Below are positions 1 through 64,000 of a stretch of DNA of 64,000 bases, piece by piece (position 1 is the first letter of the stretch; each line of letters opens with the position of its first letter). Below the pieces are notes generated by a model, which was not told where the DNA came from, searched no databases, and was given only the letters and a program-made list of their open reading frames with translations. A program made the position numbers and the translations under genes. The stretch comes from Betaproteobacteria bacterium (lineage in GTDB: Bacteria; Pseudomonadota; Gammaproteobacteria; Burkholderiales; Burkholderiaceae_A), in assembly GCA_016868255.1 (NCBI GenBank), contig VGHN01000003.1:1-64000 (forward strand). Reading direction: 5' to 3'.

Positions 1-50
1 GAGGCACGATCCCGTATCGATTGATGGACAAATAGGTACTCGTAACCAAA

Positions 51-1763
51 CTAACGATCCATCTGAACGCCAAGATCGATGGTGCGGGTCACCCCCCTGA
101 GCCGCTCGGGAGAATGGCTCACCATCAAGACCGTTCGGCCCTGAATTAATCTTTCTAGTCCATCCAAAACCGCTTCTTCGCTCTCGCGATCCAAGGCACT
201 CGTCGCTTCATCGAGAAGCAAAATCGGTGCATCTTTTAGGAACGCTCGAGCAATGGCGATGCGCTGACGCTGCCCACCAGAGAGACGGTCTCCGAGGCTC
301 CCTAAGGGGGTATCTAACTGGTCTGGGAGCTTTTCGATGAACTCCCAAGCATGCGATGACTTCGCAGCACTCAGAACCTCTTCATTGCTGGCACCCAAAC
401 GACCCATTCGAATATTGTTCTTAATGCTGTCATCAAACAGCATGACGCGCTGGCCGACCAGCGCCAAGTTTCTCCTGAGGGCATCCAAATCCCAACTACC
501 AATTGGATTGCCATCCAGCAAAATCATGCCCTCATCGGGTCTGTAAAAACGGGAGAGCAAGGCCAGAACCGTTGACTTGCCCGATCCAGACGGGCCGAGA
601 AGCGCTACAACCTCTCCGGGGGAGATCACAAAGGTGAGTTTATCTACCGCGGGAGCATCTTGATGAGGATAGGTGAATGAAACCCCCTCGAACTTAATCT
701 CACCAATAGCTCGAGGGCCGCCGTCGACTCTGGGATCAACTCTGTGGCGCTCGATTAGGTGAAACGGCTCGGACCGATCACCACGTTCATCCGCAGTATC
801 GAGCAGTCCAAATATTGCGTCTGCCGCAGCCAAGCCCCGCTGAAGAGAAATATTCACTGCGGTGAGCCGCCGCATAGGTCCAAACACCATCGCCAGAGCA
901 GTGATGAAGGCAACGAATTCACCCGGAGTTAATCCGCCAGTGGCGGTCATGAATGACGCCAAATAAATCACGGTCGCAACGGTAATGGCCGTAAGGAATC
1001 CGACCAGAGGACCGGCCAGTGCCGACGTTCGCACCACCCGCATCTGCTCCTTCCGAAGGCTCTCGTTAACGGCCGAGAACCTTCTCTCTTGATCCAAACG
1101 TGCACCAAAAATCTTGATCTCGCGCAGGCCGAGCAGCGCCTCTTGGAGCAGTCCGGTCAGCCTCCCATACTTATCCTGTACAACGCCGCTTGAAACCCTA
1201 AGTCGCTGGCCGATCCGACGAATCGAAATGATTAGGAATGGCATTGCAGCGAACACAAAAACCGCCAGTTCCCATGCGGTATAAAAAAGGAAACCGATCA
1301 AGCCGACCAAGACGAGCGAATCTCTGATTAACACCATCCAGGCCTCAGAGACCGCGTCGGCCACCATCTGCGGATCGTAGGTGATTCTGGTCATCATTCG
1401 ACCGCCATCATCCTGCGCGTGTCTCTCAAGAGATAAGTCAAGTTCCTTGGCAAAAAGTGCCTGCCGAAGGTCCTCTACAGTGCGATTGGCAAGGTATTGA
1501 CTACAGAAGGTCACCACATAGTCGGCCAAGCCCCTCAACAGAACCACCAATACCAAAAGGACAGGCACTATCCAAAGGTTGTCTGTGTTGCTCGCCACAA
1601 GGCTCTCATCAACAAGTGGCTTCATGAGTGCGGGGAGCATGGGCTCCATAGCGGCGCCCACCAAAACCGCCACAGTGAGTACAACCATGACTCGCCAATA
1701 ACGAAGTGTGAAACGAATAAGGCGACGGTACTGCGCCCAATCCGCCCGGAACCCAGTGCTCAA
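51..1763 (-). CDS. msbA: MsbA-like lipid A/LPS exporter, ABC transporter with fused membrane and ATPase domains
   Basis: Inner-membrane flippase that moves lipid A-core to the periplasmic face. About 570 residues, the usual MsbA size. The N-terminal third to half is an ABC exporter membrane domain with several hydrophobic helices. The C-terminal ATPase has Walker A GPSGSGKST (about 390-398), signature LSGGQ (about 494), Walker B ILLLDE (about 514) and an H-loop histidine (about 550). I place the start at a TTG at 1763-1761: it overlaps the TGA of the upstream O-antigen ligase (TTGA) and has a GAGAAGGG ribosome site just upstream. The frame stays open to an ATG at 1919, but that would overlap the ligase by 160 bases. 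Translational coupling with the ligase fits LPS export. The family is clear; lipid A as substrate is inferred from context. Confidence 0.88.
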   Translation of the reverse strand: MSTGFRADWAQYRRLIRFTLRYWRVMVVLTVAVLVGAAMEPMLPALMKPLVDESLVASNTDNLWIVPVLLVLVVLLRGLADYVVTFCSQYLANRTVEDLRQALFAKELDLSLERHAQDDGGRMMTRITYDPQMVADAVSEAWMVLIRDSLVLVGLIGFLFYTAWELAVFVFAAMPFLIISIRRIGQRLRVSSGVVQDKYGRLTGLLQEALLGLREIKIFGARLDQERRFSAVNESLRKEQMRVVRTSALAGPLVGFLTAITVATVIYLASFMTATGGLTPGEFVAFITALAMVFGPMRRLTAVNISLQRGLAAADAIFGLLDTADERGDRSEPFHLIERHRVDPRVDGGPRAIGEIKFEGVSFTYPHQDAPAVDKLTFVISPGEVVALLGPSGSGKSTVLALLSRFYRPDEGMILLDGNPIGSWDLDALRRNLALVGQRVMLFDDSIKNNIRMGRLGASNEEVLSAAKSSHAWEFIEKLPDQLDTPLGSLGDRLSGGQRQRIAIARAFLKDAPILLLDEATSALDRESEEAVLDGLERLIQGRTVLMVSHSPERLRGVTRTIDLGVQMDR

Positions 1764-3034
1764 GGGCCCCGGCCCTTCTCTGGAATTCCGTCGTTCGAGC
1801 GCTCGCGAGCAACCGCTGCCAAAAATAGCGCTAAGCAAAGAAAGAAAACCGAACTGATGGATGACCGCCCTAACCAGTTCTGGCTGATCCCGAAGGACGA
1901 AAATGCTATAACCAAGCACACACCATGAAGCGAAGCTGGAGAATCCAACAGACGCGCAAGACCGGTCGCTCTGCCAACTCCTAGAAAAGTCAGCAAGGGG
2001 AGCACAAACATACCCGCCATTAAGGTGATGAACCCAAGAAGACCGGTTGTCCCGAGGAACTCGAAATACAAACTATGGGCTTCGCCAAAATGAGCGTTCA
2101 TAGAGGACTGTCCCAGTCGAATCATCTCAGCAAGGTCATGCGAGTAGTCTCCCAACCCGGAGCCCAACAATGGGTTCGCAATCCACATATCGTAAGCTGC
2201 GCCCCACATCTGCAGGCGATACCCAACCGACGTATTCGGATCTCCTCCGGATAAGAACTGCAGGAAGGTTTGTGTTGCCTCCGACATTCTTGACATAATC
2301 AAAGGGTGAAGGCTCAAGACCCAAGTGAACAATGCGAGCGCCAACAATGCGAGAGCCGTCTTCCCGACAACGCCAAATCGGCGGCGCTGCGAAAACACCG
2401 AGACAAGCAAGACAAAAGACAAGCCAAGGTAGAGGCTAATCCAGCTTCCACGGGTTCCAGAGAGTATTGAGGCATATCCGCTGAGCAATACTGCGGTAAG
2501 GAATGCAGCCAAATAGATTGGCTGACCCCGGTTCGCATAGGCTGCAGTCGCTGCAGCACATGCGAGATAGGCGGAAAAGTCCCCAAACAGAATGGCGTTG
2601 TAGGCACCTTCCGCTCGCCCGAGTGCGCCAACTTGCTCTATCGCGGCTAGAAACACCAGCAAAGAACCAACCAACACGCCCTTCTCAAAAAGTGGAATCA
2701 ATTTATGGTCATGGCGGATGAGATAGAGAAAAACAACGACGCAGCCAAGGGCTCGGGACACACGTTCAAAGCGTGACCAATATTGCTGGGTATCTGCTGT
2801 ATTCATGTAGCCAAGCAACACGATAAGAACAAAAACCAAAAGCGAAAGCATGGTCATCTGGTCGAGAGGGGACAGGCACCGCCAACCCACGTTACCGTCT
2901 CGGCTGAGCGTGTAAACGGAGATCAAGAAAACAAAAATAAAGATCCCACTTGCGGCGCCAGCTAGAACCCCCATGAGAACCGGAAGCAGAAATATCAGTA
3001 TGCGCAAGAGTCGGTTTTCGAGATGTAGTTGCAT
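1760..3034 (-). CDS. O-antigen ligase family membrane protein (WaaL/Wzy_C type)
   Basis: Polytopic membrane protein of about 424 residues with roughly ten hydrophobic segments and a large periplasmic loop in the C-terminal half. The loop holds GSGLGDYSHDL and HFGEAHSLYFEFLG, the histidine-bearing stretch typical of Wzy_C proteins, which transfer O-antigen from undecaprenyl diphosphate to lipid A-core. An upstream TTG (3079) is possible, but the ATG at 3034 starts directly at the hydrophobic N-terminus. It overlaps the MsbA-like gene by 4 bases and so is probably co-expressed with it. The family also includes O-antigen polymerases and protein glycosyl ligases, so the ligase call rests on the MsbA/core context. 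Confidence 0.75.
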   Translation of the reverse strand: MQLHLENRLLRILIFLLPVLMGVLAGAASGIFIFVFLISVYTLSRDGNVGWRCLSPLDQMTMLSLLVFVLIVLLGYMNTADTQQYWSRFERVSRALGCVVVFLYLIRHDHKLIPLFEKGVLVGSLLVFLAAIEQVGALGRAEGAYNAILFGDFSAYLACAAATAAYANRGQPIYLAAFLTAVLLSGYASILSGTRGSWISLYLGLSFVLLVSVFSQRRRFGVVGKTALALLALALFTWVLSLHPLIMSRMSEATQTFLQFLSGGDPNTSVGYRLQMWGAAYDMWIANPLLGSGLGDYSHDLAEMIRLGQSSMNAHFGEAHSLYFEFLGTTGLLGFITLMAGMFVLPLLTFLGVGRATGLARLLDSPASLHGVCLVIAFSSFGISQNWLGRSSISSVFFLCLALFLAAVARERSNDGIPEKGRGP

Positions 3035-3269
3035 AAGAAGACAGGCTGGACTGCTCTCAAGATTTATTGAGAGTAGCAAACGATAGGTTCACAAATGAGT
3101 GAGCGCTCTAAGGCAAGGGCTCACGACTCGAAGAGTTTAAACTACCGGCTCAGAATAGGCTCAAAAGCAACGAGGGAGCGGTCTTATTCATCCGGTCAAA
3201 CGTGTTTCTCGGCAGATCATTAAGTTAGCCGCCAACGGTACCAAGATTGGTTGCTATGTCGTCTATTTT

Positions 3270-3971
3270 TTGAGGCCAGAGGTACGATTTTTGCTTCCGG
3301 GGCGTTGCAGTTCTCTCATCGCTACCAAAAAAGGGGCGTCCGCCATTCCCCTCACCATCTGGCAAACGAACTTCACCAATCGGGTCACACTGCCGGTTTA
3401 CCTAAACTACCTGTTCAATCGGCTGATGGCGCCCCATCATGAGCATCGGTTTATGGTCACCGACGAGCGGGAGACCTTCATTCGGGAGCATTTCCCGCCA
3501 GAGATTCTAAAGACTTATCTGCAACTGCAGATCGGCGCAGCCCAGGCAGACCTCTGGAGACTATTGGTGTTGCAGAAGTATGGTGGGGTGTACATGGACA
3601 TCGACGCGCACCTGGTTTGGCCACTTCATTGGAGCATCCCACCAGAGGCCACCGAACTTTACCTTCGTATCAAGACTGGCGAGATCAGCAATTACTTCAT
3701 TGCCAGTGCGCCGAACAATCCAAGGCTGCAGCGAGTGATTGACAGAGTCGTTCAAAACATACGCGAGCGCTCATCTGAGAACGTCTACAACCTGACGGGC
3801 CCCGGTGTGTTCAACGAGGTCTTGGGTTCGGACAATGTGCCAACCACCTACTATCTGACCACCGTGAACCAGGGCAACTTCACCAACGAATTCTTTCAGT
3901 ACATCGACAAACCCCAGGGGAAATGGACGAAAGAGCAACACAAGGTTTCAGTGCTCAAACCTCCCCAGTAG
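3270..3971 (+). CDS. GT32-family glycosyltransferase (OCH1-like)
   Basis: About 233 residues. The N-terminal IPLTIWQTNFTN matches the opening strand of GT32 enzymes (usually IPKIIHQ-W). The nucleotide-sugar site reads AAQADLWRLLVLQKYGGVYM followed by D-I-D at residues 110-112, the classic DxD metal-binding motif. It likely adds a hexose to LPS or a surface polysaccharide. The start is uncertain: 3270 is TTG and another TTG lies at 3291; neither has a convincing ribosome site, so the N-terminus may be slightly eroded. It runs on the plus strand and its 3' end overlaps the convergent glycosidase-like gene by 17 bases. The roughly 190 bases upstream contain no gene I can see. Confidence 0.75.
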   Translation: MRPEVRFLLPGRCSSLIATKKGASAIPLTIWQTNFTNRVTLPVYLNYLFNRLMAPHHEHRFMVTDERETFIREHFPPEILKTYLQLQIGAAQADLWRLLVLQKYGGVYMDIDAHLVWPLHWSIPPEATELYLRIKTGEISNYFIASAPNNPRLQRVIDRVVQNIRERSSENVYNLTGPGVFNEVLGSDNVPTTYYLTTVNQGNFTNEFFQYIDKPQGKWTKEQHKVSVLKPPQ

Positions 3972-5076
3972 GCTCTGAGCGATCCCTTAAGGTCTCTTGC
4001 ACCATTCGTTGGTATCGACCAAAAGCCTCTCGCCTTCGCAATCGCCCATCTCTGTTGTCCACCAGGCCATAACCGGGCGCAATCAACTGATGCCAGTAGA
4101 CGGTTTCCACCATCTGGGTCGCAAACGCCATCTGGTAATAGGCCACCATGTAATCCTCATACTCCTCCTCTGAGACGCACTCAGTTTCGCTGGTGGGGGC
4201 GTAGGGGGCCGTTCCCTTGATCGGCCAATTCACCTCTGTAACAAGCAACTGTGGGTTCGCCACCTTGGAACTCATGGAGGTCAGCGCAGAGAGCAGTTGA
4301 ATTTTTCGAGTGGCATTGAAGACACCAAGTTGTGGGTTCATCGGATGCCCGCATCGGTCTACGTAGAGCAGAGCAGATACTTGATCGAACTGAATGGTTC
4401 GGGTGTTGAACAGGGCTCTGGCGGTATGGTGATATTCGAAGTCGATGACAGCCGGGCCGCAGAGTTTGATATCTGCCGCGTAAGTGTCTCGCGCAGCCTG
4501 GAAGACCTCAAGGAAGTCCAAGTACTCCGACACGCTGTAGAAACCCCACTTGGCTCGATTGATGGCATTGCCGACCTGAGCCTTAGAGATCAGGCCCTGA
4601 AGTGCCGAGAGAGCCACGCGCGCTTGGCGCTCCAAGTTCGTTGTGTCACTAATAGTTCGGGGATCCTGCAGCAGGTTCACCATGACATTGCAGCCCCTGC
4701 GATGCCAACCTTCAATGAATCGCAGGTAGTGGGACAAGTCCTCGAGCTTCCAGAACGGCAGTCGCACCAAGACCTCGGTCACACCCAACTCGGCCACCAA
4801 ATCGTACTGAATATCGCCACGCTCAAGGCTCACACCCATGCCAAAAAAGTTGGCTGGGGCTTGCCTTGGCCGAGGACTCTGCGGCCTGAGCAGTGATTTC
4901 AGCCCCATGGCAATCATGGCGCTCGGGAGAACCACGCCTGCCGTCGCAAACATCTTGAGGAGATCGGGCCAATGCTGTGCCCGCATTCGTCGCTTGAAGG
5001 CCTTGTCGAGAATGATCTTGGGCTGATCTGAGTGCTCGTCCCACTCAAACGATCGATGAGAACTCAGCAAAGTCAT
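3955..5076 (-). CDS. Glycoside-hydrolase-like TIM-barrel protein in LPS cluster
   Basis: Protein of 373 residues with a hydrophobic segment near residues 40-60 (GVVLPSAMIAMGL), then a barrel-like domain resembling clan GH-A glycosidases (GMGVSLERGD, LVRLPFW, MVNLLQDP). LLVTEVNWP carries a glutamate placed like the clan nucleophile. The segment that usually carries the acid/base glutamate reads QVGNAINRAKWG, with alanine where E would be expected, so activity is doubtful. The ATG at 5076 is chosen because it forms an ATGA overlap with the stop of the upstream heptosyltransferase-like gene; the open frame continues to 5319 but inside that gene. It may trim or bind a glycan during LPS assembly, perhaps membrane-anchored. 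Specific substrate unknown. Confidence 0.55.
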   Translation of the reverse strand: MTLLSSHRSFEWDEHSDQPKIILDKAFKRRMRAQHWPDLLKMFATAGVVLPSAMIAMGLKSLLRPQSPRPRQAPANFFGMGVSLERGDIQYDLVAELGVTEVLVRLPFWKLEDLSHYLRFIEGWHRRGCNVMVNLLQDPRTISDTTNLERQARVALSALQGLISKAQVGNAINRAKWGFYSVSEYLDFLEVFQAARDTYAADIKLCGPAVIDFEYHHTARALFNTRTIQFDQVSALLYVDRCGHPMNPQLGVFNATRKIQLLSALTSMSSKVANPQLLVTEVNWPIKGTAPYAPTSETECVSEEEYEDYMVAYYQMAFATQMVETVYWHQLIAPGYGLVDNRDGRLRRREAFGRYQRMVQETLRDRSEPTGEV

Positions 5077-6062
5077 GTCAACGTCTTCCTCATCGCCAGG
5101 ACGATGCTCTCCAACACCTCTGCTGAGAGAGGGCCGGAGAGCATGAAGTTCGATTGCCGCTCTCGATCGTTCAGAGGCTCCCAGCGCCTGCTGCTTGCGA
5201 ATACCGAGGCTCCAAAGAAAGAGAGTGTCTGGATGTTCACAGAACCGGCGAGATGCATGGGGCCTGTCGAGGTGCTCACAAACAAGGTGCAGGCCTGCAG
5301 GAATGCGCAAAAAGCCCAAAGGCTGGGCAGGCTTTGAACCAGGTCCGCCTCAAAATCTAGACTCGCCCTTACCTGATCGTATGCAGCCAAGTCGTCCGGC
5401 CCAAAGGTGAACACCACGTGCACACCGGGAGCCTCTGAGGCGAGGCGCGCAAGCCGAATGTAATCCGACAGAGCCAAGTTCCCATCACTGCTGCCCCCAA
5501 AACCCGGGTGGAACACAACAATCTTCCGCCCACCACAGGCACGCAAAATTTCCGCCACCGGCGTGTCATCAAGCACTGCCGTTGGCGGGACCAACAACGG
5601 TCTTCGGAAGACCTGCGGCAGGTCTGGAAACAATTGCTTACCCAATTCCAAGTTGTAGGACCACTCCGGCTTTTCTACGCGACTGCGCCGTTGAACAACC
5701 CGATCATTGAAGAAAATCTGGGCAAACTTCGTTGCGGGACCAATCCTGCTTGGAATGCCAGCCCACCAGAGCAGAAAACCCAGGCGGATATTGATAAAAC
5801 AACTAATACTCGCGAGGACTCTTGCACGCTTGAGACGATGGAGCGTTTGAACAAAGCCTCGCCAACCTGGTTCATAGAGCAGCACTTCATCGATGAAAGG
5901 AATCTGACGGGCAAATTCCCAATTCACTCGAGCAACCAAGACAGTTAGTTTTGTTTCTGGAGATACCTGCTTGATGGCCCAGCACAGTGGAAGCGCCAGA
6001 ACAAAGTCACCGATCTTGTCGTGCCGGGTGACGAGCACGTGTGAGACATCACTTTCGGCCAA
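5073..6062 (-). CDS. GT9-family glycosyltransferase (heptosyltransferase-like)
   Basis: About 329 residues with the GT9 fold. The N-terminus reads VLVTRHDKIGDFVLALPLCW, the hallmark 'R-D-iGD-vl-lP' of ADP-heptose:LPS heptosyltransferases. The C-terminal half has VVFHPGFGGSSDGN and the donor-site stretch FVSTSTGPMHLAGSVNIQTL. It probably transfers a heptose to the inner core at the cytoplasmic membrane face. It overlaps the WaaE-like gene upstream by 14 bases and the glycosidase-like gene downstream by 4, making a coupled chain. I cannot say which heptose position it serves (WaaC, WaaF or WaaQ type). Confidence 0.82.
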   Translation of the reverse strand: MAESDVSHVLVTRHDKIGDFVLALPLCWAIKQVSPETKLTVLVARVNWEFARQIPFIDEVLLYEPGWRGFVQTLHRLKRARVLASISCFINIRLGFLLWWAGIPSRIGPATKFAQIFFNDRVVQRRSRVEKPEWSYNLELGKQLFPDLPQVFRRPLLVPPTAVLDDTPVAEILRACGGRKIVVFHPGFGGSSDGNLALSDYIRLARLASEAPGVHVVFTFGPDDLAAYDQVRASLDFEADLVQSLPSLWAFCAFLQACTLFVSTSTGPMHLAGSVNIQTLSFFGASVFASSRRWEPLNDRERQSNFMLSGPLSAEVLESIVLAMRKTLT

Positions 6063-6807
6063 GGCGTGAATCCCGATTGGCTTCGTACAACTTCATGTAC
6101 TTGTAAAAGTTTGTGGCCATATGCGAAAAGGCAATCAAGAGGCCCACATGGCCATCGAGAAACCCCCGCTTCATTACATACGTTCTGAAAAAAGAGTAGA
6201 CGCCGCTGAACACCGCTTTGGTGGGACTGGATGTCTTTGTTCCCTTGTTGCTCTCGGCGTAGAGAGTGGAGTAACGGTCTACCTTCACGATGAAGTCGGA
6301 CATCGACAGGTAGCTGAAGTGCAACACACTCCCCCCAACGAACTCCTGCACGATCAAGCCGTCGACCTGAATGTTCTCGTGCACATGCGCCGGGGGAAAC
6401 CCCGTGACCCGCCGGTTGTAGAGGCGGCGAATTTTCTGATTGTTCCAGCCGCAATACCTCACTTGCTGGTCTCGGTAAAACGCTTTGAAGTTCAGGAGAT
6501 ATACCGCGTTGTCATCCAGGCGCGATGACAACAATGCATCGACCAACGCCGGCTCCAAGGCCTCATCGGAATCTAGTATCAGCACCCAATCATGCAGAGC
6601 TAGCGCAGCGGCCCGGTTCTTTGTGGGCCCAAACCCGTCAAAGTACCCGTCAAACAACCTTACATTCGCGAAGCGCTTGGCGATCTCCTGCGAGCCATCT
6701 GTGGAGCCATTGTCATAGACCACCACGTCATCAAACCGAGGAAGGCTCTTAAGCGCCTTCTCGAGGGTGGCTGCGCCATCTCGCACAATCATCACCACCG
6801 AGATCAT
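6049..6807 (-). CDS. GT2-family LPS core glycosyltransferase (WaaE/KdtX-like)
   Basis: About 252 residues. ISVVMIVRDGAATLEKALKS opens a GT-A domain; VVVYDNGSTDGS and WVLILDSDEAL (D-S-D at about 79-81) form the nucleotide-sugar and metal site. KIRRLYNRR and PPAHVHENI match the WaaE/KdtX subfamily, which adds glucose or a similar sugar to inner-core heptose. The C-terminal region (FFRTYVMKRGFLDG) is the membrane-associated tail common in the subfamily. The stop of the LPS kinase gene overlaps its start by 4 bases (6804-6807), and its 3' end overlaps the heptosyltransferase-like gene. Confidence 0.82.
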   Translation of the reverse strand: MISVVMIVRDGAATLEKALKSLPRFDDVVVYDNGSTDGSQEIAKRFANVRLFDGYFDGFGPTKNRAAALALHDWVLILDSDEALEPALVDALLSSRLDDNAVYLLNFKAFYRDQQVRYCGWNNQKIRRLYNRRVTGFPPAHVHENIQVDGLIVQEFVGGSVLHFSYLSMSDFIVKVDRYSTLYAESNKGTKTSSPTKAVFSGVYSFFRTYVMKRGFLDGHVGLLIAFSHMATNFYKYMKLYEANRDSRLGRK

Positions 6808-7691
6808 GTGGAGCCCCCAGCAGGACTGCCCTTGCCAAGCCAGGCCCGAAGGGAGTTCTTCAGTCGTTCTTCCCGAGTGGCCTTGGCCTTGTGCCCTTGA
6901 GATGCACGCCGTGCAGCCTGCAAAAGCGTATGCATGGGCTGCTCGAACACCTCCGCATAACCGCTCACCACGATTCGTAAATCGTCATCGCCCGCCCATA
7001 AGAACCGCAGATTGTGCATACGTTGTTGAGGCGACCAGGTGCCAAAAGACATGCGGTTAAGGTCTACTAATTCGAATCGATAGGCTGGTGAAGTCGATGA
7101 ACGCATCTCAAGCACCGGCAGAGACAGTGATTCGTTGTCTCGCGCAGTCCGCTCCTGACTGCCCGGGGGCGTCACAAGAATATTTCCTGGGGAGTAATCA
7201 CGATGCAAAACGCCAAGGTCGTGAAGTTGGCAGGTGTATCGCCCAAAGGCGGTCAAAACGCCTTCACGATCCAAACGATTCGCATCGAGCAGAACATCAC
7301 GAAGCGGAAATACACCGGATGAACTCGGGAGGTATTCGGACACGTAAAAGCTCTTTTGCAAACGCGCTCGGCTTCCATACTCCAGATAACCCAGCGGCCT
7401 CGGGGTATGAAGCCCGAGTGCAATCAGTGCACTTGCGTTCTCGAAGGAGCGTTTCGCCTTGGAGGCGCGAAAGCCACCATAGATCCACTGCCGTATGCCC
7501 CAGGGAATTCCAAAGGCTTTTACGGCCAAGGACTTGCCATGCCAGTCAAGTGCCCAAATGGTGTTGCGGCCGGTATAAATGGGTTCACCGGTCGGCGCAG
7601 CATCGCAAATCTCCAATAACTCCGATGGGGTCACGCCAGCAGACGCATGCACCTCCAACACCCGCAGGCTTCGCTCAGCGGCGAAAGACAT
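6804..7691 (-). CDS. Lipopolysaccharide kinase, InaA/WaaP/KdkA family
   Basis: About 295 residues, a protein-kinase-like fold that phosphorylates LPS core sugars (heptose or Kdo). SLAVKAFG carries the ATP-binding lysine (about 58), VLHRDYSPGNILV the catalytic loop (H163, D165, N170) and ELVDLNRMS the metal-binding aspartate (about 210). The ATG at 7691 is chosen because it overlaps the stop of the upstream fusion gene by 17 bases; the frame runs open to 7853 only inside that gene. Position in a minus-strand chain of core glycosyltransferases supports the LPS role. The exact acceptor sugar cannot be read from sequence. Confidence 0.8.
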   Translation of the reverse strand: MSFAAERSLRVLEVHASAGVTPSELLEICDAAPTGEPIYTGRNTIWALDWHGKSLAVKAFGIPWGIRQWIYGGFRASKAKRSFENASALIALGLHTPRPLGYLEYGSRARLQKSFYVSEYLPSSSGVFPLRDVLLDANRLDREGVLTAFGRYTCQLHDLGVLHRDYSPGNILVTPPGSQERTARDNESLSLPVLEMRSSTSPAYRFELVDLNRMSFGTWSPQQRMHNLRFLWAGDDDLRIVVSGYAEVFEQPMHTLLQAARRASQGHKAKATREERLKNSLRAWLGKGSPAGGST

Positions 7692-9456
7692 AGTCGCCCC
7701 GAATCTTGCGCCAAAGGCCAAACACATCGGTTCTGGGGAACACCGCGATTCGGCGGATCTGAAAACGGTCTTGATGCATGGCGCGTGGGCCGCTGTCTGT
7801 GGCCACGGCGTAGGCGTACCCCGCCTCCTGAGCCTGGGTTTTCGCGCTCGCATTCAAGTACCCAAAGGGGTAAGCGAAGGACAGCATCGGGTGGCCCAGG
7901 ATGCCCTCCAGAGCGCGTTTGTTCTCGCGAATCTCTTTGGCCTGGGATTTTGCATCCAGTTCATCCAGCTTCGCATGGGAGAGGGTATGGCCGCCGATCT
8001 CCACATGGCCAGAGGCATCCAAGGCCCGAATCTCGTCGGCCGAGAGCAGCGGCACCCGAACATCTGGGTCGGTGGGGTGCTCAACATCCCATCGGTTGTG
8101 GGTCTCACCACTCACCACGTAGACCGTAGCCTTCATGTTGTACTTCTTGAGCAACGGCAGCATGCGAGTGAGGTTGTCTTGATAGCCGTCGTCTGCGGTG
8201 ATCATCAAATACTTTCGGCCAGGGCTAAAGCGATGCATAAAGCCCTTGTCTTGAAAGTCTGTAAAGGTCAAAGTCTCAAAGCCCATGCGTTGAATCAGGC
8301 GCAGGTGCTTCTCGAACATCTGCACTGTAGTCCAGGTACCGTGTACCCCCTGCTCAGAGGGGTGCTCCACCAGGCGGTGATACATCAGGATGGGTATTTC
8401 TCTGCGCAGCGTCTCCACCACCGCGTCTTGATAAACTTCCTCAACTCTTGTGGCCACGGATTCCAGGCCGTAGGCCTTAAGAACTCGGCCGCGCAACTCA
8501 GTGGATACTGGTGGCAAGGCGTCGGGCCCGCTCAAGAGTGATGAGAGTTCCTGCTTGATCTGCTGGAAATCCATAGCGAGCTCATGACCACCCACATCAC
8601 CAAAGTTGCTGGCCATTGCGGCCTCAAGTTTCTCGATGCTCACCAGGCCAATGTGGCGCGTCTCCCCCACCGCAAAGACGGGCGTACCGGTGAAGAGCGC
8701 CTCCACCGCCACGCGCCCGGCACCAATGACCAGATCCGCCTGGGCAATCTCCTCGGCCACCGCAGATTGATCTTCTACAAAAGCAACCCGATCTGAGAAG
8801 TTCTTAAACGCAGGGGGTAACGCACTACCTGTTACAACGCGCACATCAACCGCGCTGAGATCCAGCACATCTGACAACAGCCGGTGGCACAACTCGCCTT
8901 TGGGGCCTGTGAGCCTCCCGACGATCGCAATCCGCGGCCTTCCGGCCTGGCGCTTCAGCCTCACCTCGTTCACTGGGAAGGCAGCGGGGTCAATGCCGTT
9001 TCGAATCACCACGACCTGGTCTGCCGGCACACCTAGAACGTCTACCAACTGATCTCGCACAGCCTCGCACACGGCAATGGCCCTGGCCCCAAACGCCCAA
9101 AACCATCTTCGAGAACCATGGGTGGGCTGCCGACCATGCACGGTCGTGACCATGGGTGTCTTGGTGAGCCAACAGGCCACGCGGCAACTCCAGCCAGATG
9201 CCCTGGAATGGGCATGAACCAGTTGAATTTTGTACTTGCGAATCAGCCACACGAGACGGGCCACGTGCCAAAGGCGCCTTGGAATGCTTCGCTTATTGAA
9301 TGCCAGCGGAATGAAGGCGCCCTTCACTTGGCGAGTGAGGGTGTCTGACACGTACCAGACCTGATGGCCCCGGGCCGTCAGTTCGTCTCCCAGGGTAGTG
9401 GCGTAGACCTCTGCTCCAGTGACTTCCAACTGAGAGAGGGCCATGAGTATATTCAT
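7675..9456 (-). CDS. Fusion of GT4 glycosyltransferase and CE4 polysaccharide deacetylase
   Basis: Single 593-residue protein with two domains. Residues 1-350 are a GT-B glycosyltransferase: VTGAEVYATTLGDELTARGH at the start, VHAHSRASG, NGIDPAAFP and IVGRLTGPKGE, with a donor-site region near 235-275. Residues 355-593 are a CE4 NodB-type deacetylase: ILMYHRLVEH, catalytic TADDGYQ (420-426, usual TFDDG), zinc motif H490-TLS-H494, and SFAYPFGYLN. This suggests transfer of an N-acetyl sugar and its deacetylation by one polypeptide. No stop or frameshift interrupts the join. It is the first gene of the minus-strand LPS chain, just downstream of a tRNA-Leu gene. Domain calls are strong; the reaction order is inferred. 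Confidence 0.85.
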   Translation of the reverse strand: MNILMALSQLEVTGAEVYATTLGDELTARGHQVWYVSDTLTRQVKGAFIPLAFNKRSIPRRLWHVARLVWLIRKYKIQLVHAHSRASGWSCRVACWLTKTPMVTTVHGRQPTHGSRRWFWAFGARAIAVCEAVRDQLVDVLGVPADQVVVIRNGIDPAAFPVNEVRLKRQAGRPRIAIVGRLTGPKGELCHRLLSDVLDLSAVDVRVVTGSALPPAFKNFSDRVAFVEDQSAVAEEIAQADLVIGAGRVAVEALFTGTPVFAVGETRHIGLVSIEKLEAAMASNFGDVGGHELAMDFQQIKQELSSLLSGPDALPPVSTELRGRVLKAYGLESVATRVEEVYQDAVVETLRREIPILMYHRLVEHPSEQGVHGTWTTVQMFEKHLRLIQRMGFETLTFTDFQDKGFMHRFSPGRKYLMITADDGYQDNLTRMLPLLKKYNMKATVYVVSGETHNRWDVEHPTDPDVRVPLLSADEIRALDASGHVEIGGHTLSHAKLDELDAKSQAKEIRENKRALEGILGHPMLSFAYPFGYLNASAKTQAQEAGYAYAVATDSGPRAMHQDRFQIRRIAVFPRTDVFGLWRKIRGDYVFRR

Positions 9457-9476
9457 TCAGCGCACCAGTGAATTGT

Positions 9477-9563
9477 TGGCGCCGGAGGCGGGACTCGAAC
9501 CCGCACACCATCTCCGGCGGCAGATTTTGAGCCCGGTGCGTCTACCAATTCCACCACTCCGGC
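9477..9563 (-). tRNA. tRNA-Leu(CAA), structurally unusual, possibly decaying
   Basis: Read on the minus strand, acceptor GCCGGAG pairs with CTCCGGC, the T arm (GCGGG/CCCGC around TTCGAGT) is perfect, a long variable arm is present and CCA is encoded. The anticodon loop CTCAAAA gives CAA, reading UUG. Two features are odd: the anticodon stem CCGGG/TCTGC has a C-C mismatch at its base and two G-T pairs, and the discriminator base is G where leucine tRNAs normally have A. A second leucine tRNA (UAA) at 35704 could also read UUG. Confidence 0.8.
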
Positions 9564-9602
9564 TGGCTGGGGAAAGCGTTCAAGTCGCGTAGTATACCGG
9601 CC

Positions 9603-9866
9603 ATGCGCATCACAAATCTGCGCCTGGCGCGCGAAGATCGGCTGGTTTTCGAGGCTCTGATCTTCAGAGCAAAGCTCACCGGCTCGGCCTCGTAGGCCCC
9701 AATGGTGCTGGGAAAAGCAGCCTTTTGATGGCTCTGCAAGGGCTCATCGTGCCCACCGTTGGGAAGGTGGACTTGGAGGGGCAGCCCGGCTTCTTGTTCC
9801 AGAACCCAGACCATCAACTGCTGTTCCCCACTGTGATGGAGGAACTCTGCTTCGGAGCAAATAATG
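9603..9866 (+). pseudogene. Remnant of a CbiO/EcfA-type ABC ATPase, frameshifted and truncated
   Basis: An ATG at 9603 opens MRITNLRLAREDRLVFEAL, the start of a cobalt/ECF-type ATPase, but this frame stops within 30 codons. From 9680 the next frame continues RLGLVGPNGAGKSS (Walker A), MALQGLIVPT, then the Q-loop stretch FLFQNPDHQLLFPTVMEEL. Homology ends abruptly near 9866 before the signature and Walker B motifs, where SecF-like sequence begins. So this is the first third of an ATPase with one frameshift, joined to an unrelated gene. It cannot encode a working ATPase. Confidence 0.82.
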
Positions 9867-10180
9867 AGAGTGTGGTGGTCGCCGACCGCATTCGCGAGAA
9901 CTTCCGCCGCATGCGCAAGGTGAGCGTGCAGGAGTTGATCGACAACGCCATCACCCGCACCATGAGCCGCACAATCATCACCCATGAAACCACCGAGACC
10001 ATGGTGCTCGCCATGCTAAACTTCGTGCCGCACGGCTTTGCCTTGGCACTTACCATTGGCATCGTGTTTGGCATTTACTCGTCCATCTTCGTGATGGCGC
10101 CCATCACCTTATGGCTGGGCATCAAGCGGGAGGATTTGATCAAGCCGGTCAAGAGTAAGGACGAAGTGATTGTTCCTTAG
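9867..10180 (+). pseudogene. C-terminal fragment of the SecF protein-export subunit
   Basis: In frame with the end of the ATPase fragment, the sequence switches to the SecF C-terminus: ESVVVADRIRENFRRMRK, then ELIDNAITRTMSRTIITH, then FALALTIGIVFGIYSSIFVM and WLGIKREDLIKP, ending at a natural stop. These are the conserved last transmembrane segments and cytoplasmic loop of SecF. The first roughly 200 residues are absent, so it should not function; an intact secF presumably exists elsewhere. The 151-codon open frame 9725-10180 spans the junction and would encode a CbiO-SecF chimera if translated. Confidence 0.85.
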
Positions 10181-10243
10181 TCTTTGCTCTTCATGGTTCC
10201 TCTCTTGTTCAATCAACAGTAGACCCAGCAAGGACAGTGGGGA

Positions 10244-12247
10244 GTGATGTTCACGGGGACGCAAAGAAAACTGGCGACGGCTTTCGAGTTATTCCAAAGA
10301 GGTCGGCTTTCCGAAGCTGACCTACTGGCAAAGCAGGTGCTCGTGCTCGATCCCAGAACTGCCGAGGCCTTGCATCTTAGGGGTGTTGTAGCTGGTCTAC
10401 AACAAAGGCACTCAGACGCTGAGGGTTTTTTGCTCGCTGCAGCGTCGCTTGACAAGAGGAATCACTTCATCCACTTCAATCTTGCGAAGGCACTCAGCGA
10501 GCAGGGAAAAAACCGGGACTCTCTTCCTTGGCACAGGAAGGCTATCGAGCTCGATCCGGGGCGTGAAGAGGCCTGGTTAGGTTATGGGCTCTCGCTTAAG
10601 GAACTTGGCGAACTCACAGCTGCCATTGAAGCTTTCGATCGAGCTCTGGCCATCAATAGCCGTCTAACGAAGGCCTATACAAACAAGGGGAATTGCCTCC
10701 AAGAGATGGGTGCTTTAGATGAGGCTCTGACCCTTCACAATCGTGCCGTTGAGTTGAGCCCCACGCTGGCTGAAGCTTGGAGCAATCGTGGCGTTGCGCT
10801 AAATGACCTCCGGCGTCATGCGGAGGCTCTGGCTAGTTACGAGCGAGCCATCGAACTCAAGCCCGACGATGCCAAAGCTTGGAGCAATCGTGGCGTTGCG
10901 CTAAATGACCTCCGGCGTCATGCGGAGGCTCTGGCTAGTTACGAGCGAGCCATCGAACTCCAGCCCGACTATGCCAAGGCTTGGAGCAATCGGGGTGTTG
11001 CGCTAAGTGACCTTCGGCGTCATGATGAGGCCCTGGCCAGTTGCGAGCAAGCCATCGGGCTCAAGCCCGGCTATGCCGAGGCGTGGAGCAATCGGGGTGT
11101 TGCGCTCAACGACCTCCGACGCCATGAGGAGGCTCTAGCTAGTTATGAGCGAGCCATCGAACTCAAGTCCAACTATGCCGAAGCGTGGAGCAATCGGGGT
11201 GTTGCGCTCAACGACCTCCGACGCCATGAGGAGGCTCTAGCTAGTTATGAGCGAGCCATCGAACTCAAGCCCGACTATGCCGAAGCTATTTATAGCAAAG
11301 GACTTTTACAACTCTCCCACAAAGAATTTTTGGGTGGTTTTGAGAACTATCTTTGGCGCTGGAAAACTCGGAGTTTTTCAAGTCCAGCGCTCATGACAGA
11401 TCTTCCTCTGTGCGACCGAACCAAAGGCGGAGAAAGTTTGCTACTGTGGGCTGAACAAGGAATCGGTGATGAGATTTTTTACGCTGGCTTGCTCGCCCAA
11501 GCATTAGAGAGGTTTTCGAGTATCAGACTTGTAGCCGACAGAAGACTCCACCTAACTTTGAGTCGATCTTTTCCGACGATCACTCTTTTTGAGAGGGGCC
11601 AAACTTTAAAGCCGGAGTCCCTCAAGGGAATGGATTCTCAGGCCCCCATCGGGAACTTGGCCTATGTCTTGGGGCTAGATTCTGAAGCGATCTTATCAAC
11701 CCGCGGGCCCTTCCTAGTGGCAGATAGAGAGAGGCGCGACGAGTTGAGGCTATTAGCCCCATTTTCCAACGGGAAGACTATTTGTGGACTCGCATGGAAA
11801 AGTCACAACAAGGATTTCGGCGAGGAGAAGAGCATCGGCTTGGAGCAACTCGAGCCAATACTCACGAATACACGACTCGAGTTCGTCAACTTGCAGTACG
11901 GGGATGTTGATGCTGATATTCAGAAAGTCAGAGATCGTTTTGATGTAAAGATTCACCAGATAAAGGGGGTCGATGCTCACAACGATATCGACGGTCTGCT
12001 GGCGTTAATCGACGCCTGCGACATTGTAGTCACCACTAGCAACGTGACCGCTCATCTGGCAGGATCAATCGGGAGAAGAGGTTGCGTTTTTGTTCCGCTC
12101 GCAAAGGGGAGAATCTGGTATTGGCATCCAGGGGATGTTGATAGCTTTTGGTACCCAGGACTAAAAGTCTTCCACCAACGTGACATGCGCGACTGGACCG
12201 ACACTATTCGCCAAGCTACAACATGGATTGATCGGGAGGTATTGTGA
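10244..12247 (+). CDS. TPR-repeat protein with C-terminal glycosyltransferase-like domain
   Basis: About 667 residues. Roughly the first 360 are tetratricopeptide repeats, nine or ten units of 34 residues with the W/Y-x-N-G ... A-x-x-x-Y-E-x-A-I pattern (for example AWSNRGVALNDLRRHAEALA). The rest resembles the GT-B-like domain often found behind TPR arrays, with LLLWAEQGIGDEIFYAGLL and a DIVVTTSNVTAHLAGS stretch like the donor site of GT9/GT41 proteins. It may glycosylate proteins or polysaccharide. The start is GTG 10244 or ATG 10247. The downstream GT8-like gene overlaps its stop (GTGA at 12244-12247), suggesting coupling. Substrate unknown. Confidence 0.75.
   Translation: MMFTGTQRKLATAFELFQRGRLSEADLLAKQVLVLDPRTAEALHLRGVVAGLQQRHSDAEGFLLAAASLDKRNHFIHFNLAKALSEQGKNRDSLPWHRKAIELDPGREEAWLGYGLSLKELGELTAAIEAFDRALAINSRLTKAYTNKGNCLQEMGALDEALTLHNRAVELSPTLAEAWSNRGVALNDLRRHAEALASYERAIELKPDDAKAWSNRGVALNDLRRHAEALASYERAIELQPDYAKAWSNRGVALSDLRRHDEALASCEQAIGLKPGYAEAWSNRGVALNDLRRHEEALASYERAIELKSNYAEAWSNRGVALNDLRRHEEALASYERAIELKPDYAEAIYSKGLLQLSHKEFLGGFENYLWRWKTRSFSSPALMTDLPLCDRTKGGESLLLWAEQGIGDEIFYAGLLAQALERFSSIRLVADRRLHLTLSRSFPTITLFERGQTLKPESLKGMDSQAPIGNLAYVLGLDSEAILSTRGPFLVADRERRDELRLLAPFSNGKTICGLAWKSHNKDFGEEKSIGLEQLEPILTNTRLEFVNLQYGDVDADIQKVRDRFDVKIHQIKGVDAHNDIDGLLALIDACDIVVTTSNVTAHLAGSIGRRGCVFVPLAKGRIWYWHPGDVDSFWYPGLKVFHQRDMRDWTDTIRQATTWIDREVL
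10775..11284 (+). repeat. Five tandem 102-bp units inside the TPR gene
   Basis: Units start at 10775, 10877, 10979, 11081 and 11183, each encoding one 34-residue TPR. Units 1 and 2 differ at about three bases near their ends, and units 4 and 5 at two bases, while unit 3 is more diverged. This nesting points to recent duplication of single units by recombination or slippage. It is coding DNA, not a CRISPR array. Confidence 0.95.
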
Positions 12248-12948
12248 GAGCAATAGATATTGTTGTCGGTTTTGATCAGCGTGAAGCTGTGGCGTATCAC
12301 GTTTTTTGTCAAAGTGTTTTGGAGAAATCAAGCAAACCCGTGAGATTTATACCGCTGGTTAGGGATTCTTTGCTTGGGTACCGAGAGCAGCATTCTGACG
12401 GGAGTAACTCGTTTACCTATTCGCGCTTCCTCTGCCCTAGTCTGATGGATTGGAAAGGTCACGCTATCTATGCTGACGGCGATATGGTTTGTACATCGGA
12501 CATCGCGGAACTATGGGATCTGCGAGACCCAGACAAAGCAGTTCAGGTTGTAAAACATAGTTATCGTACCAAAGCATTCAAGAAGTACCTCGGCAACAGG
12601 AACGAGGACTACCCAAGAAAAAACTGTTCCAGCTTAATTTTATGGAACTGTCAACACCCGAAGAACTCTCAGCTCACGCCGACCTTTATAGGAAGAAGCT
12701 CCGGAGCTTTCCTACACCGGTTTCAGTGGCTAGAGGATGCGGAAATCGGTGAATTGCCCTTGGAGTGGAACTGGCTCGCCACGGAATACGAGGCAAACCC
12801 GAGTGCCAAAATCATTCACTATACATTGGGGACGCCTTGCTTTTCTGAATACTCAAGTGCTGAGATGTCGGAGCTTTGGCACGATGCGCGAGATCGAGCT
12901 AATCAGGGATTGACGCAGTTACCCCTTACATATGGCGCTCCTCTGTAG
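12244..12948 (+). CDS. GT8-like glycosyltransferase, C-terminus ending inside the IS3 inverted repeat
   Basis: About 234 residues. It opens IDIVVGFDQREAVAYHVFCQ, then FTYSRFLCPSL and the nucleotide-sugar motif IYADGDMVC (D-G-D), followed by CSSLILWNCQH and a late KIIHYTLGTP that resembles the metal-binding histidine strand of GT8 enzymes. It starts with GTG overlapping the TPR gene stop. The last codon and the TAG stop (12943-12948) lie across the left end of the neighbouring IS3-family element (from 12944), so the native C-terminus was replaced. Probably only a few residues are lost and the catalytic core is intact. Confidence 0.75.
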   Translation: MRAIDIVVGFDQREAVAYHVFCQSVLEKSSKPVRFIPLVRDSLLGYREQHSDGSNSFTYSRFLCPSLMDWKGHAIYADGDMVCTSDIAELWDLRDPDKAVQVVKHSYRTKAFKKYLGNRNEDYPRKNCSSLILWNCQHPKNSQLTPTFIGRSSGAFLHRFQWLEDAEIGELPLEWNWLATEYEANPSAKIIHYTLGTPCFSEYSSAEMSELWHDARDRANQGLTQLPLTYGAPL

Positions 12949-12957
12949 TCTCCCCCG

Positions 12958-13761
12958 TCAATTAGACACTCCGATGGGGGACATTTCTGTTGGTTTGGGG
13001 TGTTGCCAGTTCTGAACGGGTGGCAACTTCCCGTTGGCCGTATGGGGCCGATCCTCGTTGTAATCTTTGATCCACTCCTCGGTAATCTCTCGGACCTGTT
13101 CAAGGTCTGAGAAGAGGTAGGCGTCCAAGACTTCGTGTCGGTAGGTTCGATTAAATCGCTCGATAAAGGCGTTCTGGCTGGGCTTGCCTGGTTGGATATA
13201 CCGAAGCTCGATTCCTCTGTCCTTACACCACTCCGTCAGCGCCGTTGAACGCAGCTCCGGACCGTTATCCAAGCGCAGCGCCTCTGGCAATCCGTAGACC
13301 TCTCCGAGTTGATCCAGAACTCTGACCACCCTAGCAGCTGGAAGGCTCGTGTCGATCTCGATACCCAAGACCTCTCGATTGGCTTCCTCGAGCACGTTGA
13401 GGGTTCTGAAGGGTTTGCCGTAGTCGAGCGTGTCATGCATGAAGTCGAGCGCCCAGATGACATTCTTGGCCTCTGGCGCCACCAGCGGGATGCGAGGCCC
13501 TTTGGGCAGTCTGCGCTTGGTGCGGCGGGGCAGGTTCAAGCCCATATCCTTGTAAACACGCCAGACTCTCTTGTGGTTCCAGCCATACCCATGGTTTCTC
13601 ATCCAAAAAAAACACAACTCAAAGCCCCAGCGGCCATGCTTGGCCACAATCTGATTGAGTACATCGACCACCGGTGCATCTCGCTTGGCCTTATCAGCCG
13701 GTCGGCGGTAAAAACTCGCTCTGGCCAGACCCACACACCGACAAGCCCTTTGCACCGCCAA
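12958..13761 (-). CDS. IS3-family transposase OrfB (DDE integrase domain)
   Basis: About 268 residues as an independent frame; the frame is open further upstream (KREAVEYLVGEEGL before residue 1), consistent with synthesis as an OrfAB fusion by minus-one frameshifting. It has an HTH_21-like region (HGRWGFELCFFWMRNHGYGW) and then the DDE core: D in WALDFMHDTL, D in LRLDNGPEL and E in NAFIERFNRTYRHEVLD. DFMHD is characteristic of the IS407 group. All three catalytic acids are present and there are no internal stops, so the enzyme could be active. Confidence 0.92.
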   Translation of the reverse strand: MAVQRACRCVGLARASFYRRPADKAKRDAPVVDVLNQIVAKHGRWGFELCFFWMRNHGYGWNHKRVWRVYKDMGLNLPRRTKRRLPKGPRIPLVAPEAKNVIWALDFMHDTLDYGKPFRTLNVLEEANREVLGIEIDTSLPAARVVRVLDQLGEVYGLPEALRLDNGPELRSTALTEWCKDRGIELRYIQPGKPSQNAFIERFNRTYRHEVLDAYLFSDLEQVREITEEWIKDYNEDRPHTANGKLPPVQNWQHPKPTEMSPIGVSN

Positions 13762-13811
13762 TCCTTCTTCGCCAACCAGATACTCGACCGCTTCACGCTT
13801 TCTGGCTGGCG

Positions 13812-14078
13812 TCAGAGCTTTTTTGCAATCAGCCCCTTCATCGCTTTGTTCTCAAGGGTCAGATCGGCCACGATCTGCTTGAACTCCGAGAGCTGGGCCT
13901 CCAACTCCTTGATCCGCTTTAACTCCGAGGCATCAAGACCACCGTACTTGGACTTCCACTTGTAGTAGGTTGTAGTGCTGATCCCATGCCTGCGGATCAC
14001 ATCACCCACCGGCAACCCGGCATCCGCCTCCTTCAAGATCCCAACAATCTCGCTCTCGGTAAACCGTGACTTCTTCAT
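13812..14078 (-). CDS. IS3-family OrfA (helix-turn-helix DNA-binding protein)
   Basis: 88 residues starting at ATG 14078, six bases after an AGGAGG ribosome site. It has the HTH motif KKSRFTESEIVGILKEADAG through RRHGISTTTYYKWKSKYGG and a leucine-zipper-like coiled coil (ELEAQLSEFKQIVADL) typical of OrfA. Near the 3' end the minus strand reads AAAAAAG (A6 at 13819-13824), the expected slippery site to fuse OrfA to OrfB. OrfA alone binds the IS ends. Confidence 0.92.
   Translation of the reverse strand: MKKSRFTESEIVGILKEADAGLPVGDVIRRHGISTTTYYKWKSKYGGLDASELKRIKELEAQLSEFKQIVADLTLENKAMKGLIAKKL
13819..13824 (-). other. Probable minus-one frameshift site of the IS element
   Basis: An A6-G run on the minus strand lies just before the orfA stop codon, where the orfB frame is already open. 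This matches the A-AAA-AAG slippery heptamer that produces OrfAB transposase in IS3-family elements. Function is inferred from family knowledge. Confidence 0.7.
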
Positions 14079-14433
14079 GCAAAACCTCCTGTCGTCCAAT
14101 ACTGCCAAACAACAGAAATGTCCGCATCAACACTGTCTCAATTTAGGGGGAGACTACAACACCAGTCCGACTTCTCTTGCTTTTGCCCTTGGTATCTTGC
14201 TATCGACCACCGCAGTCTTTGTAAACCCTGCATCTCATTGCTACTCGATACAGAATCAGGACTCGAAGAATCTCTGTCTCGCATTGGTGAAGAAGAACAA
14301 GTCGAACTGTTACTCAATCGGTTCATCAGACTTGAAGAACATGTGTCTGGCACAAGTTGGTGAACAACGAAGCAACTGCTACAGCATTCAGTCTTCGGAT
14401 ATGAAGAATCTCTGTTTAGCAATGGTGAGGTGA
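14077..14433 (+). pseudogene. Secreted cysteine-repeat protein, 5' end replaced by the IS
   Basis: Outside the IS, from 14159, the frame reads TSPTSLAFALGILLSTTAVF then VNPASHC, a signal peptide lacking its start, followed by three copies of a 23-residue motif of form C-Y-S-I-x3-D-x-K-N-x-C-L-A-x-V. Each copy has two cysteines twelve residues apart, suggesting disulfide- or metal-linked hairpins after export. The only ATG in frame (14077) is inside the IS on its non-coding strand, which would add about 27 foreign residues. No convincing native start remains. It precedes another small secreted protein by 5 bases. Function unknown; likely inactivated or chimeric. Confidence 0.65.
14233..14430 (+). 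repeat. Three 69-bp repeats encoding the CYSI...D.KN.CLA motif
   Basis: Units begin at 14233, 14302 and 14371; the last is partial. Each encodes SxCYSI-x3-D-x-KN-x-CLA-x-V. DNA identity between units is moderate, so the array is older than the TPR duplication upstream. The conserved cysteines, tyrosine and aspartate suggest structural constraint. Confidence 0.85.
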
Positions 14434-14438
14434 TACTA

Positions 14439-14945
14439 ATGATCCAAAGATTTACTACCTTGATTGCGCTGTGCGCTCTAGGCGTTTCGACTGCCCACGC
14501 TGGTTTGTTCGGTTACGACAGTCGGGAAGAATGTGTAAACAAGGAACTTCAAAAGTATAAGCAAACAAATCAGGCAGCAGAGAATGCCGTTTGGCAATAC
14601 TGTATTGATAAATTTCCGGGAAAAACTGGACCGTACCGCTACGAGAAACTTCGCAGGGGAAAGAATGCAACCCTGACATGCATCGAGGCAAGTAGCAAAG
14701 AGAAACTTACAATCTACCAGCGGGAAGGTGTCCTCACGCTCTCAATTCTTAATAAAACTCCTTGGGAGGTAATTGAGAACAATCGAATGAACACGATGCG
14801 ATATTGGAATGAGTATGACGGGAAAAAAGGCAAGGTTCGAAGCGAACTCTACATACAACCTTATCTCGGGTATGTGCACTTAACAATCGTTGAGACAAGC
14901 ACAAACAAGTCTCACTTGTATATTTTTGACTGTCGTGAAGATTAG
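14439..14945 (+). CDS. Small secreted protein of unknown function
   Basis: About 168 residues from ATG 14439 (a GTG at 14430 in the same frame is less likely). The N-terminus MIQRFTTLIALCALGVSTAH ending AHA|GLFGYD is a clear Sec signal peptide. The mature part has a lysine-rich helix (ECVNKELQKYKQTNQAAENA) with two cysteines, then a beta-rich half (CIEASSKEKLTIYQREGVLT, YLGYVHLTIVETSTN) ending IFDCRED. I do not recognise a family. It follows the cysteine-repeat gene by 5 bases and may have been co-transcribed with it before the IS arrived. Its A+T content is higher than the metabolic genes of the window. Confidence 0.6.
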   Translation: MIQRFTTLIALCALGVSTAHAGLFGYDSREECVNKELQKYKQTNQAAENAVWQYCIDKFPGKTGPYRYEKLRRGKNATLTCIEASSKEKLTIYQREGVLTLSILNKTPWEVIENNRMNTMRYWNEYDGKKGKVRSELYIQPYLGYVHLTIVETSTNKSHLYIFDCRED

Positions 14946-14970
14946 GTACTAGAGAACATTCTGACAACTC

Positions 14971-15045
14971 ATGATCCACCAGAAAATAGTTTCCGTAGTT
15001 TTGCTTGTTATTGTCACTGGGTATTGCGCATCTGCCGCAACGTAA
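14971..15045 (+). pseudogene. Orphan signal-peptide ORF, likely remnant of a secreted protein
   Basis: ATG 14971 opens 24 codons reading MIHQKIVSVVLLVIVTGYCA then SAAT and a TAA stop: positively charged start, hydrophobic core and an A-x-A-like end, that is a signal peptide with nothing behind it. No ribosome site is obvious. It lies just after a small secreted protein and most likely marks a third secreted gene lost by a stop or deletion. It could be chance. Confidence 0.35.
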
Positions 15046-15128
15046 GGAGTTACCGGATTACTCATTCTAAGAGTTTACGACTACTAGAATTAGAATTGGG
15101 GTCTCTGCCTGAGCACAATCGACTGTAT

Positions 15129-15205
15129 GGGGTGCGCTAGGTACCATCAAGCGAATCAGGGGGGGTACCCCCCGGGTGGGGGTAGGCCTGGCTGGGATTT
15201 TGATG
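15129..15205. repeat. Intergenic repeat, copy 1
   Basis: Begins GGGGTGCGCTAGGTACCATC, continues through a perfect 14-bp palindrome GGGGGGTACCCCCC (15160-15173) and ends GCTGGGATTTTGATG. The same beginning and end flank a shorter palindrome at 16937-17009. It sits just 3' of the minus-strand gene ending at 15232. It could act as a terminator-like hairpin or a mobile or recombination repeat; there is no T-run directly after the stem. Confidence 0.8.
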
Positions 15206-15231
15206 GGGGGTGGGTACGGATCCTCTCTGAG

Positions 15232-15894
15232 TTACCGGTCAATGATTATAAGCAAACGTTTCTTGGGGGCTGCCTCTGCGGCTTGACCTGTGTTGTCGCT
15301 TTCGGGTTCGGACTCTTTCACTGTATCGGGGGAGTCGCTGCTTAAAAACTTTTCGCCCTGTTCTGCAGTCTGGGAGTCAGGTCCTTTATCAATTCGAGAC
15401 TCATTATTGCTCTCAGAAGGACGATCCTCCAAGTTAGTGTTCGACGATGCATTTGATCTCGCGGGTTTTCTTGGGGGTTTTTCCAACGAGGCCAACACTG
15501 GCTTGACTTGCAAAGTCACCCATTCAGCACCACTGTTCTCAGTGGCCAGTTTCTTTAACAATTCTGCGACGATGCTCCTATCAGAGGCGATGCCTGTCTG
15601 AAGCAACTGAGCCGATAGCAGGAGTTTGGCCCCAGTAGAACCTCTCTGAGACAGATTTTCAAGAACTGGACGTGAGATAGTGCAACGGAGAGAAAAGCCA
15701 CCTCCACATGAGCCGACAGCCCACGTGATCAACTTTACGTCTAGGACTGTGAATCTGTGGCCGACCGCCGACTGGTAGTAATGTTGGAACGCATGATGCA
15801 GTTCTTCCGACTGACTTTGGGGATTCGCCCAAGCCGCTGTGGAAAGCAAGAGCGAACATATAGCGAGGTGACCACAACGCATCAATGAGCGCAT
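15232..15894 (-). CDS. Secreted protein with charged low-complexity C-terminus, unknown function
   Basis: 220 residues. MRSLMRCGHLAICSLLLSTA ending AWA|NPQ is a signal peptide. Residues 25-130 look globular (HHAFQHYYQSAVGHRFTVLD, three cysteines around SCGGGFSLRC). The last 80 are rich in S, E, D, P and N and probably disordered, ending in a basic hydrophobic tail (KKRLLIIIDR). It is the last gene of a minus-strand run with two lipoprotein genes (22-base gap upstream). No family recognised. A role at the cell surface or in envelope assembly is inferred only from signals and neighbours. Confidence 0.6.
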   Translation of the reverse strand: MRSLMRCGHLAICSLLLSTAAWANPQSQSEELHHAFQHYYQSAVGHRFTVLDVKLITWAVGSCGGGFSLRCTISRPVLENLSQRGSTGAKLLLSAQLLQTGIASDRSIVAELLKKLATENSGAEWVTLQVKPVLASLEKPPRKPARSNASSNTNLEDRPSESNNESRIDKGPDSQTAEQGEKFLSSDSPDTVKESEPESDNTGQAAEAAPKKRLLIIIDR

Positions 15895-15915
15895 TCAGTC
15901 GAGACCCGATTGAGG

Positions 15916-16344
15916 CTAGAGAATTCCGTTCTTAGCCAGAAAGACGCTCTTCGATAAGTTCGTGAAAAAGTCTTGGTAAAGCACTGCTTGGGAACTTATG
16001 TCATCCCCGTCGTTCGAGAAATTTGCTCGAAACTGAACGAAATCCTTGTCGATCCTCTGATAGGTGACCGTAACTTTTTCACCTAACTGCCCCCCGGTTC
16101 TCCAACCAGTAACCAAATTCAGGTCACGAGATGAAAAATCCACCTGAAACCCCAAATCTTGTAGCGTAGCGACAATTGCTTTGGCTACCACCCCGTCTTG
16201 ATCTACAAACAAAACGCGAGACTTTGGGACCCGGTCTTGAAGAACACTGACAGGAAACTGGCTACCGAAACTCTCGAGAGATGACGCACAGCCAGAGAGG
16301 AGCGCCCATGAGGCCGATAACGCCATGAGGGTCTTGATCGACAT
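15916..16344 (-). CDS. Predicted lipoprotein of unknown function
   Basis: 142 residues. MSIKTLMALSASWALLSGCA has a lipobox (LSGC), so it should be lipidated. The mature part (VPKSRVLFVDQDGVVAKAIV, LQDLGFQVDFSSRDLNLVTG, GEKVTVTYQRIDKDFVQFRA) alternates strands and helices, like small periplasmic alpha/beta domains found beside CsgG-type proteins. It lies 2 bases after the stop of the upstream lipoprotein gene, so the two are almost certainly co-transcribed. Not assigned to a named family. Confidence 0.65.
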   Translation of the reverse strand: MSIKTLMALSASWALLSGCASSLESFGSQFPVSVLQDRVPKSRVLFVDQDGVVAKAIVATLQDLGFQVDFSSRDLNLVTGWRTGGQLGEKVTVTYQRIDKDFVQFRANFSNDGDDISSQAVLYQDFFTNLSKSVFLAKNGIL

Positions 16345-16346
16345 CT

Positions 16347-16817
16347 TTAGAAGGACGAAGCGTGGTAGGTGAAGTCTTCAACCGTTCCCTTGGAACTCAT
16401 TTTGATGATCAGCGTAAGCGTTTTTTGAGACAGACGTGTCGCCCCCGAGTTTAGGCCGCCTCCACCCTGTGCACCCCAGAGTTGCCTGGGGGAAGATCGA
16501 ATGCCGAGCAACATCAATGACACCTCGCCGCCGGAGTTTGAAAAAGCAAAGTCGGTTGAGAGCTTGTCGTATACCCAAACTTCCTTTGATTTCTTGTCTC
16601 GGGTGACGATGTTGGGGGAGCCCAGCAAGGTAATTACGTCCGCTCCTGACATACCGACAACGATTTCTTTTTGGATTTGTCCCACCGTGACCTTTGAGAT
16701 GGTCTCCTCACCCATTTGTTGGGCATGAAAATTGTTGGCACAACCGGTCAATGCAGCCCCGGCCATTACGACCAGCAGACAGATAAACGGGCCCTTGCGT
16801 GTTTCAGATCGTTTCAT
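16347..16817 (-). CDS. BamE/SmpA-like lipoprotein
   Basis: 156 residues. Signal peptide with lipobox (ALTGC at about 22-26), then TVGQIQKEIVVGMSGADVITLLGSPNIVTRDK..EVWVYDK, which fits the BamE/SmpA-OmlA fold signature (a G-M-x-x-x-x-V helix, then L-G-x-P, then a W-x-Y strand). A glycine-rich loop (GAQGGGGLNSGATR) follows, then a final strand LTLIIKMSSKGTVEDFTYH. BamE-type domains help outer-membrane assembly, but this fold is widely reused. It is first in the three-gene minus-strand run. Confidence 0.68.
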   Translation of the reverse strand: MKRSETRKGPFICLLVVMAGAALTGCANNFHAQQMGEETISKVTVGQIQKEIVVGMSGADVITLLGSPNIVTRDKKSKEVWVYDKLSTDFAFSNSGGEVSLMLLGIRSSPRQLWGAQGGGGLNSGATRLSQKTLTLIIKMSSKGTVEDFTYHASSF

Positions 16818-16936
16818 ATGATGACTCTATTGAAGTTCGATTGGAGGTGAAGATAGCATGAGCCTTTAAACATTTTTGTACTTTTCGCGAGAGGATTTAA
16901 GGCCTTCACCCGCTGCTTGAGAAAATACAGGTGCAA

Positions 16937-17009
16937 GGGGTGCGCTAGGTACCATCAAGCCATTAGGGGGATACCCCCGGGTGAGGTCTGGCTGGCTGGG
17001 ATTTTGATG
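16937..17009. repeat. Intergenic repeat, copy 2
   Basis: Matches copy 1 at both ends (GGGGTGCGCTAGGTACCATC at the start, GCTGGGATTTTGATG at the end) with GGGGG-ATA-CCCCC in the middle. It lies between the BamE-like gene and the 3' end of the CsgG-like gene, again immediately 3' of a minus-strand gene. About 240 bases here carry no gene. Confidence 0.8.
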
Positions 17010-17060
17010 CCCTACACCGCCAAGATTTTGGTCAACGCTTGGTCAACCGAGCCGGGGTCG

Positions 17061-18083
17061 TTATTTACGCATTAGCTTTTGGTCGACCCAGCCCTCACCG
17101 TTTGCACCTTGAACTTTTAAGAAACCGTTCTTGTCCGGCGCCACTACTACAACCTCTTCACCCTTCTTCAAAGAGAAGAGAACCCTACCTCCATCGTTAG
17201 CAGAGGCCAAAACTTTCACCCCGGCAATCTTCCCTTGCAGCGTATCTCCCACGTTGAATGCATTTGCTCTTACGGAACTTGCAGCGTTCGCGGTTGATGC
17301 GGGCCCCGCTGTTGAGGCAATCAAGCTTGGCTGGTTTCGAATTGATTTAACAATGTTGTTGTAGTTGTCGAGCAGCGCAGCAGCGACAACCTTGCCCTCG
17401 GCCGTGTTCGTATACGCGCCTGCGCCTACGCCGCCAAGAAATCCTCCAGCGGCCCAGTCCGCTTTCTCTACGCTACCTTGCGCAGCAGCAACCTGAAGCC
17501 CTGAGCGTGCATCTGCCAGGAGGAGAGTGGTTTGAGCTTGCTTAAATTTAATGCCTGAAGCGACAGCTCCAACCACAGATCCAAACGCTCCAAACAACCC
17601 CCCGATAGCCCCAATTGCTGCACCACCGGAGTTGTTTTCGCTAAAAGCAATCTCGGGTGTGAGCAAAAAGTCGGCGGTTACCATCTGCCCGCCTCCCACA
17701 TTCGATCCGGACTGAAGCTGTCCGCCTTTGGCGAGTTCGCGCTCTTGCATGAGATTTTGCATGGCGAGCCCTCGCTCTACGACCTGGAAGCAGTTTGATT
17801 GCTGGATTATGAGTCTCAACAGTGCGTTCGGGGGGGGGAGGTTAAATCTAGCGAGTGTCGCAGTGATGTGGTCCTGAGGTTGCACGACAGCAAGGGTACC
17901 GAACGGCTTGTCACATTTCTCGAGCGAGGGCGCTGCATCGGTCGCTCCGCCACCACTTGCGGCACCTGTAATTGGCGCATCAGCTCCTCCAGGCTTATAG
18001 CCAAAAACCCCAGGTTTATCCTGCGCTTGAGCAGAGGAAAAATAGCCGATGGCCATCACAGTGATGAATGAATTCTTTAACAT
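17061..18083 (-). CDS. CsgG-family secretion/assembly protein with C-terminal SH3-like domain
   Basis: About 340 residues from ATG 18083, which has AAAGGA seven bases upstream; the upstream ATG at 18107 lacks a ribosome site. A signal peptide (MLKNSFITVMAIGYFSSAQA) is followed by a Gly/Ala-rich linker, then a CsgG-like domain: IQQSNCFQVVERGLAMQNLM, ERELAKGGQLQ, ADFLLTPEIAFSE, and a glycine-rich segment before QAQTTLLLADARSGLQVAAA. There is no lipobox cysteine, unlike true CsgG. The C-terminus (LKKGEEVVVVAPDKNGFLKV then GEGWVDQKLMRK) looks like a bacterial SH3 domain. With the lipoproteins next door it may form or guide an outer-membrane secretion complex. A run of nine C bases lies in the coding sequence at 17830-17838. 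Confidence 0.72.
   Translation of the reverse strand: MLKNSFITVMAIGYFSSAQAQDKPGVFGYKPGGADAPITGAASGGGATDAAPSLEKCDKPFGTLAVVQPQDHITATLARFNLPPPNALLRLIIQQSNCFQVVERGLAMQNLMQERELAKGGQLQSGSNVGGGQMVTADFLLTPEIAFSENNSGGAAIGAIGGLFGAFGSVVGAVASGIKFKQAQTTLLLADARSGLQVAAAQGSVEKADWAAGGFLGGVGAGAYTNTAEGKVVAAALLDNYNNIVKSIRNQPSLIASTAGPASTANAASSVRANAFNVGDTLQGKIAGVKVLASANDGGRVLFSLKKGEEVVVVAPDKNGFLKVQGANGEGWVDQKLMRK
17830..17838 (-). repeat. Nine-base homopolymer (C9 on coding strand) in the CsgG-like gene
   Basis: The coding strand reads nine consecutive C residues, encoding the prolines of NLPPPNALL near residue 85. Homopolymers of this length can gain or lose bases during replication and would shift the frame. 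No functional evidence beyond the tract. Confidence 0.6.
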
Positions 18084-18276
18084 TGAGCGATCCTTTGAGT
18101 TAGTCATCGAGCTTATCTAAGCCCTCAAAAAAAGAAAACCGAATGACTCCGTATTGACGCAGCCTGCCCTTTGGCAGGAAAAGACAAGACAAAACTGAGC
18201 AATGGTCCATGACAATAGCACAACGTATTAAAGGCGTTCTCTTCGCCTATTGCGACCTAAGTACTGCGGATTGCTC

Positions 18277-18315
18277 GGGGTGCACTTAGTACGATCAACC
18301 GAATTAGGGGTAGGA
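18277..18315. repeat. Intergenic repeat, degenerate copy 3
   Basis: GGGGTGCACTTAGTACGATC then AACCGAATTAGGGGTAGGA aligns with the first 40 bases of copies 1 and 2 with several changes; the right half is not recognisable. It lies in the 335-base stretch between the CsgG-like gene and tRNA-Ala, which otherwise holds only a terminator-like hairpin. Confidence 0.5.
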
Positions 18316-18327
18316 ACCTCCAGTTTC

Positions 18328-18359
18328 TCTCCCCAAGAGGTATAAATTGGGAGTTTTTT
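18328..18359 (+). terminator. Terminator-like hairpin
   Basis: CTCCCCAA and TTGGGAG form a stem with one bulge around an A/T-rich loop, followed by six T residues on the plus strand. No plus-strand gene ends just upstream, so it may be a relic, may serve a missed transcript, or may insulate tRNA-Ala from upstream reading. Confidence 0.4.
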
Positions 18360-18418
18360 AAGATTCGGTGGTCGGTGTCGGTTTTGTAAGTTATTGATTT
18401 AATTGGGTTAAGTGGGGC

Positions 18419-18494
<76 letters not shown>

Positions 18495-18536
18495 AGAATC
18501 CTGCCGATAAATCAACAGCTTACAACGCCAGCCGCC

Positions 18537-20759
18537 CTAGCTGGCTTGTTTCTTCTTCGCCAAGCGCCAGAGATTCAATAGTGGCTCGGTGTAACCACTG
18601 GGCTGCTCGGTTCCCTTGAAGACCAGATCGCAGGCGGCTTGGAACGCCTTGCTGCCCGATAAGTTGGGAAGCATGGGCGTGTAGAAGGGGTCTGCGCCAT
18701 TTTGGGCATCGACAACGGCGGCCATTCGCTCAAAGCTTGCTTTGACATCGGCCTCGCTCACGATTCCATGGACCAGCCAATTGGCCACATGCTGGCTCGA
18801 AATGCGAAGAGTGGCACGGTCTTCCATCAGGCCCACATCATTGATGTCGGGCACCTTTGAGCAGCCAACGCCTTGATCGATCCAACGCACCACGTAGCCA
18901 AGAATGCCTTGAATGTTGTTGTCGAGTTCTTGCTGCTTCTCCGCTGCCGACCAGTTGGTGTTCTCAGCAACGGGCACGGCGAGCAGACTACCGAGCAAGT
19001 CCTCGGACTCCTTGGCCATATCGATCGACTCCATCTCCTTCTGAATCGATGAGACGCTCACTTGGTGATAGTGCAGGGCATGCAGGGTGGCTGCAGTTGG
19101 GCTTGGAACCCAAGCGGTGTTTGCACCGGCCTTGGGATGAACCAGCTTCTGCTCGAGCATGGCCGCCATGCGGTCTGGCATGGCCCACATGCCCTTGCCG
19201 ATCTGGGCCTTGCCGCGCAACCCGCAGGCCAGGCCCACCAGCACATTACTTCGCTCGTAAGCGGCAATCCACTTGCTGGCCTTCATGTTGGCCTTGCGAA
19301 TCATTGGGCCCGCGAGCATCGAGGTGTGAATCTCATCGCCAGTGCGATCGAGAAAGCCTGTATTGATGAAGGCAATGCGGCTCTCGGCCGCTACAATGCA
19401 TGCCTTCAGGTTAACGCTCGTGCGGCGCTCTTCATCCATAACACCAAGTTTTACGGTGTTATTCGGCAGACCCAGCACCGACTCAATCTTTGCAAAGAGC
19501 GCGGCACTGAAGGCCACTTCCTTCGGGCCATGAAGCTTGGGCTTGACGACATAGATGCTGCCGCTGCGGCTGTTGCGAATGGCGTCGCCCGAGGGCAGGC
19601 GGCCAGCGGCCTTGAGGTCGTGAATGCCAATGGCCACTGTCACCACCGCATCGAGGATGCCCTCGGGGATGTCTGCACACTGGCCGTTGGGGGCGCGATA
19701 GCGGACAGCGGGGTGGCTTGTTAGTAGGCCCATGTTGCGGATGAAGAGCAGCGAACGGCCAGGAAGAGTGAGTTCCCCACCCGTGGGCTTGGAGTAGGGG
19801 CGATCCGGATTGAGTCCACGGACGATGGTCTTGCCGTTTTTGGGAACACGCTCGGTGAGACTGCCCTTAATCACACCAAGAAAGTTCCGATAGCCGAGCA
19901 GCTTGTCTTCGGTATCGACCACGGCCACTGAATCCTCGAGGTCGAGAATGGTCGACAGCGCGGCCTCGAGAATGACATCGGCCACGCCGGCTGGGTCCAC
20001 TGAGCCAATTGGCGATTGATGGTCAATCACAATCTCGAAGTGCAGGCCATTGTGCTTGAGCAGCACGGCATGGGGCTCGGGGATCAGGCCCTGGTAACCG
20101 ATGAGTTGGTCGGGGTTCTGAAGCCCAACACTCTTTCCGCCGAGAAGGCTGACGACCAACTGGCCGGCCTCAATGGCATAGCCCACGGCGTCTTTGTGGG
20201 AGCCACTCGCCAGAGGTGCGGCCTGGTCGAGAAAGTCACGGGCAAAGGCCATGACTCTGGCGCCGCGCTTGGGGTTGTAGCGCTCGGACTTCTCACAACC
20301 ATCGGATTCGGCAATGGCGTCCGTTCCGTAGAGGGCATCGTAGAGGCTGCCCCAACGCGCATTGGCGGCGTTGAGGGTGTAGCGGGCATTAAGGATGGGA
20401 ACGACGAGTTGTGGCCCGGCCTGAACGGCGAGCTCGTCGTCGACATTGGCCGTGGAGGCCTGAACACGGCCTGGATCGGCAATCAAATAGCCAATGTCAG
20501 TGAGGAATTTCCGATAGGCCTTGGGGTCTCGAATGGGGCCAGGCTGGGCGCGATGCCACTGGTCAATCTCGGCCTGCAGGCGGTCTCGTTCAGCAAGGAG
20601 GGCTGCATTCTGAGGCGCGAACTCGGCAACGATTTGGTCAAAGCCGACCCAGAACTGATCCGAGGTCACGCCGGTGCCGGGGAGCACCTCTTGGTCAATA
20701 AATCCACAGAGATTGGGGTCAACCTCAATCCCATGAATAGGCAGAAAAGGGGCAGACAT
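18537..20759 (-). CDS. glcB: Malate synthase G
   Basis: 740 residues, the full length of the G isoform. It condenses acetyl-CoA with glyoxylate to malate, in the cytoplasm. Recognisable segments include [12 protein letters not shown] near the start, [64 protein letters not shown] and the C-terminal [15 protein letters not shown]. The start has GGAGG seven bases upstream. There is no isocitrate lyase beside it; in an autotroph it may salvage glyoxylate made from RuBisCO-derived phosphoglycolate, together with cbbZ at 46379. It stands alone on the minus strand. Confidence 0.97.
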
Positions 20760-20876
20760 AAACGGCCTCCGGCAACATGAAAATTTTATTGCTTTGGAGT
20801 TTAACCAAGATTTTGTTGCATCGCAAAAATTATTTAATGATTCTAAATACTATCTGCGAATCAATCACTTAAGAAT

Positions 20877-20954
20877 TTATTTGCGCGTCTTTCGGCCCAC
20901 CACGTAGCCCGCCAAGAAGCCAAGCACAAAAATAACGATCCAGCCTATCACCAT
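20877..20954 (-). CDS. Candidate 25-residue single-pass membrane protein
   Basis: ATG 20954 opens MVIGWIVIFVLGFLAGYVVG then RKTRK and a stop: one hydrophobic helix with a G-x3-G-x3-G-like face and a basic cytoplasmic tail, a classic layout for very small membrane proteins. A GGCGGA ribosome site lies about six bases upstream, and the start is 2 bases after the stop of the MaoC-like gene, so it is probably translated from the same mRNA. Function unknown. Confidence 0.55.
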   Translation of the reverse strand: MVIGWIVIFVLGFLAGYVVGRKTRK

Positions 20955-20956
20955 GG

Positions 20957-21478
20957 TTATTCCGCCTTTCCACCCGTGCATCCACCATCTGAAAACCAGA
21001 GGTTCTGCGCCTGGCTGCGCCAGGCCTCCAGTCCCGTTGAAGGGCCACGCATCATCAAGACCACCACATTGCAAGAGAAGACCGACTCATTGTTTTGATT
21101 CTTAAGCAGCCAGTGCTGCAACATGGAGCCGCGGTCGGGCTTGGAGGTCGAAGTCTTCACCTCGCCAATGCGAACCTCTCCCGACAAGACATCTCCGGGG
21201 CGAACGGGTTTGAGCCACTGCAGGTCTCGCAAGCCCGGGCTGCCATTGCACGCGCTCTGGTTGAGGAGGGTATCGCAGACGAGTCGCATACAGATAGACC
21301 CAGTGTGCCATCCGCTGGCAATCAGACCACCAAACGCCGACTGCTTTGCGGCCTCTGGGTCGGTGTGAAAAGACTGCGTGTCAAACTCTCTGCCGAATTG
21401 AAGGATGGCCTCCTCGCTCACTGGGTAAGTGCCCAGCGCAATGACCTGCCCCTCTTTAAAATCCTCAAGGTATTTCAT
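20957..21478 (-). CDS. MaoC-like dehydratase (hot-dog fold)
   Basis: About 173 residues from ATG 21478 (MKYLEDFKEGQVIALGTYPV). The hydratase-2 region reads FGREFDTQSFHTDPEAAKQS followed by AFGGLIASGWHTGSICMRL, including the D and H residues (DxxxFHxDP..A) used to hydrate enoyl-CoA. Upstream in-frame ATGs at 21505 and beyond would overlap the divergent gene. It probably acts on an acyl-CoA in fatty-acid or PHA metabolism; the substrate is unknown. A 25-residue ORF follows directly. Confidence 0.85.
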   Translation of the reverse strand: MKYLEDFKEGQVIALGTYPVSEEAILQFGREFDTQSFHTDPEAAKQSAFGGLIASGWHTGSICMRLVCDTLLNQSACNGSPGLRDLQWLKPVRPGDVLSGEVRIGEVKTSTSKPDRGSMLQHWLLKNQNNESVFSCNVVVLMMRGPSTGLEAWRSQAQNLWFSDGGCTGGKAE

Positions 21479-21506
21479 AACAAGGTGTCTCGATTCCAAG
21501 TTCATC

Positions 21507-21876
21507 ATGAGCAAACTCACCATTGACATCGTCTCCGACCTAGTATGCCCATGGTGCTATATCGGTCGCGGTCATTTGGGCAGTGCCCTGATCCGCCTTG
21601 CGCAGTCTAAACCGACCTGGGCCCAGGCGGTCTCCATTGAGTGGAGGCCTGAGTGTGGGAATGTCGGCCGAGCAAATCGAACGTGCCTTCAGCGACCAAG
21701 CACTAGAGGCGGGGGTCGCCAGAGAAACTGTAAGTTGGCCGGAGCAGGGGGTCCAGGGTGTTCCGAGTTTTAGGCTTCGGACAGCGTTGGGCGTGCCATT
21801 GTGGTTGGGTGGCGCTGTGGGGACGAACCGTCTCTTTGATGCAATCTGGGATTCCCTGGCTGGGCTTGAATGCTAA
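21507..21876 (+). pseudogene. Decayed FrnE/DsbA-family oxidoreductase
   Basis: ATG 21507 opens SKLTIDIVSDLVCPWCYIGR, the N-terminus of FrnE-like DsbA relatives with the CPWC active site. After SIEWRP the middle of the gene is missing and the frame changes; from about 21660 another frame gives MSAEQIERAFSDQALEAGVA. Next comes the cis-proline region GVQGVPSF, two compensating shifts around GFGQRWA, and PLWLGGAVGTNRLFDAI. So the gene has an internal deletion of about 100 codons plus three frame changes. Its tail overlaps the antisense 3' end of thiE. Confidence 0.8.
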
Positions 21877-22783
21877 GCCACTGGTCTTGAAGGGCTTGGT
21901 AAGCGGCTGTAGGCTTGGGAGTAGAGACAATGGCTTGTATCACCGCGGCAGCACTGGCGCCCGTTGAGGCCACGTCGGCCAGATTGCCCGCGTGGATACC
22001 GGCAATTGCCACCACCGGCAAAGGGCTCACGGCGGCCCAGTAGCGCAGATTCGCAAGGCCCTGCGGAATCCAGTTCATTGCTTTGGCACGAGTGGGGAAG
22101 ATGGGGCCGCAGGCGATGTAACTCGGGGCAACCCATAGTGCCCTTGCGAATTCCCAATAGCTGTGGGTCGAGAGTCCCAGACGCACCTCGCCGGCTCTTA
22201 GGCGATCAAGGTCCGCGGTGAGCAGGTCTTCCTGACCAATGTGCACGCCGTAGGCACCATGCTCAATGGCCTGTTCCCAGTAATCGTTAATAAAGAGTTG
22301 GCAGTCGGGGGCCTGCTGCGCGAGCCTACACGCTTCCTTCACCGTTCGATCTTGCGCATCGCGCTCAAGCGACTTCACGCGCAGTTGAATGATGCGACAC
22401 CCCACATCGATGAGGTCGGAGAGGAGCTCTTGACTATCCACCACCGGATAGACCCCGGGGCTTGCATCGCGCAGCGAGGGAAATGACATTGGACGCGGCA
22501 GGCCAGGCATTTCAAGCGAGGGAAAGTGGTTGCGGTGTGCATCGAGTGGCAGCCGCGAGAGATCGCCTTCTCCGGAAGTAAGAGACAGGGCCACATGAAT
22601 CGATGCATCCTCCTCGATGTAACCAAGGGCGCGACTCCGATCAAAGGCGCGAGTCAGTTGGTCCGGTGCATCTGCAGGAACCAGCGATTGAAGTTGAATG
22701 CCGCCCTTGGCGTAAACCCAGTCGAGCACCAGCCGATCGCCCTCGAGCGTTAGGCTGCCACGAGGGGTTTTGGCAACTCGCAA
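21770..22783 (-). CDS. thiE: Thiamine-phosphate synthase with N-terminal extension
   Basis: 337 residues, longer than the usual 210-220. The ThiE barrel covers about 110-315: GVYPVVDS, RIIQLRVKS, CQLFINDYWEQAI, GVHIGQEDL, LGLSTHSYWE, YIACGPIFPT..KAM and PVVAIAGI. It joins HMP-PP to thiazole phosphate. The first 110 residues are an extra domain of unknown role. The last 30 residues (after WLSIQAQPG) look non-conserved and are encoded antisense to the decayed FrnE gene, so the native end was probably replaced. Last gene of the thi operon, 3 bases after thiG. Confidence 0.87.
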   Translation of the reverse strand: MRVAKTPRGSLTLEGDRLVLDWVYAKGGIQLQSLVPADAPDQLTRAFDRSRALGYIEEDASIHVALSLTSGEGDLSRLPLDAHRNHFPSLEMPGLPRPMSFPSLRDASPGVYPVVDSQELLSDLIDVGCRIIQLRVKSLERDAQDRTVKEACRLAQQAPDCQLFINDYWEQAIEHGAYGVHIGQEDLLTADLDRLRAGEVRLGLSTHSYWEFARALWVAPSYIACGPIFPTRAKAMNWIPQGLANLRYWAAVSPLPVVAIAGIHAGNLADVASTGASAAAVIQAIVSTPKPTAAYQALQDQWLSIQAQPGNPRLHQRDGSSPQRHPTTMARPTLSEA

Positions 22784-22786
22784 TCT

Positions 22787-23590
22787 CTACCCCGCCTTGT
22801 GAATAAGAAAGGGTTGTCCCGTGACGGGTGTGCTGGGTGTGGCGAAGTCCTGCGCGGGAATCACACCGGCGAGATGGGCCATGCGGCCCGCTTCAATGAC
22901 CTTTGAAAACGCGGCCGACATCTCCACCGGGGCCCGGGACTGGGCCACAGCCGAATTCAACAACACGGCGTCGAACCCAATCTCCATGGCCTCGGCTGCA
23001 TGCGATGGCGCACCAATTCCTGCATCGACCACGAGAAAGAGATTGTGGAATTTCTCTCTCATGCGAGCGAGCGCCCTGCGATTGGTGATGCCTTGGCCCG
23101 AACCAATAGGGGCGGCCCAGGGCATTAGAACCTGGCAACCGGCATCGACCAGGCGTTGCGCCGCGATGAGGTCTTCGGTGCAGTAAGGGAAGACATTAAA
23201 TCCAAGCCCTACCAGTTGCTCGGCCGCTGCTACCAACTCGAATGAGTCGGGCTGCAGTGAGTAATCGTCACCGACCACCTCGAGCTTGATCCAGTTGGTC
23301 TCGAATAATTCTCGCGCCATCTGCGCCAGGGCAACCGCCTCTTTGGCAGTTCGGCAGCCTGCGGTGTTGGGAAGAATATGGCGCCCGGTCTCACGAATTA
23401 GCGACCACCACTGGTTGTGCCCAGCGGCTGCGACATTGGCTGCTTGGCGTTTGATGCCCATGGTGAGGACCTCTGCGCCAGAGGCCGCAATGGCCTCTTT
23501 CAGAATGGCCGGTGATGGGTATCCCGCAGTCCCAAGGAAGAATCGGCTTGAGAGCGAGACTCCATACACAGAGAAGGTGGACATATTCAC
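22787..23590 (-). CDS. thiG: Thiazole synthase
   Basis: 267 residues. It forms the thiazole ring of thiamine from DXP, dehydroglycine and ThiS-thiocarboxylate. Seen: FFLGTAGYPSPAILKEAIAA, the Schiff-base lysine in NWIKLEVVGDD, VFPYCTEDLIAAQRLVDAGC, MPWAAPIGSGQGI and VVDAGIGAPSHAAEAMEIG. The start overlaps the thiS stop by one base, so ThiS and ThiG are translated in step, which suits their complex. Glycine for the imine would come from ThiO just upstream. Confidence 0.97.
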   Translation of the reverse strand: MNMSTFSVYGVSLSSRFFLGTAGYPSPAILKEAIAASGAEVLTMGIKRQAANVAAAGHNQWWSLIRETGRHILPNTAGCRTAKEAVALAQMARELFETNWIKLEVVGDDYSLQPDSFELVAAAEQLVGLGFNVFPYCTEDLIAAQRLVDAGCQVLMPWAAPIGSGQGITNRRALARMREKFHNLFLVVDAGIGAPSHAAEAMEIGFDAVLLNSAVAQSRAPVEMSAAFSKVIEAGRMAHLAGVIPAQDFATPSTPVTGQPFLIHKAG

Positions 23591-23826
23591 TAGCCTCCTG
23601 TGATCGGCTCGAAAGTCATAATGGCATCGCCCTGCTGAAGGAGCAATGTTTTTCTCATGTCGCGGGGTACAAATTCTGCGTTCACGGCGGTGGCCAATTG
23701 GTTCGGGTCTTTGCCGAGTCGATCAATGAATTCAGCAAGGCTCTCACCGGCCCTGGCATTCATGGGCTGGCCATTGAAGTCCACGGTGATGCAGTCGTTG
23801 CTCGCGGCTCGATTAGACGAGGGCAT
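23590..23826 (-). CDS. thiS: Sulfur carrier protein ThiS
   Basis: 78 residues with the ubiquitin-like ThiS fold and the essential C-terminal Gly-Gly (FEPITGG) that is adenylated and thiocarboxylated to donate sulfur. Seen: ITVDFNGQPMNARAGESLAE and LATAVNAEFVPRD. About 12 residues longer than typical at the N-terminus; the extra part (MPSSNRAASND) overlaps the thiO 3' end by 14 bases, and a later start is possible. Confidence 0.95.
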   Translation of the reverse strand: MPSSNRAASNDCITVDFNGQPMNARAGESLAEFIDRLGKDPNQLATAVNAEFVPRDMRKTLLLQQGDAIMTFEPITGG

Positions 23827-24865
23827 GCTCTTCTCTCTTGGCGCCCATGGCTTCCAGTGCTTGATGCATTAGGGCCGGGGCGAGCAACCAGCCATGGCGA
23901 AAGAGGCCATTGATTGCAGTGAGACCAGGCCGACTCATCACCTGGGGAAGGTTGTCGGGCAGGGCCGGCCGCAGGTTCACATCGCTCGATACAATCCGCG
24001 CCTCGGCAAGCGATGGGGCAATGCTGAATGCGGCCGACAAGAGTTCGAGATTGCTCTGCACCGATGTGGGCGAGCGGTCTTCTGATTCAATCTCTGTTGC
24101 GCCCACCACGACCTCGCCCGATGGCCGAGGAACCATGTAGACCCGCCACCGCGGGTGCATAAGCCGAATGGGCCGCTGAATCACGCAACCGGCCGGCGGC
24201 ATGAGGGTGAAGATTTCGCCGCGAACCCCACGCAGTGGCAATAAAGCGCTGCGCGCACCCAGACCACGGCAGTCAAAGACCCAGTCGAAATTCATCGCAC
24301 CGCGTTCGGTGCGGATGCATCCGGCTTCCACTTCCAACACAGGCGTGTTGAATTCCCAATGGCTGTTGGGGCTGTATCTCCTTAATGCCTCGAGCGCCTG
24401 CGAAGGGAATAGATGCCCTTCATTGGGCAGCATCCACGCATGGAGTCGCGGTTTGAGCAAGGGCTCGAGTACCTCGAGTTCTTGCGCCGCCAGCGGCGTG
24501 GGCTGAGGCTCGGACGACTTCGGCCGCGTATGCGCCAGGATGCGCTCGGCGCTTGCGCGGTCTGCCGGGTGGCAGACCATCAGACTCCCATTGATGCACA
24601 AGTCGAACGCTTGATTGCAGGCCCGATGAATCTGCGGCCATCGCCGCATGGATTCAATGCCCAGGGCGTAGACCGCCTCACCGCCAGCCTCCATCTCCGC
24701 AATGGGGCTGAGCATTCCTGCGGATGTAAACGCAGCAGCACGCTCGGTCATTACCGCAGGTGCCTCCGGTCCGGCCTCGAATACATGCACCTCGTGGCCG
24801 AGTTGCGAAGATCCGTGGGCCATTAGACGGCCCATCAGACCGCCACCGGCGATTCCGATTTTCAT
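23813..24865 (-). CDS. thiO: Glycine oxidase ThiO (FAD-dependent)
   Basis: 350 residues. The N-terminal Rossmann motif GIAGGGLMGRLMAHGSSQ binds FAD; later VFDCRGLGARSALLPLRGVR and EIFTLMPPAGCVIQRPIRLM fit the DAO family, and the C-terminal NLRPALPDNLPQVM..INGLFRHGWLLAPAL is the FAD-binding end. It oxidises glycine to the imine used by ThiG. It lies 21 bases after thiC and overlaps thiS, so it belongs to the operon. Confidence 0.92.
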   Translation of the reverse strand: MKIGIAGGGLMGRLMAHGSSQLGHEVHVFEAGPEAPAVMTERAAAFTSAGMLSPIAEMEAGGEAVYALGIESMRRWPQIHRACNQAFDLCINGSLMVCHPADRASAERILAHTRPKSSEPQPTPLAAQELEVLEPLLKPRLHAWMLPNEGHLFPSQALEALRRYSPNSHWEFNTPVLEVEAGCIRTERGAMNFDWVFDCRGLGARSALLPLRGVRGEIFTLMPPAGCVIQRPIRLMHPRWRVYMVPRPSGEVVVGATEIESEDRSPTSVQSNLELLSAAFSIAPSLAEARIVSSDVNLRPALPDNLPQVMSRPGLTAINGLFRHGWLLAPALMHQALEAMGAKREEHALV

Positions 24866-24886
24866 GGCTGGGTCAGGACTCCTTGA

Positions 24887-27682
<2,796 letters not shown>

Positions 27683-27684
<2 letters not shown>

Positions 27685-27712
27685 AAAAGAAACCCCTTTC
27701 TGAAAAAAGGGG
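27683..27712 (-). terminator. Riboswitch expression platform hairpin before thiD
   Basis: On the minus strand CCCCTTT and AAAGGGG form a 7-bp stem (27706-27712 with 27693-27699), followed by a T-rich run ending at the TTG start of thiD. The right arm AAAGGGG is also the only plausible ribosome site. The hairpin could therefore end transcription, hide the ribosome site, or both, when the upstream TPP aptamer binds ligand. Confidence 0.7.
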
Positions 27713-27721
27713 CTGATTGAA

Positions 27722-27796
27722 GCTTCCCTACGCTGGTGTGAGCCAGATCAGGTTCAATGGGACTCTCTCAGCCCAACAAATTTGGGCACCCCCGCT
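27722..27796 (-). promoter_or_regulatory. TPP riboswitch (THI element)
   Basis: Read on the minus strand it has the conserved blocks in order: GGGGGTGCCC, GGGCTGAGAGAG, TTGAACCTGATCTGG, and CACCAGCGTAGGGAAGC. These are the thi-box sequences that bind thiamine diphosphate. It lies about 40 bases upstream of thiD and should shut down thiDCOSGE when TPP is plentiful. Confidence 0.96.
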
Positions 27797-27890
27797 TTTT
27801 TTGGAGTTTAGTCCGACCTAGGATTTGGGGCAAGTTCTCCCCCGCTGCAGAAAGTGCTATTTTCTCGCCTTACTCATTCAGGAGGTCATC

Positions 27891-28373
27891 GTGACCAACA
27901 ACGTTCCGGACCAAGCGGTCCGGGTGCTCAAGCAGTTTCGAGTGATTTTCAGGGCAGTTAAAGAGCATTACAGAAAGGTAGAGAAGGCCACCGGCCTCTC
28001 CGGGTCCCATATCTGGGCCTTGAGCATTATTGAAGAGAACCCCGGCATCCGTCCGGGTGAACTCACCGATCGGCTGGCGGTTCATCAATCCACGGCCAGC
28101 AACTTAGTGCGAAATCTTGTGGCAGAGGGATTCGTGATTCGAGACCGCAGCATCGACGATGCACGTGCCTTCGAATTGGTGGCCACACCCAAGGCCAAGG
28201 ACCTCTTGGGCAAAGTGCCAGGACCGAGGATTGGGGTTCTGGTGCAGGCGCTGGCGGAAATGCCCATCGCTTCCATTCAGTCGCTCGAGGGGCATCTGGA
28301 CCACCTCATTGCCAAGATGGGGCACACCGGAGAAATGCCTGCCACTGCGCTCATGCCACTGGCGGATATGTAG
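27891..28373 (+). CDS. MarR-family transcriptional regulator
   Basis: About 160 residues from GTG 27891, six bases after a perfect AGGAGG. Winged helix: TGLSGSHIWALSIIEENPGI, RPGELTDRLAVHQSTASNLV (recognition helix) then RNLVAEGFVIRDRSIDDARA, with the usual D-x-R wing. The C-terminal helices (LVQALAEMPIASIQSLEGHL) would dimerise. Effector and targets are unknown. It is followed by a strong hairpin terminator and is convergent with the symporter gene, so its regulon cannot be inferred from position. Confidence 0.85.
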   Translation: MTNNVPDQAVRVLKQFRVIFRAVKEHYRKVEKATGLSGSHIWALSIIEENPGIRPGELTDRLAVHQSTASNLVRNLVAEGFVIRDRSIDDARAFELVATPKAKDLLGKVPGPRIGVLVQALAEMPIASIQSLEGHLDHLIAKMGHTGEMPATALMPLADM

Positions 28374-28425
28374 GAAATCGGAGGGCCCAGGGCCCATCCG
28401 CAAGAAGCGCAGGCCAACAATAAAA

Positions 28426-28449
28426 AAAGCCCACCTTTCGGTGGGCTTT
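28426..28449. terminator. Bidirectional intrinsic terminator
   Basis: AAAGCCCACC-TTTC-GGTGGGCTTT is a perfect 10-bp stem with a tetraloop. An A run precedes and T-rich sequence follows, so it can serve both the MarR gene (plus) and the convergent symporter gene (minus). Confidence 0.9.
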
Positions 28450-28504
28450 GACTTTCTAGGGCTCTCTCCCCGGGCGGGCCCGAGGAGAGGGGAACCCGAG
28501 GGCC

Positions 28505-30589
28505 TTAGGCCATCTTCAAGTCGGGGTAACGCACGGCGGACACCATGTCCTGGACTTCGCGGCTGGGCGCTGGGGTGAGCAGGGTCAGGATGATGATGAT
28601 CGCAAAACCAACGGGCATACCGAAGAGACCCGCAGAGATGGGCTGAATATCCCACCAGAGATCAGGAGTCGTCGGGACGCTACGGGCGATCCCGTAGAAG
28701 ACTTCGCGGAGCCAAGGCTGGGTAAGGGTCATGTAGTAGAACGTGATGGACGTTCCAGCGACCATACCGACCGAGGCTGCGATGCCAGTCGTGCGCTTCC
28801 AGAAGATTCCCAGCACGAGCGCTGGGAAGAATCCTGCCGCTGCCAGAGAGAACGCTGCAGCAACCAAGAACAGGATGTCTGCTGGAGCCTGCTGTGCGAC
28901 TAAGGCTGCCAGAACGGCCACGATCAAGAGCATCGTCTTCGAGAGCATGACTCGGCGCGAGACCGGGGCATTCGGGTCGATGGTCTTGTAGTAGACGTCG
29001 TGCGATAGCGCATTGGCCATAGTCAGCAGCAGACCGTCGGCGGTAGAGAGCGCCGCAGCCAAGCCACCCGCAGCCACCATGCCCGAGACCACGTAGGGCA
29101 ATCCGGCAATTTCAGGCGTTGCAAGCACAACGATGTCTTGCCCAATCGTGATTTCAGCCAGCTGAACGATGCCGTCTTTATTGACGTCGGAAATGGAGAG
29201 CAGGGTTGCATCGACCGCAGCCCAGTTCGCCACCCAGGCAGGCAGAGACGCAAAGGAACTGCCCACGATGTCGTTGTACATCACAAACTTCACAAGCACC
29301 GCCAATGCAGGCGCGGTGAAGTAAAGCAGGAAGATGAAGAACAACGACCAGGTCACTGAATTGCGGGCCTCACGCACAGAAGGCGTGGTGTAGAAGCGCA
29401 TCAGGATGTGAGGCAGCGCTGCAGTTCCAACCATGAGGCAGAGAATCAGCGCCAGGAAGTTCTTACGAGCGATGTCCTTGGCAGCTTGATCTTTGCCCGG
29501 GTACAAGGCTGCGTGAGGACGCGGGGGACTGGCACGTGCAGCCACTCCCTTTTCCTTGTTCAAGGCAGCCGTGTAGGCCTTTTCATCGGCGGGGAACTTG
29601 GCCAGTGCGGCCTCTGCGGCAGCAAGGGCGGCAGGGTCAGCCTTGGCGGCAGCGACTTTGGCTTCAGCGGCGGCTTTATCTGCTGCGAAAGAAGCGGGAA
29701 CATCCTTGAGCTTCTCGGTTGCGGCAGCGGAACGGTCCTTGAAGATCTGGCGGACTTCCAATTCCTTGGGGTCTGCGTTGATCTTCTTCTCAAGTTCGGT
29801 CACCTTCACCAGCTGCTGGCCATAGACCAACTGAGGAATGGGGAAGCCGGTTTGTTTCACCGACAGCCAGACCACAGGAATCATGTAAGCAATGATGAGG
29901 ATGATGTACTGGGCCACCTGGGTCCAGGTCACCGCCTTCATGCCGCCCAAGAACGAGCAGACCAGAATGCCGGTCAGGCCAAGGAAGACTCCGATTTCAA
30001 AGCTCACACCCGTGAGGCGGGTGGTGATGAGGCCCACACCGTAAATCTGCGCCACCACGTAGACGAAGGAGCAGAGAATGGCGATTGCCACACCAATGAG
30101 CCTTGGCATGGTTCCGCCGAAGCGCGCACCAAGGAAGTCTGGAATGGTGAACTGACCAAACTTGCGCAGGAACGGCGCAAGAAAGAGCGCCACCAGCACA
30201 TAGCCACCCGTCCAGCCCATGATGAAGGCCAGTCCACTGTAGCCCTGGAGATAGAGACCACCGGCCATACCAATGAAGGAGGCGGCCGACATCCAGTCTG
30301 CACCCGTGGCCATGCCGTTGAAGACGGCAGGCACTCGGCGACCGGCTACGTAGTATTCGTCAGCGTCGTTGGTGCGACTCATAATGCCGATGCCAGCATA
30401 GAGCAGGACCGTTGCGCCTAGGAAGACGTATCCAATGCCGGCACGCGACAGGCCCATTTGCTCTGCAATTCCGAGCAAAACGACGAAGAGAAGAAAGCCA
30501 CCAGTGTAGAAACCGTAGACCTTTTTAAGTTGCGCTGTGAAAGCCTTTTGGGACTTGGCTTCTAGGCTATGAGAATCGAAAGTAGCCAT
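28505..30589 (-). CDS. Sodium:solute symporter, large subunit (VC_2705-like, acetate/organic acid type)
   Basis: 694 residues, SSS family with about 13 membrane helices. Seen: DADEYYVAGRRVPAVFNGMA, TGADWMSAASFIGMAGGLYL, FTIPDFLGARFGG, CSFLGGMKAVTWTQVAQYI and GGLAAALSTADGLLLTMANA (the Na-site region). Between helices, at about residues 255-370, there is an Ala/Lys-rich helical insertion (AAAEAKVAAAKADPAALAAA). It starts directly after the stop of the DUF4212 gene (TAA-ATG). Such pairs import acetate or similar carboxylates with sodium. Ligand not provable from sequence. Confidence 0.88.
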   Translation of the reverse strand: MATFDSHSLEAKSQKAFTAQLKKVYGFYTGGFLLFVVLLGIAEQMGLSRAGIGYVFLGATVLLYAGIGIMSRTNDADEYYVAGRRVPAVFNGMATGADWMSAASFIGMAGGLYLQGYSGLAFIMGWTGGYVLVALFLAPFLRKFGQFTIPDFLGARFGGTMPRLIGVAIAILCSFVYVVAQIYGVGLITTRLTGVSFEIGVFLGLTGILVCSFLGGMKAVTWTQVAQYIILIIAYMIPVVWLSVKQTGFPIPQLVYGQQLVKVTELEKKINADPKELEVRQIFKDRSAAATEKLKDVPASFAADKAAAEAKVAAAKADPAALAAAEAALAKFPADEKAYTAALNKEKGVAARASPPRPHAALYPGKDQAAKDIARKNFLALILCLMVGTAALPHILMRFYTTPSVREARNSVTWSLFFIFLLYFTAPALAVLVKFVMYNDIVGSSFASLPAWVANWAAVDATLLSISDVNKDGIVQLAEITIGQDIVVLATPEIAGLPYVVSGMVAAGGLAAALSTADGLLLTMANALSHDVYYKTIDPNAPVSRRVMLSKTMLLIVAVLAALVAQQAPADILFLVAAAFSLAAAGFFPALVLGIFWKRTTGIAASVGMVAGTSITFYYMTLTQPWLREVFYGIARSVPTTPDLWWDIQPISAGLFGMPVGFAIIIILTLLTPAPSREVQDMVSAVRYPDLKMA

Positions 30590-30853
30590 TTAGTCCTCCT
30601 CTGCTTCGGCCACGCCGAATTCTCTGTCAAGCTGGTTCATCGTCCTCGCGTAGTAGCCAATAATCAATACATAGACCACTAGCGCGCCCTGAGCGCCCAC
30701 CCAGAAGGCAAATGGCCACCCGAAGAAGTCAAATGCCAGGCTTTCGGCGTAGTAACCAACAACAAAGGTCACCACAAACCAAATGGCCAGCAAGAGACCG
30801 GTCCTCTTGAGCAGCGCACGCCAGTAGGCGAGGTGTCGTTCCGTCAGTTGCAT
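30590..30853 (-). CDS. DUF4212 small subunit of sodium:solute symporter
   Basis: 87 residues: RHLAYWRALLKRTGLLLAIW, WFVVTFVVGYYAESLAF, then FFGWPFAFWVGAQGALVVYV and IIGYYARTMNQLDREFGV. Two membrane helices and the closing YAR-MN-LD..FG are hallmarks of DUF4212, which is nearly always coupled to a VC_2705-type SSS protein as here. It probably stabilises the large subunit. Confidence 0.93.
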   Translation of the reverse strand: MQLTERHLAYWRALLKRTGLLLAIWFVVTFVVGYYAESLAFDFFGWPFAFWVGAQGALVVYVLIIGYYARTMNQLDREFGVAEAEED

Positions 30854-30910
30854 ACATCCTCCATTTTTAAAAGTACCGGCTTGTCCCGCCGTTTCATCAA
30901 TCGAATTGGG

Positions 30911-31504
30911 CTATTTCAAGCGGTCGAAGGGGTCTTGTACGCCCGCATCTACCCCAGTCTCCTTCTGAATCTGCACCGCCAACTTGGGCTCGAAGCTGCT
31001 GAGTTTCCTAGTGGTTTTCCTGTAGGCCTTCTCATCGCCCATGCGGAATTGCAGGTGGGCCAGGTGGTAGTAGCCATAGGGGCTCATGGGCTGGAGGTCG
31101 ACGGTGCGCTCCAAGGCGGCCTTGGCCTCGATGTTTCGATCCAACGCCATCAAGGAGAGCGCGCGGCCGTAGTGGGCGCGGTCTAGTTTGTCTTGGTGGC
31201 GAATGGCCTGGTCGAATGCGGAGATGGCCTCTTCGTGCTGATTGCGCTTCTGCAGAAGAAAGCCGAGGTTGAACCACGCGGGGGCCTGGGTGTTGTCGAG
31301 ATCGAGGCTGCGACGCAGAAGCGCTTCGGAGTCGGCAAAGCGTTTGGCCAGGGTGAGGTGATTGGCCGCTGTAATCAGGGAGCGGGCAGGGGCTCTCTCG
31401 AAATACGATGCCCTCACCCAGTACTCGGCGGCGATGTCATCTTTGCCTAAAATCCCGGCCCAGATGCCAACCTGCTTGAAAAAGTAGTAATTGATGAAGT
31501 TCAT
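30911..31504 (-). CDS. TPR-repeat protein, membrane-associated
   Basis: About 197 residues from ATG 31504, which overlaps the upstream stop as ATGA. MNFINYYFFKQVGIWAGILG, then three to four TPR units (APAWFNLGFLLQKRNQHEEA, ISAFDQAIRHQDKLDRAHYG, YGYYHLAHLQFRMGDEKAYR). It probably scaffolds a complex with the small membrane protein encoded upstream. No enzymatic motif. The last residues (DPFDRLK) are a common soluble tail in these proteins. Neighbour of the DUF4212/SSS pair, 57 bases away, perhaps one transcript. Confidence 0.72.
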   Translation of the reverse strand: MNFINYYFFKQVGIWAGILGKDDIAAEYWVRASYFERAPARSLITAANHLTLAKRFADSEALLRRSLDLDNTQAPAWFNLGFLLQKRNQHEEAISAFDQAIRHQDKLDRAHYGRALSLMALDRNIEAKAALERTVDLQPMSPYGYYHLAHLQFRMGDEKAYRKTTRKLSSFEPKLAVQIQKETGVDAGVQDPFDRLK

Positions 31505-31797
31505 GGTGTCGCCGAGACGGGAACCGGGGCGCCCATGGAGACCTTGAGGACCGTGAGTGCAAACCAAACCCAGAACAACAGCATGAAGCCAACGAAGGGC
31601 ACGTGCCGATCGCCCACCTGGCGGGGGGTAATGACTCGGGCCACCTTCACGACTGGGCTAGTCACCAACACAAACATGCGGTAGACGGCATTGGCTTCGT
31701 GCTTACCAAAACTCAAGAGGTAAACAATTCCCTGGCCGAGCAACATAAGCGCTGCGAACTCGACCACTCCCTTGAGGATGACCACGAGGTCAATCAA
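31501..31797 (-). CDS. Small inner-membrane protein of unknown function
   Basis: 98 residues if started at TTG 31797, which has AGGGGGAG about seven bases upstream; the open frame extends to 31866 but with non-hydrophobic sequence. LVVILKGVVEFAALMLLGQG, then LLSFGKHEANAVYRMFVLVT, then FVGFMLLFWVWFALTVLKVS give two or three membrane helices. It is translationally coupled to the TPR protein. Betaproteobacterial genomes often carry such small membrane/TPR pairs, but I know no function. Confidence 0.6.
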   Translation of the reverse strand: MIDLVVILKGVVEFAALMLLGQGIVYLLSFGKHEANAVYRMFVLVTSPVVKVARVITPRQVGDRHVPFVGFMLLFWVWFALTVLKVSMGAPVPVSATP

Positions 31798-31886
31798 TAT
31801 ACGTCTCCCCCTACCTATTAAAAATTTGGGAGAAGGTAACCTGTGACACCACCGTTGTCCAGTCATTTAGACCCTAGGGAAAACCT

Positions 31887-33353
31887 GTGGATGATGCACT
31901 GCAAAAAGATTTGTCGTTAATCGGACCTGAGATCCAGGTGGGCTACCTGGTGCGCAAGCGACCCTTGGTTTGCCTTGCCACTGATTCCATTCGTGCCGCC
32001 CTCGAGGCCATGGACAAAATTAGTGTGGGGTCGATCGTGGTGGTGAATGCCGATGAGGACCCAGTTGGCATCCTTACACGGTACGACCTTATACGGCGGA
32101 TCATCTTGCCGGCTCTGGATTTGGCTTCACCGATTGAATCGGTGATGACACCCAACCCCATTCGCATCGAGGCCAATGAGTCGGTCATCGAGGCCATGGT
32201 GCTCATGGCCACCCACCGAATTCGCCATTTGCCAGTCATGCGCGATGACACACTCATTGGGGTGTTGTCAGAGAGCGATGTCATGGCGCATCAGCGGCAG
32301 AGCCTGCGCAGCCTCTCGAGCCTGATTGCCAAGGCGGTCAAGTTCGAGGAACTCGCCAGTGTGGGCCTGGATATTCGGCGCCTTGCACAACGCCTGATTG
32401 GCGAGGGGCTGTCGGCCACTGCGGTGGCCAAGCTAATGAGTCACCTCAACGATGCAATGACCGTGCGGGTTATTGAGCTGGTCAAGGCCGATTCAAAAAT
32501 TATGTCTCCCCCCACCGTGCCATGGGCCTGGTTGGCTCTTGGCTCCGAGGGGCGCGATGAGCAGACCATCGCCACCGATCAAGACAACGCCATCATCTTC
32601 GAGGGCGACGAGGTCTTGCAGCCCTTATTTCAAGACTTCGCCAAGCATGTCAACGAGGCCCTTGATCGGGTGGGCTTCCCACTCTGCAAGGGTGGGGTAA
32701 TGGCCCAGCATGCGAAGTGGTGTCGCTCTGATACCGGATGGCGAGAAGAGATTTCACAGTGGTGCGAACGACCCACCCCCCAGCACCTGCTTGATGGGCA
32801 TACGTTCTTAGATTTTCGGGCCTTGTATGGGGCCAAAGAGCTGGCCAGCGAGCTACGCGAGTGGGTCACCAAGCAGGTGGTTCAGCACCCGCAGTTTCTG
32901 AGAGAACTTGCTCAGGATTCCATGCGCGCTCGTGTGGGTGAACTGCCCAACCCAGTTGTATTCACCTATGTTGCAAGGTGGTTGCGCAAGCGCGAGCTGC
33001 AGTCCGAGTGGTTGTCTCCTTCGCACCTGGATATCAAGAAGCACGGCACAGCCCCCGTGGTGGCCTGGATTCGAATTCTTGCTCTCATGAATGGTGTGTC
33101 GGTGACGTCCACGGATGGTCGCATGGCGGCGCTACAGGAATTGGGCAAGCTGCAGCTCAGTGAATCTCAGGCGGCCCGTCGGTCATTCGACCTCGCCCAG
33201 CGCTATCGGCTTCGTGCCCAACTCATGGGCTTAGACAACCCCAATGAATTGCCACTCGATGACTTAAGCCGCTTCGAACTGGAAGAACTTCGACATGCGC
33301 TCGATGACCTCTCCCGACTCAAGTCGGGAGTGGCCATGGACTTGCGCTTGTAG
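31887..33353 (+). CDS. CBS-domain putative nucleotidyltransferase (DUF294 family)
   Basis: 488 residues starting at GTG 31887. Residues 15-145 form two CBS domains (VGSIVVVNADEDPVGILTRY, MATHRIRHLPVMRDDTLIGV), likely adenylate sensors. Next is a DUF294 nucleotidyltransferase core with LALGSEGRDEQTIATDQDNA, holding the G-S and D-x-D metal site, then the C-terminal DUF294_C helices. Such proteins are typically found beside acetate/SSS symporters, as here, and resemble GlnD-type uridylyltransferases, so it may modify a regulator or the transporter. Target unknown. Divergent from the small membrane protein gene. Confidence 0.85.
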   Translation: MDDALQKDLSLIGPEIQVGYLVRKRPLVCLATDSIRAALEAMDKISVGSIVVVNADEDPVGILTRYDLIRRIILPALDLASPIESVMTPNPIRIEANESVIEAMVLMATHRIRHLPVMRDDTLIGVLSESDVMAHQRQSLRSLSSLIAKAVKFEELASVGLDIRRLAQRLIGEGLSATAVAKLMSHLNDAMTVRVIELVKADSKIMSPPTVPWAWLALGSEGRDEQTIATDQDNAIIFEGDEVLQPLFQDFAKHVNEALDRVGFPLCKGGVMAQHAKWCRSDTGWREEISQWCERPTPQHLLDGHTFLDFRALYGAKELASELREWVTKQVVQHPQFLRELAQDSMRARVGELPNPVVFTYVARWLRKRELQSEWLSPSHLDIKKHGTAPVVAWIRILALMNGVSVTSTDGRMAALQELGKLQLSESQAARRSFDLAQRYRLRAQLMGLDNPNELPLDDLSRFELEELRHALDDLSRLKSGVAMDLRL

Positions 33354-33386
33354 ACCCTTCGTCTGCAAAAGTCCGACTGCCCGGAA

Positions 33387-34679
33387 TCACCAGAGGGTGA
33401 GTGGCAGTGATTTGAAACAGATGATGGTGATGATGGTTGGCCCGAGGGCCGCAAGGAACAAATAGCCTGGATTGATGTTGCTTGCATCGAATCGATTCTT
33501 CAGGATCGATGCGCCCGCTGGGTTGGGTGCGTTGGCGATGATGGTGAGGCCACCACCCGTGAGCGCACCGGCCACCACCATGTACTTGAACTCCTCTGAG
33601 AGCCCCTGAACAAGGGAAGCCAGATAGGTCAGGGCGGCGTTGTCGGTCACTGCCGTGAGCGCAGTCGCACCGAAATAGACTTCGATCGGGCTCATCTTGG
33701 TGAGGAGCGGCTGAAGCCACCAAGCCTGCATGCCACCCAGAACAACGAGCCCCGCCAAGAAGAAGCCGACCATTAGCCCTTCTCGAATGATGAGTCGGTC
33801 ATGAAATTGTGGATAGGCGGCCGCGAGTCCCAAGAAGATTAGGAAGATGCCCATGAAGACCGGTGCATGGTGGGCGAAAAGCACCACCCCCGCGATGAGC
33901 AGCAGGTGCAGGAAGATGACGGATCCGGGCATTGAGCGTGGGGTCTCTTCCCCATCATCGTCTTCTGCATCCGCCTTTTCTTTGGCGCCAGTGACGTGCA
34001 ATTCTTTCTTAACCAGCAAGGTAAGAAGCGTGGCATTGATCAACACAGCGGTGGCGGCCTTCCAACCCAGGTGGTTGAAGACATAGGGTGTGTCCCAGGC
34101 CCATGTAGAGGCCACCATGAGGATGGGGGGTGCGGCAAAGTGGGTTAGGGCACCGCCAATCGAGATGTTCACAAACAGTGTGCCGATCACGGCGTACTTG
34201 AAAAAGCGGCTAGTCTCTTTGTGGAAGAAGCGAAGAAGCATCATGGCGGCCAGTGTCATGGCTGCGGGCTCGGTGATGAGCGAGCCCAGAAGCGGCACCA
34301 CCCCCATAATGACAAAGAAGCGGGCCACGGTAATGTTCATGGGCAGGTGGCCAGATAGAAACTCGACCACTCCGCGTGCGGCGGTCATGATGGGGCGACT
34401 GGCTGCAACCACCATGATCACGAAGACAAAGAGCGGCTCGGTGTAATTTCGATTGTCAACGTAATCGACCGCGTTGCCAAAGCCCTCTGCGTAAATGAGA
34501 TACCCAAACAAAATGATCGACCAAATCCCAAAAACCGCCTCAACTTCACCCAGAATATGGAATAGGCCCTCGTGCTTGGGGTAGTGATGCCCGAATTTGA
34601 CCACGCTGGCGGCGAGAAACGTGTGGAGAATTGCGATTGCGAAGAGAGTCGCTGCAACGTATTGGGTGGTTTCACTCAT
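33387..34679 (-). CDS. Putative Na+/H+ antiporter (PF07399-type), copy A
   Basis: 430 residues, about eleven membrane helices. Signature stretches: GEVEAVFGIWSIILFGYLIY, RNYTEPLFVFVIMVVAASRP, GSLITEPAAMTLAAMMLLRF, NISIGGALTHFAAPPILMVA, TDNAALTYLASLVQGLSEEF and GGGLTIIANAPNPAGASILK, all typical of the PF07399 putative sodium/proton antiporters related to NhaD. A paralogue is at 35790-37058. A charged insertion (KEKADAEDDDGEET) interrupts the central cytoplasmic loop. It may run pH/Na homeostasis or feed the sodium cycle used by the neighbouring symporter. Confidence 0.82.
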   Translation of the reverse strand: MSETTQYVAATLFAIAILHTFLAASVVKFGHHYPKHEGLFHILGEVEAVFGIWSIILFGYLIYAEGFGNAVDYVDNRNYTEPLFVFVIMVVAASRPIMTAARGVVEFLSGHLPMNITVARFFVIMGVVPLLGSLITEPAAMTLAAMMLLRFFHKETSRFFKYAVIGTLFVNISIGGALTHFAAPPILMVASTWAWDTPYVFNHLGWKAATAVLINATLLTLLVKKELHVTGAKEKADAEDDDGEETPRSMPGSVIFLHLLLIAGVVLFAHHAPVFMGIFLIFLGLAAAYPQFHDRLIIREGLMVGFFLAGLVVLGGMQAWWLQPLLTKMSPIEVYFGATALTAVTDNAALTYLASLVQGLSEEFKYMVVAGALTGGGLTIIANAPNPAGASILKNRFDASNINPGYLFLAALGPTIITIICFKSLPLTLW

Positions 34680-34843
34680 GGTGCCAATGCCTCTGCGTTA
34701 TTGAATACTCTGGTTTAGCGAATTGATTTGTCAGAAAAATCTGTGTGAGTGTAACTGCTTCAGTCATTTGGGTTTTTGAGGCGGTTGGGTTGGTATGACG
34801 GAATCTTTGAAAACGTGTTGGTGAAAAGGCTCGCGTTGTTGAG

Positions 34844-35656
34844 ATGAAAATTCACGTTGCTTCCGATTTGCACCTGGAGTTTGTCCAGAGAAAGTTCCCC
34901 GACTTCATTCGCATTGATCGGCTCTACACCCCTTGGGCCGACGTATTGGTCTTGGCCGGCGACATCCACAACGACACCAAGGCCATCTCTTTTTTTAAAA
35001 AATGGCCGCACCCAGTTTTGTATGTTCCCGGCAACCACGAATTCTATGAGCACACCGTGGACCAGACATTGACGGCGATCAAGAAGCAGTCGCACGACAC
35101 GGCGATCATCGTGATGGACCGAACGGAGTGGGTCTATCAGGGGGTCCGTTTTCTCGGCTGTGTCTTGTGGACCGATTACCGTCTCAATGGCGAAGACCAG
35201 AAGCCACGTGCAATGAAAGCATGCGAAGCCCGTCTGGCGGACCACCGAAAAATCATGGGTGTGACATCGCCCATGGAGCGATTTCCTGCATCCAAGGCGC
35301 TCTCACTGCACGAGGCGGATCGGGCCTGGCTAGAGGCGAAGTTGGCAGAACCCTTTGGCGGGCCCACGGTGGTGGTGACCCACCATGGGCCGCATCCTGG
35401 CAGCGTTCATCCACGGTTTTCCGATGACCCCTGCAATGCGGGCTTTATCTCCGACCTTACGCCGCTCGTAGAAAAGGCCGACCTATGGGTGCATGGCCAT
35501 GTTCACGACAGCTTCGACTACAAGGTGGGGCGGTGCCGGGTGCTGACCAATCCGGGGAGTTACGCGCAGGGGCTTAGCGCGGCGAAGACTCCGCTGGATC
35601 TTGGCTGGGAGAACCCACACTTCGACCCACAGCTGGTGGTCTCAATTGGTGAGTAG
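34844..35656 (+). CDS. Calcineurin-like metallophosphoesterase
   Basis: 270 residues with the full metal-site series: MKIHVASDLHLEF (D-x-H), VLVLAGDIHN (G-D-x-x), VLYVPGNHEFYE (G-N-H-E), VVVTHHGPHPGS and WVHGHVHDSFDYKVG (G-H-x-H). It would hydrolyse phosphodiesters or nucleotides; the substrate is unknown. It lies between the two antiporter paralogues and a tRNA on the plus strand, with no operon partner. Confidence 0.88.
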   Translation: MKIHVASDLHLEFVQRKFPDFIRIDRLYTPWADVLVLAGDIHNDTKAISFFKKWPHPVLYVPGNHEFYEHTVDQTLTAIKKQSHDTAIIVMDRTEWVYQGVRFLGCVLWTDYRLNGEDQKPRAMKACEARLADHRKIMGVTSPMERFPASKALSLHEADRAWLEAKLAEPFGGPTVVVTHHGPHPGSVHPRFSDDPCNAGFISDLTPLVEKADLWVHGHVHDSFDYKVGRCRVLTNPGSYAQGLSAAKTPLDLGWENPHFDPQLVVSIGE

Positions 35657-35703
35657 ATCGTTTCGATAATTGAAACGGGCGGTTAAACTCACAAGAGTTC
35701 ACC

Positions 35704-35788
35704 GCCCGGATGACGAAATAGGTAGACGTACGGGACTTAAAATCCCGAGCCGCAAGGCGTGCGGGTTCGATTCCCGCTCCGGGCACCA
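35704..35788 (+). tRNA. tRNA-Leu(UAA)
   Basis: 85 bases. Acceptor GCCCGGA pairs with TCCGGGC, discriminator A and encoded CCA; anticodon stem CGGGA/TCCCG with loop CTTAAAA gives anticodon TAA; long variable arm and T arm GCGGG/CCCGC. All stems are regular. It reads UUA and, by wobble, UUG. Confidence 0.96.
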
Positions 35789-35789
35789 G

Positions 35790-37058
35790 TCACAAGTATT
35801 TCAGGCATGCAATGGCCACCGCGGTGGGCAGCAGCGCTCCGAGCAGAAGGCCCATCGGCTGAATCATCTGCCCCTCGAATCGGGCCTTGAGCAGTGTCGC
35901 GCCGGCGGGGTTGGGGGCATTGGCAATCACTGTGAGACCACCACCGGCCACTGCACCGGCCACCAGCGCGTACTTGAATTCGTCGCTCAGGCCCTGTACG
36001 AGCGATCCCAGGTAAGTGAGCGCGGCGTTGTCAGTAAAGGCGGTGAGTCCTGCAGCCCCGAAGAAGACCGCCGAGGGCGACATCTGTGTGAGCAGGGGCT
36101 GAAGCCACCACGCCTGCATGCCGCCGATGATGACCAAGCCCGCCAGGAAGAAACCGACGAGGAGTCCTTCTCGAAGAATGAGTCGGTCTTGGTGCTCGGG
36201 GTAAGCAGCAGCGATTGCCAGAAAAATAAGCAGAATGCCCATGAAAATTGCCGGATGATGGGCGAAGAAAACGATGCTTGCGATGAGCAGTAAATGCAGG
36301 GCGATGAACGAACCCGGAACAGCGGGGATGCTTGGGGCATCGTCGGCCGATGCAAGACTGGCTTGTGATGCGGCCGCCAATTCCTTTCGGAAGATGTAGC
36401 TGACTGCTGCGCCATTGATGGCTACGGCCAGCGCCGACTTCCAACCAAAGTTCGTGAGCATGAAGGCCGTGTCCCAATTCCAGGTGGCGGCCACCATGAG
36501 CACGGGCGGGGCTGCGAAGTGGGTGAGGGTGCCTCCAATCGAGACGTTCACAAAGAGCACCCCAATGGTTGCATATAGAAGCTTGCCACTCATTGAGCTC
36601 TTTAGGATCTTCAGCAGCATGAAGGCGGCAAGAGTCATGGCTGCAGGCTCGGTAATGAAGGAGCCCAGCAGTGGAATGACAGTCATGATGACCAGGTAGG
36701 TGGCCAAAGAGCTATGGAAGGGGAGACGCTGCGCGATGAACGCCACGACGGCTTGGGCGGCATACAGGACTGGGCGGCTGCCAGCCACCACCATGATGGC
36801 AAAGACGAAGAGGGGCTCGGTGTAATTGCGCCCATCGATGTATTCCATGGCGGGCTTGAGACCCTCCATGCCAATGAGAGTCGCAAACAAGATGAAGGCC
36901 CAAATACCAAAAACACACTCGACTTCTGCGAAAAAGTGCAGCATTCCGTGGTGTCTCGGAAAATGGTGTGCAAGACGCTCGACGTACTTGGTGGAGAAGG
37001 TGTGGAGGATTGCCAGGGCAAAGATGATGGATGCGACAACTTGTGTTTCAGCGGACAT
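35790..37058 (-). CDS. Putative Na+/H+ antiporter (PF07399-type), copy B
   Basis: 422 residues, collinear with copy A: AEVECVFGIWAFILFATLIG, RNYTEPLFVFAIMVVAGSRP, GSFITEPAAMTLAAFMLLKI, NVSIGGTLTHFAAPPVLMVA, TDNAALTYLGSLVQGLSDEF, GGGLTVIANAPNPAGATLLK. The divergence in helices and loops indicates an old duplication. The stop codon is one base past the end of tRNA-Leu on the other strand. The two could form isoforms with different pH or ion preference. Confidence 0.82.
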   Translation of the reverse strand: MSAETQVVASIIFALAILHTFSTKYVERLAHHFPRHHGMLHFFAEVECVFGIWAFILFATLIGMEGLKPAMEYIDGRNYTEPLFVFAIMVVAGSRPVLYAAQAVVAFIAQRLPFHSSLATYLVIMTVIPLLGSFITEPAAMTLAAFMLLKILKSSMSGKLLYATIGVLFVNVSIGGTLTHFAAPPVLMVAATWNWDTAFMLTNFGWKSALAVAINGAAVSYIFRKELAAASQASLASADDAPSIPAVPGSFIALHLLLIASIVFFAHHPAIFMGILLIFLAIAAAYPEHQDRLILREGLLVGFFLAGLVIIGGMQAWWLQPLLTQMSPSAVFFGAAGLTAFTDNAALTYLGSLVQGLSDEFKYALVAGAVAGGGLTVIANAPNPAGATLLKARFEGQMIQPMGLLLGALLPTAVAIACLKYL

Positions 37059-37127
37059 TGGAGAGCCTCTATTTGGTTACACCTCGCTTTTTGATTGAGC
37101 GAGGTCTAGAAAGTTGCATAGAAATTT

Positions 37128-37526
37128 CTAGAGGGTGAGGCTCCAGGGGTGGTTGCAGCGGATGCATTGAACAAACAGCGTTAGAGACCCACGCTCGTGC
37201 CGCTCAGACTGGCAGGTGATCCTTCCATAGGCCTTGCACGAGGCGCAGACGGCCTGCTGGGCCAGATGCTCCGCGGCGCCAATGGTCTCTGCAGCCTTGA
37301 CCCAACAATATCCGCCCGACCCGAGGGAGACAAAGGCCAGGCCCGCTGAGAGTAGGTCCACCGTGGCCGACTCATGGCCGAGCCAGACCTCCAGGAACGC
37401 GGCTCCCGCGACAATTAAAAGCAGACCCAGCGCAATGAAGGAAAAGCCTCCGATCAGCTGTCGCTCGTACCACCGGCGAAAGCCATCGCCGTTGATCTCT
37501 CTCATTAGGTTGCCGCTCCAACGCAT
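37128..37526 (-). CDS. Membrane protein with C-terminal zinc-ribbon-like cysteines
   Basis: 132 residues (an internal ATG at 37505 is also possible). Two hydrophobic helices (GGFSFIALGLLLIVAGAAFL and LSAGLAFVSLGSGGYCWVKA) precede a cytoplasmic segment with four cysteines in two C-x2-C pairs, CASC and CIRC, plus HPW, like a small zinc ribbon. No recognised family. It lies 6 bases after the MFS gene stop, suggesting one transcript. Confidence 0.6.
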   Translation of the reverse strand: MRWSGNLMREINGDGFRRWYERQLIGGFSFIALGLLLIVAGAAFLEVWLGHESATVDLLSAGLAFVSLGSGGYCWVKAAETIGAAEHLAQQAVCASCKAYGRITCQSERHERGSLTLFVQCIRCNHPWSLTL

Positions 37527-37532
37527 GACAAC

Positions 37533-38714
37533 CTAACCAGGCTGTGAGGACGACTGCGGAGGGGGGGATTCGGAGGGGAGCCAGAGAACGGTGAGAAAGG
37601 TGATGCAGGCGATGCCCGCCATGGCGGTTAGCAAGGTATCGAAGCCAGCGCCTTTCACAATGGGCCCAAGCAAGTAAACAGCAATGCCACTGATTCCAAA
37701 GGCAATGGCGATGCGGATGCCGGTGACGCGGCTTCGCATCTGGTCGTCGACATAACGCACAACCACTGCATCAATAAATGGAATGGCCGCAAAGATGGAG
37801 GCCATGAAGCCCAAGGCGAGAAAGAATAGCCACCAGCCGTGTGCGTGGGCCGAGACCGAGAGAAGGAGAACCTGCGAGACCACAATTCCAAGAAACAATG
37901 GCTTCATACGAACTCGGTCAATGAGCGAACCAACAATGACTTGGCTGAAGGCGGCCACAGCGTAGATGATGGCCAACAAGAAGCCAAGAGAGGCGGGGTC
38001 GGAGGTGATCTCGGCAAGCCGCTCCCTCATGAGTTCTGTATTTCCGTTGGTGGTGAAGTTAAAGAGCAGGGACCCAGACGTGGCCGCGACTGTCATCACA
38101 ACAAGGGCGCGAGCCATGGCAGAGCGGTCCACTGTTGTCTTTGCCCTTGGGCGCTTTGAGGGCGCTTCGGTCTCGAGAGGCGCCTTGATCCAGAAGAGCC
38201 AGCCGAGCACAAAAGACAGGGCTGCCGGAAGTAAGAAAGCGCCCCGCCATCCCAGGTATTTCACCGCCAGCCCCGTGAGCAAGGCGGCAACGGCAATGCC
38301 CATGTTGCCGGCCAGATTGTTCCAACCGATCACAATGCCTGGGCGCTCAGCAGATGAGAGAAGCATGGGAATGCCCACCGGGTGATAAATGGCTGCGAAG
38401 GCACCCAGAACAGAGAGGGCAACAGCCAACTGCAGGGGTGTCTGTGTGAGGGCCACCAGGGCACACGAGGCGGCTGTGCCAAAGAAGAAAACCAACATCA
38501 TGGGTCGACGGCCCCAGAGATCGCCAAGGCGCCCTACGGGGATGGACCCCACTCCGAACATAACGAAGGCGCCAGCGGCATAGGGCATGAGGTCTTCCCA
38601 ACGCCCCACGCCAAAGTCGGCCGCGATGCTGGTCACAGCAGAGGCAAATACGAGTAGCACCAGATGATCGAGCGCATGCCCGAAATTGAGTAAAAGGGAG
38701 GTGCTTCGATTCAT
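37533..38714 (-). CDS. Major facilitator superfamily transporter
   Basis: 393 residues, twelve predicted helices. The loop 2-3 motif GSIPVGRLGDLWGRRPMMLV matches the MFS motif A, and FGISGIAVYLLGPIVKGAGF lies near the end. Central cytoplasmic loop has KRPRAKTTVDRS. The starting NFGHALDHLVLLVFASAVTS resembles a fosmidomycin-resistance-like branch. Substrate unknown. A G7 run lies at its 3' end. Confidence 0.82.
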   Translation of the reverse strand: MNRSTSLLLNFGHALDHLVLLVFASAVTSIAADFGVGRWEDLMPYAAGAFVMFGVGSIPVGRLGDLWGRRPMMLVFFFGTAASCALVALTQTPLQLAVALSVLGAFAAIYHPVGIPMLLSSAERPGIVIGWNNLAGNMGIAVAALLTGLAVKYLGWRGAFLLPAALSFVLGWLFWIKAPLETEAPSKRPRAKTTVDRSAMARALVVMTVAATSGSLLFNFTTNGNTELMRERLAEITSDPASLGFLLAIIYAVAAFSQVIVGSLIDRVRMKPLFLGIVVSQVLLLSVSAHAHGWWLFFLALGFMASIFAAIPFIDAVVVRYVDDQMRSRVTGIRIAIAFGISGIAVYLLGPIVKGAGFDTLLTAMAGIACITFLTVLWLPSESPPPQSSSQPG

Positions 38715-38817
38715 CGGGCTGTGGGCTCAGAGCGCAGGGGCAGGGAGACGGAGAACAGGTGCGGTTGGGGTGCCATCGGGTCCTTCCCCTCTCTGCCTCT
38801 TGCCCTCTTAGCGCTTC

Positions 38818-39117
38818 TTATTTCCTCATTACGTTGGCCACGGCCGGGCAGCTAAAGCCCTCGTCGACGTTAACAAACTCGGGTTGGCCATCTGGGCACT
38901 TATAGGTGCAGGTGGTGCTCTTATTTGGATTCTTCTTGCGCTCAACAATATTGCAGTTCATCTCGCGCTTGGGCCCGGGCTTGCCGGAGAGGCGCTCGTC
39001 CCGCGCGAAGACCGGCATGGACAGCGAGGCGAGGAGGGTGGCGAGCACTGCGAGTGCTCCAACTTTTTGCATGCCGCCGATGGCGGAAAGACGGTGCGCG
39101 GATTGCTTGTTGGTCAT
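38818..39117 (-). CDS. Small secreted cysteine-containing protein
   Basis: 99 residues from ATG 39117, six bases after AAAGGA (the ATG at 39123 directly abuts the ribosome site). An unusually long signal region ends ALAVLATLLASLSMPVFA|RD. The mature 55 residues hold four cysteines (NCNIVE, TTCTYKCPDG, GFSCPAV), probably two disulfides. Family not recognised. It stands alone between MFS and SulP remnants. Confidence 0.6.
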   Translation of the reverse strand: MTNKQSAHRLSAIGGMQKVGALAVLATLLASLSMPVFARDERLSGKPGPKREMNCNIVERKKNPNKSTTCTYKCPDGQPEFVNVDEGFSCPAVANVMRK

Positions 39118-39190
39118 GGACATTCCTTTTAATAGACATTCTCTGTATTCGATGGCCCATTGTCTCTCGAGACCGATACGAATGGGAGAA

Positions 39191-39703
39191 TTATCCCGAT
39201 TTCATTTGCGCAATTTGCTCGAAGGCCGCGTGGTTAGAAAGATGCACAGGGAATGCAGTGAGTGCATCGGCGAGTTTGTCGGACAAGGGGCCCTTGATCT
39301 CCGAGAGGTGCAGGGTCACGCCATTCGCCCCGAGGTCGCGTTGCAATTCAATGAGTCCCTCGAGTGCAGTAGCATCGATATCGCTCGCGCTCGTGAGGCA
39401 TAAAACAAGGTGACGAGGCGCAGACTCGGTGGCTTGAAGGGCTTGATCGATGGCCTCACGGACTCGAGACCAGTTGCCGAAAAAGAGATTTGCGTCCACG
39501 CACACAAACCGTGTGTCGGGGAGGGTCTCGACCTCGTGTCGATGAATATTACGAAAGTGCTCCGTGCCTCGAATGCGCCCGAGCACGGCGTAGGCTAGGC
39601 TCTGTGGAATGAGCATGATGGTGAGAATTGCGCCAGCGAGGATGTCGCCAGCAAAGGAGTGATTCGGCGCAAGATCCTTGCGCCATGGGAACAGCAGGCT
39701 CAC
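39191..39703 (-). pseudogene. SulP anion transporter with large in-frame internal deletion
   Basis: The 170-codon frame starts at GTG 39703 with FPWRKDLAPNHSFAGDILAG and AILTIMLIPQSLAYAVL, the first helices of SulP carriers. Near 39580 it jumps to GRIRGTEHFRNIHRHEVETL, the linker that normally follows the last helix, then an apparently intact STAS domain (FVCVDANLFFGNWSRVREAI). About 380-400 residues holding nearly all membrane helices are missing, yet the frame remains open. It cannot transport, though a membrane-tethered STAS protein could still be made. GTGA overlap with the DUF442 gene upstream. Confidence 0.85.
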
Positions 39704-40059
39704 TCGGGAATGCGATGCCCGAGCTGTGCAGCGAATGAAATGAGACTAACGCAGCGGTTGCCAGAGCGGCAGTACGCTAGAATGGGCTTTGGCAAGGCGT
39801 TAATCAGTTCGCCCATTTTTTGGGCTTGCTCGGGGGTCTGGCCCGATGGAGTCACCGGGTGGTAGGCAAAGCAAACGCCAGCCGCCTCGGCCGCCTTCAT
39901 GATCGCGTCTTGGCTGGGTTGTCCGGGGCCCTCTTCCATGTCCGGTCGGTTGCAGACAATGCTGCGAAAGCCAGCAGTGGCGGCTTCTTGAACCTCCTCG
40001 GGTTGAATCTGGGGCGAGACGGCGAGTTGATTGGTGAGCCAACGCAAAGAGAGCGTCAT
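39700..40059 (-). CDS. TIGR01244/DUF442-type phosphatase-like protein (Blh-like)
   Basis: 119 residues. LRWLTNQLAVSPQIQPEEVQ, FRSIVCNRPDMEEGPGQPS, CFAYHPVTPSG and ILAYCRSGNRCVSL; the last is a C-x5-R-like loop similar to dual-specificity phosphatases and rhodaneses. The domain accompanies SulP and sulfur genes in many proteobacteria and may act in sulfur transfer or as a phosphatase. Its start overlaps the truncated rhodanese stop (ATGA) and a copy of its first codons lies after cbbR. Confidence 0.8.
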   Translation of the reverse strand: MTLSLRWLTNQLAVSPQIQPEEVQEAATAGFRSIVCNRPDMEEGPGQPSQDAIMKAAEAAGVCFAYHPVTPSGQTPEQAQKMGELINALPKPILAYCRSGNRCVSLISFAAQLGHRIPE

Positions 40060-40090
40060 TGGTTTTTCCTCCGGGCCGTGGTTGATTTTA
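40034..40090. repeat. 57-bp direct repeat, copy A (start of DUF442 gene plus tail of rhodanese fragment)
   Basis: Aligned to 40420-40476 with about nine mismatches. It spans GTGAGCCAACGCAAAGAG, CGTCA and the following GGTTTTTC stretch. In this copy the ATG of the DUF442 gene is intact. Confidence 0.85.
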
Positions 40091-40310
40091 TATGGTCCTT
40101 TGCAAACTGGCCGGCATCCCGCGCATCAATGATCGTCATCTTCGAGCACTCGGACTTGGGAATCTGCTCTGCAAAGATGACGCCGCCGCCATAATCGACA
40201 AATTCAAGATAGCCAGCCATCTCATCGATGACCGCAGCCTTGGGGTTTGCATAGGCTGGCGCTTGAATGCACATGATGGCGGCAATGGCAATTGGTATTA
40301 ACTTTTTCAT
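40056..40310 (-). pseudogene. Truncated periplasmic rhodanese-like protein with CbbR-like tail
   Basis: 84 codons. A signal peptide (KLIPIAIAAIMCIQAPAYA) is followed by AVIDEMAGYLEFVDYGGGVI and TIIDARDAGQFAKDHI, the first half of a rhodanese domain. The homology then breaks and the last ten residues read KSTTARRKNQ, nearly the same as the C-terminus of CbbR (KPTRARKKNQ). The catalytic cysteine loop is absent, so there is no sulfurtransferase activity. The break coincides with one copy of a duplicated 57-bp segment. Confidence 0.8.
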
Positions 40311-40419
40311 TGTTATCTCTCGTTAAACAGTTCGGTGCTTGAGTCCGATATCAAGCCACTCCTGCAGCGGGCGTTGAAGGCCATTAAACGGATCCAATAA
40401 CGGCTACGCCCGCAAATTA

Positions 40420-40476
40420 GTGAGCCAACGCAAAGAGGGCGTCACTGGTTTTTCTTCCTGGCCCTGGTTGGCTTTT
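40420..40476. repeat. 57-bp direct repeat, copy B (tail of cbbR plus DUF442 start remnant)
   Basis: Here the minus strand reads the end of cbbR followed by GTG ACG CCC TCT TTG CGT, coding TPSLRWLTN, a remnant of the DUF442 N-terminus (TLSLRWLTN) that ends after about a dozen codons. The 131 bases between cbbR and the rhodanese fragment hold nothing else I can identify. Confidence 0.8.
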
Positions 40477-41461
40477 CCTCGCCGCTTTCACGGCGCTGCG
40501 GCAGAGTCTTGACCTTGCGAGCGAGCTTATCAGAATAGATTCCGTGCTTAGGCACCAGGGAGGCAAGCAAGATGCTTCCTTGTTCAAGAATGAAGTATCG
40601 GAAGGCTTCCGCAGCAAAAGAGGTGGGCCGACTGCCTCGGGTTACCAGGTGCCAAGATCGCATGATTGGTGTGTCATCAATCGGCAACAAGGCCAAAGCG
40701 CTATGCTCAAGTTCGAGCCGAACGGTAAATAGCGAGACCAGCGAAACACCCAGTTGTGCCATGACCGCCTGTTTCACGGTCTCATTGGTGGACATCTCCA
40801 TGGTCGAAAGCGGCCGAAAGCGGTGGGTCTCAAAAAAGTGTTCCATGACCGCCCGAGTACCGGAACCGGGTTCTCGTATAAGAATCTCTTCGCTGTCGAG
40901 TTGATCGATTCGCAGGCTGCCCTTCCCCACAAGCGGGTGGTTGGGAGCGGCGATAAAAGCATGGGGGTGGTCGGCAAATGGCTCGGCCCGCACATCCAAG
41001 TCGCGAGGGGGCTTGCCCATAATCGCAATATCAATCTCACCGTTTCGAAGCAGCTCCACGAGCTGCTCGCGGTTGCGAACCTGAATGTTGATCTGGATGC
41101 CCGGGTGCTCCTGCCGAAAGCCGGCCAAGAGGTGAGGCAAAACGTACTTGGCGGTGCTCACGAGTCCGATAAGCAGGATGCCGGTCTTCATTCCCTTGAG
41201 CTTGCCCATCATGTCTTCCGCTTCTCTCAGAGAAGCGAGTACCCGGCGGGCGTAGACCAAGAAGTACTCACCTGCGCTGGTCAAGGAGATGCCGCGCCCC
41301 TGCTTGGCGAAAAGGCTAATTCCGAGGTCCTCTTCGAGGTCCCGCATCTGCATGGAAATTGCGGGCGCTGTCAGATGCATTTCCACCGCGGCACGGGCAA
41401 AACTGGAGAGCCGGGCTGCGGAGACGAAGATTCGAAGTTGACGAAGGGTGAGGTTCTTCAT
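40442..41461 (-). CDS. cbbR: LysR-type regulator of the cbb operon
   Basis: 339 residues. The N-terminal winged HTH reads LTLRQLRIFVSAARLSSFAR, then APAISMQMRDLEEDLGISLF; the LysR effector domain follows with GLVSTAKYVLPHLLAGFRQE, a close match to CbbR proteins, and EPGSGTRAVMEHFF. It binds as a tetramer upstream of cbbL and senses metabolites such as RuBP, NADPH or phosphoenolpyruvate depending on species. Divergently transcribed from cbbL with a 106-base shared promoter. Slightly longer than usual, with a basic C-terminal tail. Confidence 0.94.
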   Translation of the reverse strand: MKNLTLRQLRIFVSAARLSSFARAAVEMHLTAPAISMQMRDLEEDLGISLFAKQGRGISLTSAGEYFLVYARRVLASLREAEDMMGKLKGMKTGILLIGLVSTAKYVLPHLLAGFRQEHPGIQINIQVRNREQLVELLRNGEIDIAIMGKPPRDLDVRAEPFADHPHAFIAAPNHPLVGKGSLRIDQLDSEEILIREPGSGTRAVMEHFFETHRFRPLSTMEMSTNETVKQAVMAQLGVSLVSLFTVRLELEHSALALLPIDDTPIMRSWHLVTRGSRPTSFAAEAFRYFILEQGSILLASLVPKHGIYSDKLARKVKTLPQRRESGEEKPTRARKKNQ

Positions 41462-43046
<1,585 letters not shown>

Positions 43047-43073
43047 TGAACGCAAACAGATACGGAGTCAATG

Positions 43074-43490
43074 ATGAGAATTACGCAAGGGCAGTTTTCA
43101 TTTTTGCCGGACCTCACCGACGAGGAGATTCGCAAGCAGGTGGACTATGCAATTGGTAGAGGGTGGGCCCTGTCGGTTGAATGGACAGACGATCCGCACC
43201 CGCGCAACACCTACTGGAACATGTGGGGAATCCCCATGTTCGAGATCAAGGATGGGGCGGCAGTCTTGTTCGAGGTCAATGCCTGCCGAAAGGCCCATTC
43301 CGGGGTTTACATCAAGGTCAATGCATTCGACAACACTCGGGGTGTTGAATCGATGTGTATGAGCTTTATCGTTCAGCGGCCCGCCCAAGAACCGGGCTTC
43401 GGCCTTGTTAGGCAGGAGGCAGGTGGTCGTCATATTCACTACACGACGCATTCGTATGCGACCGACAAGCCAATGGGTGAGCGCTATTAA
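43074..43490 (+). CDS. cbbS: RuBisCO small subunit, form IC
   Basis: 138 residues from ATG 43074, chosen over ATG 43071 because GGAG is six rather than three bases away and homologues begin MRITQG. Seen: [60 protein letters not shown] and the longer red-type C-terminal hairpin ([20 protein letters not shown]). It forms the L8S8 holoenzyme. 24 bases after cbbL. Confidence 0.97.
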
Positions 43491-43493
43491 CCC

Positions 43494-44381
43494 ATGAGTG
43501 AGGCCATCAACCTTAAGGCCATTCTTAAAGAGGCCCAGATACAGGACGTGCTTGAGGAGCTCGATCGAGAGCTCGTTGGGCTCCTCCCGGTCAAGCGACG
43601 GATTCGTGAGATTGCCGCCTTCTTGCTGGTCTCAAAGGCCCGGCAGAAGGTGGGCCTTGAGGCGGGCACCCCGTCGCTGCATATGTGCTTTACCGGCAAT
43701 CCTGGCACAGGCAAGACCACCGTGGCCATGAAGATGGCTGCGATCCTTCACCGGCTTGGCTACGTTCGCAAGGGCCATGTGGTGAGCGTGACCCGCGATG
43801 ACTTGGTGGGCCAGTACATTGGTCACACGGCACCCAAAACCAAGGAGGTGCTCAAAAAGGCAATGGGCGGGGTTCTCTTTATCGACGAGGCCTATTACCT
43901 CTATCGACCTGAGAACGAGCGCGATTATGGCCAAGAAGCCATCGAGATCATGTTGCAGGTAATGGAAAACAACCGAGATGACTTGGTGGTCATTCTTGCC
44001 GGCTACAAAGACCGCATGGACACATTCTTCCAGTCCAATCCGGGAATGAGCTCCCGAATTGCCCACCACATCGACTTCCCCGACTATGAGCCGGACGAGT
44101 TAATGGCGATTGCCCACTCGATGGTGGGGCAGATGCATTACCAGTTCGATGCGCAGTCCGAGCGGGCGATGGTGGACTACATCGCCCATCGCCGCGGGCA
44201 ACCACACTTCGCCAATGCACGGTCGATTCGAAATGCACTGGATCGAGCTCGACTTCGTCAGGCCAATCGGGTGTTCGATTCCGCGATGGCGGGCTCCGGA
44301 ACGATTCAAGCCGAGGCCCTCAAGACAATTACTGAGGAAGACATTCGTGCGTCGCGTGTTTTCTCCGCTGCCAAGGAGTAG
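43494..44381 (+). CDS. cbbX: Red-type RuBisCO activase CbbX
   Basis: 295 residues, AAA+ ATPase that pulls on the CbbL C-terminus to release inhibitory sugar phosphates. Walker [17 protein letters not shown], Walker [16 protein letters not shown], sensor and arginine-finger region [20 protein letters not shown]. Three bases after cbbS. CbbX is specific for red-type enzyme and agrees with the form IC call. Confidence 0.97.
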
Positions 44382-44384
44382 AAC

Positions 44385-45461
44385 ATGCACCTCGGGCGCA
44401 CCACCCTCTCGAAGTTTCTCATTCAGCAGCTACGTGGTGGAGATGACGAGCGGGATTTGGCCGCACTCTTGGTCGACATAGCCGCTGCGGTGAAGGCAAT
44501 CTCTTCAATGACCAGCAAGGGAGCCTTGGCCGGTGTGCTGGGCAGTCTCGAGTCAACCAACGTTCAGGGGGAGACGCAGAAGAAGCTCGATGTGCTCTCC
44601 GATCAGGCGTTTATCAACACCTTTCAGTTGGGGGGGCTGACAGCCGGTCTTGTATCCGAGGAAAACGATCAGCCGATGGTCTTTGAGCCATCGCCCGGCG
44701 AGGTGAATGGTCGACGCTATCTGGCTGTTTTTGATCCGTTGGACGGCTCGAGCAACATTGATGTCAACGTTTCGGTTGGTTCAATCTTCTCCATTATTCG
44801 TGCCCCCAAGGGCCGCCGAGTCAAGCCCGAGGACTTTTTGCAGTCTGGCGCTCGGCAGTTGGCCGCCGGTTACGCCATTTACGGCCCATCCACCATGCTG
44901 GTGTTGAGCGTGGGTCAGGGCACGCATGGTTTCACGCTAGACCGCGAAGTGGGCAACTTTATCCTCACCCACCGAGACATTCAGATTCCGACGCAGACAA
45001 GCGAGTTTGCAATCAACACCAGTAACGCTCGTTTCTGGGAGCCCCCCGTGCAGCGTTATGTGCAAGAGTGTCAGGCGGGGAAAACCGGCCCACGCGAGCG
45101 CGACTTCAACATGCGCTGGATCGCAAGCATGGTTGCCGACGTCCACCGGATCCTCATGCGAGGCGGCGTTTTTATGTATCCCCGCGATACCAAAGACCCC
45201 AGCAAACCCGGTCGTCTGCGGCTGATGTACGAGGCCAATCCAATGGCGATGGTTGTCGAGCAGGCGGGCGGCCTTGCCATTACCGGGCGTGAGCGAATCC
45301 TGGACATTGCGCCAGAGGCGATTCATCAGAGGGTACCAGTGATTCTTGGCTCCAAAGAGGAAGTGGATCGAATCGCTCGGTACCACCAGGCCTTTGATAC
45401 TGGCACGGACGAACAGTATCGCTCTCCGTTGTTCAAGGATCGCTCGTTGTTTCAAGAGTAA
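44385..45461 (+). CDS. cbbF: Fructose-1,6-bisphosphatase class I
   Basis: 358 residues. Calvin-cycle FBPase (may also act on sedoheptulose bisphosphate). Seen: [10 protein letters not shown], the metal-binding [69 protein letters not shown] and [17 protein letters not shown]. 3 bases after cbbX, so co-translated. Full length. Confidence 0.96.
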
Positions 45462-45478
45462 AAGAGGAGTTCACTGAC

Positions 45479-46375
45479 ATGTCAGTCAAGCACCCAGTTG
45501 TTGCCATCACCGGTTCATCCGGCGCTGGAACCACCACTGTAATGAGTAGTTTCAAGCACATCTTCCGACGTGAAGGCATTCGAGCCCAGATTGTCGAGGG
45601 TGACTCCTTTCATCGATTCAACCGCATGGAGATGCGCGCAGCACTGAAAGAGGCCGAGGCGGCCGGCAATCGAAACCTGAGTCACTTTGGTCCCGAGGCG
45701 AACCTGCTGGACAAGTTAGAGGATCTCTTTCGGTCTTATGGCGCACATGGAACCGGACAGGTGCGTCGATATCTCCACGATGCCGATGAGGCCGCGCCCT
45801 ACAAACAAGAACCGGGCACATTCATTGATTGGGCCGAGATCCCAGCGAATACCGATTTGCTGTTTTACGAGGGGCTGCACGGCGGGTACGCCGACGAACG
45901 AGTCGACGTGGCCAAGCATGTCGATCTGCTTGTTGGGGTCGTACCGATTGTTAATCTCGAGTGGATACAGAAATTACACCGCGATCAGAAGATGCGAGGC
46001 TACAGTAGAGAGGCTGTGGTCGAGACAATGCTTCGCCGAATGCCTGATTATGTCAATCACATCATGCCGCAATTCTCGCGCACCCATGTGAACTTTCAAC
46101 GTGTGCCAACGGTTGATACCTCCAATCCACTCATTGCAAACGACATTCCATCTGCCGATGAGTCCATGGTAGTGATTCGGTTCGCGAATCCCAAGGGCAT
46201 TGATTTCCCTTATCTGCTTTCAATGCTCAATGACTCGATGATGACGCGCCCCAACACCATTGTGGTGCCCGGCGGAAAGATGGGCCTTGCGATGCAGCTT
46301 ATCTTTACCCCCATGATTCTTCGGCTCATGGATCTCAAGCGTCGCGCCCTTCAAAACTCCGCCCTGGCCTCTTAA
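45479..46375 (+). CDS. cbbP: Phosphoribulokinase
   Basis: 298 residues. It phosphorylates ribulose 5-phosphate to RuBP. The P-loop VVAITGSSGAGTTTVMSSFK is at the N-terminus; FRREGIRAQIVEGDSFHRFN holds the catalytic aspartate; YEGLHGGY and VDLLVGVVPIVNLEWIQKLH follow. Bacterial class I type (about 290 residues). Precedes cbbZ with a 3-base gap. Confidence 0.97.
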   Translation: MSVKHPVVAITGSSGAGTTTVMSSFKHIFRREGIRAQIVEGDSFHRFNRMEMRAALKEAEAAGNRNLSHFGPEANLLDKLEDLFRSYGAHGTGQVRRYLHDADEAAPYKQEPGTFIDWAEIPANTDLLFYEGLHGGYADERVDVAKHVDLLVGVVPIVNLEWIQKLHRDQKMRGYSREAVVETMLRRMPDYVNHIMPQFSRTHVNFQRVPTVDTSNPLIANDIPSADESMVVIRFANPKGIDFPYLLSMLNDSMMTRPNTIVVPGGKMGLAMQLIFTPMILRLMDLKRRALQNSALAS

Positions 46376-46378
46376 TCC

Positions 46379-47041
46379 ATGTCCATTCGTTCTGCGGCGT
46401 TATTTGATCTCGATGGCACCCTGATCGATACGGCGAGCGAGATCTCGGATGCCGTGAATCGAACCTTGGCGGACTTTGGATTGGCAGAGGTTCGAGAACA
46501 GCAGGTTCGAGATTGGATCGGTCATGGCACTGGCTGGCTCATGCAACAGGCATGGAAATCGAGGGCGAGTAAAGAAAATGCAGAAGAGTGGGCAACGGTG
46601 ATGGAGCGTTTTGTTCACCACTATCACGAGACGGCGGGCACTCGAAGCCATCTTTTTCCCTACGTGGCCGAGGTGCTTGCTGGATTAAAAGGGGCCGATG
46701 TTGCAATTGGAATTGTGACTAACAAAGAGAGTCGATTCACCGATCGGGTGCTCAGTGCCCATGGCCTCTCTCATACCTTCGATATCGTGATTTCGGGGGA
46801 CACCCTTCCAACCAAGAAGCCCGACCCCGCAGGTGTTGTTAAGGCGATTGCCGATGTTCGCAGCGACTTGCAGCATGCCCTTTTTGTAGGCGACTCGCAG
46901 ATTGATGTTCAGACCGCCCGCAATGCCGGCCTCGCAGTTTGGGCAGTGCCCTACGGATACAACCATGGTGAGCCCATCTCGGCCTCACAGCCCGATCGAC
47001 TCATCGACGACCTTCGGCCCGTTCTGGGTCACTTTCAATAG
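46379..47041 (+). CDS. cbbZ: Phosphoglycolate phosphatase
   Basis: 220 residues, HAD superfamily: motif [21 protein letters not shown], motif [12 protein letters not shown], motif III lysine in [14 protein letters not shown] and motif [18 protein letters not shown]. It removes 2-phosphoglycolate formed by RuBisCO oxygenase activity. The glyoxylate made from glycolate could go to malate synthase G (18537). Cytoplasmic. Confidence 0.92.
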
Positions 47042-47060
47042 ATCAACAAGGAGACACCCT

Positions 47061-48125
47061 ATGGCGCTTATTGCCCTTCGACAGCTTTTGGACCATGCCG
47101 CAGAGCATGGCTATGGCCTGCCTGCATTCAATGTCAACAATATGGAGCAGATTCACGCAATTATGCAGGCAGCCGACGAGACCGATAGCCCCGTGATTCT
47201 TCAGGCTTCGGCCGGTGCTCGAAAATATGCGGGCGAGCCATTTCTTCGTCGACTGGTCGATGCAGCCATTGAGCAATACCCGCACATCCCTGTCTGTATG
47301 CACCAAGACCACGGCTCGTCTCCCGCGGTCTGTCAGGCTTCCATTCGCAGCGGGTTTTCCAGCGTGATGATGGATGGATCTCTCATGGAAGACATGAAGA
47401 CACCGGCCTCCTACGACTACAACGTCGCTGTCACTGCTCGCGTGGTCGACATGGCCCACGCTGTGGGCGTCTCTGTCGAGGGCGAACTCGGCTGCCTCGG
47501 CTCCTTGGAGACAGGCACCGCCGGCGAGGAGGACGGGGTGGGGGCCGAGGGTGTGCTTGATCACTCGCAACTCCTGACCGATCCCGATGAGGCGGCAGAG
47601 TTCGTGAAGGCCACTGGGGTTGATGCGCTTGCAATCGCCATTGGGACGAGCCACGGCGCTTACAAATTCAGTCGCCCCCCTACGGGGGACATTCTGGCAA
47701 TTGAAAGAATCCGCCAGATTCACGCCCGAATTCCCAATACACACCTTGTTATGCATGGTTCATCGAGCGTCCCCCAAGAGTGGCTCGAGGTCATCCGAGC
47801 CCATGGTGGTGAGATCAAAGAGACCTATGGCGTGCCGGTCGAGGAGATCGTCGAGGGAATTCGCAATGGGGTGCGCAAGGTCAATATCGACACCGACATT
47901 CGGCTGGCGATGACAGGTGCAATGAGAAAACTCATGTCCGAGAAGCCGGATGAGTTCGATCCAAGGGCATTCTTTAAGGTGGCCACCGCGGCGGCCCGGG
48001 GTATCTGCAAGGCCCGCTTCGAGGCCTTCGGGTCTGCCGGGCAGGCCTCTAAGTTGCGGCCAATTCCCCTCGATGCACTCGCCACTCGCTACAGCAAGGG
48101 CGAGCTGCGTCCAATGGTTCATTGA
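47061..48125 (+). CDS. cbbA: Fructose-bisphosphate aldolase class II
   Basis: 354 residues from ATG 47061, with AAGGAG eight bases upstream; the open frame extends earlier into cbbZ. Seen: [20 protein letters not shown], zinc-site [60 protein letters not shown] and [30 protein letters not shown]. Calvin cycle and gluconeogenic aldolase (FBP and possibly SBP). Confidence 0.97.
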
Positions 48126-48171
48126 TGCTGGTCAGCATTCTGCGGTGGCAACGGCTTCGCTGAGGCGCGAC

Positions 48172-48909
48172 ATGGCCGTATCAACAGGATTTTGGGTTGA
48201 CCCAAACCGCTACCGCGCTCTGCTCTTCGATGTGGATGGCACCCTCGCCGAGACAGAAGGTGATGGGCACCTGCCGTGCTTTAACGAGTCTTTTCGTGAA
48301 CTGGGCATCGACTGGGAGTGGTCGCACTCAGACTATGGGCAACTACTAAAAGTTACGGGTGGTTTGGAGCGCATGCACCACCATGCGCGCTCAATCGGGC
48401 AGGGCGGTTGGGCGGAATCTGCTGATGGCCAGCGGCTTCTGGCGCAGGCACATCGGCTTAAAAATGATCTCTATGCCAAACGCCTGGCGGCAGGGGGCAT
48501 CGGGCCACGACCCGGCGTGGTGCCACTCATTACGTCGGCCCTTGCAGTGGGAATGGAATGGGCGGTGGTGACCACCACAAGCGCCTCTAATTGGGGTGCC
48601 TTGTGGGAGGGGTGTCTGTCTCGGGAGGTTGCCCGCGCACCTGGGCTTGCTATTTGCGGAGAGGACGTCAGCCGGAAAAAACCGGATTCCGAGGCCTATC
48701 AGCTGGCGGTTTCACGACTGGGCTTGGCTCCCAGAGAGTGCCTGGCCATTGAGGACTCACCGAATGGGCTTGAGGCGGCGCTCTCGGCTGGGCTTGATTG
48801 CGTGGTGGTTCGGTCGCTGTTCTTCGCGGAGGCCTCTTTTAACGGGGCGTTGGCTGACTTAAGGGGGCCTCACGAGCTGCAGATCGGCGTGCCCGGCGAA
48901 TTCCAATAA
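48172..48909 (+). CDS. cbbY: HAD-family sugar phosphatase CbbY (xylulose-1,5-bisphosphatase type)
   Basis: 245 residues from ATG 48172 (the frame is open further upstream inside cbbA). HAD motifs: ALLFDVDGTLAETEGDGHLP, AVVTTTSASN, SRKKPDSEAYQLAVSRLGLA, CLAIEDSPNGLEAALSAGLD. CbbY clears XuBP, a misfire product that inhibits RuBisCO, complementing CbbX. Its last 71 bases overlap the convergent DUF3422 gene, an overlap without an intervening terminator. Confidence 0.9.
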   Translation: MAVSTGFWVDPNRYRALLFDVDGTLAETEGDGHLPCFNESFRELGIDWEWSHSDYGQLLKVTGGLERMHHHARSIGQGGWAESADGQRLLAQAHRLKNDLYAKRLAAGGIGPRPGVVPLITSALAVGMEWAVVTTTSASNWGALWEGCLSREVARAPGLAICGEDVSRKKPDSEAYQLAVSRLGLAPRECLAIEDSPNGLEAALSAGLDCVVVRSLFFAEASFNGALADLRGPHELQIGVPGEFQ

Positions 48910-50221
48910 ACAGCAGGCCGGCAATGAGTGGCACTGAAATCGCTGTGACTACATCGGTGGAGGCGTTCACGCCGATTGAGACCAGGCCCTTGGTCATATA
49001 ACCAATCAGCCCCACGGCGTAATAGGTCAGCACAACCAAAGAGAGGCCCTCGACGGTTTGCTGCAGCTTGAGTTGGAATTTCGCCCGACGGTCCATGCTG
49101 GCGAGCAGTGCTTGGGTCTGGCGTTCATTCACAAACTCTATTCGTGTGCGGAGTATCTGGGTGGTTCGTGAGACGCGATCAGACAGTGCCTGGAGCCTGT
49201 GCTGAGTCCATCGGCAGGTTCGCATGGCGGGCTCGAAGCGGCGCTCCATGAATTCGCCGATGGTTTGAACACCCGGCACTGTGGTCTCGCGGAGTTCGCT
49301 CAGCGATCGGCGAACAAGCTCTGTGTAGGCCTCGCTGGCGGTGAACCGCATGCCATGGGTGCTGATCCATTCCTCGACTCGGGAGGCAATGCCGGTGACA
49401 TCACGCAGAAGATTCTCGTCGGTGACGAGGTCGGGCGAATCAGAGCGGGTGGTGGACCGGCTAATCCTCTCCACCAACGCAGACAGCTCTGCCTCTGCCT
49501 GCCGAAGTGGCTCCGAGAGGCCCTTGGCCCGGGGCAGTCCAAGCATGGCCATCATTCGATAGGTATCCATGTCAATGAGCCGCTGAACCACCCGGCCTGC
49601 CTGCCGTGACCCCATGGATTGGTGGTGAACCAAGAAGTTGATGAAGCCCGCCTCATCGAGTTGGAAGTCTGTCCAGACCTGGGCCCGTTGATTGCCCAAG
49701 ACGGTCGACCCGATGACCGTGTTGTTCTCAAAGCGAGGGGCATGCTCTGCAGCATCCTCTGTGAGCGGAGCACTTCGAATCAATATATTGATGGCGGAGA
49801 TTCGCTCGCCAATGGTGGGGTTAAGTGACTCGATCCCCAGTTCGGCCAGCCGAGCCAATACGCGCGTAAGCGTCTCCGCGCGGCATTGGGAGAATGTCTG
49901 CTCGGTGGGGAAGCTTGCCTGTGCATAGACAGTAATCGCCACAAACTCGCCGTGAAGTTCCCATTTCAATAGAAGCCGATTGGGCGCTGGCGAGAGCTCG
50001 AGTATTCGAACCGATTGCCCGTGAACGGGATGGATATTGGCCTTGAGCGCCAAGCTCAGGCGGTTGACCCAGTCCATGAGTGCCCGCCGTTGGTCACTGT
50101 CACCAACGAGCAATGACTGGCTGTAAATCAGTTCGTTGGGCCAGAGGGCGATGGGCGGTCGGGCATGAACCTCCTCGTGGAGGGTCTGCCGTTGTAGGTG
50201 GTCTTGAATGGCACTCTTCAT
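48839..50221 (-). CDS. DUF3422 family protein, membrane-anchored
   Basis: 460 residues. It starts HLQRQTLHEEVHARPPIALW, a DUF3422 hallmark, then a globular part (FTVYAQ-like VAITVYAQASFPTEQTF, RFENNTVIGSTVLGNQRAQV) and long helices, closing with two membrane segments (LSLVVLTYYAVGLIGYMTKG, VVTAISVPLIAGLLFIGIRR). Function unknown in the family. The start overlaps the stop of the thioredoxin-like gene by 4 bases (ATGA). The 3' end overlaps cbbY by 71 bases. Confidence 0.88.
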   Translation of the reverse strand: MKSAIQDHLQRQTLHEEVHARPPIALWPNELIYSQSLLVGDSDQRRALMDWVNRLSLALKANIHPVHGQSVRILELSPAPNRLLLKWELHGEFVAITVYAQASFPTEQTFSQCRAETLTRVLARLAELGIESLNPTIGERISAINILIRSAPLTEDAAEHAPRFENNTVIGSTVLGNQRAQVWTDFQLDEAGFINFLVHHQSMGSRQAGRVVQRLIDMDTYRMMAMLGLPRAKGLSEPLRQAEAELSALVERISRSTTRSDSPDLVTDENLLRDVTGIASRVEEWISTHGMRFTASEAYTELVRRSLSELRETTVPGVQTIGEFMERRFEPAMRTCRWTQHRLQALSDRVSRTTQILRTRIEFVNERQTQALLASMDRRAKFQLKLQQTVEGLSLVVLTYYAVGLIGYMTKGLVSIGVNASTDVVTAISVPLIAGLLFIGIRRARRSAAREAPLSQPTPR

Positions 50222-50601
50222 GGGGTCTGGGTTTTCCAGTAGCGGGCCGCCTGCGAAATTGCGTCTTCTAAGTATGCCGAGTAAAAGTCGTTTGACCCAT
50301 AACCGACCAGTGGCTCGGTGATGGGCTGCATTTTGCGTCCGACCATGACAAATGTGGGCGCCACGCGGTAACGCATGTCATGCGCCCATTGGCTGCGCAG
50401 GTCCAGAACAATGAAGTCAAAGGCAACACCGGTCTTGGCCCGCTGCCGCGGCTGCAGCTGCTCGGCGATCAGGCGATCGCACCATGGGCATCCCTGCAAG
50501 GAGGCCATCGCCCCCAGGACAAAGGCACCCTTCGATTGCTTCGCTTTCTCGAGCAATTTTCGTGCGTTGTCTAGGCCGGGATGGGCCACTGGGTTTGACA
50601 T
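50218..50601 (-). CDS. Thioredoxin-like protein (SoxS-like)
   Basis: 127 residues with a thioredoxin fold: SKGAFVLGAMASLQGCPWCD (CPWC active site), DFIVLDLRSQWAHDMRYRVA, cis-proline APTFVMVG. No signal peptide is obvious, so it looks cytoplasmic. Position divergent from an ArsR regulator and the sox operon, plus the G-C-P-x-C pattern, fit SoxS, which reactivates SoxYZ. The lack of an export signal argues for caution. Coupled to the DUF3422 gene. Confidence 0.68.
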   Translation of the reverse strand: MSNPVAHPGLDNARKLLEKAKQSKGAFVLGAMASLQGCPWCDRLIAEQLQPRQRAKTGVAFDFIVLDLRSQWAHDMRYRVAPTFVMVGRKMQPITEPLVGYGSNDFYSAYLEDAISQAARYWKTQTP

Positions 50602-50657
50602 AATTTGCTCATATCGTCAGCCACTCGTAGGGTTGTGCACCGCGTCAACACTCGTTC

Positions 50658-50686
50658 TTGACTATATGCTTCTAGAAGCATACCTT
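50658..50686 (+). promoter_or_regulatory. Promoter with 18-bp palindromic operator upstream of arsR-type gene
   Basis: TTGACT (50658-50663) is a good -35; TACCTT (50681-50686) is a weak -10 at 17-base spacing. The spacer is nearly filled by the perfect palindrome TATGCTTCTAGAAGCATA (50665-50682), typical of an ArsR-family operator. Start of transcription would fall about 50693, two bases before the ATG, implying a leaderless mRNA. It may also control the divergent thioredoxin-like gene. Confidence 0.65.
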
Positions 50687-50694
50687 TATCTCCC

Positions 50695-51057
50695 ATGCGT
50701 GAACCCAAAACTTTAAAAGCGTCCTCTGGGCCCGGCATTATCGATGGCGAGGTCGCCGATGCCGACGAGGTCTCCTTCATTTTCGAGCGTGCTGCCCAGT
50801 ATTTCTCGCTTCTCTCCGAGCCAGCCCGACTGCGAATTATTCAGGCCGTCTGCACCGAAGAACGCTCGGTTCAGGAGGTGGTGGCCTTTACCAATCTGCC
50901 TCAGCCCAATGTGTCCCGGCATCTCAGCCTACTTTATCGGGCCGGCGTGTTAAATCGCCGTCGCGACGGCACCTTCGTTTACTACAAGATTTCCGATCCG
51001 ATGATCACCGAGCTTTGTCGCTCCGTCTGTGTGCGGCTCGCGGGGTCTATCACATAA
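50695..51057 (+). CDS. ArsR-family regulator of the sox cluster (SoxR type)
   Basis: 120 residues, winged HTH: ERAAQYFSLLSEPARLRIIQ, then VQEVVAFTNLPQPNVSRHLS (recognition helix), then LNRRRDGTFVYYKISDP. Cysteines at VCTEERSV and near the C-terminus (ELCRSVCVRL) could form the thiol switch known in sox repressors. No ribosome site precedes ATG 50695. It lies 55 bases upstream of soxC on the same strand, so it probably represses soxC and itself through the palindrome in its promoter. I leave the symbol blank because soxR names differ between systems. Confidence 0.8.
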   Translation: MREPKTLKASSGPGIIDGEVADADEVSFIFERAAQYFSLLSEPARLRIIQAVCTEERSVQEVVAFTNLPQPNVSRHLSLLYRAGVLNRRRDGTFVYYKISDPMITELCRSVCVRLAGSIT

Positions 51058-51111
51058 GCCATACCCAATTAATGAATTTTCTTTACTTCAAAAAAATATA
51101 GGAGCCAACGC

Positions 51112-52455
51112 GTGAGCGATACACAGCGAACGGTCGGTCGTCTTGTGAAAGCGCCAGAAAATTTTCTTGCGAAAGACGATGCCAAGTCACCCGAGACCAT
51201 GCGCCGAAAGTTCTTGGCTGCAGGTGCTGCCACCGCCGGCCTCGGCCTGGCGGCAGCGGCCAAGGCAGCGAGCAATCCGGTCTCTGGCAAGGGCGATCCA
51301 AACATTCTGAATCTCCCGGAGCACACCACCGGTCTGGGCATGCCGGTTGCAGCCAATGGCTACGGGGTGCCCTCCAAATATGAGAAGGGCCTGCAACGCC
51401 GCGAGAGCCCAGGACTGACTCGGGTCTCCGCCGCCTCGGTTGCATTCACGCCGCTTCAGGGAACCTTCGGAATCATCACCCCCAGTGGTCTGCACTTTGA
51501 GCGGCACCACCAAGGCTGGTGGGACATCGATCCCTCCAAGCATCGGTTCATGATCAATGGCATGGTCAAGCGCCCCAAGGTCTACACCATGGACGACCTG
51601 ATGCGACTGCCATCGGTCTCACGGATTCACTTCATTGAGTGTGGTGCGAATACCGCCATGGAGTGGGGCAATGTTGCTGTGCCCACGGTTCAGTACACCC
51701 ACGGAATGGTCTCCTGCTCAGAGTTCACGGGCGTCCCACTCTCCGCGTTGCTTGAAGACTGCGGTTACGACAAGAAAAATGGAAAGTTCGTTCTTGCCGA
51801 GGGCGCCGACGGTTCCTCAATGACGCGAACCATTCCCATCGAGATGGCGCTCGACGATGTCATTGTGGCCTACGGCATGAACGGCGAGATGTTGCGTCCC
51901 GAGAATGGTTACCCACTGCGTCTGGTTGTTCCGGGTGTGCAGGGTGTCTCCTGGGTGAAATGGCTGCGCCGAATTGAGGTCGGTGATCAGAAGTGGGCCA
52001 CCAAAGACGAGGCCATCCACTACATTGATCTATTGCCCAATGGAATGCACCGGCAGTACAGCGGCATCCAGGAGGCCAAATCGGTGGTCACTTCTCCCTC
52101 GGGTGGGCAGCTTCTTCTCGACAAGGGCTTCTACAACATCACCGGACTGGCCTGGTCGGGCCGAGGCAAGATTACGCGAGTGGATGTCTCGGCAGACGGC
52201 GGCAAGAATTGGCGCACTGCCCGTCTTGAGACACCGGTTCTCACCAAGGCGCTCACGCGGTTCAACATTGACTGGAGCTGGGATGGCAAGCCCGCCATTC
52301 TCCAGAGTCGTGCAATTGATGACACTGGCTATGTCCAACCCCCGGTCCAGCTTCTTCGGGAAGTCCGGGGCACGCGCTCGATTTATCATAACAACATGAT
52401 TCAATCTTGGCGTGTGGCCGAGAGTGGGGAGGTGAGTAATGTTCAAGTCAGCTAA
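51112..52455 (+). CDS. soxC: Sulfane dehydrogenase subunit SoxC (molybdopterin)
   Basis: 447 residues from GTG 51112. A Tat signal (RRKFLAAGAATAGLGLAAAA, the twin-arginine near residue 28) leads to the periplasm. The sulfite-oxidase fold holds FIECGANTAMEWG with the molybdenum-ligand cysteine, GYPLRLVVPGVQGVSWVKWL and NITGLAWSGRGKITRVDVSA. With SoxD it oxidises sulfane sulfur on SoxY by six electrons. First structural gene, following the ArsR gene; overlaps soxD by 17 bases. Confidence 0.96.
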   Translation: MSDTQRTVGRLVKAPENFLAKDDAKSPETMRRKFLAAGAATAGLGLAAAAKAASNPVSGKGDPNILNLPEHTTGLGMPVAANGYGVPSKYEKGLQRRESPGLTRVSAASVAFTPLQGTFGIITPSGLHFERHHQGWWDIDPSKHRFMINGMVKRPKVYTMDDLMRLPSVSRIHFIECGANTAMEWGNVAVPTVQYTHGMVSCSEFTGVPLSALLEDCGYDKKNGKFVLAEGADGSSMTRTIPIEMALDDVIVAYGMNGEMLRPENGYPLRLVVPGVQGVSWVKWLRRIEVGDQKWATKDEAIHYIDLLPNGMHRQYSGIQEAKSVVTSPSGGQLLLDKGFYNITGLAWSGRGKITRVDVSADGGKNWRTARLETPVLTKALTRFNIDWSWDGKPAILQSRAIDDTGYVQPPVQLLREVRGTRSIYHNNMIQSWRVAESGEVSNVQVS

Positions 52456-53188
52456 GCTTTCTCTTGCGGTTGCGGCCATTGCGGTTGCGGCAACGCCCAA
52501 CTTTGTTGCAGCGTTCGATGGCATTGGCCGTGCGGCCACGCCGGCAGAGATCAAAGCCTGGGATATCGATGTCAGACCGGATTTCAAGGGCCTGCCGCCC
52601 GGCTCGGGCTCCGTGGCGAAGGGGCAGAATGTCTGGGAGGCCAAATGCGCCTCATGCCATGGTGTGTTTGGTGAGAGCAACGACGTCTTCACCCCCATCG
52701 CAGGCGGAACTACACCGGCAGACATCAAGGCCGGGCGTGTTGCCAACCTGGCCCGAGAGGACTTCCCCCAGCGCACCACCCTGATGAAAGTGGCCACGGT
52801 CTCGACGCTCTGGGATTACATCAATCGCGCCATGCCGTGGACCAATCCCAAGACCCTCACCACCGAAGAGGTCTACGCCGTGACGGCCTTTATTCTCAAT
52901 CTCGGTGACATCGTCCCGGCTGATTTTGTTCTTTCGGACAAGAATATTGCGGAGGTTCAGAAGCGCATGCCCAACAGAAACGGCATGACCACGGAGCACG
53001 GACTCTGGACGGTTAAGGGAAAACCTGATGTTCGTGGAACCGCATGTATGAAAGACTGCAAGAAGGAAGTGGTCGTGACTTCGTTCTTGCCCGGCTCCGC
53101 AGTCGATAGCCACGGAAACCTCATTGAGCAGAACCGCCCGATTGGCCCCACCCGTGGGTTGGACACATCCAAACCCAAGAAGAATTGA
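52439..53188 (+). CDS. soxD: Sulfane dehydrogenase cytochrome subunit SoxD, short monohaem form
   Basis: 249 residues with a signal peptide (LSLAVAAIAVAATPNFVAA). One haem motif CASCHG lies near residue 72; distal ligand region AMPWTNPKTLTTEEVYAVTA, then FILNLGDIVP. The characteristic GTACMKDC and GNLIEQNRPIGPTRGLDT close the protein. The second cytochrome domain found in the roughly 380-residue Paracoccus SoxD is absent and the stop appears natural. Partner of SoxC. Confidence 0.92.
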   Translation: MFKSAKLSLAVAAIAVAATPNFVAAFDGIGRAATPAEIKAWDIDVRPDFKGLPPGSGSVAKGQNVWEAKCASCHGVFGESNDVFTPIAGGTTPADIKAGRVANLAREDFPQRTTLMKVATVSTLWDYINRAMPWTNPKTLTTEEVYAVTAFILNLGDIVPADFVLSDKNIAEVQKRMPNRNGMTTEHGLWTVKGKPDVRGTACMKDCKKEVVVTSFLPGSAVDSHGNLIEQNRPIGPTRGLDTSKPKKN

Positions 53189-53225
53189 TTGAAGCAGACC
53201 CGAACCGATACTGAAAGGAGTCGTT

Positions 53226-53693
53226 ATGAGCATGAATCGTCGTGATGTTTTAAAAGCCAGTGGTGGTGCTGCTGTATACACAGCGCTGGCATCCATGGGC
53301 TTCTTCGCCGCAAACCCGGCCATGGCCTCTTGGAAAAAAGAGTGGTTTGAGACCAAATCGATTGCCGACACGCTCAAGGCAATGGGAATTGGCAATGCAG
53401 CCAATAGCAACGACATCACCATTACCTCGCCTGACATCGCCGAGAATGGCGCGGTGGTCCCAGTCGGCGTCTCTTCATCATTGAAGAATCCGCAGATGGT
53501 TGCGGTAATGGTCGAAAAGAACCCAACCATGATGGCTGGTTTCTATGAGTTCACGCCCGCCGCCCTTGCCGATGTCTCCATGCGCGTAAAGATGGGACAG
53601 AGCTCCGATGTCTACGCCCTGGTCAAGGCCGATGGCAAGTTTTTTATGGCCAAGAAAGAAATCAAGGTCACTCTCGGCGGATGCGGCGGCTAA
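53226..53693 (+). CDS. soxY: Sulfur carrier subunit SoxY
   Basis: 155 residues. Tat signal MNRRDVLKASGGAAVYTALA; beta-sandwich IETGAVVP-like (SPDIAENGAVVPVGVSSSL); ends VTLGGCGG, the swinging-arm GGCGG whose cysteine carries the sulfur substrate in the periplasm. AAGGAG precedes ATG 53226. Works with SoxZ encoded 51 bases downstream. Confidence 0.98.
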   Translation: MSMNRRDVLKASGGAAVYTALASMGFFAANPAMASWKKEWFETKSIADTLKAMGIGNAANSNDITITSPDIAENGAVVPVGVSSSLKNPQMVAVMVEKNPTMMAGFYEFTPAALADVSMRVKMGQSSDVYALVKADGKFFMAKKEIKVTLGGCGG

Positions 53694-53744
53694 TTCAGCC
53701 CAGTCACTGTCAACACAGAACACTTTTTGAAGGAGAGATAGAAC

Positions 53745-54056
53745 ATGTCAAGTCCAATGCGTATTCGAGCCAAGGTAGAGGGCGATGTTGCGGACGTTCG
53801 CGTCCTCATGTCACATGAGATGGAGACCGGTCAGCGCAAAGCCAGCGATGGAAAACTGGTGCCTGCTTGGTTCATCCAAGATGTCACTGCAGCGCTCAAT
53901 GGCAAGACAGTGATGACCGCACAGTGGGGTCCCGCCGTTTCGAAGAACCCCTACCTGCAGTTCAAGGTCAAGGGTGCCAAGGCTGGCGACAAGATCACCG
54001 TGACATGGAAAGACAACAAGGGCGAGTCTCGCACAGACGAAGCCGCCATTGCCTAA
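53745..54056 (+). CDS. soxZ: Sulfur carrier partner SoxZ
   Basis: 103 residues without a signal peptide, exported with SoxY by Tat hitch-hiking. Seen: MRIRAKVEGDVADVRVLMSH, EMETGQRK, KLVPAWFIQDVTAALNGKTV, GPAVSKNPYLQFKVKGAKAG, ITVTWKDNKGESRTDEA. GAAGGAGAG precedes it. After the stop, GGCGGGTATTTCCTGCCGCC (about 54085-54104) may form a weak hairpin before soxA. Confidence 0.97.
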   Translation: MSSPMRIRAKVEGDVADVRVLMSHEMETGQRKASDGKLVPAWFIQDVTAALNGKTVMTAQWGPAVSKNPYLQFKVKGAKAGDKITVTWKDNKGESRTDEAAIA

Positions 54057-54128
54057 GTTTGTATTGTTTTGAAGCGAAAGGGGGCGGGTATTTCCTGCCG
54101 CCTCTCTATTAATCTAGGGGAGATGACT

Positions 54129-54932
54129 ATGCGCAAGCAGATCGTTCGGTCGGTGTTTCTGGCCGCAGGCTTGGGTCTAATGGCGGGGGGCGCCTTGGCT
54201 CAGAAGACGGAAACAGAGAAGGGCATCGATCGTTATCGCGAGCTCATCGCGGATGGCAATCCGGCCGAGCTCTGGGAGATGCAGGGCCAGGAGTTGTGGA
54301 AGAAAAAGGCCGGTCCGAATCAAGTCTCGCTTGAGAAGTGCGATCTGGGCCTTGGGGCCGGTGTGGTGAAGGGCGCATTCGTATCATTGCCCCGTTACTT
54401 CGCCGACACGGGCAAGGTCATGGACCTCGAGGGTCGCCTCGCCCACTGTATGAAGACCATTCAGGGGATTGAGCCCAAGGTGAGCACGTATAACCGAGAC
54501 GACCACAAGAATATTGTGGCCTTGGTCACATGGATTGCCGCGGAATCCAAGGGAATGCCGGTCAATGTGCCCCAGAACCATCCCGAAGAAAAGCGCGTCT
54601 ATGAGGTTGGCAAGCGCGCCTTCTTCTACCGTGCAGGTCCCTACGACTTTGCATGTGCAACCTGCCATGCCGAGGACAACAAGCGCATTCGTCTGCAGGG
54701 CTTGCCCAACCTCCTTAAGAAGGAGCCCGCCGGTTCGGCCTACACATCGTGGCCTGCCTACCGGGTGAGCAACGGGGAACTCTGGCCCATGAACAAGCGA
54801 TTGGAAGACTGCTTTCGTCAGCAGCGCTTTCCCGAACTCAAGTTCAGCAGCGAACTCTCGGTGGCGCTCTCCATGTATATGGGGGTCAATGGCAACGGCG
54901 TGGCCTCACTGGCCCCGACCATCAAACGATAA
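54129..54932 (+). CDS. soxA: L-cysteine S-thiosulfotransferase catalytic subunit SoxA, monohaem
   Basis: About 267 residues from ATG 54129, six bases after AGGGGAG (ATG 54123 directly abuts it). Signal peptide RSVFLAAGLGLMAGGALA. One haem motif, CATCHAED; the active-site cysteine lies in KRLEDCFRQQRFPELKF, and the first half keeps CMKTIQGIEP where diheme SoxA has an extra haem. It couples thiosulfate to SoxY with SoxX. AA spacing suits co-expression with soxX, 15 bases downstream. Confidence 0.95.
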   Translation: MRKQIVRSVFLAAGLGLMAGGALAQKTETEKGIDRYRELIADGNPAELWEMQGQELWKKKAGPNQVSLEKCDLGLGAGVVKGAFVSLPRYFADTGKVMDLEGRLAHCMKTIQGIEPKVSTYNRDDHKNIVALVTWIAAESKGMPVNVPQNHPEEKRVYEVGKRAFFYRAGPYDFACATCHAEDNKRIRLQGLPNLLKKEPAGSAYTSWPAYRVSNGELWPMNKRLEDCFRQQRFPELKFSSELSVALSMYMGVNGNGVASLAPTIKR

Positions 54933-54947
54933 GCGGGGGAGTTCTAT

Positions 54948-55577
54948 ATGAGTAAGAAGATTGTTCTAACTGCTGTTGCATCCGCACTGGTGCTCGCCGG
55001 CTGTGCGGGTCAGTACGGCGCCATGTCTGATCTCGATCAAATGACACAAGGCATCGTGAAGGTCTCTTTCCAGGAGAAAGGCATCGCCAAGCTCGATCGC
55101 CTCAACCAAGACGAAGTCAATGCCGCTTGCAGTGCTGCGGAGATGTTCGGCAAGGACCTCGACGCCTCTGTTCGCAAAAGGGTTGAGGACGCGAACATGA
55201 AGACCATCAAGTTTCCCGCCGACGGAAAGTTCATCGGCGATTGGAAGCGCGGGGAAAGCATTGCGCAGGGCGGTCGTGGAATGACCTACAGCGATAGCGC
55301 GGGATCGGCCAATGGGGGCAACTGTTATAACTGCCACCAGATCTCAAAGGCGGAGATTTCATACGGAACACTCGGCCCCAGTCTGTATCAGTACGGCAAA
55401 CTCCGTGGTGATGGCGATGCGGTAATCAAGTACACCTGGGGCAAGCTCTACAACGCCAAGGCTTACAACGCCTGCACCAACATGCCGCGCTTTGGACATG
55501 CGGGAATCCTCACTGAGGTCCAGATGAAAGATCTCATGGCCTTGCTCCTGGATCCCAATTCACCGGTCAACAAATAG
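54948..55577 (+). CDS. soxX: SoxX cytochrome subunit of SoxAX
   Basis: 209 residues. Lipobox VLAGCAG near residue 19 suggests a lipid-anchored protein. Haem motif NCYNCHQI; the region GTLGPSLYQYGKLR and CTNMPRFGHAGILTEVQMKD gives the axial methionine (M in NMPRFG). The N-terminal 90 residues (AACSAAEMFGKDLDASVRKR) are longer than minimal SoxX. Electron acceptor half of the SoxAX transferase. Followed by a strong terminator. Confidence 0.94.
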   Translation: MSKKIVLTAVASALVLAGCAGQYGAMSDLDQMTQGIVKVSFQEKGIAKLDRLNQDEVNAACSAAEMFGKDLDASVRKRVEDANMKTIKFPADGKFIGDWKRGESIAQGGRGMTYSDSAGSANGGNCYNCHQISKAEISYGTLGPSLYQYGKLRGDGDAVIKYTWGKLYNAKAYNACTNMPRFGHAGILTEVQMKDLMALLLDPNSPVNK

Positions 55578-55604
55578 CGGAAGTTTGTTTTGATTCGTCT
55601 TGTG

Positions 55605-55633
55605 GGGCCCTTCAGCGATGAAGGGCCCTTTTT
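55605..55633 (+). terminator. Intrinsic terminator after soxX
   Basis: GGGCCCTTCA-GCGA-TGAAGGGCCC is a perfect 10-bp stem followed by five T residues. It separates soxCDYZAX from soxB, so SoxB would be made from read-through or a promoter of its own; only about 33 bases remain before ATG 55667. Confidence 0.92.
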
Positions 55634-55666
55634 GGTTCTTATTTATTCGTCAATAGGTATACAAAC

Positions 55667-57385
55667 ATGGATTTGAATCGTCGTGAGTTTATGGGTGTCA
55701 TGGCTGCTGGGGCAGCCAGTGGAATGTTTGGTGGGTTTGGTGATGCGGCTGCAGCCGCAGTGAAGGCCGACAAGCTCTATGAACTGCCAAAGTTTGGAAA
55801 CGTGAGTTTCTTGCACTTCACCGACTGCCACGCGCAACTCCTGCCGGTTTATTTCCGAGAGCCCAATGTGAACCTCGGCGTGGCGGGTATGCAAGGGCAG
55901 GTGCCTCATCTTGTCGGTGAGTCCCTCTTGAAGAAGTACGGCATTCCTGCTAACTCCCCACTGGGACATGCATTCAGCTATGTTGACTTTGAGAAGTCAG
56001 CCAAGGCCTATGGCAAGGTGGGTGGCTTTGCGCACATGGCCACCCTGGTCAAGATGATGCGCGCAAGCCGCCCGCATGCCTTTCTGCTCGATGGAGGCGA
56101 CACGTGGCAGGGTTCAGCAACATCGCTCTGGACCAAGGGCCAAGACATGGTGGACGCCACCAAGCTTCTCGGTGTGGACATGATGAGCCCCCACTGGGAG
56201 TTCACCTATGGCGCCGACCGCGTCATGGAGATCGTCAAGAAGGAACTCGCTGGAAAGATTGAGTTCTTGGCCCAGAATGTCAAGACCAACGACTTTGGTG
56301 ACCCGGTCTTCAAACCTTATGTGATTCGCGAGCAAAACGGCATCCCCGTTGCGGTCATTGGCCAGGCCTTCCCCTACACCCCCATTGCGAATCCGCGCTA
56401 CATGGTTCCCGACTGGACCTTTGGTATTCAAGACGACAACATGCAGAAGGTCGTTGACGAGGCCCGTGCCAAGGGAGCCAAGGTGGTGGTGGTTGTCTCT
56501 CACAACGGCATGGATGTCGACTTGAAGATGGCCTCGCGTGTGCGCGGCATCGATGCCATCTTGGGGGGGCATACCCACGACGGTGTCATTGAGCCGATCA
56601 AGGTGAAGAATGCTGGTGGCGTCACCCTGGTGACGAACGCGGGTTCAAACACGAAGTTTCTTGGCGTTCTCGACTTCGATGTGAAGGGCGGCAAAGTCAC
56701 CGACTATCGCTACAAGCTGCTGCCTGTATTTGCCAATATGTTGCCCGCCGACCGCGACATGGCCGCCTTCATTGACAAGGTGCGGGCACCCTACAAGGCC
56801 AAACTCGAAGAGACGCTGGCCATAACCGACGGCCTGCTCTATCGTCGCGGAAATTTCAATGGCAGCTTTGATCAACTCATTGTCGATGCACTTATGGAGG
56901 TCAAGGGAGCCGATTTGGCATTCTCACCCGGCTTCCGTTGGGGCACCTCGCTGCTGCCAGGACAGGCCATCACGCGAGAGCATGTGATGGATCAGACCGC
57001 CACAACCTATTCTTACTCCACGCTCACCGAGATGACGGGCGAGATGGTCAAGACGGTCCTCGAAGACGTCTGCGACAACCTCTTTAACCCAGATCCCTAT
57101 TACCAACAGGGTGGGGACATGGTTCGCGTTGGTGGTCTTGAGTACGCTTGTGCCCCGAATGAAGCCATGGGCAAGCGCATCCAAGACATGCGCTTGAAGG
57201 GCAAGCAACTCGATCCCAAGAAGACATACAAGGTGGCGGGTTGGGCGCCGGTGGCCGAGAACGCCAAGGGAGAGATGGTCTGGGATGTTGTGGAGACGTG
57301 GCTCAAGGACAAAAAGCGCATTGCACCTCGGAAGATCAACACACCCCGTCTGATTGGGGTTTCTGGCAATCCCGGGCTGGCATAG
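55667..57385 (+). CDS. soxB: Thiosulfohydrolase SoxB
   Basis: 572 residues. Tat signal MDLNRREFMGVMAAGAASGM. 5'-nucleotidase-like di-manganese site: FLHFTDCHAQL, FLLDGGDTWQGSATSLWT, MSPHWEFTYGADRV, VVVVSHNGMDVD and ILGGHTHDGV. The H-W-E-F-T-Y-G sequence replaces N-H-E of nucleotidases and is a SoxB signature. It releases sulfate from SoxY-bound thiosulfonate in the periplasm. Followed by a cytochrome c gene 32 bases downstream. Confidence 0.98.
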   Translation: MDLNRREFMGVMAAGAASGMFGGFGDAAAAAVKADKLYELPKFGNVSFLHFTDCHAQLLPVYFREPNVNLGVAGMQGQVPHLVGESLLKKYGIPANSPLGHAFSYVDFEKSAKAYGKVGGFAHMATLVKMMRASRPHAFLLDGGDTWQGSATSLWTKGQDMVDATKLLGVDMMSPHWEFTYGADRVMEIVKKELAGKIEFLAQNVKTNDFGDPVFKPYVIREQNGIPVAVIGQAFPYTPIANPRYMVPDWTFGIQDDNMQKVVDEARAKGAKVVVVVSHNGMDVDLKMASRVRGIDAILGGHTHDGVIEPIKVKNAGGVTLVTNAGSNTKFLGVLDFDVKGGKVTDYRYKLLPVFANMLPADRDMAAFIDKVRAPYKAKLEETLAITDGLLYRRGNFNGSFDQLIVDALMEVKGADLAFSPGFRWGTSLLPGQAITREHVMDQTATTYSYSTLTEMTGEMVKTVLEDVCDNLFNPDPYYQQGGDMVRVGGLEYACAPNEAMGKRIQDMRLKGKQLDPKKTYKVAGWAPVAENAKGEMVWDVVETWLKDKKRIAPRKINTPRLIGVSGNPGLA

Positions 57386-57417
57386 TCAGTCAACTAGGAA
57401 TCGCAGAGGAGGCGTTT

Positions 57418-57774
57418 ATGGCAAACCCGAAAGCACCGGCCAAGGCATTAAGAAGAGGGGTTCTGGCTTTTATGTTTACGGGGCTGGTCGCTGGGGCCGG
57501 AACAGCAGCCTCTGCGCCTCTTTTCCCAAAGGGTGACCCAGCCAAGGGTGCCGCGCTTCACAAGGGCCAGTGCGTCTCTTGCCACAACTCCATGATGCCA
57601 ACCGGCAAAGGCGAAGAACTCTATTCCGAAGATTTCCGCAAGATGAAGTCGGCCTCCGAGTTGCGCACCATGGTGGAGTTCTGCGCGAACCGAACCCGTT
57701 CGGGCTGGTTCGAAGAAGAGATCGAACATGTCTCCCGATACCTAAACGACCAGCACTACAAATTCAAAAAGTAA
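57418..57774 (+). CDS. Monohaem c-type cytochrome at end of sox cluster
   Basis: 118 residues from ATG 57418, behind GAGGAGGCG. An N-terminal hydrophobic segment (LAFMFTGLVAGAGTAASA) is an export signal. Haem motif GQCVSCHNSM, then FRKMKSASELRTMVEFCANR and GWFEEEIEHVSRYLNDQHYK; MPTGKG or the late part may give the second ligand. It probably takes electrons from Sox proteins to a terminal oxidase. Not assignable to soxE by sequence alone. Confidence 0.85.
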   Translation: MANPKAPAKALRRGVLAFMFTGLVAGAGTAASAPLFPKGDPAKGAALHKGQCVSCHNSMMPTGKGEELYSEDFRKMKSASELRTMVEFCANRTRSGWFEEEIEHVSRYLNDQHYKFKK

Positions 57775-57781
57775 GGCAGGT

Positions 57782-58432
57782 CTAGTTCGGTCGGTTCAGA
57801 AGGAAGAAGCCCGAGAAGCGGCCGGCAAAAACGGTAAGCATCTCTGCACCAGTCTCTGAGGCAACAATGGAGACACCCGGTTGGCTTACGGGGCTGGTCG
57901 ATTCGAGACGCAGCAGGTTTTGCGGCCACGACACCCTCAGATCGGCCTTCATGGGAAGGTAGCCATCGAAGTAGCGTCGCATGAGGGGCCCCGCCTGAAG
58001 TCGCCACTGGCTTGGCGAGATTTGATCGAGCGCCCGCGATGTGAGTGCGATGCAGATGTGGGCGCCGCGTTGAACGTTGCTGAGCGTCACGCGGTGGGCC
58101 TCGCTCTCGATTGCCTCGATTCCCTGATGACTTGTTACCGATAGACCGATGAGTCGCTGTGGGTTGAATGCGATGACCACTTTGCGAATCGGGTCGAGTT
58201 GGTGATGACACGTCTCCAGGGAGACTTCACCCGTTCGCAGTGACTCCTCAGTGAGAAGCACGCGGGAGCTGTACCAGTAGCCCTTGGGGTCTGGGTTTTC
58301 AACCAGGAACCGGAGTTCGCCCTCCTTGGCGATGTCTGAGAAGTCGAGTGCTACGCATGGCAGAGGCCCAAGTGCCAGGGCCAGAAAACAAAATAGCGAC
58401 AGTCGCCGACGAAGCCGCAATTTTCCAGTCAT
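57782..58432 (-). CDS. Exported protein of unknown function
   Basis: 216 residues with a signal peptide (RRRLSLFCFLALALGPLPCV then ALDF). Seen: GELRFLVENPDPKGYWYSSR, VSLETCHHQLDPIRKVVIAF, a middle with paired cysteines (ETCHHQ, HICIAL), and MRRYFDGYLPMKADLRVSWP. No named family. Lies 18 bases downstream of the esterase gene on the same strand and is convergent with the cytochrome gene. Confidence 0.62.
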   Translation of the reverse strand: MTGKLRLRRRLSLFCFLALALGPLPCVALDFSDIAKEGELRFLVENPDPKGYWYSSRVLLTEESLRTGEVSLETCHHQLDPIRKVVIAFNPQRLIGLSVTSHQGIEAIESEAHRVTLSNVQRGAHICIALTSRALDQISPSQWRLQAGPLMRRYFDGYLPMKADLRVSWPQNLLRLESTSPVSQPGVSIVASETGAEMLTVFAGRFSGFFLLNRPN

Positions 58433-58450
58433 TCGAGAGCGCCTCGCATA

Positions 58451-59098
58451 CTAGGGGGCCGCTCGCAACATGGGCACCAGCCCCCCAAGAATGGTTTCAA
58501 GTATCAGGGGTTGTGCACGCTCATTCGGATGAATCCGGTCGGCCTGAAAGTAACTCAAATCGGTGGCGAAGCCCTCAAGCATGAAAGGCACGAGGGGCAC
58601 GGCCAACTCCCTCGAGAGCCTTGGATAGATTGCGGCGAATCGCTTGGTGAAGTCTTCACCGTAATTGGGGGGCAAGGCAATGCCAACCAGCAGAACCCGG
58701 GCACCATGTGATTTGGCCAGACGAATCATCTGTCGAAGGTTCTCTTCCGTCTGGGTAAGCGAGAGTCCGCGAAGCCCGTCATTGGCGCCCAAGGCGAGAA
58801 TCACAAGACTGGGATTCTCTTGAATGAGGGCCCGTTTCATTCGCTGGAGCCCGCCGTGGGTGGTCTCTCCGGAGAGGCTTCGGTTGACGACCCTGAGACG
58901 CGGTCCGTTGGTGGTGAGCCATTGAGTCAATAGCGTGGGCCAGCCCCTCTGAACATCAATGCCGTAAGAGGCCGATAGGCTGTCGCCGTAAATGAGAAGG
59001 GTGCCTTTGGAACCGGCACTTGCCTGAGCAGTCGCAATGGGGGGCGAGGCGGCTAAACAGACTATGCCGATAACCAGGAGCAATGCGTGGCGAAACAT
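58451..59098 (-). CDS. tesA: GDSL arylesterase/lysophospholipase TesA-like
   Basis: About 215 residues from ATG 59098 (ATG 59161 also possible; neither has a strong ribosome site). Signal peptide FRHALLLVIGIVCLAASPPI ending ATA|QA. SGNH blocks: LLIYGDSLSASYGI (nucleophile S), NRSLSGETTHGGL, LALGANDGLRG, and DRIHPNERAQ (D-x-x-H). Periplasmic esterase/thioesterase I. Divergent from an ABC ATPase gene, the conserved tesA-ybbA arrangement. Confidence 0.88.
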   Translation of the reverse strand: MFRHALLLVIGIVCLAASPPIATAQASAGSKGTLLIYGDSLSASYGIDVQRGWPTLLTQWLTTNGPRLRVVNRSLSGETTHGGLQRMKRALIQENPSLVILALGANDGLRGLSLTQTEENLRQMIRLAKSHGARVLLVGIALPPNYGEDFTKRFAAIYPRLSRELAVPLVPFMLEGFATDLSYFQADRIHPNERAQPLILETILGGLVPMLRAAP

Positions 59099-59193
59099 CC
59101 GATAGACTGCGTCAGCGATTGAGTGGGTCACTGGTTGGGTGGGGCCAAGCGGTTGGGTCATGCGATTTTTGATGAGCAAATAGGAGAGAGGCA

Positions 59194-59913
59194 GTGTTAA
59201 AAGAAGTGGCGGCGGCTGAGTCGATTCGCGCCTCGAGGCAAGGGAGCGTGGGGTGGTCGGTGGCCTGCGAGGGCTTGTCGAAGTCGGTGTCCGATGGCGA
59301 TGAAGAACTGCATATATTGAGAGACATTTCTCTGGAGGTGGCGCCGGAGTCGTCTCTGGCCATTTTAGGGCCCTCGGGCTGCGGAAAGTCCACATTATTG
59401 GGGCTGCTTGCCGGGTTGGACGTACCCACCTCGGGCCAAGTCACTTGGAACGCAGAGAAAATCTCCAGCCTTGGTGAAGAGGAGCGGGCGGCACGCCGGC
59501 GCAGTCGAGTCGGCTTTGTCTTTCAGTCCTTCCAACTCCTGCCCCAACTCACCGCCCTGGAGAACGCCATCCTTCCTCTGGAACTCGCGGGCGAGGTGGA
59601 CGCGAGGGATCGCGGGCTGGAGATGCTCCGCTCGGTCGGACTGGCCGAGCGCGCCAATCACTTCCCCGCCACTCTCTCTGGTGGTGAGCAGCAGCGGGTT
59701 GCGCTGGCCCGGGCATTCGTGAGCCGGCCCAGCATTCTTTTTGCCGATGAGCCAACTGGAAGCCTGGACGCCGCCAGCGGCGCTCGCGTAATGGAGATCT
59801 TCTTTGGCCTGCAGGAGGAACTCGGTGTGACCCTGGTGATCGTTACCCACGATGCCGGTCTGGCGGCACACTGCAAGGATCGCGTCCAGCTCTTGGCGGG
59901 TCGAATCGTATAA
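59194..59913 (+). CDS. LolD/YbbA-like ABC transporter ATPase
   Basis: 239 residues from GTG 59194. Walker A ILGPSGCGKSTLLGLLAGLD, Q-loop FVFQSFQLLPQLTALENAIL, signature LSGGEQQRVALARAFVSRPS, Walker B ILFADEPTGSLD and H-loop VTHDAGLA. In most genomes such an ATPase opposite tesA is followed by a YbbP-type permease, but here purL begins 7 bases later, so its membrane partner is elsewhere or lost. Confidence 0.9.
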   Translation: MLKEVAAAESIRASRQGSVGWSVACEGLSKSVSDGDEELHILRDISLEVAPESSLAILGPSGCGKSTLLGLLAGLDVPTSGQVTWNAEKISSLGEEERAARRRSRVGFVFQSFQLLPQLTALENAILPLELAGEVDARDRGLEMLRSVGLAERANHFPATLSGGEQQRVALARAFVSRPSILFADEPTGSLDAASGARVMEIFFGLQEELGVTLVIVTHDAGLAAHCKDRVQLLAGRIV

Positions 59914-59919
59914 TGCGGC

Positions 59920-62900
59920 ATGCTCTCTGTCCGCTGCTTTCCGGGTTCGGCCGCCGTCTCCGCCTTTCGCCAGGCCAGTCTACTTAAGCGGATCCAGCCG
60001 CAATCCACCGGCTGCTCCTCCTTCAATGCCCGATGGGCATACCTGGTTTCATCGACCGATGAGGCCCTTCTAGACCGCCCGGGCTCGGCCCCCGTTGAGG
60101 ACCTGCTCGACTGCACGGACACTGCGTTTGAGCCCCCCCGGCCCGGAGTGGCCCGCCTCTGGGTATTCCCTCGCCGAGGAACACGCTCGCCTTGGTCGAG
60201 CAAGGCCACCGATATTCTTCACTCATGTGGTCTCGAGTCGATAGTCCGCGTCGAGCGCGGCGTCTGCATTGATTTCCTCGGGCTCGAGGGGCCGATCCCC
60301 TCTGCGATCGTCGCTTTGTTTGTGGACCGCATGATTGAGCAGGGACTGGAGTCGGGTTCACCGCCTTTGGATTGGCTCGAGCCTCCCAAAGCCAAATCCC
60401 CTGCCTTTGTTGATCTTCATGCCGATGGGCGCAGTGCACTGGAGCGGGCCAACCTAGAGATGGGACTCGCGCTATCCGAAGACGAAGTGGACTACCTGCT
60501 TCACGCCTATGCGCAGATGGGCCGTGACCCCAGCGATGTCGAGCTCCTAATGTTTGCCCAGGCCAATTCAGAGCATTGCCGTCATAAGATCTTCAATGCC
60601 GACTTTGTCGTCGATGGACAGGCCCGTGATCGCAGTCTCTTCAAGATGATTCGGCACACCCATGCGGTGACGCCACACGGCACCCTATCGGCCTATTCCG
60701 ATAACGCCGCAGTGCTCCAGGGCGACAAGGCCATTGTTCTTCGCCCACAGGCAGGCAAAGCCTCCTTGTATGCCAAAGAAGCCGCAGAGATCCACAGCGT
60801 CCTGAAGGCCGAGACGCACAACCATCCCACTGCGATCTCACCCTTTCCGGGTGCCGCTACCGGTGCGGGCGGTGAGATTCGCGACGAGGGCGCGACCGGC
60901 CGAGGTGCCGAGCCCAGGGCAGGGCTCACAGGATTCTCTGTCTCTGCCCTGGATTTTTCCGGCAAGCCGCATCAGCCAACGCGCATTGCCTCTCCGTTGC
61001 AGATCATGACCGAAGGCCCTCTTGGAGCGGCAGCCTTCAACAATGAGTTCGGCAGACCCAATTTGGTGGGCTATTTCCGTAGCTTCGAGTTGGTGCACGA
61101 GGCCCGACGCTGGGGCTTTCACAAGCCGATTATGTTGGCCGGTGGAGTCGGGGTCATCTCCGATTCGCAGGTTCACAAGGCCCCGGTTCCCCCCGACGCG
61201 ATCCTCATTCAGCTCGGTGGCCCAGGCATGCGCATTGGCATGGGGGGCGGGGCTGCCTCTTCGATGCAGACTGGTCAAAACGACGAAGACCTGGACTTCG
61301 ACTCGGTGCAACGGGGCAATCCAGAAATGCAACGGCGCGCACAAGAGGTGATCGATGCGTGTGTGGCCCTCGGAGCGAACAACCCCATCCTCTCAATCCA
61401 TGATGTGGGGGCCGGCGGGCTCTCGAATGCATTCCCCGAGCTCGTGCATGGCGCCTCGCTCGGCGGTGTTTTCAAGCTGGACGCAGTTCCCGTTGATGAA
61501 GAGGGGCTCTCGCCGGCGGAGATCTGGTGCAACGAATCCCAAGAGCGATACGTGCTGGCCATTGCGCCCTCGTCGGCGAAGGCCTTTGGTGAGATCTGCG
61601 CCCGGGAGCGTTGCCCTTACTCGGTGGTGGGCCGTGCGGTGCCCGAGGACCTCCTGCGGGTGGAGGCATCAACCGCAGTGCCGCCGCCCTCGGTCGAGCG
61701 CAACCCTGTCGACATGCCCATCTCAGTGCTTCTGGGCAAGCCTCCCAAGATGCGTCGCGATGTCAAGCGCTTGCCGGTGGGTTCTGGAGAAATGGGTCTC
61801 TCGGGGATCTCTCTCGAGGCCGCGATCCACGCAGTCCTATCGCACCCCACAGTGGCCTCTAAGCAGTTTCTCATTACTATCGGCGATCGCACAGTGGGTG
61901 GGCTCACCGCGCGCGATCAGATGGTGGGTCCTTGGCAGACGCCGGTCGCCGATGTGGGTGTGACGCTCTGGGACTTCGAGGGTGTGGGTGGCCAGGCCAT
62001 CGCCGTGGGGGAGCGCTCGCCGGTCGCGGTGGTGGATGCGCCCGCGTCTGTGCGACTCGCGCTGGCCGAGGCACTCACCAATTTATTTGCTGCACCCATT
62101 GGGCGTCTCGAGCAGGTCAAGCTCTGCGCCAACTGGATGGCCGCATGTGGTGAGCCGGGTCAGGATGCAGCTCTCTATGATGCCGTGGAGGCCCTGGCCA
62201 TGGAGAGTTGCCCCCGATTGGGCCTCTCCATCCCTGTTGGCAAAGACTCTCTGAGCATGCGTGTTCAGTGGCAGGAGTCTGGCGCCTCTCAATCGGTGAT
62301 CTCTCCGGTGTCTCTCAACCTCACCGCATTGGCGCCCGTGGCCGATGTTCGTGGGGTCTGGACACCGCAACTCAACACCGAGGTCGACGATGGAATTCTG
62401 GTTCTGATTGACCTGGGGATGGGCAAGAATCGCCTGGGCGGTTCTGTTCTTGCGCTCACGCAGGAATGTTTTGGCGGGCCCCCGCCCGACCTCGATGACA
62501 TTGAGTCCCTAGCAAGACTTCATGCAGCCCTCGCAAACCTACGGGAGCAATCTCTGGTCTTGGCCTATCACGATCGCTCCGACGGTGGCTTGATGGCGTG
62601 TGTGGCCGAGATGGTATTTGCTGGGCGATCGGGTGTCACACTGAATTTGGATCTGCTCACGATTGATCCCCATGCCCAGGATTGGGGTGACTTCAAGATT
62701 CGGCCCGACCAGGTCCGTGAACAACGCGAGGCCCTGAGCCTGGCGGCCCTCTTCGCAGAGGAGATTGGTGTTGTTATTCAGATTCGCAAGTCCGAGCGAA
62801 CCCGGGTGATGGATGTCCTTCGGGCACATGGGCTCTCGTCCCAGGCGCATGAGATTGGCAGTCTCAATCCCCGTGACGCCATCGAGATCTACCGCGATGC

Positions 62901-63885
62901 CAAATGCATTTTCAGCGCATCACGGGCAAGCCTCCAGAAGAGTTGGGGTCAGAACTCATTCGATATTGCGGCCCGCCGCGACAATCCTGCGGTGGTGGAG
63001 TCGGAGCGCAAGTCGCAGCTCGAGGCAGTCAATCCCATGCCGATTCATCTGCCCACCTCTCTTCATGAGCGGCTCATCCCAGGGCCGGCCGTGCACACCG
63101 GCCAGCAGCCCAAGGTTGCCATTCTTCGCGAGCAGGGGGTCAATGGGCAGGTGGAGATGGCGGCCGCTTTCGATCGAGCAGGATTTGAGTCGTGGGATGT
63201 GCATATGTCCGATCTTGCATCCGGTCGCGTGGATCTGCTCGACTTTCGCGGCTTTGTTGCATGCGGGGGCTTCTCCTTCGGTGATGTTCTGGGCGCGGGC
63301 CAGGGCTGGTCACGCTCCATTCTCTACAACGCCCGACTGCGCGATGCCTTCACCGACTTCTTTCATAGGGCCGATCGTTTTGCCTTGGGAGTCTGCAATG
63401 GCTGCCAGATGATTTCTGGGTTGGCCTCAATCATTCCGGGCGCGGCGGCCTGGCCTCGGTTTGTGCGCAATGAGTCCGAGCAGTTCGAGGCCCGTTTGTC
63501 TTGTGTGGAGATTGTGCATTCGCCTTCACTGTTTTTCGATGGGATGCAGGGTGCCCGACTGCCGGTCGTGGTCTCTCACGGCGAGGGCCGGGCCCAGTGG
63601 ACCAGTAAAACAAAGAATGCCGAGGCCCAAGCGCACATCGCCCTTCGTTTTGTCTCTCCCGGCAGCGAGGCTGCGGAGGCCTACCCATACAACCCCAATG
63701 GGTCTCCCAAGGGGGTCACCGGCCTGACCAATGACGATGGCCGGGTCACCATTCTCATGCCGCATCCCGAGCGCGTCTTTCGGAATGTTCAGCTCTCCTG
63801 GCGCCCAAGGTCATTTGACGCATACGGCGATGCCTCGCCATGGATGGAGATGTTTAACAACGCGCGCCGCTGGGTCTCGCGTTAA
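59920..63885 (+). CDS. purL: Phosphoribosylformylglycinamidine synthase, large single-chain form
   Basis: 1321 residues, full length for the proteobacterial type. It converts FGAR to FGAM in purine synthesis. Domains: PurS-like N-terminus, then [31 protein letters not shown]-like [40 protein letters not shown] and [21 protein letters not shown]-terminal glutaminase: [12 protein letters not shown] (catalytic C) and [16 protein letters not shown] (H, E). Start ATG 59920 lies 7 bases after the ABC ATPase. Confidence 0.98.
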
Positions 63886-63908
63886 ACGATTTATTAAAGG
63901 GAATTGAT

Positions 63909-64000
63909 ATGTTGTCGACGGCCAATATCACGATGCAATTTGGCGGCAAGCCGCTCTTTGAGAATGTCTCGGTCAAGTTCACCGAGGGCAATCGCTATGG
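63909..64000 (+). CDS. ABC-F ATPase, 5' end only
   Basis: ATG 63909 with AAAGGG about eight bases upstream opens [20 protein letters not shown] then [11 protein letters not shown], the typical first 31 residues of YheS/EttA-type ABC-F proteins just before Walker A. The gene is cut by the window end, so its subclass cannot be judged. ABC-F proteins act on ribosomes. Confidence 0.85.

Follow-up and report, generated by a model that had tools for sequence, protein, structure and literature searches.

Integron cassette arrays combine attC sites carrying R boxes with an integron integrase, while MITE and REP repeats are short intergenic sequences with inverted ends and target duplication that occur in many copies. 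Additive flexible genomic islands made of tRNA-targeted cassettes are known from Alteromonas (PMC4119200), Candidatus Actinomarinales (PMC7771536) and the fGI-2 island of Candidatus Methylopumilus (PMC10872708). Such islands share with the system analyzed here varying gene cassettes at tRNA genes, direct repeats of tRNA 3' ends and small aquatic host genomes, and they differ from it in that here the border has a conserved core of about 80 bp next to the cargo, while the cores in the window (the whole 64-kb stretch of DNA analyzed) stand without tRNA ends. Islander-type tRNA-integrating islands (PMC4383910) have the same kind of ends as an insert described below, a regenerated tRNA gene and a displaced 14-bp fragment, but that insert lacks an integrase and a sister genus carries rows of small blocks. 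Tycheposons (PMC10872708) are likewise cargo-bearing elements located at tRNA genes in aquatic bacteria; in contrast to them, no tyrosine recombinase was found in the blocks here, and the window has no large (4 to 200 kb) unit. Integron attC arrays (PMC4119200) resemble the locus in that their gene blocks, most of them pointing the same way, are parted by a site whose ends are conserved and whose palindromic middle varies. In contrast to integron arrays, no integron integrase was identified here, and the relatives use tRNA ends. Read by eye, the core ends do not appear to fit an attC R box. The core is short and intergenic with imperfect inverted ends, as MITE and REP repeats are, but its copies are very few and keep a set position next to tRNA genes and cargo. 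No description of the ~80-bp core was found in the parts of the literature that were searched, a result that applies to those sources and implies nothing wider.

The repeat and its cargo in the window

The source organism is a coastal bacterium of a Burkholderiales family, represented by a draft genome that is 84% complete. The features of the array, scored where applicable with a core model of 92 positions, are as follows; the sense of the genes is the minus strand.

15125 to 15212, minus strand: core copy 1 (81.3 bits)
15232 to 15894, minus strand: 220-aa gene lacking a Pfam match, third in the block bounded by copies 2 and 1
15916 to 16344, minus strand: gene for a 142-aa lipoprotein-like protein, second in this block
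16347 to 16817, minus strand: gene for a 156-aa lipoprotein-like protein, first in this block
16932 to 17015, minus strand: core copy 2 (78.5 bits)
17028 to 17047, plus strand: 11-bp tandem repeat (TTGGTCAACGC/TTGGTCAAC) adjoining copy 2, arm-site-like, putative function
17061 to 18107, minus strand: csgG-like gene of 348 aa (Pfam CsgG, E 2.7e-8), cargo between copies 3 and 2
18273 to 18318, minus strand: core copy 3, 3' half in the gene sense (model positions 47 to 91 of 92; 21.8 bits)
18419 to 18494, plus strand: tRNA-Ala(CGC), with the array on its 5' side, versus the 3' side usual for integration

The original prediction had placed full copies at 15129-15205 and 16937-17009, and these coordinates are right: GGGGTGCGCTAGGTACCATCAA occurs exactly at 15129 and 16937, with 0 occurrences expected from 100 dinucleotide shuffles, and GGCTGGGATTTTGATG exactly at 15190-15205 and 16994-17009. 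In a search of the draft genome, the two copies were 84% identical over the 77-base query (E 1.5e-15). What had been called a degenerate third copy turned out to be the 3' half of the element, with an E value of 1.6e-6 in a full-sensitivity scan of 12 kb. The proposed location at the edges of minus-strand transcription units was also borne out. Copy 1 begins 26 bp past the stop codon of the 220-aa gene, and beyond it lies a convergent gene (14430-14945, plus strand); copy 2 lies 51 bp past the csgG stop codon at 17061, between that gene and the start of the 156-aa gene at 16817; and copy 3 is upstream of csgG. The ends of the core, which form an imperfect inverted CCATCAA/TTGATGG, are constant, while its central C-G-C tracts vary.

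A csgG gene was found in none of 25 other genomes of the family. Relatives of the 156-aa gene are present in 2 of these 25, there in an operon without csgG, and the 142-aa protein is 32 to 36% identical to the product of that operon's third gene in both (G011 and G015). Thus, csgG and the lipoprotein operon are accessory and mutually independent cargo modules.

We considered tRNA-Ala(CGC) as a conserved insertion site for the array and rejected it, as the 5' flank of this tRNA gene in the window matched none of 4 congeners; glcB and tRNA-Ala are apart from each other in G002 and G003. No syntenic counterpart of the array was found in the congeners compared. Within the array, no tRNA 3' end rose above background when tails of 14, 20 and 28 nt from 32 distinct tRNAs of the same genome were used, and the T-loop motif is absent from 14900-18400. 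The blocks contain no match to PF00589 (tyrosine recombinase). There are four tandem repeats of the arm type in the 64 kb; a tandem repeat at 35942 near tRNA-Leu(TAA) was discarded as falling within a predicted gene (35790-37058).

Core copies beside tRNA genes in the draft genome and its relatives

The draft genome holds three full core copies and one half copy, the third full copy being on contig C22 beside tRNA-Ser(GCT). Two of 10 congeners (G002, which is LSUCC0115, and G007) have one core each, and none was clear in the remaining 8. Read in the sense direction, each of the five full copies comes 26 to ~160 bp after a gene or tRNA, and most copies have the same orientation relative to their neighbors. 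Random placement, a pattern that would have spoken against the original prediction, is not seen among the full copies, though these are few. On C22 and in G002, the core comes after tRNA-Ser(GCT) and the cargo beyond it differs between the two; on C22, GC content falls from 0.595 before the core to 0.488 after it. The tRNA-Ser(CGA) flank has the same arm without the core, and the other edge of the core on C22 is thus also a breakpoint. A search of 21 loci, out of 36 tRNA matches, found no core near other tRNA genes of the source genome.

A strict core pattern matched two records in genome_contigs, a collection in which the source genome may be masked, namely LSUCC0115 and SFB_3D_50_34. Seven weak hits of the core model R1 at six loci (two in G001 and others in G008, G007, G005, G009 and contig C12 of the source genome) lie within predicted ORFs and were taken as chance; these seven are the ones inspected among a larger number of weak hits. 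G008 also has a 29-bp hit in the gap between two divergent genes, which is probably due to chance. In G002, a 27-bp core-like hit lies 3' of tRNA-Pro(GGG) with a 12-bp tandem repeat between them, which is suggestive, but it was not listed by R1 and is not counted here. The phage and plasmid collections gave no blastn match to the core consensus, and the viral contigs no exact match to four patterns (two for the g1 core and one each for the sister-genus arms and core), so an origin of the core in phages, plasmids or viruses was set aside.

In G002, the core opens a 9.8-kb insert behind lysC and tRNA-Ser(GCT). This insert is bounded by 14-bp repeats of the tRNA-Ser 3' end (CTCCGTCTCCGCCA, at 2959 and 12780 of locus L050), has a GC content of 0.489 compared to 0.575 and 0.596 in its flanks, and carries genes on both strands. 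It contains no PF00589 match, and no second or inverted core above noise. The congener G003 is without the insert, and there the gene beyond it begins 17 bp after the tRNA; this comparison is not base-precise, as the alignment resumes 105 bp past the tRNA in G003 and ~200 bp past the repeated tRNA end in G002.

The sister genus has a diverged homologue of the core as part of a ~220-bp unit. When R1 was run on eight of its genomes, all 6 hits fell on this unit, which had been found independently, although one by one they are weak (E 8e-4 to 0.15). Twelve of the 14 places with the unit were read; in 10 of these 12 it comes after a tRNA, either a tRNA gene (4) or a tRNA-Ser 3' fragment (6), and a gene follows in the same direction at all 11 assessable copies. 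The units are arranged in rows with cargo between them.

The arm repeats of the sister-genus cassettes are also found upstream of that genus's integrase genes, in the opposite orientation to the cassettes in the case of the G022 integrase. The arms in the window had no match at 14 g1 and own loci, out of 34 places with PF00589 in those genomes, and the core was absent from all 21 integrase loci searched (these 14 and 7 of 22 in the sister genus). The source genome has two PF00589 matches; as it is 84% complete, failure to find the integrase there proves little.

A proposed cassette border and rival explanations

The repeat most likely marks sites where foreign gene packages piled up. With a probability of about 58%, we read it as the front-end border of acquired, integrase-less gene cassettes, and the window as stacked cargo blocks. 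The idea that the repeats are cassette boundaries, which the original prediction had raised, is largely supported, as a variant of the known tRNA-linked additive islands, because in relatives the core stands at the front of acquired blocks next to tRNA genes, one congener has an insert between tRNA-end repeats that another is without, and the cargo in the window is independent. For the array in the window, which has neither tRNA 3' fragments nor a syntenic counterpart in the congeners compared, it is a likely rather than an established reading.

Against the cassette border are the missing tRNA ends, the tRNA-Ala gene facing the array with its 5' side, the position of copy 1 between convergent genes and the lack of an identified recombinase. 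The genes on both strands of the G002 insert, the reversed arm repeat at the G022 integrase, the imprecise G002/G003 comparison and the weakness of the individual R1 hits in the sister genus also speak against it, and the breakpoint at the core edge on C22 is what a separately moving repeat would give. Such a repeat, the other possibility raised in the original prediction, would be a small (~80 bp) non-autonomous element of MITE or REP type sitting in gaps between genes of acquired DNA and unrelated to cassette movement. It would account for the sharp bounds on both sides of the core, its absence from the tRNA-Ser(CGA) flank, which is similar in other respects, and the convergent setting of copy 1. 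We nevertheless consider it rather unlikely, given the low copy numbers, the recurrent association with tRNA 3' ends and single direction toward cargo in two genera, and that no copy linked to a transposase was seen. The location of every full copy downstream in the sense direction, and the alternative hairpins that the C-G-C tracts allow, would also suit a cis-acting RNA element, whether a terminator, a 3'-end stabilizer or a leader of the next gene. This explanation is very unlikely: neither copy 1 nor copy 2 has a terminator-like site (stem-loop plus T run) on the gene strand, the copies have no Rfam match, and no covarying pairs were found among five copies. Folds of copies 1 and 2 were no better than those of shuffles on either strand (z of 0.06 and 0.45 on the plus strand and -1.20 and 0.71 on the minus strand). 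The terminator scan gave 9 sites, compared to 4.0 ± 2.0 in shuffles, with plus-strand sites close to copy 2 (17038-17056) and on the half copy (18307-18320). Conservation also reaches past the hairpin, as the original prediction had noted, which speaks against an RNA element as well; the conserved ends and variable middle were confirmed, and a stable, conserved hairpin was not supported. Local segmental duplication is hardly credible; two copies lie on the same strand 1.8 kb apart, but there are further copies on a second contig of the draft and in the genomes of relatives, and past ~80 bp the flanks of the copies are unlike each other, which rejects the duplication that had been named as a refuting case.

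Under the cassette-border reading, the cassettes would insert into tRNA genes at their 3' ends, as the relatives suggest, with a tyrosine integrase presumably supplied elsewhere, in trans. They could then stack head to tail in the order tRNA 3' end, arm sites, core, one or more cargo genes and the next tRNA-end fragment. In the window, the minus-strand series of half copy 3, csgG, copy 2, the lipoprotein operon and copy 1 would represent two such stacked blocks, probably formed like the arrays of the relatives, whose tRNA ends may have been lost or which may have been relocated by rearrangement or core-core recombination. The core itself may serve in recombination, act as a leader or be carried along as a passive repeat. 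It is quite unlikely, but conceivable, that the core is a new cassette-joining site, at which capture at a tRNA is followed by core-core recombination, through a recombinase in trans or host functions, to give integron-like arrays away from tRNAs, as in the window.

Together, these observations connect a previously unexplained repeat between genes with the movement of cassettes in aquatic betaproteobacteria that have small genomes. The core provides a searchable mark for integrase-less cassettes that have lost their tRNA ends, which searches for tRNA-end repeats would miss, and the shared arm repeats suggest which integrases might mobilize such cassettes in trans.

A conserved core and its distribution

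The original prediction of two full copies and one degenerate copy of an ~80-bp repeat, here called the core, was borne out at each of the three places. In the gene sense, the minus strand, the unit reads approximately CATCAAAATCCCAGCCAGACCGACCCCACCCGGGGGGTnCCCCCCTAATTCGCTTGATGGTACCTAGCGCACCCC.

15125..15212, minus strand: copy 1, full core
16932..17015, minus strand: copy 2, full core
18273..18318, minus strand: copy 3, 3' half of the core only

Copies 1 and 2 are identical in a 22-base start, for which shuffled sequence gave no chance matches, and in a 16-base end; the ends of the core are kept, its C-G-C tracts are variable, and comparison of flanks found no similarity between copies beyond ~80 bp. 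A search of the draft genome, which comprises 1.56 Mb in 49 contigs and is 84% complete, found one more full copy, on contig C22. Clear consensus matches were present in 3 of the 11 genomes of the genus, namely, the genome under study, SFB_3D_50_34, and LSUCC0115 (99% complete). According to the accessible part of its source, LSUCC0115 was isolated from a coastal site and belongs to the MWH-UniPo clade of the Burkholderiales (PMC6952679). R1, a sequence-only model with five copies as input, recovered the same clear copies over 26 family genomes. Its matches in eight sister-genus genomes fell on a ~220-bp repeat that DNA similarity had revealed independently (6/6). Taken one by one, these matches are weak, at E 8e-4 to 0.15, and they align largely to the 5' two thirds of the core.

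Units beside tRNA genes

With a 230-bp query, we found 14 matching places in 8 sister-genus genomes (E 0.01). Of these we examined 12; the two set aside were a 32-bp partial copy and a match to a tRNA end only. In sense, a tRNA 3' end is usually followed by a terminator-like palindrome, two 12-bp arm repeats of the TTTTGCCCACAC type, the core, and the first cargo gene. Four of the 12 copies lie behind a tRNA gene (Ser GGA in two cases, Ser TGA and Asp GTC in one each) and six behind a tRNA-Ser 3' fragment, ten in all; two have neither. A same-direction gene is predicted downstream of all 11 assessable copies. In G020 and G012, several units are lined up and separated by cargo; within a tRNA-Ser(GGA) cassette array of G020 (contig C9, locus L055, 2129-4950), the two-gene cargo includes an AAA ATPase with DUF3696 that resembles defence-system ATPases.

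Within the genus, G003 has a lipoprotein gene 17 bp past the tRNA-Ser(GCT) that stands behind lysC. In LSUCC0115 the same gene lies 9.8 kb from this tRNA, with a second CTCCGTCTCCGCCA, the tRNA 3' end, ahead of it; the junction is inexact, because alignment to G003 restarts ~200 bp past the repeated tRNA end. The LSUCC0115 insert begins with an arm region and the core, is richer in AT than its flanks, and carries cargo on both strands. On C22, this tRNA and a comparable arm again precede the core, which is followed by different cargo, a gamma-glutamylcyclotransferase-like gene; the contig ends ~740 bp beyond the core. On contig C11 of the same draft genome (locus L213), ~90 bp 3' of tRNA-Ser(CGA) resembles the stretch 3' of tRNA-Ser(GCT) on C22, and this shared arm has neither core nor foreign cargo nearby. 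Thus, the core forms a separate module that sits between the arm and the cargo.

Contig C19 of G001 (locus L076) bears another family of tRNA-linked cassettes of this genus: a ~45-bp tRNA-Ala(CGC) 3'-end fragment occurs twice, 5.75 kb apart (2076-2130 and 7830-7884), with a common AT-rich flank and, between the two, HipA-like and other small genes (named by eye).

The array in the window

Read along the minus strand, the array runs from the half core through csgG, a full core, and genes of 156, 142, and 220 aa to the other full core. Among 25 other family genomes, none yielded csgG and two yielded the 156-aa gene, as the first of three genes in an operon that lacks csgG. Relatives of the 156-aa gene carried by two plasmids, one from Azospirillum and one from Acinetobacter, likewise precede two small genes, and the stretch displayed has no csgG annotation. 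Copy 2 thus divides two independent modules. The site is rearranged relative to LSUCC0115 and G003, and window GC is lowest near 14-15.5 kb. Other features of the window are as follows.

9725-10180: ORF, C-terminal part matching SecD/SecF, start resembling an ABC transporter ATPase piece (by eye); may be what is left of a fused gene at a rearrangement
10244-12247: 667-aa TPR protein, successive repeats nearly identical
12958-14108: IS3-type transposase pair adjoining the lowest-GC stretch
27707-27803, minus strand: TPP riboswitch

Probable cassette borders and alternatives

The core is most likely the border of acquired cassettes that lack an integrase and would be mobilised in trans by a putative one, a reading to which we give a probability of about 0.58. 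Both kinds of sister-genus arm repeat also lie directly upstream of sister-genus integrase genes, in G022 in reverse orientation relative to the cassettes and in G014 at an integrase adjoining tRNA-Ser(CGA). A search of 21 integrase loci, a subset of the total, did not find the core, and the LSUCC0115 insert gave no match to the integrase family PF00589. Three features count against a plain tRNA cassette array in the window: no tRNA 3' fragment above background in the array, a tRNA-Ala on the wrong side, and a convergent gene faced by copy 1. That the core is a lone mobile repeat seems unlikely to us. An RNA element is less probable still, as Rfam, covariation, and gene-strand terminator tests were negative at copies 1 and 2. 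As the border of acquired cassettes, the core has as candidate roles an accessory recombination site, a transfer or packaging signal, and an expression leader.

This kind of cassette is already known, because tRNA-targeted additive cassettes are described, in the accessible parts of the sources, from other aquatic bacteria (PMC4119200, PMC7771536, PMC10872708). What is new here is that a core is conserved and that it can occur without tRNA ends.
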